From positions 1 through 28,839 of IMG/VR virus record IMGVR_UViG_3300029286_000196: a stretch of 28,839 bases of DNA; one strand, 5' to 3'. Under the pieces are notes generated by a model. It did not search any database. It saw only the letters and a program-made list of their open reading frames with translations, and was not told the DNA's origin. A program made the position numbers and the translations under genes. The DNA comes from a virus. Shown here piece after piece: positions 1-28,839 of the stretch; positions within the stretch are counted from its first letter, which is position 1, and every line of letters starts with the position of its first letter.

Positions 1-96
1 AGCCGCCCAAAACTGAGGTATCGAGATACAGGGTGGGTGTCCGCATGTCGGCATTATTACCACAGCACCCAGCGCGAATGCGATCAGGTTTTCGGG

Positions 97-687
97 CTAC
101 CCATTATCCACCAAATTATCGAACAACCCAGGCTGGAACGGTTGGAGGGCGGCGTGCTCCGAAGAAAAGAACTGCGCTTTGGTCGCCCCTGATGCCTTGC
201 CCTTGCGGGTATGGCAGTCGAACGCGTAGTCGGGGATAGGGACGTATTCGGGCGCTTTGCGGAGATCGTCGGCCAGCGCATCCGCATCGACTCCCTTCAA
301 CTGATCATAGACGAGGTTTTGAAGGTGGTCGGGATCACGGCTCTTCTTGGCCGCACAGAGGATGATCACCGCTTTGGAAATGAAGATCCGTCCCTTGGCT
401 TTCCGGGCCGGCAGGTTTTCGTTCACGATCAGGTAGGAATCGTGGAGCGCCTTGACCTCTGCCGTGATGAGCCCCCAGCAATCCTCCGCACTCACGGTGA
501 GGAGGCGCTTCCACACGTAGTTTCCGAACCCGCTGGCCCAGAGTTCCAGCGCCCAGTATCCGGCAAGCTGTGTGTCGGCGCGGCGGATCGACTTCTGCAT
601 CGCCGAGGACACTTCGCTAAATTTGTAGTTCCTGATCGTGCGAAGTTCCATATCAGGTGGCCCAAGGCGGAAGAGTGATGTTCCCAT
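97..687 (-). CDS. MgsA/RarA C-terminal-like domain protein
   Basis: This is a 196-residue protein. The segment at about residues 25-75 (AMQKSIRRADTQLAGYWALE, then a hydrophobic stretch ending SAEDCWG) resembles the C-terminal helical domain of the MgsA/RarA AAA+ family, where short SAL-K-IRG-D, YW-A and ASED blocks occur in the same order. No ATPase domain is present, so it is at most a free-standing C-terminal module, perhaps acting on replication forks or clamp-loader partners (inference). The start is supported by a strong Shine-Dalgarno AGGAGG five bases before the ATG; a second methionine 12 codons later is an alternative. It ends in TAG. It lies downstream of the ParB-like and glycosyltransferase-like genes on the same strand, with a 131-nt gap. 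The family call is tentative. Confidence 0.55.
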   Translation of the reverse strand: MGTSLFRLGPPDMELRTIRNYKFSEVSSAMQKSIRRADTQLAGYWALELWASGFGNYVWKRLLTVSAEDCWGLITAEVKALHDSYLIVNENLPARKAKGRIFISKAVIILCAAKKSRDPDHLQNLVYDQLKGVDADALADDLRKAPEYVPIPDYAFDCHTRKGKASGATKAQFFSSEHAALQPFQPGLFDNLVDNG

Positions 688-818
688 GCCTTCCTCCTCT
701 CGCGGAGAAATCGCTGAGTCTATCTCTGAATGTCACCATTTTGTTCATCCCAAAAGGATAACGCGGGGCAGGCGCGGGGGCGTAGCAGTTCCGGGGGTGC
801 TTTGAAGGTGCAGCATGA

Positions 819-1739
819 TCAGGCGTCCAGGTGGACCGACTGCCGCCGGTGAACGTCCACGACAACCCGGTCCTGGCTTTTGTATTTCTCGAACCGCATG
901 TGGGCCTTCCACTTCGATTTCAGGTATCGCTTCTCGGCGGCGATGCGTTCCTCCGACCGGAACAGGGAATTGCCCCCGAGGTTTTTGTCGCGCTCCTGGG
1001 CGAAGCAGAACCGGGCTTCGTTCCAGACAAGGCGGTTGATCATCAACTCGGTCAGTGTGGCGTCGATGTCGCACTTGCACTTGAGGAGATCGTCCCACTT
1101 CACGTCTTTGCCGATCACCCCGACGGCCCCACCCATCCAGTGATGAACGCCGAACGGATCATTGCGCTGGAGCAGTCGGGGATCGCTCCGCTGGTGCCAG
1201 CCGAATAGCCGTGCCCCGGCTCCGAACGCACACCGGGCCGTGTTTTCGACCATGGCGGCGGTTTCATCGATCGAGAGCTTCCGGACCTTCAGGGCGACCA
1301 TGCACATTGCGGCAGAAACGTCATCGTCCATCATGACGAGGCATTCCTCGGGGAAGTGGGCGACAATCCAATTGCGCACCGCGCTCACCCCGCTGATCGC
1401 GTCGGGGATGCCGACTTTCCCAAGAGGGATGTGGGCGTAGCTGGCGATTTCGGATTCCGGTACAACGAGAGTGGCCGCCGGGAACAGCCGGTGCGACGTG
1501 ATCGACCGCTGGCGACTGCGGCTCATGATTACGACGCGGATCGCAATCGGACGGAGTTCGGGAAATTCCACTACGGGAATGGTTGCATGGCCGGGAGTCA
1601 TCTGCCCGTCCGGCTCGGACCCAGGATTCGCGGGGCATGAGCCGCCCGTGACACCACTTTCAGTACCCTGCGATTCAGGTTTAGGAGACGCTGGCCGCTT
1701 TTTGCGCGAGTTCGATGAGTCTTTTTCCATGGAGGACAC
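819..1739 (-). CDS. TET-associated-glycosyltransferase-like (GT-A fold) protein
   Basis: This 306-residue protein has a low-complexity, Ser/Pro/Gly-rich N-terminal tail of about 55 residues. A glycosyltransferase-like core follows: an opening strand (RPIAIRVVIMSRSRQRSITS), then VVPESEIASY, then V-NWIVAHFPEE leading into MMDDDV. The MMDDDV block has the DxD-type metal/sugar-nucleotide signature. This order is typical of TET-associated glycosyltransferases, which in phages sugar-decorate oxidised or hydroxymethylated DNA bases. That function is inferred from family resemblance; no TET/JBP dioxygenase is visible here, though it could lie outside the window. The gene overlaps the upstream ParB-like gene by 59 nt, so the two are probably translationally coupled. 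Two nearby ATGs (codons 1 and 4) could serve as start. Confidence 0.6.
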   Translation of the reverse strand: MSSMEKDSSNSRKKRPASPKPESQGTESGVTGGSCPANPGSEPDGQMTPGHATIPVVEFPELRPIAIRVVIMSRSRQRSITSHRLFPAATLVVPESEIASYAHIPLGKVGIPDAISGVSAVRNWIVAHFPEECLVMMDDDVSAAMCMVALKVRKLSIDETAAMVENTARCAFGAGARLFGWHQRSDPRLLQRNDPFGVHHWMGGAVGVIGKDVKWDDLLKCKCDIDATLTELMINRLVWNEARFCFAQERDKNLGGNSLFRSEERIAAEKRYLKSKWKAHMRFEKYKSQDRVVVDVHRRQSVHLDA

Positions 1740-2340
1740 GGCCGATGCCGATTTTCTTGGTTTTGCGGGTGATTGAATAATCGACTTCCTTCACGCCGAT
1801 GAGCTGGAGCGCGAGCATCCAGTCTCTCAAGTCGTGAAAGATAAAAACCAGGTAGTCGTGATGCTCGAATGCCTGGCATTCCATACGTGGGATCGTTTCG
1901 AGGTCTTCGGCGGGATCGGCCTCGGCGAACAACTTGGCAATTTCGTCCTCCATGAATCCGGTCAGTTCGATGTCGAACGTGGGATCGCTCTCCCGCAGTT
2001 TATCCACGACCCGCTTGAGATCGTCTTCATCGAGTTCGGCCAGTTCCGAAAGCCGGTTGTCGGCGAGTAGGTCGGCCAGTTCCGCCGCCTCCGACTCGTA
2101 ATCCTGGATGTCCACCGGCACGGTTTCACAGCCGATCAGCAGGGCGGCCTCAAGCCGGCCGTGACCCCGAACGATCAGCCCGCTGCGTTTACTCACCGTG
2201 ATCGGCGACCGCCACCCCTGTTCCTGGATGATCGCGGCAAGAAGCTGTATCTGGTGGGCGCTGTGGCGGTTCGGGTTGACCGGGTTCGGTTTGAGTTTCC
2301 GGGGATCAACGAGTTGGTTATGGGCGCAGTGGACGGTCAC
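1681..2340 (-). CDS. ParB/Srx-domain protein (DNA-modification-associated)
   Basis: This is a 219-residue protein with a GTG start. Residues about 10-80 form a ParB/Srx-type domain: a KLKPNP-NPNRHS opening, the helix QIQLLAAIIQEQGWRSPI, and the signature IVRGHGRLEAALLIG followed by VPVDIQDY. An acidic helical region follows (ADLLADNRLSELAELDEDDL). The C-terminal 80 residues are of unknown type. In phages, free-standing ParB-like domains commonly sit beside DNA methyltransferases or base-modification enzymes, as with the glycosyltransferase-like gene that overlaps it here. The GTG is preceded by TTGACAG at a 13-nt spacing, the start motif found at other genes of this phage. It is divergent from the HTH gene at 2403. 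Confidence 0.75.
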   Translation of the reverse strand: MTVHCAHNQLVDPRKLKPNPVNPNRHSAHQIQLLAAIIQEQGWRSPITVSKRSGLIVRGHGRLEAALLIGCETVPVDIQDYESEAAELADLLADNRLSELAELDEDDLKRVVDKLRESDPTFDIELTGFMEDEIAKLFAEADPAEDLETIPRMECQAFEHHDYLVFIFHDLRDWMLALQLIGVKEVDYSITRKTKKIGIGRVLHGKRLIELAQKAASVS

Positions 2341-2353
2341 AGCCTCGCCAACG

Positions 2354-2360
2354 CTGTCAA
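2354..2360 (-). promoter_or_regulatory. TTGACAG start motif for ParB-like gene
   Basis: On the minus strand TTGACAG lies 13 nt before the GTG start at 2340. It forms one arm of the palindrome with the rightward TTGACA at 2365. Confidence 0.55.
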
Positions 2361-2370
2361 CCGCTTGACA
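2355..2370. promoter_or_regulatory. Palindromic operator candidate TGTCAA-CCGC-TTGACA
   Basis: This is a perfect 6-bp inverted repeat with a 4-nt centre, sitting between the divergent ParB-like and HTH genes. It could bind the HTH protein or the LexA-like protein encoded just downstream. Binding is inference. Confidence 0.45.
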
Positions 2371-2395
2371 GCCGTGTGCGTGTCTCGCGTAGGAT
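2365..2395 (+). promoter_or_regulatory. Putative sigma70-type promoter for regulator genes
   Basis: A perfect TTGACA -35 box is followed after 19 nt by TAGGAT (2390-2395). The spacer is longer than the usual 17. The -10 box lies 7 nt before the ATG at 2403, so the transcript would be nearly leaderless. The -35 box overlaps the palindrome, which would allow repression. Confidence 0.4.
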
Positions 2396-2402
2396 CACCG
2401 CC

Positions 2403-2600
2403 ATGACGCGGAAGGAATTCCAACGGACAATACAGCGCTGGCGGGCGAAAAATGGTTTCACCCAGCAGGGCGCGGCCGCTCACCTTGGGGTATCCGTCCG
2501 TACGCTTCAAAACTGGGAAATCGCCCGCAACATGCCGCAGAGCTATGGGCTCAAGGCCATATTGGTCGAAATCGGCGGGAAGAAAGACGCTCGCAGATGA
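2403..2600 (+). CDS. Small helix-turn-helix (XRE-like) regulator
   Basis: This 65-residue protein (from the chosen start) has a classic helix-turn-helix: the helix FTQQGAAAHLGVS followed by the recognition helix VRTLQNWEIARNMPQSYGLK. It resembles Cro/XRE-type DNA-binding proteins. An upstream in-frame ATG at 2376 would lie inside the putative promoter between the -35 and -10 boxes, so the ATG at 2403 is preferred. The stop codon overlaps the start of the next gene (ATGA, 2597-2600), giving a two-gene regulator operon placed just before the terminase genes. It probably controls the divergent leftward genes or the late genes (inference). Confidence 0.75.
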   Translation: MTRKEFQRTIQRWRAKNGFTQQGAAAHLGVSVRTLQNWEIARNMPQSYGLKAILVEIGGKKDARR

Positions 2601-2833
2601 ACGACTACACAGCAAAGCAGGGGCAGTATTTGGCCTTCATTTTCTACTACGAAAAGCTGAATGAGAAGCCGCCTTCTGAGGCTGATTTCCGGCAGTTTTT
2701 CAAAGTCAGTGCACCGTCTGTTCACCAAATGATACTTACCTTGGAGCAGAAAAAGTTTATTGCGAGGACACCGGGTCAGGGACGATCAATCCGTTTACTT
2801 CTGACGAGAGATCAGCTGCCGGATCTGGCTTGA
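2597..2833 (+). CDS. LexA-like winged-helix DNA-binding protein
   Basis: This 78-residue protein looks like the N-terminal DNA-binding domain of LexA without a peptidase domain: TAKQGQYLAFIFYYEKLN, then PPSEADFRQFF, then the recognition helix SAPSVHQMILTLEQKKFIAR and a wing GQGRSIRLLL. Such short LexA-type winged-helix proteins are frequent in phages and act as transcription regulators. Its start overlaps the previous gene's stop by 4 nt, so the two are translationally coupled. It lacks the Ser-Lys autocleavage domain, so it should not respond to RecA directly. Confidence 0.7.
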   Translation: MNDYTAKQGQYLAFIFYYEKLNEKPPSEADFRQFFKVSAPSVHQMILTLEQKKFIARTPGQGRSIRLLLTRDQLPDLA

Positions 2834-2839
2834 TCGGAG

Positions 2840-2846
2840 TTGACTC
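2840..2846 (+). promoter_or_regulatory. TTGACTC start motif (terminase small subunit)
   Basis: TTGACTC lies exactly 12 nt before the ATG at 2859. It is a one-base variant of the TTGACAC start motif; no Shine-Dalgarno sequence is visible. Confidence 0.5.
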
Positions 2847-2858
2847 CATCCCGCGTGG

Positions 2859-3464
2859 ATGGAACCGATTCCGCCCGAGGTAGCGCGCAAACTTCTCACC
2901 CGTGATTTCTCCAACCTGATCCAACGGGTTCAAGGGGGAGGAAAGCTCACGCGCTCTGAGCGCAACATGCTCCAGGCGATGGCCGCTGGGTCCGTGGCAA
3001 GCGGGATCACGCTTGCGGCGAATTACAACGAGCTGGCCGAGGCACTCGGGGTGACACGGCAGGCCATTCATGCCTGGCGAAAGCTCGAAGGCGCACCGGA
3101 GCCGAATGCGAACGGCACGCACGAAGTGGCTGTCTGGCGGGAGTTCGTCAAACAGCGCGGGCTCAAAAACGAAGAGGACGTTTCGGATGTGGAGTCCTCC
3201 CTCAAAGCCCGGAAGCTGCTGGCCGAGGTGATGGAGCGCGAGTTCCGGCTCCAGGTGAAGCAGGGCGAATACGTGCTCCTGGATGACGTGAAGACCCGGT
3301 GGGCCTACCACGTAGGGCAGGCTGTGGCACTCCTGCGGAAGCGGCTCGAGCAGGAAATCCCGCCGATCCTTTCCGGCCTCGATGCAATTGCGATCCGCAA
3401 AGAGCTTTCCATCGCCGTGGATGAATTCGCGGCAATCCTCCATGACGGCGAACAAGCTGGATAA
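2859..3464 (+). CDS. Terminase small subunit (Nu1-like)
   Basis: This is a 201-residue DNA-packaging protein. A helix-turn-helix at about residues 60-85 (AANYNELAEALGVTRQAIHAW) resembles the gpNu1-type DNA-binding domain that recognises the packaging site. It is followed by a charged, helical region (about residues 100-150) and a C-terminal part likely to contact the large subunit. It lies directly upstream of the gpA-type large terminase and overlaps it by 23 nt. The overlap and conserved order support the assignment even though the sequence is divergent. The start has the TTGACTC-N12-ATG arrangement. Confidence 0.75.
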   Translation: MEPIPPEVARKLLTRDFSNLIQRVQGGGKLTRSERNMLQAMAAGSVASGITLAANYNELAEALGVTRQAIHAWRKLEGAPEPNANGTHEVAVWREFVKQRGLKNEEDVSDVESSLKARKLLAEVMEREFRLQVKQGEYVLLDDVKTRWAYHVGQAVALLRKRLEQEIPPILSGLDAIAIRKELSIAVDEFAAILHDGEQAG

Positions 3465-5265
3465 TATCTGGCGGGATGTCTGGCGGCCGCCGGACCGCCG
3501 TCCCCCGTGGGCGTGGGCGGAGGAACACATTGCCTCGATCCCGTATTCGCCGGTCCCGGGCCGGTTTCGCTCGGACCACTCGCCGTGGCTGCGCGAGCCG
3601 CTGGAGGCATTGGTGGATCCAAGCGTCCGCATCGTTTCGATCATCGCCGCCATCCAGTGCGGCAAGACGAGCGTGGGCGAGATCGGAATATCCTACATCA
3701 TCGCCAACCTTCCCGGCCCCGCGCTCTGGCTCGACCAGACCGACGAGGACGCCCGCGACCAAAGCGAATCCCGGCTCCAAAAGCTCTTCGACGAATGCGC
3801 CCCTGTGCGTGCGCTCTACCCCCGCGATCGGCACAAAAAGAAAATGGCCGCAATCCACTTCGCCAACGGGATGACGCTTTGGATTCTGGGGGCTCACAAT
3901 AAGACGAATCTTCAGCGGCGTTCGATTCGTTGGCTCGTCGGAGACGAATGCTGGACTTGGCCGCCCGGTCACATGGCGGAGGCAGAGGCGCGCGTCACCG
4001 CGTTCGGCTGGTTGGGCAAATGCCTGTTCATGAGCCAGGCCGGGGAGGAAGGCGACGACACGTCCCGGAAGTTCGAGACGACCGACCAACGGGAATGGAC
4101 ATTCGCCTGCCCGAAGTGCGGCACACGCCAACCGTTCAAGTGGGAGAATGTCGAATGGAGCAAATCCGCCCGCCGGGACGACTACGAATGGGATTACGGT
4201 GAAGTGCGCCAGAGCGCCTCTTTGCGCTGCGACGGCTGCAACCACTACTTCGAGGATACCGACCGGGTCCGGCGGGAACTCAATGCCAGCGGCAAATTCG
4301 TTCCGCAAAACCCGCACGCCTCGCCCGAGAACGCTGGGTTCCACTGGAATTCCCTCTGCGCGATGAGCTGGGGACGGCTCGCCGAACTTTACCTCCGGGC
4401 AAAAGCGGTTTCCCGGCAGGGTGATTTTTCGCTCCTCCAGCAATTTTACCAGAAGCGGCTCGCGATCCCGTGGCGAGAGACGAGCGAGGACTACAAACTC
4501 GAAATCGAGCGCACCGGCTACCGGAAGGGCGAGCTTTGGGATGAGGAGGCGGCCTTCGACAAAGCCGGCCGCATCGTCCCCGGCCCGTATGATCCGGCCG
4601 CGATTTCCGCTCCGCTTCGCGTACTTACCGTGGACGTTCAGATGGATCACCTTTTTGCCGTGGTCCGGGCCTGGAGCGCGAACGGTTCCTCCCGACTCCT
4701 CTGGAACGAACGAATCCTGACGTTCGAGGACATCCGCACGTTGCAGGAACGGTTTACGGTCCACCCGAACCTCGTGTTCCTCGATGCCGGCCATGCCGCC
4801 TACGAGGTCTATCGCCAATGCGCAGAGTACGGTTGGACGGCCCTCATCGGCGACCGCCGCCCGACATTCGTCCACCGGGGGCGCGATGGAAAATCCGTCC
4901 ACCGGTTTTACTCGCCCCGCCGGAAGGTCGTCCTCGGGCACAACAAAAGCTGCTCGGTCTTTTACTGGTCGAACCTCAATTGCAAAGACATCCTCGCCCG
5001 CCTCCGGCGCAACCAACGCCCCGAGAAGGGAGCGACCTGGGAAGTGCCCGATGACATCGACGACGACTACCTCGCCCAGATGGAAAGCGAGCACCGGATC
5101 AAGGATGGCGGGAAGTGGATCTGGAAACAGATCGGATCCCGCCCGAATCACCTTTGGGACTGTGAGGCCATGCAGGTCGTGGCCGTCGTCATGCTTAAGC
5201 TGGTCGGACGGGAGTTCTCGTCAGCCGGCGAACAGGCAGAGGAGGCGGGGTCTCAGCCAGAGTGA
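3442..5265 (+). CDS. Terminase large subunit (gpA family)
   Basis: This is a 607-residue packaging ATPase/nuclease of the lambda gpA type. A divergent Walker A (AAIQCGKTS, about residues 69-77) and a Walker B-like WLVGDE are visible. A double zinc-binding ribbon follows: CPKC near 4109-4120 and CDGC near 4229-4240. Further on are the C-terminal nuclease blocks LTVDVQMDH and NLVFLDAGH with acidic residues and the block ALIGDRR. The family docks on the portal, translocates DNA and cuts cohesive ends. The start at 3442 is chosen because an upstream ATG at 3382 would lie deep inside the small-subunit gene. Confidence 0.93.
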   Translation: MTANKLDNIWRDVWRPPDRRPPWAWAEEHIASIPYSPVPGRFRSDHSPWLREPLEALVDPSVRIVSIIAAIQCGKTSVGEIGISYIIANLPGPALWLDQTDEDARDQSESRLQKLFDECAPVRALYPRDRHKKKMAAIHFANGMTLWILGAHNKTNLQRRSIRWLVGDECWTWPPGHMAEAEARVTAFGWLGKCLFMSQAGEEGDDTSRKFETTDQREWTFACPKCGTRQPFKWENVEWSKSARRDDYEWDYGEVRQSASLRCDGCNHYFEDTDRVRRELNASGKFVPQNPHASPENAGFHWNSLCAMSWGRLAELYLRAKAVSRQGDFSLLQQFYQKRLAIPWRETSEDYKLEIERTGYRKGELWDEEAAFDKAGRIVPGPYDPAAISAPLRVLTVDVQMDHLFAVVRAWSANGSSRLLWNERILTFEDIRTLQERFTVHPNLVFLDAGHAAYEVYRQCAEYGWTALIGDRRPTFVHRGRDGKSVHRFYSPRRKVVLGHNKSCSVFYWSNLNCKDILARLRRNQRPEKGATWEVPDDIDDDYLAQMESEHRIKDGGKWIWKQIGSRPNHLWDCEAMQVVAVVMLKLVGREFSSAGEQAEEAGSQPE

Positions 5266-5269
5266 CAGG

Positions 5270-5276
5270 TTGACGC
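5270..5276 (+). promoter_or_regulatory. TTGACGC start motif (lysin)
   Basis: TTGACGC lies exactly 12 nt before the ATG at 5289, with GGTGC directly before the start codon. Confidence 0.5.
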
Positions 5277-5288
5277 CGCATCGGGTGC

Positions 5289-5804
5289 ATGGACCCGATC
5301 AAGCGACTCCTGGAAATCGCCACCCACGAGGTAGGCGTGCATGAAGATGGCGGCAACAACCGCGGCCCCCGCATTGTCGAATACCAATCCGCCACATGGC
5401 TCAAACCGGCCCCATGGCCGTGGTGCGCGGCTTTCATCTGCTGGATCATCCGCGAGTGGCTCCGCGAGCCAGCGGTTTTGGAGAAATTGTTGTTACGAAA
5501 CAACAAAGAGGCCGAAAACTGGCGACCAAAGACGGCGGGGGCGTTCGACTTCGAGCGCTGGGCCAAAGAACGGGGGCTCCAGGTTCTGAACAGGAAATCC
5601 CTCGCCAAAGCCGGGGATCTTGTCGTTTTCGACTTCTCCCACATCGGCATCGTCGTGAAGGATCAGATTTCGCCGGAGTCGATCGAATGCATCGAGGGGA
5701 ACACGAACGGCAGCGGCCAGCGTGACAGCAACGCGGGCGACGGCGTGTGGCGCAAGCGGCGGTCGGCCTCCCTGGTTCGTTCATTCATCCGGATCATCCG
5801 TTGA
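5289..5804 (+). CDS. CHAP-type peptidoglycan hydrolase
   Basis: This 171-residue protein has the features of a CHAP amidase/endopeptidase: catalytic Cys46 in PWCAAFICW, catalytic His118 in FDFSHIGIV preceded by the AGDLVVF block, and EGN (residues 136-138) as the third polar site. It cleaves peptidoglycan, either as endolysin or as a virion-borne hydrolase. No signal peptide or membrane segment is apparent, so release would need a holin. Its position between terminase and the head-tail joiner is unusual for a lysis gene. Its stop codon is part of the next TTGACAC motif. Confidence 0.8.
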   Translation: MDPIKRLLEIATHEVGVHEDGGNNRGPRIVEYQSATWLKPAPWPWCAAFICWIIREWLREPAVLEKLLLRNNKEAENWRPKTAGAFDFERWAKERGLQVLNRKSLAKAGDLVVFDFSHIGIVVKDQISPESIECIEGNTNGSGQRDSNAGDGVWRKRRSASLVRSFIRIIR

Positions 5805-5807
5805 CAC
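5801..5807 (+). promoter_or_regulatory. TTGACAC start motif (gpW-like gene)
   Basis: TTGACAC lies 12 nt before the ATG at 5820; TCCGGC directly precedes the start. The TGA within the motif is the stop codon of the lysin gene. Confidence 0.55.
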
Positions 5808-5819
5808 CTTCCGTCCGGC

Positions 5820-6071
5820 ATGGCTGCCATTGACTACTCGATTGGGTTCACTCGCAAGGAGGTGGAGAAAATCTTCGCGATCCACAAGGCGGAGTTGGAA
5901 AAGACTCTCGCCTCGTGGACGGATTCCGGGTCGGCGGTAACAAAGCGCCGGTTGGACGAAATTCATGTCGTGATCGCTGCCTGCCAGGACGCCCTTCGAA
6001 AACTTGCCCCAGACGACTACGGGCGCGGGCGGCGTGTCGTCCAATCCACCGTTGACTATATTCCTCGATGA
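5820..6071 (+). CDS. gpW-like head-tail joining protein
   Basis: This 83-residue, mostly helical protein lies between terminase and portal, where lambda has gpW (order A-W-B). The pattern fits gpW: an N-terminal helix, a short polar turn, a second helix RRLDEIHVVIAACQDALRKL and a basic tail GRGRRVV. gpW plugs the portal after packaging and permits tail attachment. The assignment rests mainly on position, size and helix pattern. Its stop overlaps the portal start by 4 nt (ATGA). Confidence 0.5.
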   Translation: MAAIDYSIGFTRKEVEKIFAIHKAELEKTLASWTDSGSAVTKRRLDEIHVVIAACQDALRKLAPDDYGRGRRVVQSTVDYIPR

Positions 6072-7525
6072 ACCTGATCCCAAAACTCGCCCGGTTCGTT
6101 GTCCCGGCCGCATTCCTGCCGAAAGCCTGGGCGTCGCCCTACGATGCGGCAAATTGGTCCCCGAATCGTGGCCGTGTGCCCGGCTCCGCTCCACGCGATG
6201 CCAAGCTCGATCTCTCTCCCGGTGTCAGGACGGAACTCGTTCGCCGCTCCCGTTACCTCCACCGCAATTCCGGGTTCGTGCGGGAGATGGTTTCCAACAT
6301 GGCGATCTATTCCACAGGCGACGGCATCCGTCCCCAGGCGCAATCGTCAGATCCGGAATGGAACCGCCGGGCAGAGGAAATCTTCCGCCGGTGGTCTGCC
6401 CAGTGCGAGGTGACGAATCGGTTTTCATTCGAGGAATGCCAGTCGCTCGTCTGCCGGGGCATGGATGTGGACGGCGAGTTCTTCGTCATGAAAACTCGCG
6501 ACCGCAGCGGATTCGCAAAGATCCAGCTCATTGAAACCCACCGGATCGGCGATGATTCAGAGGAAACATGCGATGGGGTCGGGCTCGCATCCGACGGTTC
6601 GCCGTCGTTCTACCGACTCATTGAAGATTCCGGCCCCCGCGACATCTCGGCGGCTTCGATGCTCCATGTCTTCGAGCCCGAATCAGTGAGTGCGGTGCGC
6701 AATGCGCCGACAATCCAGCACTCGATCAACCACATGATCGACGAGATGGAGCTCCTCGCGCTCGAAAAACATGCTGTGAAGGACAACGCCGACGTGGCGC
6801 GGATCCTTAAGACGGCACGAGGAGAAGTCGAGGATACCGGAGACTTTTCCATCGGTTCAGAGCCCAATCAACCGCAGGCAAGCGACGCCGCTCAGCTCCA
6901 GAAAATCATCGGCGGGAAACTCGTCGCGCTAAAACCCGACGAATCTTTGGACAGCTTCCAGTCGAACCGGCCCTCGCCCACGTTTACTGGGTTTTTAAAT
7001 CACTTAAGACGTGATAGCGCCCTCGGCGTGCTCCCATACGAATTCGCCGCCGACTCCAGCAGCATCGGTGGGGCCGGAGTGCGGTTGGTTGTGGCGAAAG
7101 CGGACAGGCGGTTCTCGTATCGTCAGTTGATCCTGATAAACCGCCTGATCGAGCCGGTCTGGGCTTATGTGATCGGTGATGCCATTGCCAGGGGCGAACT
7201 CGCGGCACAACCGCAGTGGTGGAGGATTTCCTGCACGACTCCCAAGAAGGTTTCGGTAGATGCTGGGCGCGAATCCCAGCAAAACCGGGCGGATGTCGAG
7301 ATGGGGCTCAAAACGATTTCTCAAAGCTACGGCGAACTGGGCCTCGATTTTGAAGAGGAGATGCGAGTGCGTGCCCGCAACGCGAGATTCCTCGTGGATC
7401 TGGCGGCCGAATTTCAAATTCCGCTGGAGATGCTATGGAAAACAAGCGGAGGCATTGCTACCACAACCGCTGTTGGAGAAATCCAAGATCCGCCACAGAT
7501 TTCGGGGATGCGGCAACCAGGGTAA
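6068..7525 (+). CDS. Portal protein (lambda family)
   Basis: This is a 485-residue portal protein of the lambda gpB family. It forms the dodecameric ring through which DNA enters and leaves the head. Typical blocks are the early ELVRRSRYLHRNSGFVREMV, the region around GDGIRPQAQSSDPEWNRRAEE, the conserved DVDGEFFV, and the later block ALGVLPYEFAADSSSIG. The ATGA overlap with the gpW-like gene and the following S49 protease reproduce lambda head-gene order. No truncation is seen. Confidence 0.93.
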   Translation: MNLIPKLARFVVPAAFLPKAWASPYDAANWSPNRGRVPGSAPRDAKLDLSPGVRTELVRRSRYLHRNSGFVREMVSNMAIYSTGDGIRPQAQSSDPEWNRRAEEIFRRWSAQCEVTNRFSFEECQSLVCRGMDVDGEFFVMKTRDRSGFAKIQLIETHRIGDDSEETCDGVGLASDGSPSFYRLIEDSGPRDISAASMLHVFEPESVSAVRNAPTIQHSINHMIDEMELLALEKHAVKDNADVARILKTARGEVEDTGDFSIGSEPNQPQASDAAQLQKIIGGKLVALKPDESLDSFQSNRPSPTFTGFLNHLRRDSALGVLPYEFAADSSSIGGAGVRLVVAKADRRFSYRQLILINRLIEPVWAYVIGDAIARGELAAQPQWWRISCTTPKKVSVDAGRESQQNRADVEMGLKTISQSYGELGLDFEEEMRVRARNARFLVDLAAEFQIPLEMLWKTSGGIATTTAVGEIQDPPQISGMRQPG

Positions 7526-7828
7526 TCAGAATCCCGGCTTGCCACGTTCAGCCAATGGCACGGCAAGAGTCTTCTCGATATGCTCACGCAGGGCACGAAC
7601 CTTGGGCGTAAATTCCAACTCTTCGTCCTCCGACAGATCCCACTCGTCAATGTAGTTTTGCGGAGCCCTCTCGATCTTCCTCACATGGGCAAGAATCCCC
7701 TTGAGGTAATCATCCTCATTTCGGTATCGCGAGCATACCGCCCCGAGTTCGGCCCTCAGGCAATCGTTCGCCTCGCCGGCAAGGCCAATGCTCTCGTACG
7801 CCATCTCAGTCAGATCGTCGGTATCCAT
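7526..7828 (-). CDS. Small acidic protein of unknown function (moron-like)
   Basis: This is a leftward gene of about 100 residues inside an otherwise rightward head module. From the chosen ATG it begins MDTDDLTEMAYESIGLAGEA, is rich in Asp/Glu (for example DEWDLSEDEELEF) and looks helical. A longer reading from 7909 is possible, but it would overlap the protease gene and lacks support; the internal start follows an AT-rich patch near 7830-7850 that could contain its own promoter. Opposite orientation between portal and protease suggests an independently transcribed accessory gene. I do not recognise the family. Confidence 0.6.
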   Translation of the reverse strand: MDTDDLTEMAYESIGLAGEANDCLRAELGAVCSRYRNEDDYLKGILAHVRKIERAPQNYIDEWDLSEDEELEFTPKVRALREHIEKTLAVPLAERGKPGF

Positions 7829-7878
7829 TGATGTTTGTAAAATATGACCGGCTGATCCCCTCTGCGCAATCCGGCTGA

Positions 7879-7885
7879 TTGACAC
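7879..7885 (+). promoter_or_regulatory. TTGACAC start motif (protease)
   Basis: TTGACAC lies 13 nt before the GTG at 7899; ACGGC directly precedes the start. Confidence 0.55.
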
Positions 7886-7898
7886 GGGGTTCCACGGC

Positions 7899-9299
7899 GT
7901 GAACCTCACACTCCTTCAAAAACAGCCATGGCTCATCGCGCCCGAAGCTCTCGGGGCAATGGTCGCCGCCACAAAATCGTTCTTCGACAACGCGCCGGAT
8001 CTTCCTGAGCGCCCGAACTCGCCATGCCTTTCTGTGGAAGACGGCGTGGGAGTTGTTGCCATCACCGGCCCGATGCTCCGCAACCCGGACATCTTCGACC
8101 GGATCATCCTAGGGGCGTGCGACACCGGAGAACTCATCAATGCCGTGGCAGAGGCGGCTACCCGTCCCGATATCGAGGCGATCTTCCTCGATATCGATTC
8201 CCCTGGCGGATCGGTCAACGGCACGCCGGAACTCGCCCAGGCAGTCGCCGACGCGTCAAAGACAAAATACGTCTATGCGTTCAGTGCCGGCCAGATGTGC
8301 TCTGCCGCCTACTGGGTTGCGAGCCAGGCAGATGCGATCTACGCCACCCCGAGTGCACGGATCGGCTCCATCGGCGTGATCCTCCCGGTCGTGGATTCCT
8401 CGGCCGCCTTTGAGCAGGCGGGACTGAAGGTGGAAGTCTTTGCGGCAGGGAAATTCAAAAGCGCCGGAACTCCAGGCACGAGCCTCACCGACGACCAACG
8501 GGCATGGCTTCAATCTGAAGTCGAGGAAACTGCGGCTGACTTTCACGCCGCCGTGCTCGCCCGAGGTCGCAAGATCCCGGACGAGGCGATGGAGGGCCAG
8601 ACGTTTTCCGCCCGGAAGGCGATGCGCTTCAACCTCGCCGGAATGGTGGCAAGTCGGGCCGAAGCGCTTTCCCGTCTGTGCAAACTGCATGTTCGTTCGG
8701 TTGACACGGGTTCCGGTGCAATGAGCGCACCAACAATCGAAACCGAACTCGCCCAGGCCCGTGAGCAGATCACCCGTCTGGAAGCCGACGCTGCGGCCCG
8801 GGATTCACTCCTGACCGAAGCCAACACCAAATTCACTGAGGCCACCGCCAGCGCAACCGGCCTGCAAGCCCGCCTGGAGGTTCTCGAATCCGAGCGCCAG
8901 ATCGAGGCGGAATCTCTCGCCCAGCTCCGCGTCGATCTCGATGCCGCACGCGCAACCAACGCCTCGCTCACCAGCGACAAGGACGCGCTTGCCGCTCAGC
9001 TCAAGGAAATCGAGGCGAGCAATGCTGCCCTCAATCTCAGCCTCAAAGAAATCCAGACCCGCAACGCCGCCCTGGAAGCCGCCGAGCAGGATCTCGAAAA
9101 GCGGGCCTCGCTTCGGGCCGCCCAGATCGTCGCCGAAACCGGCACTTTGGCTCCCGCAAATGTGACCCCGAAAGGAGAGCCGCAGGCGGCCAATCTCCTG
9201 GAGCGGTTCCGTTCCATTACCGATCCCACCGAGCAAACCGCCTTCTGGCAGAGCCTCGATGCCGACCAGAAGAACCAAATCCTGTCCTCAACCAAGTAA
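7899..9299 (+). CDS. S49-type capsid protease with C-terminal scaffold domain
   Basis: This is a 466-residue protein with a GTG start. Residues about 35-265 are an S49/SppA-like serine protease: IFLDIDSPGGSV, the nucleophile Ser135 in AGQMCSAAYW, SARIGSIGVI, and Lys185/Lys187 in AGKFKSAG as candidate general base. Residues from about 275 on form a long Ala/Glu/Leu-rich coiled coil (ETELAQAREQITRLEADAAA and similar repeats), as expected for a scaffold. This matches lambda gpC with nested Nu3. The protease matures the prohead; the coiled coil templates capsid assembly. An internal start for a separate scaffold is described as its own feature. The major capsid gene follows after 6 nt. Confidence 0.9.
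   Translation: MNLTLLQKQPWLIAPEALGAMVAATKSFFDNAPDLPERPNSPCLSVEDGVGVVAITGPMLRNPDIFDRIILGACDTGELINAVAEAATRPDIEAIFLDIDSPGGSVNGTPELAQAVADASKTKYVYAFSAGQMCSAAYWVASQADAIYATPSARIGSIGVILPVVDSSAAFEQAGLKVEVFAAGKFKSAGTPGTSLTDDQRAWLQSEVEETAADFHAAVLARGRKIPDEAMEGQTFSARKAMRFNLAGMVASRAEALSRLCKLHVRSVDTGSGAMSAPTIETELAQAREQITRLEADAAARDSLLTEANTKFTEATASATGLQARLEVLESERQIEAESLAQLRVDLDAARATNASLTSDKDALAAQLKEIEASNAALNLSLKEIQTRNAALEAAEQDLEKRASLRAAQIVAETGTLAPANVTPKGEPQAANLLERFRSITDPTEQTAFWQSLDADQKNQILSSTK
8701..8707 (+). promoter_or_regulatory. Internal TTGACAC start motif for scaffold
   Basis: TTGACAC lies 13 nt before an in-frame ATG at 8721, inside the protease gene. It has the same spacing and the same GGTGC-type segment before the start as motifs at true gene starts. 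Confidence 0.55.
8721..9299 (+). CDS. Nested scaffold protein (Nu3-like), internal start
   Basis: This is the in-frame 3' part of the protease gene, beginning at codon 275 (MSAPTIETELAQ) and giving a 192-residue protein. It is almost entirely predicted coiled coil, with Leu/Ala/Glu/Gln heptad-like patterning, and a less ordered C-terminus ending in WQSLDADQKNQILSSTK. In lambda the scaffold Nu3 is made from an internal start in gene C. Here the same layout is supported by domain structure and by a copy of the phage's start motif at the usual spacing. Production of the short product is inferred. Confidence 0.65.
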   Translation: MSAPTIETELAQAREQITRLEADAAARDSLLTEANTKFTEATASATGLQARLEVLESERQIEAESLAQLRVDLDAARATNASLTSDKDALAAQLKEIEASNAALNLSLKEIQTRNAALEAAEQDLEKRASLRAAQIVAETGTLAPANVTPKGEPQAANLLERFRSITDPTEQTAFWQSLDADQKNQILSSTK

Positions 9300-9305
9300 C
9301 ATCCC

Positions 9306-10199
9306 ATGCCCAACATCCTCACCAACGCAAAAGACGTCAAAGTCGCGCAGTCGGCCCTCAAGCCGTTCATGGCGACGCTCCTGCCCATGCGGGCATTCTC
9401 CAGCAACTTCTCGCCCGAGCCCGCTGACAAGCTCGACACGATCCGCGTCCCGATCGTGGGTGCCCCCAGCCCGGCCAGCGATTTCGGCGGAAGCTACACG
9501 GCGAATGCGGATTCCTCGATCGACGTGGCCCCGGTGCAGCTGAACCGGCACAAATACAAGACCGTCCACGTCACCGCCCGCGAGGCGGCCGAGACGGCCC
9601 TCAATGTGCTGGAAACCCTTGTTGGCAGCGCGGTGAAGCAGCTCGCCCAGGATGTTCTTCAGGACATCTTCACGGAGATCACCGCCGCCAATTACGGCGC
9701 ACCCGGAATCGCGGCCCTGGCCTCGACCGCCTTCGACTACAAGAAGGTGCTCGGCGTGCGGGAATCCTGCGGGGCCGCGAGAATGCCGAGCACGGACCGT
9801 GCGCTCGTCCTGGATGCCGCCTACTTCAGCAACCTCCTTGGCGACGACATCGTGGCCAAGAGCTTCATGACGCCGGTTGCGCTTCCGGGCGTGGTCGATG
9901 GCCACATCCGCCGCCTGGCCGGGTTCGACGTGTATGAAACCACGATCCTGTCCAACACCGACGAGAAGCTGGTCGGGTTCGCCGGTCACCCGAGCTGCCT
10001 CGCGGTCGCCATGCGCTACCTCCAGCCGGTCGCCCAATACGACGAGGCGGGCGCGGTTACCGATCCCGAAACCGGGCTCACCTTCGGCTACCTGCGCTAC
10101 ACCGAGACCAGCTCCAACCGGATCTTCGTCACCGTCGAGTGCCTGTATGGCTTCAAGGTGGCAATCGCGAGCGGGCTCAAACGCATCGTCAAACCCTGA
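9306..10199 (+). CDS. Major capsid protein (HK97 fold)
   Basis: This 297-residue protein follows the protease/scaffold gene. It has the usual major-capsid pattern: N-terminal arm (ALKPFMATLLPMRAFSSNFS), an extended loop region (KLDTIRVPIVGAP), a long spine-helix region (EAAETALNVLETLVGSAVKQ), the A-domain block (STDRALVLDAAYFSNLL), and a late block SNRIFVTVECLYGFKVA. It forms the icosahedral shell after cleavage by the S49 protease. The start ATG follows the protease stop by 6 nt with neither a Shine-Dalgarno nor TTGAC motif, so coupling to upstream translation is likely. A strong terminator follows. Confidence 0.9.
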   Translation: MPNILTNAKDVKVAQSALKPFMATLLPMRAFSSNFSPEPADKLDTIRVPIVGAPSPASDFGGSYTANADSSIDVAPVQLNRHKYKTVHVTAREAAETALNVLETLVGSAVKQLAQDVLQDIFTEITAANYGAPGIAALASTAFDYKKVLGVRESCGAARMPSTDRALVLDAAYFSNLLGDDIVAKSFMTPVALPGVVDGHIRRLAGFDVYETTILSNTDEKLVGFAGHPSCLAVAMRYLQPVAQYDEAGAVTDPETGLTFGYLRYTETSSNRIFVTVECLYGFKVAIASGLKRIVKP

Positions 10200-10215
10200 T
10201 CTGTGGTTCGGTTGC

Positions 10216-10249
10216 AAGCCCCCGCATCAGCAATGGTGCGGGGGTTTTG
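10216..10249 (+). terminator. Rho-independent terminator after capsid gene
   Basis: The stem CCCCCGCA/TGCGGGGG (8 bp, 10-nt loop) is followed by TTTT. It closes the rightward head operon just before the convergent HNH gene. Confidence 0.85.
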
Positions 10250-10266
10250 CATGGTATCGGGTTCAA

Positions 10267-10851
10267 TCATTTCATGAACGGCTCCCACTCGCGAAAGAGG
10301 ACCCCGAACTTCCGCCTGATGTCGTCCCCTGGCATATACCTTCGCGGGGCCTGCGGCTTGTGCAGCAGCGAGAGCCCAGCCTCGGAGGGGGTGCGGTCCC
10401 CTTTGCGGTTGTTCACTTCCTTGTCGGCAATAACGAGATTGTCCCATGACGAGGATCCACCCCGGCTCTTCGGGATAACGTGGTCGAGCGACCAGTTCTT
10501 CCGGCGGACTGGCCTGCCGCTGTAGGCGCAGCGGAAGTCCTGCCGGCGGGCGATGGTTTCGTGCGTCAGCGGCTCGGTTTTGATCCTCAGGAATCTGTAA
10601 TTCACTGCGATGATCACGCGGGGGATGCGGATCGGACCTTTGGCCGTCATGGCAGCATCCTCGCCGGGTTCGGTATCAAGCACGATCCACTTCTCCCAGA
10701 GAAGCGGGACCATGGATCCACCCGAGGTGTCGATGCCCGCAGCGGCACCGGAGGCCATCATGCAAAACGCCTTTTGAGGCGTGTAAACATCAATGGCCTG
10801 CCAGTTCGCGTTCAGGGCGAGCACGTTTGGAGATGTGAGTTTGTCTTTCAT
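10267..10851 (-). CDS. HNH endonuclease
   Basis: This 194-residue protein has a clear HNH nuclease core: FRCAYSGRPV, then WSLDHVIPKSRGG with the catalytic His, SSWDNLVIADKEVNNRKG with the central Asn, and the final Asn/His-side residues. The fold resembles bacterial HNH proteins annotated as restriction-like or homing nucleases. A Shine-Dalgarno GAGGAAA lies about 6 nt before the ATG. It is the last gene of the leftward cassette, 46 nt downstream of the last tRNA, and is convergent with the capsid operon. It could be a free-standing mobile nuclease that helps spread the tRNA/repair cassette (inference). Confidence 0.88.
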   Translation of the reverse strand: MKDKLTSPNVLALNANWQAIDVYTPQKAFCMMASGAAAGIDTSGGSMVPLLWEKWIVLDTEPGEDAAMTAKGPIRIPRVIIAVNYRFLRIKTEPLTHETIARRQDFRCAYSGRPVRRKNWSLDHVIPKSRGGSSSWDNLVIADKEVNNRKGDRTPSEAGLSLLHKPQAPRRYMPGDDIRRKFGVLFREWEPFMK

Positions 10852-10897
10852 GGTAAATTTCCTCGTGTGTTCTTCATGCGTTCATCGCGCTCAATAT

Positions 10898-10973
10898 TGG
10901 CACCCACGGCCGGGCTTGCACCGGCTAGGACTCGCTTGAAAGGCGAGGCGCTCGTCTCTTTGCATTCGTGGGC
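10898..10973 (-). tRNA. tRNA-Glu (TTC)
   Basis: Seven-bp acceptor with G1-U72 wobble, G73 and encoded CCA. The anticodon loop is CTTTCAA. The T-loop is TGCAAGC (G55). The D-arm is weak (A8, about three pairs) and lacks G18-G19. It is the last tRNA of the array. Confidence 0.85.
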
Positions 10974-10982
10974 CTGAAACGA

Positions 10983-11055
10983 TCGCTCCGGCAGGAATCG
11001 CACCTGCGACATCCGGCTTATGAAACCGGCGTTCTTCTCTCTGAACTACGGAGCG
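10983..11055 (-). tRNA. tRNA-Met (CAT), elongator type
   Basis: Perfect acceptor including C1-G72, A73, no encoded CCA. The anticodon loop is TTCATAA on a stem with U31-G39. The T-loop is TGCGATT and the D-loop has A18-G19. Full pairing at 1-72 argues against an initiator; a lysidine-modified Ile tRNA is also possible. Confidence 0.85.
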
Positions 11056-11060
11056 AAAAA

Positions 11061-11151
11061 TGGTCCTCCCGCCAGGACTCGCACCCGGACCGCGCCCAAA
11101 TCTAGGGCTAACCGATCATAAGTCGGCCGTGCTACTTTACACAACGGGAGG
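11061..11151 (-). tRNA. Type II tRNA with anticodon TAT (identity uncertain)
   Basis: The acceptor has C1-G72, A73 and encoded CCA, with a 22-nt variable region forming a GCCC/GGGC stem. The anticodon loop CTTATGA on a 5-bp stem gives TAT, nominally Ile for AUA, but bacterial tRNA-Ile has a short variable loop and A37, not G37. The T-loop is TGCGAGT; the short D-loop is AAAGTA. Confidence 0.75.
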
Positions 11152-11156
11152 AGGGG

Positions 11157-11229
11157 AGCCACGCCCGGGGGTTGCACCCGGATCTCCCGCTTACAAGGCG
11201 GGTGCATCTCGTGTTTATGCTTGCGCGGC
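11157..11229 (-). tRNA. tRNA-Thr (TGT)
   Basis: Seven-bp acceptor with G4-U69, U73 and no CCA. The anticodon loop is CTTGTAA. The T-loop is TGCAACC. Position 8 is A, as in the other Thr tRNAs here; the D-loop has C-G where most others have A18-G19. Confidence 0.85.
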
Positions 11230-11235
11230 ATGAAA

Positions 11236-11310
11236 TGGCACCAGCGGATGGATTCGCACCATCACCGTTCCGCTTAACAGGCGGGTGGACTACTGTTATC
11301 CCACGCTGGT
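11236..11310 (-). tRNA. tRNA-Asn (GTT)
   Basis: Perfect acceptor, G73 (expected for Asn), encoded CCA. The anticodon loop CTGTTAA has a C27/A43 mismatch at the stem base. The T-loop is TGCGAAT and the D-loop AACAGTA (A18-G19). Confidence 0.88.
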
Positions 11311-11319
11311 ATCAAAAAT

Positions 11320-11393
11320 TGGTGCCCACACGGGGATTTGCACCCCGGTCTGCCGATTATCGGTCGGCTGCTCTGCTATTGAGCTATGCGGGC
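11320..11393 (-). tRNA. tRNA-Ile (GAT), with C33
   Basis: Acceptor with one wobble, A73, encoded CCA. The anticodon loop CCGATAA has C at position 33 instead of the near-universal U. The T-loop is TGCAAAT and the D-loop AATAGCA (A18-G19). Confidence 0.85.
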
Positions 11394-11396
11394 AAG

Positions 11397-11486
11397 TGGC
11401 GGAAGACGGAGGGCATGCTCCCCAGGCCGTTTCTGGCCCGATCCGCTTTCAAGGCGGTCCCGGCGCGCTTGTCCGGTTCATCTTCC
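11397..11486 (-). tRNA. tRNA-Ser (TGA)
   Basis: Type II tRNA with a GGCC/GGCC variable-arm stem, G73 and encoded CCA. The anticodon loop is CTTGAAA. The T-loop AGCATGC has A54/T58. The D-loop retains A18-G19. Confidence 0.88.
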
Positions 11487-11491
11487 AAAGC

Positions 11492-11566
11492 TGGCTGCCG
11501 CAGATGGATTCGCACCATCATAGCCGGATCCAAAATCCGGAGTCCTGCTTGTTGGACGACACGGCA
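11492..11566 (-). tRNA. tRNA-Gln (TTG)
   Basis: U1-A72 acceptor, as is usual for Gln, G73 and encoded CCA. The anticodon loop is TTTTGGA. The T-loop is TGCGAAT. It has a perfect 4-bp D-stem with loop AACAAGCA (A18-G19). Confidence 0.9.
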
Positions 11567-11574
11567 ATAAAAAG

Positions 11575-11647
11575 TGTCCCCGGCAGGAATTGCACCTGCG
11601 GCCTCAAGGTTCGCAACCTTGCATTCTGTCTGCTGAACTACGGGGAC
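11575..11647 (-). tRNA. tRNA-Arg (GCG)
   Basis: Perfect acceptor, A73, no CCA. The anticodon loop TTGCGAA gives the uncommon GCG anticodon (CGC codon). The T-loop is TGCAATT; the D-loop has A18-G19. Confidence 0.85.
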
Positions 11648-11654
11648 GAAAAAG

Positions 11655-11729
11655 TGGGGCCACCGCCAGGACTTGCACCCGGCTTCCGCCCATACCAGGG
11701 GCGCGCATCGCTTTCTATGCTTCGGCGGC
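11655..11729 (-). tRNA. tRNA-Thr (GGT)
   Basis: Acceptor with G4-U69, C73 and encoded CCA. The anticodon loop is CTGGTAT. The T-loop is TGCAAGT and the D-loop AGAAAGCG (A18-G19). A8 is shared with the other Thr tRNAs. Confidence 0.85.
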
Positions 11730-11733
11730 AAAT

Positions 11734-11804
11734 TGCGGCATGCCGGTGACGCTCCGGCCCATCCACGTTGGCAACGTGGTGTCCTGCTGATAGACGAATG
11801 CCGC
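11734..11804 (-). tRNA. tRNA-Gly (GCC)
   Basis: Perfect acceptor, A73 (bacterial Gly usually has U73), no CCA. The anticodon loop is TTGCCAA. The T-loop AGCGTCA has A54/T58. The D-loop ATCAGCA has A18-G19. Confidence 0.85.
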
Positions 11805-11810
11805 GATAAG

Positions 11811-11884
11811 TGGTCCGGCGGGAAGGTTCTGCCCCCTCGCGAGCTGGGTGTAGGCCAGCCATGCTACTGTTACATCACCGCCGG
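11811..11884 (-). tRNA. tRNA-Val (TAC), with C33
   Basis: Perfect acceptor, A73, encoded CCA. The anticodon loop CCTACAC has C33. The T-loop GGCAGAA has G54/G58. The D-loop AACAGTA has A18-G19. Confidence 0.83.
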
Positions 11885-11894
11885 TTTTTGAAAT

Positions 11895-11969
11895 TGGCCG
11901 CTGGAGTTGGAATTGCGCCAACCTCTCGGGCTCTTCAGACCCGCGCACATCTCTCTATGCCATCCAGCG
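11895..11969 (-). tRNA. tRNA-Phe (GAA)
   Basis: Perfect acceptor, encoded CCA, G73 (Phe is usually A73). The anticodon loop is CTGAAGA. The T-loop CGCAATT has C54/A58. The D-loop has A18-G19. Confidence 0.85.
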
Positions 11970-11974
11970 AAAAT

Positions 11975-12067
11975 TGGTGCGTGCGGGAGGAGTTGCACCT
12001 CCACTGTTTACCCAAAGGGCCTGGTTTTACAGACCAGGGCGACACATCTGGCAGTCGCCTCGCACGC
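11975..12067 (-). tRNA. tRNA-Tyr (GTA)
   Basis: Type II with a CCC-TTT-GGG variable hairpin, A73 and encoded CCA, as expected for bacterial Tyr. The anticodon loop is CTGTAAA. The T-loop is TGCAACT. The long D-loop contains A-G. Confidence 0.9.
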
Positions 12068-12075
12068 ATGAAAAG

Positions 12076-12151
12076 TGGTCGGGCTGGCGGGACTTGCACC
12101 CGCGATCCCCTGCTCCCAAGGCAGGTGCGTTGGCTACTACGCTACAGCCCG
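12076..12151 (-). tRNA. tRNA-Pro (TGG), copy 1
   Basis: Perfect acceptor, A73, encoded CCA. The anticodon loop is CTTGGGA. The T-loop is TGCAAGT and the D-loop AGTAGCCA (A18-G19). Confidence 0.9.
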
Positions 12152-12156
12152 AAATT

Positions 12157-12230
12157 CGTGCCAGGCCACCGGCTGCATCCGATCCCCCTCGGGCCACGAT
12201 TGCAGTCTGGCCCGGGAAGTTGCCGGCACG
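12157..12230 (-). ncRNA. Degenerate tRNA-like element
   Basis: A 7-bp acceptor-like stem (CGTGCCG with TGGCACG, last pair wobble) encloses a central hairpin of 6 bp with an 11-nt loop containing GCA, and a T-arm-like hairpin (ATCGG/CCGGT) whose loop contains TGCA. The D-arm is collapsed, four extra bases follow the T-arm, and no CCA is encoded. It may be a decayed tRNA-Cys or a non-translating tRNA mimic; a complete tRNA-Cys lies at 12858. Confidence 0.45.
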
Positions 12231-12259
12231 AAAATGTAAGAAAGTGAAATGCTGGGGAG

Positions 12260-12351
12260 CGGAAGACGGAGGGCATGCTCCCCAGACGCTCCGAGTGGAG
12301 GTCCGAACCGGTTTCCAGCCGGCCCCGGCGCGCTAGTCCGGTTCATCTTCC
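12260..12351 (-). tRNA. tRNA-Ser (GGA)
   Basis: Type II, with nearly the same acceptor and D-arm as the other Ser tRNAs, G73 and no CCA. The anticodon loop is CTGGAAA. The T-loop AGCATGC has A54/T58. A18-G19 present. Confidence 0.87.
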
Positions 12352-12354
12352 AAA

Positions 12355-12430
12355 TGGTCCCCGCGGCACGATTTGCACGCGCACTGGTCCGGTTCTGAGC
12401 CGGATGCCTCTACTGTTGGGCTACGCGGGG
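12355..12430 (-). tRNA. tRNA-Leu (CAG), short variable loop
   Basis: Perfect acceptor, A73, encoded CCA. The anticodon loop is CTCAGAA. The variable loop has only 5 nt although bacterial Leu tRNAs normally have a long arm. The D-arm (GCC/GGC stem, loop ending AGTAGA) has the Leu pattern. The T-loop is TGCAAAT. Confidence 0.85.
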
Positions 12431-12440
12431 TAATACTTGC

Positions 12441-12513
12441 TCTCCGCAGAAGGAGTTGCACCTTCACGCTCCCCTTAGGACGGGGAGATGCTCGTCTGTT
12501 ACATCATGCGGAG
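12441..12513 (-). tRNA. tRNA-Arg (CCT)
   Basis: Perfect acceptor, A73, no CCA (GCA follows). The anticodon loop is GTCCTAA. The T-loop is TGCAACT. The D-loop has A18-G19. Confidence 0.87.
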
Positions 12514-12519
12514 AAAAAT

Positions 12520-12594
12520 TGGAGCCACGCCAGGGACTTGCGCCCTGCTCTGCCGATTACGAATCGGCTGCATCGCTGTCTATGCTTGCACGGC
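12520..12594 (-). tRNA. tRNA-Thr (CGT)
   Basis: Acceptor with two wobbles, U73, encoded CCA. The anticodon loop is TTCGTAA. The T-loop CGCAAGT has C54/A58. A8 is shared with the other Thr tRNAs; A18-G19 present. Confidence 0.86.
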
Positions 12595-12603
12595 GAAAGG
12601 TGA

Positions 12604-12676
12604 TCCCCACGGCGGGATTCGCACCCGCACTTGTCCGATTTTAAGTCGGATGCCTCTTCTGTTGGGCTACATGGGG
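12604..12676 (-). tRNA. tRNA-Leu (TAA), short variable loop
   Basis: Acceptor with U6-G67, A73, no CCA. The anticodon loop is CTTAAAA. The variable loop has 5 nt, and the D-arm is nearly identical to that of the Leu (CAG) tRNA. The T-loop is TGCGAAT. Confidence 0.86.
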
Positions 12677-12683
12677 AAAGACG

Positions 12684-12772
12684 CGGAAGGTGGAGGACAT
12701 GCTCCCCAGGCCGGTTTCCCGGCCCGATCTCATTAGCAATGAGTCCCGGCCCGCTCGTCCGGTTCGCCTTCC
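12684..12772 (-). tRNA. tRNA-Ser (GCT)
   Basis: Type II, G73, no CCA, one mismatch at 7-66. The anticodon loop is TTGCTAA. The T-loop AGCATGT has A54/T58. It shares the Ser-type D-arm. Confidence 0.85.
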
Positions 12773-12777
12773 AGATT

Positions 12778-12852
12778 TGGTCTCCACGCAAGGATTTGCA
12801 CCCTGACGACGAGGTTCGAAGCCTCGCATGCTGTCTGTTACATCACGCGGAG
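12778..12852 (-). tRNA. tRNA-Arg (TCG)
   Basis: Acceptor with one wobble, A73, encoded CCA. The anticodon loop is CTTCGAA. The T-loop is TGCAAAT (G55). Confidence 0.87.
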
Positions 12853-12857
12853 AGAAA

Positions 12858-12934
12858 TGGAGCGCCGCCCCGGACTCGCACCGGGTAAGGACTGGTTTGC
12901 AAGCAGTCGCCTCGACGGCTTCGGCATGCGGCGC
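12858..12934 (-). tRNA. tRNA-Cys (GCA)
   Basis: Perfect acceptor, U73 as expected for Cys, encoded CCA. The anticodon loop is TTGCAAA with a C31/C39 mismatch. The T-loop is TGCGAGT. The D-arm is GCC/GGC with A-G in its loop. Confidence 0.86.
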
Positions 12935-12945
12935 ATAAAAATCGG

Positions 12946-13020
12946 AACCCCCGGCCGGAATTGCACCGGCATCGATCCCGTTTAGAAGACGGGTGCCTGA
13001 TCTGTTCGAGCCACGGGGGC
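12946..13020 (-). tRNA. tRNA-Arg (TCT)
   Basis: Acceptor with G1-U72, U73, followed by CCG rather than CCA. The anticodon loop is CTTCTAA. The T-loop is TGCAATT. Confidence 0.83.
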
Positions 13021-13026
13021 GGAAAC

Positions 13027-13104
13027 TGGTGCGCCAACCGGGAGTTGCACCCGGACGACCGCTTTGGAAGAGCGGCATGCTGGACTGTTGAACATCACTG
13101 GCGC
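13027..13104 (-). tRNA. tRNA-Gly (TCC)
   Basis: Acceptor with G7-U66, A73 as in the other Gly tRNA here, encoded CCA. The anticodon loop is CTTCCAA. The T-loop is TGCAACT. Confidence 0.86.
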
Positions 13105-13114
13105 GCTTTTGAAA

Positions 13115-13189
13115 TGGTCGGGCACCCCGGTAACGCTCCGGGTATATCCTGCTCCCAAGGCAGGCGGATTACTTTCTTCCTCGTGCCCG
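13115..13189 (-). tRNA. tRNA-Pro (TGG), copy 2
   Basis: Perfect acceptor, A73, encoded CCA. The anticodon arm is identical to copy 1 (CTTGGGA), but the T-loop is AGCGTTA (A54/T58) and the D-arm differs (G8, loop GAAAGTA with A18-G19). Confidence 0.86.
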
Positions 13190-13199
13190 AGGAAACTTG

Positions 13200-13273
13200 C
13201 GCTCGCGGCCGGACTCGCACCGACTTGCTCGTCTGTGAGAGAGACGCGACTCGACTGCTTCGTCTTCGCGGGC
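13200..13273 (-). tRNA. tRNA-Glu (CTC)
   Basis: Acceptor with a C3/A70 mismatch, G73, no CCA. The anticodon loop is CTCTCAC. The T-loop is TGCGAGT. A8 as in the Glu (TTC) tRNA. Confidence 0.82.
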
Positions 13274-13281
13274 TTGATAAA

Positions 13282-13357
13282 TGGCGGACGCGACGGGTGC
13301 TGCCCCCGCTCGCTCCTGCTCGACAGGCAGGCAAACATGCTGTTGTTACTCGCGTCC
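13282..13357 (-). tRNA. tRNA-Asp (GTC)
   Basis: Perfect acceptor, G73 as expected, encoded CCA. The anticodon loop is CTGTCGA. The T-loop GGCAGCA has G54/G58. The D-loop contains CAGC. Confidence 0.87.
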
Positions 13358-13362
13358 GAAAC

Positions 13363-13452
13363 TGGCGGAAGACGGAGGGCATGCTCCCCAGGCCGTTGCC
13401 GGCCCGATCTGTTTTCGAAACAGTCCCGGCGCGCTTGTCCGGTTCATCTTCC
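13363..13452 (-). tRNA. tRNA-Ser (CGA)
   Basis: Type II, G73, encoded CCA. The body is almost identical to Ser (TGA). The anticodon loop is TTCGAAA. The T-loop AGCATGC has A54/T58. Confidence 0.88.
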
Positions 13453-13456
13453 AAAA

Positions 13457-13530
13457 TGGCTGCCCCAGATGGATTCGCACCATCATCGGCGGATTCAGAG
13501 TCCGCTGTCCTACTGTTGGACGACAGGGCA
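13457..13530 (-). tRNA. tRNA-Gln (CTG)
   Basis: U1-A72 acceptor with two wobbles, G73, encoded CCA. The anticodon loop is CTCTGAA. The T-loop TGCGAAT is the same as in Gln (TTG). Confidence 0.89.
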
Positions 13531-13531
13531 G

Positions 13532-13609
13532 TGGTGAACCCGGAGGTAGTTGCAACCTCACCAATGTCCGATTAAAAGTCGGGTGCCGGTCTGCTGTGGC
13601 ATCGGGTTC
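13532..13609 (-). tRNA. tRNA-Lys (TTT)
   Basis: Perfect acceptor, A73, encoded CCA. The anticodon loop is CTTTTAA with C27/A43 mismatch. The variable loop is 7 nt. The T-loop is TGCAACT; the D-loop contains CAGCAGA. Confidence 0.86.
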
Positions 13610-13616
13610 GTAAGAG

Positions 13617-13694
13617 TGGTCCCTGCGGCAGGATTTGCACCCGCACTGTCCACGTTCTCGACGTGGTGCCTCTACTTGATTGGGCTACACAGGG
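13617..13694 (-). tRNA. tRNA-Leu (GAG), short variable loop and C33
   Basis: Acceptor with one wobble, A73, encoded CCA. The anticodon loop TCGAGAA has C33. The variable loop has 5 nt, and the Leu-type D-arm resembles the other two Leu tRNAs. The T-loop is TGCAAAT. Confidence 0.84.
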
Positions 13695-13699
13695 GAAAA

Positions 13700-13772
13700 T
13701 GGTTCCGGAGCGTGGAATCGAACCACGCAAGGCATGCTTATGAGACACGCCGGGACACCTGTCCTCTCCGGG
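13700..13772 (-). tRNA. tRNA-Met (CAT), initiator-like, canonical elbow
   Basis: C1/A72 mismatch (the bacterial initiator hallmark), A73 and encoded CCA. The anticodon loop is CTCATAA. The T-loop TTCGATT is canonical and the short D-loop contains G-G. The three G-C pairs typical of initiator anticodon stems are not intact. Confidence 0.85.
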
Positions 13773-13781
13773 GTTATGAAA

Positions 13782-13856
13782 TGGTGGACCGCCACGGCTA
13801 TGCTCCGTGCACTGCCGGGTGCAAACCGGCTGATTTACTGACTAATCTAGCGGCCC
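13782..13856 (-). tRNA. tRNA-Ala (TGC)
   Basis: Acceptor with one wobble, A73, encoded CCA. The anticodon loop is TTTGCAC. The T-loop AGCATAG has A54/T58. The D-loop AGTCAGTA has A18-G19. Confidence 0.87.
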
Positions 13857-13867
13857 GTTGAATGAGA

Positions 13868-13943
13868 TGGGGAGACCGACGGGGTTCGCACCCGCTCCGG
13901 CAGGTTCACAGCCTGCAATGCTAACTGATACACTACGGCCTCC
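13868..13943 (-). tRNA. tRNA-His (GTG)
   Basis: Has the His hallmarks: C73 opposite an extra G at -1, and encoded CCA. The anticodon loop is CTGTGAA. The T-loop is TGCGAAC. The D-loop ATCAGTTA has A18-G19. Confidence 0.9.
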
Positions 13944-13956
13944 ATCTTGGGTAAAA

Positions 13957-14030
13957 TGGCACGGAGTCCCGGTGCTGCCCCGGGCAAGCTGGGTTTTGGA
14001 GACCCGGCTGCACAAGCTGGTGCCCTCCGC
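13957..14030 (-). tRNA. tRNA-Trp (CCA)
   Basis: Acceptor with G1-U72 and a G7/A66 mismatch, G73 (expected for Trp), encoded CCA. The anticodon loop is CTCCAAA. The T-loop GGCAGCA has G54/G58. Reduced D-arm with CAGC. Confidence 0.83.
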
Positions 14031-14041
14031 ATTGTTGAAAT

Positions 14042-14114
14042 TGGTCGCGGGACGTGGGATCGAACCACGGGAGCCAGGCTTATGAGACCCGGCAGGATGC
14101 CAATCCTTCCCGCA
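14042..14114 (-). tRNA. tRNA-Met (CAT), initiator-like, canonical elbow
   Basis: Weak U1-G72 end pair, A73, encoded CCA. The anticodon loop CTCATAA lies on a stem with three consecutive G on one side. The T-loop TTCGATC is canonical and the D-loop contains G-G. It is the first tRNA of the array in transcription order. Confidence 0.85.
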
Positions 14115-14118
14115 ATGA

Positions 14119-14158
14119 AAAATGGGCGTGCCGCAGGAACAAGTTGACCTGCGGCACG
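14119..14158 (-). terminator. 11-bp hairpin with CCCA-TTTTT tail at array start
   Basis: A perfect 11-bp stem (arms at 14127-14137 and 14148-14158) has a 10-nt loop. On the minus strand it is followed by C-CCA and then five T. This fits a rho-independent terminator, but it also looks like a tRNA acceptor minihelix ending N-CCA. Its first seven bases (CGTGCCG) equal those of the degenerate tRNA-like element at 12157. Confidence 0.5.
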
Positions 14159-14166
14159 AATTGAGC

Positions 14167-14246
14167 GCGTTTGGAACGGGCTAATAGGCCCGCACCGTGC
14201 CGGGAGGATGCCGTCCTAAGACAGTATCCTCCCGGCGAACGCATAA
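14167..14246 (-). ncRNA. Structured element: closing stem plus two hairpins
   Basis: GCGTT/AACGC closes a three-way junction with a 5-bp hairpin (CGGGC/GCCCG, 6-nt loop) and a perfect 10-bp hairpin (GCCGGGAGGA/TCCTCCCGGC) with further pairing inside. The topology is tRNA-like but there is no recognisable anticodon or T-loop. The strand is assumed from the surrounding leftward cassette. Confidence 0.4.
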
Positions 14247-14260
14247 AGAACACACACCAT

Positions 14261-14378
14261 CGCAACCCAATAAGGGACTGCACCCGCTGGATTTCACGGC
14301 GGACGTTTGGGGCGCTTCCGGCGCGCCTTGGAGCCTCTCGGAGAGCGAGAGGCGGGCTTGACAGGGTGTCAGGTTGCG
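14261..14378 (-). ncRNA. Structured, tRNA-like element
   Basis: A perfect 7-bp closing stem (CGCAACC with GGTTGCG) encloses five hairpins. Read on the minus strand they are TGACA/TGTCA with a 3-nt loop, a 7-bp stem GCCTCTC/GAGAGGC with a 7-nt loop, GGCGC/GCGCC, CCGC/GCGG, and GGG/CCC with a TGCA-containing loop. The layout recalls an enlarged tRNA but has no readable anticodon and no CCA. Function unknown. Confidence 0.4.
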
Positions 14379-14422
14379 GTAAGTTCACCGCGGCACTAGG
14401 ACCCTGCAAGGTCCGCCTCGGG

Positions 14423-14456
14423 CCGGAATCAGCTCTAACTGGTTCCGGTCCTTTTT
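14423..14456 (+). terminator. Rightward terminator-like hairpin
   Basis: CCGGAA/TTCCGG plus inner pairs is followed on the plus strand by TCCTTTTT. It would stop rightward transcription entering the tRNA region; no rightward gene directly precedes it. Confidence 0.5.
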
Positions 14457-14499
14457 CGTTCTATGTCTTGTTTAGGAAAAATTTGGTTCGGTAATAGGA

Positions 14500-14533
14500 A
14501 ATAAAAAAACCCGGACTCGTTTGAGGCCGGGTT
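14500..14533 (-). terminator. Rho-independent terminator after RtcB gene
   Basis: On the minus strand AACCCGG/CCGGGTT with a 12-nt loop is followed by a run of T (A7 at 14503-14509 on the plus strand). It ends the repair-operon transcript and so separates it from the tRNA array. Confidence 0.8.
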
Positions 14534-14622
14534 CGTCGAATGTTTATGTGAAAACTTCTACGAGGTCCTGGCCTCCGTCGTAAGTGTGGCTTCGATCATA
14601 CCGAGTGAAAACCACGCGGATG

Positions 14623-14679
14623 CGAGAGCACGACTCCGACGGCAGTCGGTATTCGTTATCGGTTGATGATATGCTCTCG
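14623..14679 (-). ncRNA. Structured element in 3' region of RtcB transcript
   Basis: An 8-bp closing stem (CGAGAGCA/TGCTCTCG) directly abuts a 5-bp hairpin (CGACT/AGTCG, 8-nt loop), with a weakly paired remainder. It lies between the RtcB stop and the terminator. Function and strand are uncertain. Confidence 0.35.
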
Positions 14680-14771
14680 TTTTCATTGAAGATACGAGAA
14701 ACATTAGACATAGAAAATATAGAGTCAAGCGAAAATGTTAGGATAATTAGCAGGCTATTCTCAGCGCATGT

Positions 14772-16157
14772 TTAGTCCTCGGGACGCTCCCCGCTCGGGC
14801 ACATTTTGACCAGTCTGGGGTCGAAGCGGGCCAGCACCTTGACCAGATCAGTTTGGGCCGACATCACGGTTTCGATGTCCTTGTAGGCAAACGGAACTTC
14901 GTCGAGTCCGGCAGAGATCAACGTGACGCCGCGCTCTCGCAGAAATGCGTTTGCATCGTGCCAGGAAAGCGTTTCGTTTGCACGGGTGCGACTCATCGCA
15001 CGACCCGCGCCGTGCGAAGCCGAGTTGAGCGAGTCCGCGTTGCCTTTTCCGCTGACGAGGAAGCCGGGAGTTGCCATCGAGCCTGGAATGATTCCGAGCA
15101 CGCCATCCCCCGCCGGGGTTGCCCCTTTGCGGTGGACGATGACTTCTTTTCCGAAATGGACTTCCTTCCACGCGAAGTTGTGATGGTTTTCAACATCCAA
15201 GAGGACCTCGACTCCGAGGTTTTCGGTGATGTGTTTGTGGATGAGGGCATGGTTGGCCGCCGCATACCGGCCCATCAGGTTCATGGACGCCCAGTATTCC
15301 TGACCGTCCGCGCTGTCGAGGGAGAGCCACGCGAGGCGCGACAATTCCTTCGGCAGTTCTCTATGCTGGGCCGTGGCGATCTTGCTGTAGTGGTCGCAAA
15401 CAGCCGCCCCGGTTCCACGGCTTCCGCTGTGAGAGAGGAGCGCCACGTATTCGCCGGGTTCAAGTCCACACGTTTTGTCGGTCACCGTCAGGAGACCGAA
15501 TTCCACGAAGTGGTTTCCGCTCCCGCTCGTTCCGAGTTGCGCCCATGCGCGTTCCTTGTTTTTTGCCGTCATGGGACTCACCGACCAGTCCTCGTCGAGG
15601 ACAGCGTGTGCCCTGCGGTCCTTAAAAGTGGAGCCGACACCAAACTTGGCCTCCTTTTCGATGGCTTCAGCCAGCCGGTCTTTTCGGTCACTGAGCCAGC
15701 CCGTCGGCAGGTCGAGGACGCTCATCTTCATGCGACACGCGATATCCACGCCCACGGCATACGGGATGACGGCGTTTTCCGTGGCCAGCACGCCCCCGAT
15801 CGGCAGCCCGTATCCGACGTGTGCATCAGGCATCAGGGCAGCAGCGACAGAAATCGGCAGCAGGCTTGCCGCTTCGATCTGCTTGAGTGCCATGTCATCG
15901 ATATCAGATCCCCACTGCTTCCACGGGGCCGGCGGTTTTCCGGGCATGTAGAGGTCCGGAGCTTGTAGTGCGGTCGCAAGGGGACCGCGAAGCGGATCCT
16001 CAGCGAAGGTGCTGGGTGCGGCAACGATCGCGGAAATTTCCGCTCCGAGGCTCTCCTTATCTCCACCTCCCGTGCAGAAGGCAGAAATAAAAATGAAGGC
16101 CTCGTCCATCGGTTTCCCGAGGGGAACGCCAAGTTTGAGGATGTCTTTGGTTTTCAT
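14772..16157 (-). CDS. rtcB: RtcB-type RNA ligase
   Basis: This 461-residue protein has the full RtcB signature. The metal-binding Cys141 lies in AVGVDIACRM, His216 in SGSGNHFVEFG and His243 in LSHSGSRGTG. HHNFAWKE (His325/His326) follows, and the guanylylated His382 lies in SHGAGRAMSR. RtcB joins 3'-phosphate or 2',3'-cyclic phosphate ends to 5'-OH ends using GTP and Mn2+, and so reseals tRNAs cut by anticodon nucleases. The N-terminus is about 60-80 residues longer than in short bacterial RtcB. It overlaps the upstream RlaP-like gene by 4 nt. No archease gene is visible. Placement beside 37 tRNA genes suggests that phage tRNA is the substrate (inference). Confidence 0.93.
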   Translation of the reverse strand: MKTKDILKLGVPLGKPMDEAFIFISAFCTGGGDKESLGAEISAIVAAPSTFAEDPLRGPLATALQAPDLYMPGKPPAPWKQWGSDIDDMALKQIEAASLLPISVAAALMPDAHVGYGLPIGGVLATENAVIPYAVGVDIACRMKMSVLDLPTGWLSDRKDRLAEAIEKEAKFGVGSTFKDRRAHAVLDEDWSVSPMTAKNKERAWAQLGTSGSGNHFVEFGLLTVTDKTCGLEPGEYVALLSHSGSRGTGAAVCDHYSKIATAQHRELPKELSRLAWLSLDSADGQEYWASMNLMGRYAAANHALIHKHITENLGVEVLLDVENHHNFAWKEVHFGKEVIVHRKGATPAGDGVLGIIPGSMATPGFLVSGKGNADSLNSASHGAGRAMSRTRANETLSWHDANAFLRERGVTLISAGLDEVPFAYKDIETVMSAQTDLVKVLARFDPRLVKMCPSGERPED

Positions 16158-16915
16158 GCGGCTTTGAGAAGGATGTTTCGGAAGAATGCGTCGAGATCGG
16201 CGAACGGCGGAGGATCGGTTTTCTCAGGCGCGATGTCAGCCAGTCTGGCGAGTTCGGATTCGACAAACTCGCTGATTACCGGCACGCGTGGTGCGCGGTC
16301 CAATTCCTCCCCGTTTCGTTTGCGCACGACGAGGTCGGCGATGGCGAAGCGCAGCATCACGTCGTCAATCGTCTTGTCCACGAGTTTGGAGAACTCCATC
16401 GGCACTGGACCGAGCCCGCGCTCGATCCACCGGCAGGCGCAGATAGGCCGGAGCACGTAGAGATACTTTTTCAGCCAGACAACCTCCCCGCGCAGGTAAT
16501 CTCGGAAATTTCCCTCGGCCATGTGCAGGTAGTGAAGAAAGCATTTCGCCGGACTGTAGTAATGTTCTGCCAGGGCACGGAAGCCAGTGGAGAATTCCAC
16601 GTCCTCCCGATACACGATGGCCGATCTTAGCCATTCGAGCAGGGGAGGGTTGGACTTCCGCAGGAGGCCGAGCGCCTTGCGCAGATCCCAGCCGCTGATG
16701 TCGAGATCGCCGCTGATCGGCTCCTCGATCACATCGCGCTTCTGCTCGACGGAAAGATACCACTCCGGAGCACGCAGGTAGATAAACCGCACGTCGTAGT
16801 CGCTGTCGGTCGACGCGAACCCCCAAGCTCGGCTGCCGGATTCGACGGCATAAAGCACCTGCACGCCGTATTCGCTCTCGATGCGGCTCAGTTCGGATTG
16901 GATTATGGTTTTCAT
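16154..16915 (-). CDS. RlaP-like predicted nucleotidyltransferase
   Basis: This 253-residue protein belongs to the polymerase-beta-type nucleotidyltransferases of the YcgL/COG3541 kind. Residues 27-41 contain GSRAWGFASTDSDYD, with Asp39 and Asp41 as metal ligands, followed by VRFIYL. Downstream are DLDISGWDLRKALGLLRKSN and a C-terminal helical region. Such proteins occur beside RNA ligases and have been named RNA-ligase-associated proteins (RlaP). They are thought to add nucleotides to damaged RNA ends before ligation, but the chemistry is not shown here. The 4-nt ATGA overlap with rtcB indicates coordinated translation. A terminator-like hairpin stands 22 nt upstream of the start, suggesting attenuation. 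Confidence 0.8.
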   Translation of the reverse strand: MKTIIQSELSRIESEYGVQVLYAVESGSRAWGFASTDSDYDVRFIYLRAPEWYLSVEQKRDVIEEPISGDLDISGWDLRKALGLLRKSNPPLLEWLRSAIVYREDVEFSTGFRALAEHYYSPAKCFLHYLHMAEGNFRDYLRGEVVWLKKYLYVLRPICACRWIERGLGPVPMEFSKLVDKTIDDVMLRFAIADLVVRKRNGEELDRAPRVPVISEFVESELARLADIAPEKTDPPPFADLDAFFRNILLKAA

Positions 16916-16937
16916 ATCGGTGGTTTTGGTGGAAACG

Positions 16938-16971
16938 AAAAAACCCTGCTCGTCTTTCGGCGAGCAGGGTT
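16938..16971 (-). terminator. Terminator/attenuator upstream of RlaP-like gene
   Basis: A perfect 11-bp stem (AACCCTGCTCG/CGAGCAGGGTT, 8-nt loop) is followed on the minus strand by six T and then, 22 nt from the last T, the RlaP start codon. Since the promoter candidate lies upstream of it, it would act as an attenuator. Confidence 0.75.
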
Positions 16972-17142
16972 GGAAAATCGAAAAAAGGTTCTGGATTCTA
17001 CCTGCTCGCTCGCGGGTTTGCTGGAGTATTGATGCCGCCGAATTGCCGGACTTCCGCGACGCAATAAGCCCCCAACATGGATGTCTTTATCCATGATGAA
17101 ACGGGACTGCGATGGAGCGATAGCGTCATTGAACTTACCCTT

Positions 17143-17171
17143 GTGCTATTGCCGCGCGGTTCCGTTGTCAA
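17143..17171 (-). promoter_or_regulatory. Leftward sigma70-type promoter candidate for repair operon
   Basis: On the minus strand a perfect TTGACA (17166-17171) is followed after exactly 17 nt by TAGCAC (17143-17148). The leader would be about 220 nt, passing through the attenuator hairpin. Confidence 0.45.
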
Positions 17172-17297
17172 GCCGGGTCTCTGTGTGTGACTGCCGGGTG
17201 ATGAGGATTACACCTAATTGTCGAATACTAGTTTCCACTTTGCCTACGGCATGAGGCAGACCATGCCTCGTTCATTTATCAGTCATAGAAGTATCCG

Positions 17298-17304
17298 TTG
17301 ACAC
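17298..17304 (+). promoter_or_regulatory. TTGACAC start motif (FII-like gene)
   Basis: TTGACAC lies 12 nt before the ATG at 17317. There is no upstream gene on this strand nearby, so the motif does not depend on overlapping a stop codon. Confidence 0.55.
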
Positions 17305-17316
17305 GCCCGGCGGGGC

Positions 17317-17622
17317 ATGTCCATCCACGATGAAATGGCCGCCGATGCGGCTGGAATCTTCTCCGAGTTCGGGAAAGAAGTGGTGCTTGGCGGTCGCACC
17401 CTACCGGCCCTGATCTCCGAACCGCAGGAAACCCTCGAACTCGGGGCAGGAGGGTTCACCGCCTCAGGCAATTTCACGGTAAAGTTGTTACGCAACAACC
17501 TTTCGGCAATTCCGCAGATTGGCCAGACGCTCACCTACGCCGGGGAAACCTTTCGGATCGTTCGGGTCTCAAACCGCCCGCCGCATCCTCTCGTCACACT
17601 CACTGTGGAGCCGGTCGAATGA
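17317..17622 (+). CDS. Head-tail connector (FII-like)
   Basis: This is a 101-residue protein. The C-terminal part (PQIGQTLTYAGETFRIVRVSNR, then a final beta strand) matches the small beta-barrel head-completion proteins of the lambda gpFII type, which provide the tail attachment point on the filled head. It is the first gene rightward of the tRNA/repair cassette, restarting the lambda-like order after the capsid gene. Its stop overlaps the next start (ATGA). The family call rests on size, position and the GDTL-F-V-type pattern. Confidence 0.6.
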   Translation: MSIHDEMAADAAGIFSEFGKEVVLGGRTLPALISEPQETLELGAGGFTASGNFTVKLLRNNLSAIPQIGQTLTYAGETFRIVRVSNRPPHPLVTLTVEPVE

Positions 17623-18020
17623 ACACGGACATCGAACGCGGCTTCGTGGCAGTGATCCAGGCGGCCATGCCTGGCGTGCATGTGCGGGAGGCGACAAGTT
17701 CAAAGCCGCATCCCTCGGACGCCCAGATGGTCATCGTCGAGTGCCCGGAGTGCGAGCATGTGGCGGGGCCACTTTACCGGGCAACCGTGAAAGTGCATCT
17801 CGGCACACCGGCTTTCGACATGGGCGAGTCCCGGCACCGTGAGGCGGCAGGAATGCTGGCACTTTCGCTCATTGATCCAGCGGAGGCGAAGATCCTGTTC
17901 GATGCCGCTGCCGGCAGTATCTCACTTCACGGGTTCCACGTCCGCTCGCAGGGGGAGGATATTGTCGAGAACACCTGGCGTTCGACCATCGAACTCGTTG
18001 CCGGGATCTGCCTCGGTTGA
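17619..18020 (+). CDS. Tail terminator/minor tail protein (U-like)
   Basis: This is a 133-residue protein. Position after the FII-like gene, length and mixed alpha/beta pattern (for example ATVKVHLGTPAF, REAAGMLALSLIDPAEAK, then a strand-rich end) fit the tail-terminator family that caps the tail tube (gpU-like). Direct sequence signatures are weak. ATGA overlap upstream; its TGA stop is inside the next TTGACAT motif. Confidence 0.45.
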   Translation: MNTDIERGFVAVIQAAMPGVHVREATSSKPHPSDAQMVIVECPECEHVAGPLYRATVKVHLGTPAFDMGESRHREAAGMLALSLIDPAEAKILFDAAAGSISLHGFHVRSQGEDIVENTWRSTIELVAGICLG

Positions 18021-18023
18021 CAT
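18017..18023 (+). promoter_or_regulatory. TTGACAT start motif
   Basis: TTGACAT lies 12 nt before the ATG at 18036, with TCGGTGC directly before the start. The TGA is the upstream stop codon. Confidence 0.5.
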
Positions 18024-18035
18024 GGCCGTCGGTGC

Positions 18036-18248
18036 ATGGCTGATACATCACCCGAGCCGAAACCCGAGATTCGCCGTTCCGCTTACGATTTCTGCGAGAA
18101 GGCGCTCGCCCAGTTTGAGGCGATCCCCGCCCAGGCACGCGCGAAAGGATTCTCGATCACCCGTTCCCAGACGATCTCCGGCGACACGGTTCAACGTTCC
18201 TACATCATCCAGTTCGATCTCAAACTGACCGGATGCGAACTCCCCTGA
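18036..18248 (+). CDS. Small tail-region protein of unknown function
   Basis: This is a 70-residue protein with an N-terminal proline/charged tail, a helix (AYDFCEKALAQFEAIPAQAR) and a beta-like C-terminus (RSYIIQFDLKLTGCEL). I do not recognise the family. It sits tightly between the U-like gene and a pair of small tail proteins, and so is likely a virion or tail-assembly component. Confidence 0.65.
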   Translation: MADTSPEPKPEIRRSAYDFCEKALAQFEAIPAQARAKGFSITRSQTISGDTVQRSYIIQFDLKLTGCELP

Positions 18249-18249
18249 C

Positions 18250-18558
18250 ATGGCCTTCGCGACAATCAATCTCTTCGGCGTAACCGACCCTGCCGCCGGC
18301 TATCTGCAGGAATCCTCGCAGGAAAAGAGCGTCGAGGTCGCGACCTGCAAGGATGCCACGGGCGTCTCCAAGTTGGCCGTGCCCAAAGGGGTTGTCACCA
18401 CCACGGTCACGCTCAAAGGCAAGGGCACGTATTCGCCATCGGTTTCCCGTAACACGGCTGTTGGTTCAACGGCGGTCATTACCTCCGCGAAGGCGTCCGA
18501 GAGCAACGACGATTTCCCCGACTACGAGATCACTTACCAGAAGTTCGCTTCCACCTGA
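18250..18558 (+). CDS. Small beta-rich tail protein (copy 1)
   Basis: This 102-residue, Thr/Ser/Val-rich, beta-like protein includes VEVATCKDATGVSKLAVP and VTLKGKGTYSP, and ends in a NDD-F-DYEITY segment. It shares length and motif order (VEV-, KGKG-, V-T-K-SE-NDD-) with the next gene, so the two look like diverged tandem duplicates. The position before the tail chaperone genes is where tail-tube proteins usually lie. The start follows the previous stop by 1 nt. Confidence 0.6.
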   Translation: MAFATINLFGVTDPAAGYLQESSQEKSVEVATCKDATGVSKLAVPKGVVTTTVTLKGKGTYSPSVSRNTAVGSTAVITSAKASESNDDFPDYEITYQKFAST

Positions 18559-18559
18559 T

Positions 18560-18874
18560 ATGGCCGCACCCACTGACATCGGAATCACACTCGTCACCGA
18601 GGCCACCGCCCAATCGGCGGAGGTTTCGAGCAAAGGTGACGTCAAAATCCTCACCGACAGGAGCGGCAACTACTCGAACGCCGCCGTCCAGGATCCCACG
18701 TTTGAATTCAGCGTGCGCGGCAAAGGCGCTGCGTGCCCGGTCGCGCTCAAGGCGGCGACAGCCCCGACGGGCGTGAGCGGCAAGGTCATCGTGACCACAG
18801 TGAAGGAATCCACCAAGAACGACGACTGGGAGGAATGGGAATATTCCGGCCAGGGTTACCCGTCGGCCACCTGA
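18560..18874 (+). CDS. Small beta-rich tail protein (copy 2)
   Basis: This is a 104-residue paralogue-like partner of the preceding gene. It has AEVSSKGDVKILTDRSGN, FEFSVRGKG and a late VIVTTVKESTKNDDWEEWEY that parallels the NDD segment upstream. The start (ATG at 18560) is chosen one base after the previous stop, because the longer upstream reading lies inside copy 1. Possible tail-tube or tube-decorating role (inference). Confidence 0.6.
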   Translation: MAAPTDIGITLVTEATAQSAEVSSKGDVKILTDRSGNYSNAAVQDPTFEFSVRGKGAACPVALKAATAPTGVSGKVIVTTVKESTKNDDWEEWEYSGQGYPSAT

Positions 18875-18900
18875 TCAATTTCACACCAACCGATCCCATC

Positions 18901-19395
18901 ATGACAAACGGCCAATCATTCCACTGGATTGCAGAGGAGGCAAAAGCCCAGCAGACGCCCGAGGGCAAACTGCGATTCACCAACAACCCGCTCACGAGTC
19001 CCAACACCCAACTCATCGCCGCCGCGCTGACGAGCGGGTTCAAGCTGGTCGAACCTGGCGGGTTCCGCGACACGGTCGAGCAAACCGAGAACGGCCCGCT
19101 GCGCCGGGTCGAGTGGTTCATCGACGGGGCCACACGCGGCATCTTCAAATCCCCGGACGAGGATATTGAATTTCCCGAATTCCGTCGGCGGTTCGAGAGC
19201 GAAGATTGGTGCCTGGCGAATCCCGACCATCCGATTTCGTTTCTTCGCTGGGCCTTCCGCGCTCACGGCGATCTCCGCGACCGGATCCGCACGCTCAAAC
19301 CTGCCGCCCTCGTGCGCCGGGGTAACCGGCAAGTCACGCTCCCGGCAGATCTTCCCGAAGACAAACGCCAGAAACTTCTCTCCTACCTCAAATGA
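18901..19395 (+). CDS. Tail-region protein of unknown function
   Basis: This is a 164-residue protein. The N-terminus mentions no known domain (HWIAEEAKAQQTPEG), followed by RRVEWFIDGATRGIF and a C-terminal basic region (ALVRRGNRQVTLPADLPED). The start at 18901 is chosen because earlier codons overlap the previous gene. It overlaps the chaperone gene by 4 nt. It may be a chaperone partner or minor tail protein; I do not recognise it. Confidence 0.6.
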   Translation: MTNGQSFHWIAEEAKAQQTPEGKLRFTNNPLTSPNTQLIAAALTSGFKLVEPGGFRDTVEQTENGPLRRVEWFIDGATRGIFKSPDEDIEFPEFRRRFESEDWCLANPDHPISFLRWAFRAHGDLRDRIRTLKPAALVRRGNRQVTLPADLPEDKRQKLLSYLK

Positions 19396-19781
19396 ACGAC
19401 GCCACCGATTTCCTCCGTCCAGCCGCCGAACCCGCCGGACTCAAGCTCCGTCCGCTTTCCAGTGGTTCATATGCGATCCTCCACCGCACCGGAAACGCGT
19501 TTGTCGTGCCGCCGGGTAATACTGCGCCCGACCATCTCACGGCAGCCCTCGAATACGCCTACATCCACGGCGCACCGTTGGAAGCGGTCCTGCGGGCCGC
19601 ATATTCCGCGCCGGATGTTTTTCATGCCGAGGTTTTTCGGTTTTCTCAGGCGATTCCTGTTGCCGACATCCCGGCGATCATCCGCGAGGTCGAGAACGGT
19701 CTCACCGCTGCCGCCTCGCAGTCCGTGGACGTGATCCCGCGCCCCGGCAGCGAGGACAAGGACGCGCCCCCAAACTCCTAG
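19392..19781 (+). CDS. Tail assembly chaperone (G-like, zero frame)
   Basis: This is a 129-residue protein directly upstream of a -1-frame extension and close to the tape measure gene, the position of lambda gpG. It has helical content (HLTAALEYAYIHGAPLEAVL) and an acidic/Pro tail (PGSEDKDAPPNS) in which the slippery sequence lies. These chaperones coat the tape measure during tail assembly. ATGA overlap with the preceding gene. Confidence 0.7.
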   Translation: MNDATDFLRPAAEPAGLKLRPLSSGSYAILHRTGNAFVVPPGNTAPDHLTAALEYAYIHGAPLEAVLRAAYSAPDVFHAEVFRFSQAIPVADIPAIIREVENGLTAAASQSVDVIPRPGSEDKDAPPNS

Positions 19782-19996
19782 CGCCAGCCTGGATCGCCTC
19801 GCGCGTATTCACGCTGGCCGAAAAGACCGGCTGGCCGGAAGCCTTCATCCTCTGGGAACTCCCGCTCTGGCGGGCACTCGCCTACCAGCATTGTGCGCTC
19901 TGGCAATCAGGCGCGTGGACGGTCGCTCCGTCCGCTCCGATCGAGGAGCAGATCACGAAGTTGACCGCGCTCCAGATCGAAGATGATGAACCTTGA
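19392..19996 (+). CDS. Tail assembly chaperone frameshift product (G-T-like)
   Basis: The zero frame ends at TAG 19779-19781 just after the heptamer C-CCA-AAC (19769-19775). A slip to -1 reads CCC-AAA-CTC-CTA and continues open for about 75 codons to TGA at 19994-19996. The extension begins KLLAPAWIASRVFTLAEKTG and goes on with WPEAFILWELPLWRALAYQH, a Trp-rich helical segment typical of the T part of G-T chaperones. It overlaps the next gene's start by 14 nt. In lambda the analogous slip produces gpGT, which recruits tail-tube subunits. The shift is given as one span; the actual reading moves back one base at 19775. Confidence 0.8.
19769..19775 (+). promoter_or_regulatory. -1 ribosomal frameshift slippery site CCCAAAC
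   Basis: A canonical X-XXY-YYZ heptamer in the zero frame of the chaperone gene, one codon before its stop. It is functionally equivalent to lambda GGGAAAG. Confidence 0.8.
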
Positions 19997-20681
19997 ACTC
20001 GATAAGACAAAATTCGATGCCGCCCTGAAGGAATTCCGGCGCAACGGCAAACGTGCGGCTGAGGTGGTCCTACGGGAACAGGCACGGGGCGTGCTGCGGA
20101 AAATCATCGACTGGACACCGCCCGGCGGCAAAAACGCAACAGGTCAGGGGGCCAAGAAGCGGGGGGAGGCGAAGGTGGAGCGCGACATCCTCAAACTCAT
20201 GCAGCCTTACGTCCCGCCAAAAGCTCCAATAAACATTCTTCGGGCAGCAGGCATGTTCGTGGAGGAAGCCTCAAACGCATCTCCCGCTGCCATCCACAAA
20301 GCCAACCGCTCACCAACTGGACGAGTGAACCGGAAGCTCAACCCGCGAATCAAAATCAAGGCGTCCGACTTGAAACGCTACATCTCATCGAAAAAGAAGA
20401 TGGTCGGGTTCCTGGCTTCGGGCTGGAAAGCGGCTGCCACAAAACTCGGCGTGCCGGTCCCGGCATGGGTCTCGAGGCATTCAGCTCCCGGTGAGGGCAA
20501 GATCAAATCAAATGCCGTGGCGATTGAGGTTGTCGCCACCAACAAGGTCAAAGGCTCGCCTGCGCTCGACATCGAGCGGAGGGTTCAAAGCGCCATCGAT
20601 TCCCAGGCGGCGGCCATGGTGCGGAGGCTGGAGAACTTTGCCGTGCGCGAGGCGGCACGGAAGGCGGGATTCCGCGCCTGA
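19983..20681 (+). CDS. Minor tail protein (HK97 gp10/Z-like)
   Basis: This is a 232-residue basic protein. The N-terminus (KTKFDAALKEFRRNGKRAAE, then VLRKIIDWTPPGGKNATGQG) resembles the HK97 gp10/lambda Z-like tail-completion family, in which a helix is followed by a TPxxTG-type block. The C-terminus is a helical tail (RRVQSAIDSQAAAMVRRLEN). It lies between the chaperone and the tape measure. ATG at 19986 is an alternative start. Function in tail completion is inferred. Confidence 0.55.
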   Translation: MMNLELDKTKFDAALKEFRRNGKRAAEVVLREQARGVLRKIIDWTPPGGKNATGQGAKKRGEAKVERDILKLMQPYVPPKAPINILRAAGMFVEEASNASPAAIHKANRSPTGRVNRKLNPRIKIKASDLKRYISSKKKMVGFLASGWKAAATKLGVPVPAWVSRHSAPGEGKIKSNAVAIEVVATNKVKGSPALDIERRVQSAIDSQAAAMVRRLENFAVREAARKAGFRA

Positions 20682-20688
20682 TTGACAC
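20682..20688 (+). promoter_or_regulatory. TTGACAC start motif (tape measure)
   Basis: TTGACAC lies 12 nt before the GTG at 20701, with TCCGGC directly before the start. Confidence 0.55.
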
Positions 20689-20700
20689 GCCCCATCCGGC

Positions 20701-23106
20701 GTGGCCGACATCACCGCCAGGTTCCGACTCGATATTTCCGGCATTGATGCCGCACTTGCCCGTGTAGCGGCGGCGACGATAGCCGTCCAAGGCGCGTTTG
20801 CCGCCGCCAATGCGGCTCTGTCACCATTTGCGAGCGCGTTTTCCGCAATCAAAGAATCCCTCGACCTGGGCGGGCAGTTGACGGACATGAGCGCCCAGAC
20901 CGGGATCGCGGTGTCCGATCTTGTCGTCCTTCGCCAGGCATTCGCCAACGCAGGTTTAGGAGCAGATCAGGTCGGGCCGGCGATCAACCGGCTCCAAAAA
21001 GCGCTCGGCGGGATCAACGAGGACGGTGAACCGACGAACAAGGCGCTCTCCGCGCTTGGGATCTCAATGGCCGAACTGCAGTCGCTCAACCCGGCAGAGC
21101 AATTTGCTCGGGTGTCGGCCGCGCTTGCGGCGATCCCTGACACGACCGAGCGGGCGGCAACAGCCATGGGGATCTTCGGGCGAAAGGGCGGCGAGATGAT
21201 GGCTCTCTTCATGGACGGATCGGCCATGGACGTCGCCCGGCAGCAGGTTGGCGGGCTTGCGGACACGATGCAGGCGAACGCATCCAAGTTTGATTCGATC
21301 TCGGACGCCCTCGGGTCGGCAAATCTGAAAGGCCAGCAGCTTGCGGCAGGATTCACTGCCGCCATTGCCCCGGCACTTGAGGAAATCGGCAATGCTCTCA
21401 ACGCAACCGATCTCACTGGCCTTGGTGAATCCCTGGGTGAAATTGCAGCGGCAGCCATCGTGTTTGGGCAGGCGCTCTCGGGCATGATCCCTCAAATCAT
21501 CGGGGTCGTGGCCGCCATGGCCCTCTACCGCACGGGCTTCGACGCCAAAGTGGTGGGCGCAATGACCAATCTCGGCCCGGCGGCATCCCGGGCATTTGCT
21601 CAGGTTCGTGTGGCCATGGCCACGATGAACTTTTCGAGCGTGGGGACAGCGGCCCGCTCAGCATTTGCCGGCATTAGCGTTGCTGCCCGCGGGGCGGCAC
21701 TGGCAATCAAAGGCGCTCTCATTTCAACCGGCATCGGAATCCTGATCGCCGGAATCGCCATGGCAATCGAGGCCGTGATTGGAAAAATCAACCAGGCCAA
21801 GGAAGCGGTGAGAGCGGTCTCCTCGGCAGGAAACGAGACAGCCAAGTCGGTTCGCTCTATCCAGGCCGAATATAAGAACGTGTCGAGCGAGGCGGATAAA
21901 GTCGCCCTGGGCAAGCGCATCGAGCAGGAAATCGAAACCGCCAAAGAATCCCTCTCCGGTCTGGCCGATCAGTTCGAAAACCTGACTCCCGAGCAGCGCG
22001 ACGACATTGCGGTGAACTACCGGGTCCAGATCAGTCTGCTGGAGCGGATGCGCGATGGCATGGCCAAAATCCCGCCCGAGGTGCTGGCTCACCGGCAGGC
22101 GGAAAAAGATCGTGCAGCCGCATTGGAGGAAAGCCAGCGGAAGGCGGCGGGACTGAATGCCGAACTCGGTAAAAACAAGGACGCCCTCGACAAGAAGATC
22201 GCAGATGCCGCCTTTGGCGAACTTTCTGGAACGGATCAGAAATCAGCGACGCTTTCCGGAGCTGGGCTCTCATCCACATCGGAGGTGGATCAACAGATCG
22301 CGCTTCTGGCAGCCAAGCGGGAATCCTCCGCGCTCACCGACGAGGAGGCAATCCGCATGCAGTCGCTCATCGAAGCGCGTGAAAAACTCATCGGCATCGA
22401 ACGGGATCTGTCGAGGGAGCGTGATCAGGCGACCAAGAAAGCAGAGGAGGACGCGAAAAAGGAAGCGGAAGCAGCAGAGAAGCGTGCCGAGTTCACTCGC
22501 GAAGTGAACCGGGAAATCGCCCGTGCGCAGGCCGAGGCATCGGGGGACAAGGAAACCGTCAAACGTCTGGACCGCGAGGCGCAGCTTGCCCAGGAAACCA
22601 AGCAGGGGATCTCGGCGGGATTGGACCCGCAGGAAGCTGCACGGCTTGCGCAGCAAAAAGTGGGGGCGCTCGACACATCTGCCGCCGCCCAGAAGGACGA
22701 GGAGAACCGGAAAACCCTGACCGCCTTGGATCTGGAAACCCGTCTCGCGGAGGCGAAGGCGGCAGGGAACAAAGAGGAAGCCGCACGCCTGGATTGGCTT
22801 CAAAAATACAACGCCGAGCTCGCCCGCCTTCGGGATGTCATGCCGGAAGCCGACGCACAGGCGGCAGCCACCAGGCTGGTGAACGCCCAGATGGCCGAGT
22901 CACCTCAATCGGCATCACAGGAACGCAGCGGTGCGCTCTACGCTTCCTCGCTCGCCAAGATCGGAGCGGGCGGGAATTTCGTCGGGGGCGGCTCGGATCC
23001 CATCCTGACTGAGAACAGGCGACAGACATCGATCTTGGAGCGGATCGCCCGTGCCGTATCCCGCCAAAGCAGCCAAAGCGCCGAACTCAACTACACGCTC
23101 GCTTGA
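20701..23106 (+). CDS. Tail tape measure protein
   Basis: This 801-residue protein with GTG start is the longest in the window. It is Ala-rich and helical, with two hydrophobic stretches (about residues 255-280, IIGVVAAMALY; and about 335-360, ISTGIGILIAGIAMAIEAVI) and long charged coiled coils (about residues 390-720, for example EEDAKKEAEAAEKRAEFTRE). These features and the position after the chaperone genes identify the tape measure, whose length sets tail length and which may help DNA cross the membrane. A tail of about 120 nm is expected if the usual 0.15 nm per residue holds. Its TGA stop lies in the next TTGACAC. Confidence 0.92.
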   Translation: MADITARFRLDISGIDAALARVAAATIAVQGAFAAANAALSPFASAFSAIKESLDLGGQLTDMSAQTGIAVSDLVVLRQAFANAGLGADQVGPAINRLQKALGGINEDGEPTNKALSALGISMAELQSLNPAEQFARVSAALAAIPDTTERAATAMGIFGRKGGEMMALFMDGSAMDVARQQVGGLADTMQANASKFDSISDALGSANLKGQQLAAGFTAAIAPALEEIGNALNATDLTGLGESLGEIAAAAIVFGQALSGMIPQIIGVVAAMALYRTGFDAKVVGAMTNLGPAASRAFAQVRVAMATMNFSSVGTAARSAFAGISVAARGAALAIKGALISTGIGILIAGIAMAIEAVIGKINQAKEAVRAVSSAGNETAKSVRSIQAEYKNVSSEADKVALGKRIEQEIETAKESLSGLADQFENLTPEQRDDIAVNYRVQISLLERMRDGMAKIPPEVLAHRQAEKDRAAALEESQRKAAGLNAELGKNKDALDKKIADAAFGELSGTDQKSATLSGAGLSSTSEVDQQIALLAAKRESSALTDEEAIRMQSLIEAREKLIGIERDLSRERDQATKKAEEDAKKEAEAAEKRAEFTREVNREIARAQAEASGDKETVKRLDREAQLAQETKQGISAGLDPQEAARLAQQKVGALDTSAAAQKDEENRKTLTALDLETRLAEAKAAGNKEEAARLDWLQKYNAELARLRDVMPEADAQAAATRLVNAQMAESPQSASQERSGALYASSLAKIGAGGNFVGGGSDPILTENRRQTSILERIARAVSRQSSQSAELNYTLA

Positions 23107-23109
23107 CAC
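23103..23109 (+). promoter_or_regulatory. TTGACAC motif with 16-nt spacing
   Basis: TTGACAC overlaps the tape measure stop and lies 16 nt, rather than 12-13, before the ATG at 23126. It is the one spacing outlier. Confidence 0.35.
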
Positions 23110-23125
23110 CGCCTCTTTTTTACCG

Positions 23126-23746
23126 ATGGCCGCCGTTCTCACAAAATCCGAAACCTCTACCGATTCCAAGGGGCGTGCTATCACCACGGAAACGTGGGAG
23201 GCATTCGACGGCCCTCCTTCTGTTCCGTCAGGAGCATCAAACATCAAGCGCACGCACACCGACGGTAAGCACACGCTGGTTTTCGACAATACCCCGGCCG
23301 ACACAACCGGCGACGAATACAGCGTGGAAGGCAGCATGTCGCAGGAGCCGATTGAAACGCACGAAAAGTTCAAGCAAATCGGAGCCGGAGATTGGAAGAA
23401 ATGGAACCTCTGGAAGAACAACCCAAATGACGAGGGGCTCAATGGATGGAAGCCCGGCGAGCAAAGCGGTCCGATGGCCACCCTTGCGGCTCTTTACGAA
23501 AAAGGGGTGACTGATTACCTCGTGCCGAGGGCCGTTGTGCGGATCACCCGGCTTGAAGGATCGTCCCCACGGCTCTCAAAACTGGGAAAAATCGACGCCC
23601 CATCCGGAGCTCCAACACTTCCGAGCGGCGCAAACTGGATGCTCACCGGGGCGAGCGGCACCAGGCAAGAGGGTGGCAAGTGGAGCAACACGTATGAATA
23701 CATGTCGAGCGGCCCAGCAGGTTGGAACTCGGAGATTTACTCATGA
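23126..23746 (+). CDS. Tail protein of unknown function
   Basis: This is a 206-residue protein. It has polar, beta-like segments (TKSETSTDSKGRAITTETWE, KHTLVFDNTPADTTGDEYSV) and a C-terminus rich in Gly/Ser/Trp. The start at 23126 is preferred over an upstream ATG at 23051 that would overlap the tape measure by 56 nt. Immediately downstream of the tape measure lie distal tail or tail-tip genes in lambda-like phages, so a virion role is likely. Overlaps the next gene by 4 nt. Confidence 0.6.
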   Translation: MAAVLTKSETSTDSKGRAITTETWEAFDGPPSVPSGASNIKRTHTDGKHTLVFDNTPADTTGDEYSVEGSMSQEPIETHEKFKQIGAGDWKKWNLWKNNPNDEGLNGWKPGEQSGPMATLAALYEKGVTDYLVPRAVVRITRLEGSSPRLSKLGKIDAPSGAPTLPSGANWMLTGASGTRQEGGKWSNTYEYMSSGPAGWNSEIYS

Positions 23747-25494
23747 CGATCCCTACTTTCAAAAAAGGTGAAAAGCTTCGGGCGGCGGATCTCCAAACCC
23801 TTGCCGACGCCGTGCGGGCAAACCGGATTTTACCGGGGGCAGGGATTCGCATCACGGGAAGCCCGAACGGGACGACCGTGGCGGCGAATATCCCGAGGGC
23901 CGCTCACGTCGGGGCGGCCTCGCTGCACCAAGTCGGTTTTGAGGACCTGCTCCCCCACCCCATGACGATTGCACAGGAGGTGATGGACGATGTGTTCGAT
24001 GCCTTCCTTGCTGCGCTTCCGACCGCCACAGCCGTCGCCGGTGTTGTTTCCGACATCCTCTCGACCGCCCTCGTCAATGCATTGCCAACGGCCGCTGAGA
24101 TTGCGGAGGCTGTGCAAGAGACGATCACCGCCATTCTTACCGGGATTGGCAGTGCTTCAAGCATTGCTGACCTGTTTAACGAGCTGCTGACAGCGGTTCC
24201 AAACGCATCCGTTTTCGCTTCCTCGATCCTGGCGCTCTTTTCCCAAGCATTCGAGGTGCTGGACCAGATCAACGAATTCGTGGACGCCAAGTTCCAAGAA
24301 TACGTGAACGTGGGAGACCTCCTGACTAACCATTTTTCCCAAGACGGCGTGAAGCAGCCCCGCCCGGGAGACTACCTCTACACTGAAGAATTTGGCATTC
24401 TCTACACGCTCTTCCCGGTGGATCCAGAAACCGGGATCCCGACAACGAACCTGATTTTTCGCATCCATTTCACCCTCGGATCGCCCGCCAAGAACGGTGA
24501 GCCCGACACGCGGGCGACCTGGTGCGCCCTCACGACATTCCCTGCCCCCGATATTGCCGCGCTCTGCCGGATGCTTGCGCGCATGCTTCGCCTGGTCATC
24601 ACGCAGGGGATCGAGCTGGCAGCGGCTGCCGCAACCGGAACTGGGCAGGCATTGGCCAACACTCTGGCGAAAGGGGCTGGCCGGGTCGGGGATGGCGCTG
24701 TGGAGGGCGTGGGCGAGGGAATTCTTGGAGCTCTGGGCAACGTGCCGGTTGTCACCCCTGAGGGAGACGGGGTGATCGTGAGGGCCTTCCCGCCGTTTAC
24801 TCCCCTGGGCGACATCACTGAAACCGTTTACGCCATCAGCTCAGATGGACGACAGGTAAGTATCCGGGTATTCCCCGTGGCCATTTACGGCGACAACCTC
24901 GGACAAACGGCGTATGTGATTGGCGCGGATGGACGCCAGATGGAACTCCGTGTCTTCTGGGCAACCTATGGGCAGCAGCTATTTACCCACCCGACGCTCG
25001 TTGGCACAGATGGCAACGCTCACACGGTGGGCGTCTTCGGCGATCTGGTTGCAGGGTTCACCCCTGGCCACGACATCATGTATGTCGGAAGCGACGGGCA
25101 GGTCTGGAAGGCGCCGCATTTCTTTGCCAGCACCCCGCAGGGGATCACCCAGCGCTCAACGCAGGGCTACATCGGACGCGACGGGCAGGGGAATACCGTG
25201 GACATCATCTACTTCTTGGGAACCAATCAGCCGGCCGAGCTCACCTGCCCGAAGGTGAACGTGATTGATACAGCCGGGCACGACCGGGAAATCATGGTGG
25301 TTGGAACCCCGGAGGATCAGGGCGATTTCACAGCGCCCTTCGAATACCTGGACAACAATGGCAGCCCGCAGTCGGTGGATGCCATTGTGTGGAACGGACC
25401 TGCTGGCGAATCCGGGGTCACCAAGGAAGACATCGAGGTTTGCGAGAACGGCACGGCGACGACCAAGAAGTTTCTCATCGCCCCGGGTTCCTGA
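23743..25494 (+). CDS. Tail-tip/fibre-type structural protein with tandem beta repeats
   Basis: This is a 583-residue protein. The N-terminal 50 residues (KKGEKLRAADLQTLADAVRA, then a GAGIRI-GSPNGTTV block) match a widespread phage structural-protein start. Residues about 60-200 are hydrophobic, Ala/Leu-rich helices. From about residue 360 to 550 a repeated unit of roughly 25-35 residues occurs: an aromatic/hydrophobic strand, then a DG or NG turn (SSDGRQ, GADGRQ, GTDGNA, GSDGQV, GRDGQG, NNGSPQ) and another strand with VF or IY. This suggests a beta-repeat stalk or adhesion domain. ATGA overlap upstream. Role in host contact is inference. Confidence 0.65.
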   Translation: MTIPTFKKGEKLRAADLQTLADAVRANRILPGAGIRITGSPNGTTVAANIPRAAHVGAASLHQVGFEDLLPHPMTIAQEVMDDVFDAFLAALPTATAVAGVVSDILSTALVNALPTAAEIAEAVQETITAILTGIGSASSIADLFNELLTAVPNASVFASSILALFSQAFEVLDQINEFVDAKFQEYVNVGDLLTNHFSQDGVKQPRPGDYLYTEEFGILYTLFPVDPETGIPTTNLIFRIHFTLGSPAKNGEPDTRATWCALTTFPAPDIAALCRMLARMLRLVITQGIELAAAAATGTGQALANTLAKGAGRVGDGAVEGVGEGILGALGNVPVVTPEGDGVIVRAFPPFTPLGDITETVYAISSDGRQVSIRVFPVAIYGDNLGQTAYVIGADGRQMELRVFWATYGQQLFTHPTLVGTDGNAHTVGVFGDLVAGFTPGHDIMYVGSDGQVWKAPHFFASTPQGITQRSTQGYIGRDGQGNTVDIIYFLGTNQPAELTCPKVNVIDTAGHDREIMVVGTPEDQGDFTAPFEYLDNNGSPQSVDAIVWNGPAGESGVTKEDIEVCENGTATTKKFLIAPGS

Positions 25495-25499
25495 CGCCC

Positions 25500-25958
25500 A
25501 TGGCCATCAAGCTCCTGACTCCCTCGGACGCGGGCAATTGCGGCGGATGCCAGGCCTGCTTGGACGCCCCATGCTCGCTCACGCTCGTGCATGTGGACAT
25601 GAACCGCTGCGAGGACGACATCTTTGGGATCTACATCGTGCGCTCCAACGGCAGCGAACGCTTCATCCGGCAGATCGACCTTGTTTCAAGCCCAGCCGGT
25701 TGCTGCGGGTATGACTACGAAACCGGCCAGGATTGCCCAGAAACCCGCATCGAGGTGCCAATCACCATCGAGGAGGCCGACCTCGACGCCTGCTGCAAGT
25801 TCACAATTTCCCTCCGGCTTGAAGGAACGAACTGCTGCAATACCTACACGCAATTTTCCATCAACGGGCCGGGAGGCGAAGTTTTCAGTCAGAGCTTCGG
25901 CCAGGAGGGGCTCACCCAGAGTTTCGACATCCGCGACCTCTGCAACCCGGCCCCATGA
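25500..25958 (+). CDS. Cysteine-rich tail-region protein
   Basis: This 152-residue protein has a Cys-dense N-terminus (CGGCQACLDAPC, a CxxCxxC arrangement) and further CC pairs (AGCCGY, DACCKF, TNCCNT), with more single Cys residues. Such spacing could bind zinc or form disulfides. The rest is beta-like (IEVPITIEEADL, FTISLRLEGTN). The start at 25500 follows the previous stop by a few bases. The function is unknown; a tail-tip structural role fits the location. It overlaps the next gene by 4 nt. Confidence 0.6.
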   Translation: MAIKLLTPSDAGNCGGCQACLDAPCSLTLVHVDMNRCEDDIFGIYIVRSNGSERFIRQIDLVSSPAGCCGYDYETGQDCPETRIEVPITIEEADLDACCKFTISLRLEGTNCCNTYTQFSINGPGGEVFSQSFGQEGLTQSFDIRDLCNPAP

Positions 25959-26377
25959 TCCGGTTTACCCTCGATCAACTGCGGGAAAAGGCGGCGATGC
26001 GGCCGCCAGGATACATGGAGGACGTTCTCGCTCTCGCCACAGTTGAAGGGGAATCTATCGCCCTCGACAAGGACGCTTACGAGGTGCTCACGGCAAAATA
26101 TCGAGGCACAAGTGCTGTCCTTCCCCCCAAGGAGCCAACAGCCTCAGAGTTGGCAGCAAATTTCGGCTCAGCTCTTGCCCGGTGGTCAGCAGCGGGGTTT
26201 CCCGTGGTGTCCCGCGAAATCTACGAGGCCCGCGCCTCCGCGTGCGCCCCATGCGAGTTCTGGAATGCCACAGCCCGTCTCGGACTCGGCAAATGCACCC
26301 ACAAAAAATGCGGATGCACAAAAATGAAACGCTGGCTTGCCACTGAAACATGCCCGCTCGGGAGGTGGAGCGATTGA
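25955..26377 (+). CDS. Tail-region protein with C-terminal Cys cluster
   Basis: This is a 140-residue protein. The N-terminal two thirds are helical (LDQLREKAAMRPPGYMEDVL and so on). The C-terminus has CAPCEFW, CTHKKCGCTK and ETCPLGRW, a probable zinc-binding module seen in small phage proteins of unknown function. Together with the preceding gene it makes a neighbouring pair of Cys-rich proteins. ATGA overlap upstream; its stop overlaps the next TTGACAC. Confidence 0.6.
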   Translation: MIRFTLDQLREKAAMRPPGYMEDVLALATVEGESIALDKDAYEVLTAKYRGTSAVLPPKEPTASELAANFGSALARWSAAGFPVVSREIYEARASACAPCEFWNATARLGLGKCTHKKCGCTKMKRWLATETCPLGRWSD

Positions 26378-26380
26378 CAC
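26374..26380 (+). promoter_or_regulatory. TTGACAC start motif (tail fibre)
   Basis: TTGACAC lies 13 nt before the ATG at 26394; TTCCGTGC directly precedes the start. Its TGA is the upstream stop. Confidence 0.55.
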
Positions 26381-26393
26381 GGGACTTCCGTGC

Positions 26394-28052
26394 ATGAGGC
26401 TTTTCCTCAACCTCGACACCCGTTCCTTCATCGAATCCGCTCAGTTCCAGCGAGCGATTTCCTCGCTCGTGCTCAAGCGCCGCGACCGTTTGCCGGTGGA
26501 CGTCCAGTTCATGCGCAATGGGTCGGTCGTTGAACTCCAGGACGGGGCAACCGGAAAACTCGGCCTCAAAGCCGACAAGGACTTCAACGGCACGTTTGCC
26601 GCCTCAGATTCCGAGTGGACGCGATCTGGCTCTGGCGATGCCACGGCCTACCGGTTTGATCTCAACCTCAACACGGTTCAGATCAATGCACTCTTTGCAG
26701 GCGTTCCAACTCCGCCCTTCGTGCCCCTGATGCTCGAAATTGAGTGGGCCGAGGGCGACCTGCGCACGAGTTCCAATACCTTGGCCGTCACGCTCGAAAA
26801 CGACATCATCCGTGGCGATGAGGGCATTGTTGAAGAGGGCGGCCCAGTTTACCCCCTCCCTGGAGAACTCGAACAAGTCGCACACAAAGGACAAATCAGC
26901 GGATATGCGGGCCTGGATGAGTCTGGGAAAGTCCCGGTCGGCCAACTGCCGCAGACAGGCCCGCTTCTGCATGAAACAACAAACCGGTTCACGGCCAATC
27001 ACACGGGTTGGAAGGTCGGGGACATCATCCGCCAACTGGGTGATTCAACGCCAGCCTCCTTGCAAATTGTAACTGTGCCAGTTGGTTATGACTTTGAAGT
27101 ATTTCAAGCGACTTTCTATGACAAGCTAGGGGAAATTTCTATGGTAGAGGTTGTTTGTTTCGATATATCTGCCGAAGGTCTCGCTAATGAAATTGCAAAT
27201 TATATAACCAGTGGCATCAGCTTTCTGAACGCCAGTGCTACCGGGAATGTGGTTTCCATTTCTTACAATTTCCCCGGCTCTCTTTTATTGCAGCCAACTT
27301 TTTCTCCCAGCAATAACCCATTAATACAGACAGTTTTTACAGATGGGGTTGACGGGGTTCCCTCAGGGACATTCCTTGTTTGCGAACTTGCGTCTCTAAG
27401 CGATTCCGCAGGATATAAAGGTCTTGGAGATACTGTAGATTTTTTCTCTGGCTACGGCCCACCAGTAAATAGCATTGGCATCATTGGAAACGGATATGTT
27501 GATCTAAATAATGGCGACTTTTACCATCGCTCAGAACTCGGGTGGACATATGTTCTAAATATCAAGGGGCCTCCGGGACCATCGGGATCACTCAGTCGGA
27601 TTTACAACATGCCCCCGGGTTCCGCCGGTGTGCGCGGTTACGCCACAACAGCAGAGGCCACACTAATGCCGCCAGCCGCGAGCGTTGAGCATAACGAGAG
27701 CCGGATCTATCATCACCGGGTTTCGGGAACCATCAGTGGAGCGAGCGGAGCGGTGATGACCATCAGGGTAAAGAACAACGATGTCACTGTTGCAACGCAT
27801 ACTTTAACGTTTGCTTCAACTGTGACGGGGGTGCCGTTTGAAATAGATTCCTACTATGACGGAAGTGCAGCACGTAATTTTGGGGGATTTTCTAAATTCC
27901 AAACGCAGCTCCCGTCGGGAGTGGTGACTAGCTTAAAGAACGTCGAGAGCGCAGCGAGAAGCACGCCTTTTACAGTTTCTGCCAGCGTCCAGTTCTCCAC
28001 TAATAGCACGTCAAACCAACTGTATGTGAGGCAAGATTACACCGAATACTAA
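26394..28052 (+). CDS. Tail fibre / receptor-binding protein candidate
   Basis: This is a 552-residue protein. The N-terminal 150 residues (RLFLNLDTRSFIESAQFQRA, LKRRDRLPVDVQF) look like an attachment domain. A linker with GYAGLDESGKVPVGQLPQTGP is typical of phage tail fibres, and a short collagen-like GPPGPSGS lies near residue 392. The central part (about 27060-27560) has markedly lower GC than its surroundings, as expected for a swapped receptor-binding module. The C-terminus is beta-rich and ends DYTEY. The start at 26394 has the TTGACAC motif; an upstream ATG at 26337 is inside the previous gene. Host receptor unknown. Confidence 0.7.
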   Translation: MRLFLNLDTRSFIESAQFQRAISSLVLKRRDRLPVDVQFMRNGSVVELQDGATGKLGLKADKDFNGTFAASDSEWTRSGSGDATAYRFDLNLNTVQINALFAGVPTPPFVPLMLEIEWAEGDLRTSSNTLAVTLENDIIRGDEGIVEEGGPVYPLPGELEQVAHKGQISGYAGLDESGKVPVGQLPQTGPLLHETTNRFTANHTGWKVGDIIRQLGDSTPASLQIVTVPVGYDFEVFQATFYDKLGEISMVEVVCFDISAEGLANEIANYITSGISFLNASATGNVVSISYNFPGSLLLQPTFSPSNNPLIQTVFTDGVDGVPSGTFLVCELASLSDSAGYKGLGDTVDFFSGYGPPVNSIGIIGNGYVDLNNGDFYHRSELGWTYVLNIKGPPGPSGSLSRIYNMPPGSAGVRGYATTAEATLMPPAASVEHNESRIYHHRVSGTISGASGAVMTIRVKNNDVTVATHTLTFASTVTGVPFEIDSYYDGSAARNFGGFSKFQTQLPSGVVTSLKNVESAARSTPFTVSASVQFSTNSTSNQLYVRQDYTEY

Positions 28053-28059
28053 AAGCCAT

Positions 28060-28581
28060 ATGAGATTTTTGATTACTCCCTCACCAGCAGGAATGCACGT
28101 CACCAAGAATGGTCGGCGCGTGAACATTGTCGCCGCCGAAAACGGCAAAGACTACGAATCTGAAGCGGCTTTTCTCTCTGCAATGGGAATTCAGCCCTAC
28201 GCACTTTTCGTCGCCAAGCAAACATCCATTGCCGAACTGCAACTGGGCCATGAGAAATCCCTCCGCAACGGGATCACTCCTGACGGGGCAACATTCGCCC
28301 TTCCGGCAGAGATCGAGTGGCAGAACAAATTTACGGGGATGGTGACGCTTATCCAGACAGCGCTTCTTGCCGCCTCAGACAAGGCAGGGCGTGACGCCAT
28401 ACTTGCGGCCCCGTCCGTTATTCCCGACAAAACCGGAGTGATTCACCCGATCACAAATCAGGATCTCCTGAGTCTGCTGAGCAGCTACGGCCAGAAAATT
28501 CAGGCAAAGGAAGTTGCTCTGGCCACGAAACAAGCAGAGATCGCTGCCACGGCGACGATTGCTGACCTAGCGCCAAAATAA
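28060..28581 (+). CDS. Tail-fibre-associated or assembly protein
   Basis: This is a 173-residue protein. The N-terminus has MRFLITPSPAGMHVTKNGRR and the C-terminus a charged helix (AKEVALATKQAEIAATATIA). The middle contains LGHEKSLRNGITPDGATFAL and IEWQNKFTGMVTL, a pattern seen in small fibre-assembly or fibre-tip accessory proteins. I cannot assign the family. It follows the tail fibre gene by 7 nt, and its TAA overlaps the next ATG (TAATG). Confidence 0.55.
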   Translation: MRFLITPSPAGMHVTKNGRRVNIVAAENGKDYESEAAFLSAMGIQPYALFVAKQTSIAELQLGHEKSLRNGITPDGATFALPAEIEWQNKFTGMVTLIQTALLAASDKAGRDAILAAPSVIPDKTGVIHPITNQDLLSLLSSYGQKIQAKEVALATKQAEIAATATIADLAPK

Positions 28582-28839
28582 TGGATGCCCACAACGACCA
28601 TCTTCATGAACTCTCCGATCGCTGCGAACTCTGTCGGGAGTCCGTCCGTGATCGTCTCTCTGCCTTCGACCGCCGCCTGCTTGCCCTGGAAATCATCGTC
28701 CGGGGCGAGGACGGCCGCAACGGCATGAAGGCACAGCTCACCGGACTCTGTGACCGTTTCGACGCATTCGAGAAGAAGGCAATCCGCTGGATCGCTATCG
28801 GCACCAGCCTGCCGGGGGCTGTAGTGGGCGTTGTGGCCG
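28581..28839 (+). CDS. Partial gene: small protein with C-terminal membrane segment
   Basis: Only the first 86 codons are visible; the gene runs off the window. It starts MDAHNDHLHELSDRCELCRE, continues with a charged helix (RLSAFDRRLLALEIIVRGED) and ends at the edge with IRWIAIGTSLPGAVVGVVA, a probable membrane segment. The layout (soluble helical coil then one membrane span) resembles small phage holin-like or spanin-like proteins. The call is tentative because the end is missing. Confidence 0.5.
   Translation, partial: MDAHNDHLHELSDRCELCRESVRDRLSAFDRRLLALEIIVRGEDGRNGMKAQLTGLCDRFDAFEKKAIRWIAIGTSLPGAVVGVVA

Follow-up and report, generated by a model that had tools for sequence, protein, structure and literature searches.

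A phage-encoded tRNA set with an alternative, compensated elbow pair

We found that a virus of bacteria carries a nearly complete set of its own tRNAs in which the contact that folds almost all cellular tRNAs into their L shape, G18-U55, has been replaced by a different, compensated pair, A18-G55, and that the same exchange recurs in many environmental phages. The stretch analyzed here (the window) is the 28,839 nucleotides of IMG/VR virus record IMGVR_UViG_3300029286_000196, and the tRNAs lie on its minus strand between 10898 and 14114. We infer, tentatively, that the exchange hides these tRNAs from something in the host that recognizes the normal elbow.

A stem-based parser combined with manual reading identified 37 tRNAs, with anticodons for all 20 amino acids (Table 1), while ARAGORN found 21. 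An earlier note, made from the sequence alone, reported that 35 of 37 tRNAs have G55-C56, that none of these has G18-G19 and that nearly all carry A18-G19; our data confirm this observation. The T-loops of the 35 are mostly TGCRANY; those of four Ser tRNAs, Ala, Gly-GCC and one Pro tRNA are AGCRTNN, those of Val, Asp and Trp are GGCAGNA, and those of Phe and Thr-CGT are CGCAANT. About 32 of the 35 have A18-G19, one reads C18-G19 and two could not be assigned at position 18. The two U55 tRNAs, both with anticodon CAT, have G-G in the D-loop and so obey the same rule. The note had stated that a structure-aware alignment placing U at position 55 would overturn its reading; in fact, the Rfam tRNA covariance model, with scores up to 65.8 bits, places G at the consensus U55 and A-G at the consensus G18-G19. 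Rfam matches to Plastid-ycf2 and Twister-sister were sub-threshold. In a control scan of ordinary phage tRNA arrays only 7 of about 545 tRNAs were G55, which indicates that the pattern is not due to chance.

Table 1. Features of the cassette and its tRNA array (window coordinates).
Coordinates	Strand	Feature	Position 18; position 55 or T-loop	Remarks and evidence
10250..17294		Mobile cassette holding HNH gene, tRNA array, RtcB and RlaP		Inserted between the major capsid gene and the head-closure gene; blastn alignments to five relatives stop at about 10249 and resume at 17295-17296
10267..10851	-	HNH endonuclease		Pfam HNH_4 5e-10; PHROG HNH 1e-19
10901..10973	-	tRNA-Glu(TTC)	A18; G55	
10983..11055	-	tRNA-Met(CAT)	A18; G55	
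11064..11151	-	tRNA(TAT)	A18; G55	22-base variable arm
11157..11229	-	tRNA-Thr(TGT)	18 unclear; G55	
11239..11310	-	tRNA-Asn(GTT)	A18; G55	
11320..11393	-	tRNA-Ile(GAT)	A18; G55	C33
11397..11486	-	tRNA-Ser(TGA)	A18; AGCATGC	
11495..11566	-	tRNA-Gln(TTG)	A18; G55	
11575..11647	-	tRNA-Arg(GCG)	A18; G55	
11658..11729	-	tRNA-Thr(GGT)	A18; G55	
11734..11804	-	tRNA-Gly(GCC)	A18; AGCGTCA	
11811..11884	-	tRNA-Val(TAC)	A18; GGCAGAA	
11898..11969	-	tRNA-Phe(GAA)	A18; CGCAATT	
11978..12067	-	tRNA-Tyr(GTA)	A18; G55	Long variable arm
12079..12151	-	tRNA-Pro(TGG)	A18; G55	
12256..12351	-	tRNA-Ser(GGA)	A18; AGCATGC	
12358..12430	-	tRNA-Leu(CAG)	A18; G55	
12441..12513	-	tRNA-Arg(CCT)	A18; G55	
12523..12594	-	tRNA-Thr(CGT)	A18; CGCAAGT	
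12604..12676	-	tRNA-Leu(TAA)	A18; G55	
12681..12772	-	tRNA-Ser(GCT)	A18; AGCATGT	
12781..12852	-	tRNA-Arg(TCG)	A18; G55	
12861..12934	-	tRNA-Cys(GCA)	C18; G55	Does not follow the rule
12946..13020	-	tRNA-Arg(TCT)	A18; G55	
13030..13104	-	tRNA-Gly(TCC)	A18; G55	
13118..13189	-	tRNA-Pro(TGG), second copy	A18; AGCGTTA	
13200..13273	-	tRNA-Glu(CTC)	A18; G55	
13285..13357	-	tRNA-Asp(GTC)	A18; GGCAGCA	
13363..13452	-	tRNA-Ser(CGA)	A18; AGCATGC	
13460..13530	-	tRNA-Gln(CTG)	A18; G55	
13532..13610	-	tRNA-Lys(TTT)	18 uncertain; G55	
13617..13694	-	tRNA-Leu(GAG)	A18; G55	
13700..13772	-	tRNA(CAT)	G18; U55	C1xA72 mismatch (initiator-like); 4-base D-loop
13785..13856	-	tRNA-Ala(TGC)	A18; AGCATAG	G3-U70
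13871..13942	-	tRNA-His(GTG)	A18; G55	G-1 and C73
13957..14030	-	tRNA-Trp(CCA)	A18; GGCAGCA	
14042..14114	-	tRNA(CAT)	G18; U55	T1-G72; 4-base D-loop
14772..16157	-	RtcB RNA ligase		Pfam PF01139 1.8e-87
16154..16915	-	RlaP, RNA-repair nucleotidyltransferase		Pfam PF10127 8.9e-93

We next questioned whether the exchange follows a general rule; a search of other phage genomes for tRNAs with G55 and A18 had been proposed in the note as a check. In 1651 tRNAs from environmental phages and MAG contigs, found by a parser that uses the stems only, never looks at these bases and gave no hits in reversed sequence, a pyrimidine at position 55 goes with G18 (unambiguous cases 1097:8) and G55 goes with A18 (339:2). 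The association between positions 18 and 55 has a Fisher p of about 1e-320, although related sequences are not independent and the value is only indicative. A third natural class, C55 with G18, also exists, whereas a scan for A55 gave 50 hits without one A55 tRNA. Positions 19-56 and 54-58 are also exchanged with compensation. G55 arrays recur in many viral contigs and in MAG contigs of Verrucomicrobiota and Planctomycetota. The exchange is not a host trait, since the 30 best chromosomal tRNAs of four Verrucomicrobiota MAGs that hold such arrays are all U55/G18. A similarity search for named cultured phages with G55 led to CcrColossus, CcrRogue, DSS3_MAL1, GMA2 and Moby, whose parsed tRNAs are all canonical at position 55, while none was parsed in REQ2.

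The interpretation given in the earlier note is partly supported. A paired exchange of G18-U55 for A18-G55 with G19-C56 kept, in nearly the whole set, is supported, and the comparative data turn this from a reading into a rule. However, the note considered natural, near-genome-wide use of this solution in a phage to be undescribed, and the solution is not unique to this phage. Literature searches found no earlier report, though subscription journals were mostly outside their coverage. The note also drew on suppressor tRNAs selected in the Steinberg laboratory (the "specific purine trap"), in which A18 with G55 is reportedly an alternative to G18 with U55; these were laboratory selections and not natural sets, and that earlier work was not verified here. 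Furthermore, G55 by itself is not new in natural tRNAs. The staphylococcal cell-wall (non-proteinogenic) tRNAGly has G55 in a TGCAANT T-loop, and our scan recovered it in Staphylococcus petrasii, but there the D-loop has CT or TT instead of a purine-G, the change is not compensated, only glycine is served, and the tRNA is not efficiently used by the translation machinery (PMC4810233). This resemblance raises the possibility that the phage tRNAs are not for translation, which we consider highly improbable given that all 20 amino acids are covered, A18-G19 is kept and compensated, and the identity elements are intact.

Indeed, apart from the elbow, the phage tRNAs resemble canonical bacterial elongator tRNAs. 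They have a cloverleaf with intact stems, a T-loop of seven bases with position 58 paired to 54, the G19-C56 pair and, in many cases, encoded CCA ends. Identity elements include His G-1:C73, Ala G3:U70, initiator-like C1xA72, Cys U73 and G73 in Asp, Glu, Asn and Gln, while G73 in Phe deviates from the E. coli rule. They differ from the canonical elbow (G18-psi55, G19-C56, U54-A58) in A18-G55, which makes psi55 impossible, and in the greater frequency of A54-U58 and G54-G58 variants. In our best reading the array is a translation-competent replacement set, although expression, maturation and charging were not measured. We hold with high confidence that its D- and T-loops still dock and preserve the L shape, a conclusion supported by covariation across phages and not by a structure.

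We then asked how the G55 arrays arose. The share of G55 per array is bimodal, with a cluster at 0.9-1.0. In 108 of 120 sampled G55 tRNAs the nearest relative lies outside their own locus, and about half of these relatives are U/C55, which rules out expansion from one founder tRNA and shows that conversion happened separately in many isoacceptors. Initiator-type CAT tRNAs keep U55 in about 9 of 15 cases, compared to about 8 of 200 other tRNAs in the same arrays. One possibility is relaxed constraint, in which phage tRNAs interact with fewer host partners than cellular tRNAs and compensated elbow changes accumulate by drift. Scattered single G55 or C55 tRNAs in ordinary arrays, the many kinds of compensated change and the existence of mixed arrays are consistent with this, but whole arrays at 90-100% G55 with separate conversion of many isoacceptors suggest a directional force, and initiator-type tRNAs are spared; we consider drift unlikely. 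A second possibility is independence from modification, in which G55 or C55 tRNAs never need psi55 or TruB and fold well enough at once, an advantage when many phage tRNAs are made quickly in a hijacked cell. As the note had pointed out for G55, neither natural replacement can be pseudouridylated. TruB needs GUUYRANYC (PMC7912444), and none of 28 phage records searched carries TruB. However, ordinary phage arrays are overwhelmingly U55, and neither the exchanges at 19-56 and 54-58 nor the sparing of initiator-type tRNAs is explained by TruB, so that this reading is also doubtful.

The array lies with RtcB, RlaP and an HNH nuclease on a 7-kb cassette that is absent from relatives of 77-92% identity, one of which has a ParE-type toxin in that place and another a weak PIN-like hit. 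We asked whether the neighboring genes are general companions of G55 arrays. Whole-record searches found RtcB in 4 of 19 G55 records and 2 of 16 controls, RlaP showed no enrichment, and the enrichment of HNH is not significant among viral contigs. It is also conceivable that the phage itself inactivates host tRNAs through the canonical elbow and lives on its own near-complete set, and host tRNA depletion during infection is reported for other phages (Yang et al. 2021, cited in PMC11555353). This is very unlikely, since the cassette holds no candidate elbow nuclease apart from a DNA-type HNH protein and is dispensable in relatives.

We favor, as the most likely reason for the exchange, evasion of a host factor that acts on elongator tRNAs. 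In this view a host factor, most simply a tRNA-damaging defense or toxin, would recognize the common elbow sequence or pseudouridine-55 of elongator tRNAs, the phage would bring a set that this factor cannot read, and RtcB and RlaP would repair other tRNA breaks. Whereas the pairing rule is read directly from the sequences and is well supported, the reason for it, including the note's suggestion of hiding from host factors, is inference and remains tentative; the explanation as a whole is about as likely as not. A T-loop tRNase that cuts at T-psi exists (CdiA-CT E479, PMC9086364), and phage tRNAs of mycobacteriophage C1 and T5 (tRNATyr) evade tRNA-targeting defenses (PMC10264068, PMC11555353), there through anticodon-loop changes or high expression of one tRNA and here, in this view, through the elbow of nearly all elongators. 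Anticodon-loop changes against anticodon nucleases were not surveyed beyond the C33 in Ile-GAT, and resistance to a host tRNA-cutting system was not assayed. We know of no elbow-specific phage defense in these hosts, and none was sought directly; moreover, many arrays are mixed, which a global elbow nuclease would not favor, and RtcB and RlaP are not general companions of G55 arrays. A more speculative and unlikely possibility is an unrecognized class of bacterial defense, or of phage-phage conflict, that destroys or disables elongator tRNAs by reading the canonical elbow, perhaps on EF-Tu. Many phages, above all of Verrucomicrobiota and Planctomycetota, would then answer with a full orthogonal-elbow set in which initiators, which do not bind EF-Tu, need no change.

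G18-psi55 has been described as universally conserved (PMC4810234). Our data indicate that nature has a second solution, A18-G55, and a third, G18-C55, with a strict pairing rule readable from over a thousand phage tRNAs and compensated changes even at 19-56. This provides a natural experiment on what the elbow must keep, predicts tRNAs that tRNA finders miss, offers orthogonal tRNA bodies for engineering, and makes the question of why phages carry whole tRNA sets directly testable.

We found that the minus strand of the array interval encodes 37 tRNAs with anticodons for all 20 amino acids, as determined by our own parser together with manual reading, while ARAGORN reported 21. Since the T-loop has seven bases between five-base stems, position 55 is unambiguous. 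An alignment taking structure into account that placed U at position 55 had been proposed beforehand as the result that would overturn the observation; the Rfam tRNA model instead aligned the G with the consensus U55 and the A-G with the consensus G18-G19. Thirty-five tRNAs have G55-C56 and none of these has G18. Approximately 32 have A18-G19, while tRNA-Cys has C18 and position 18 of tRNA-Thr(TGT) and tRNA-Lys could not be assigned clearly. The remaining two tRNAs, both with anticodon CAT, have U55 and G-G in a four-base D-loop and therefore fit the same rule, and one of them has the C1xA72 mismatch typical of bacterial initiators. The observation of the earlier note, that nearly the whole set carries A18 and G55 in place of G18 and U55, thus held. 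The features of the window and of two related loci are listed below.

Coordinates of the tRNA array, its cassette and other features in the window and in two relatives that lack the cassette (L122 and L130)
Sequence	Coordinates	Strand	Feature
Window	1681-2340		ParB-like domain protein
Window	10250-17294		Cassette with HNH, tRNAs, RtcB and RlaP
Window	10898-14114	-	Array of 37 tRNAs
Window	11064-11151	-	tRNA with anticodon TAT
Window	11394-11566	-	Ser+Gln tRNA pair
Window	12160-12240	-	Degenerate tRNA-like sequence
Window	12358-12430	-	tRNA-Leu
Window	12604-12676	-	tRNA-Leu
Window	13360-13530	-	Ser+Gln tRNA pair
Window	13617-13694	-	tRNA-Leu
Window	13700-13772	-	CAT tRNA with mini D-arm
Window	14042-14114	-	CAT tRNA with mini D-arm
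Window	14115-14770		Non-coding stretch between RtcB and the array
L122	16995-17504		Weakly PIN-like protein at the cassette site
L130	18175-18468		ParE-type toxin at the cassette site

The tRNAs look like working tRNAs. Stems are intact, many 3' ends encode CCA, and identity elements used by bacterial synthetases are present, including G-1 and C73 in tRNA-His, G3-U70 in tRNA-Ala, U73 in tRNA-Cys, and G73 in tRNA-Asp, Glu, Asn, Gln, Trp, and Ser. One tRNA combines the Ile anticodon TAT with a long variable arm, which is unusual for Ile, while three tRNA-Leu genes have short variable arms, a property that is also common in other phage tRNA-Leu of all elbow types. A Ser+Gln pair is duplicated at 87% identity with different anticodons (TGA/TTG and CGA/CTG), and a degenerate tRNA-like sequence without CCA is possibly a 38th, decayed tRNA. 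The non-coding stretch next to the array contains strong hairpins (GCCGGGAGGAT...ATCCTCCCGGC), and elsewhere in the window a ParB-like domain protein matches the N-terminal part of type II methyltransferase models.

We next questioned whether the alternative elbow was restricted to this phage, since a search of other phage genomes for tRNAs with G55 and A18 had been named in advance as a test. We searched IMG/VR for two T-arms of the G55 type 62-92 bases apart, which returned at least 119 stretches, and the same search was done in GTDB genomes (loci on genome contigs are described below). Since some such stretches are expected by chance alone, only parsed tRNAs were counted. The parser uses only stems and a few fixed bases (T8, A14, A21, and T33) and never positions 18, 19, or 54-60; it gave 601 tRNAs in the first set and none in reversed sequences. 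Scans for A55, C55, and U55 arrays served as controls. Over 1651 distinct tRNAs, the unambiguous cases were U55-C56 with G18 in 956 and with A18 in 6, C55-C56 with G18 in 112 and with A18 in 1, and G55-C56 with A18 in 329 and with G18 in 1. The A55 scan returned 50 stretches but no A55 tRNA. The rarer variants at position 56 mostly follow suit: U56 goes with A19, A56 with U19, and G56 with C19, with G18 or A18 according to position 55. Positions 54-58 are U-A, A-U, or G-G. In a sample of ordinary U55 arrays, G55 accounts for 7 and C55 for 5 of approximately 545 tRNAs, again with A18 and G18, respectively. The C55 tRNAs (loci L367-L466 of our scans and other loci) form a separate class of phage tRNAs with the T-loop TCCRANY and G18-G19 kept, and are about as common as G55 in ordinary arrays. 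Our data indicate that the elbow bases that are nearly invariant in cells vary in phages, but almost only in compensated combinations. This is good evidence, from covariation and not from a structure, that the docking of the D- and T-loops is kept and that the tRNAs are used as L-shaped tRNAs.

We then asked how the G55 tRNAs are distributed. Among genome contigs, 14 of 23 loci with at least two G55 tRNAs are from Verrucomicrobiota and three are from Planctomycetota. The 30 best chromosomal tRNAs of four of these MAGs are all canonical, and the G55 matches lie on one or two contigs per MAG, so the trait most likely belongs to mobile or viral DNA. In the window, the cassette is missing in relatives that are 77-92% identical on both sides; there the site holds other cargo, namely a ParE-type toxin in L130 and a weakly PIN-like protein in L122. 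A nearest-relative comparison without the two loops showed that 108 of 120 sampled G55 tRNAs are closer to a tRNA outside their own locus, usually one of the same anticodon and about half of the time one with U/C55. Hence, the change was made many times, isoacceptor by isoacceptor. The share of G55 per array has one cluster at 0.1-0.4, which is not representative since the sample was chosen for G55 pairs, and another cluster at 0.9-1.0.

In G55-dominant arrays, CAT tRNAs with a 1-72 mismatch keep U55 in approximately 9 of 15 cases, compared to approximately 8 of 200 other tRNAs (counts read by eye). Either initiators have their own need for G18-U55, or the selecting agent acts on elongators only. 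CAT tRNAs with a mini D-arm (loop of about four bases) recur in the window and in loci L037, L211, L218, L285, L045, L313, L008, L247, and L280 of our scans, where the loop is mostly xAGx with G55 and xGGx with U55; their role (initiator, Ile2, or other) is unknown.

While the compensated alternative elbow, the complete set, and the mobile cassette follow directly from our data, we infer that the change is selected because it removes U55/psi55 and the usual elbow sequence. A T-loop tRNase that cuts between T and psi exists (CdiA-CT E479, PMC9086364), and phage tRNAs can defeat tRNA-targeting defences (PMC10264068, PMC11555353). RtcB and RlaP fit a theme of tRNA damage in this phage, but they are not general companions of such arrays. 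Independence from TruB and relaxed constraint remain serious rival explanations. The interpretation in the earlier note was supported only in part: a paired exchange that keeps G19-C56 is borne out, while its suggestion that the tRNAs are hidden from host factors that bind the normal elbow is still an inference.

The elbow has been described as carrying a universally conserved psi55 (PMC4810234). Staphylococcal cell-wall tRNAGly has G55 but no purine-G in the D-loop, and our scan recovered it (locus L284, from Staphylococcus petrasii), which also serves as a positive control. The earlier note likened the exchange to selected suppressor tRNAs of the Steinberg laboratory, in which position 18 must be G with U55 and A with G55; this was not verified here. 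The note also considered a natural set of this kind to be undescribed, and we found no report of a natural A18-G55 set, although the literature searched included few subscription journals. The reason for the exchange is open but testable, and the exchange itself is a real, general, and apparently undescribed variant of the tRNA elbow with a clear pairing rule.
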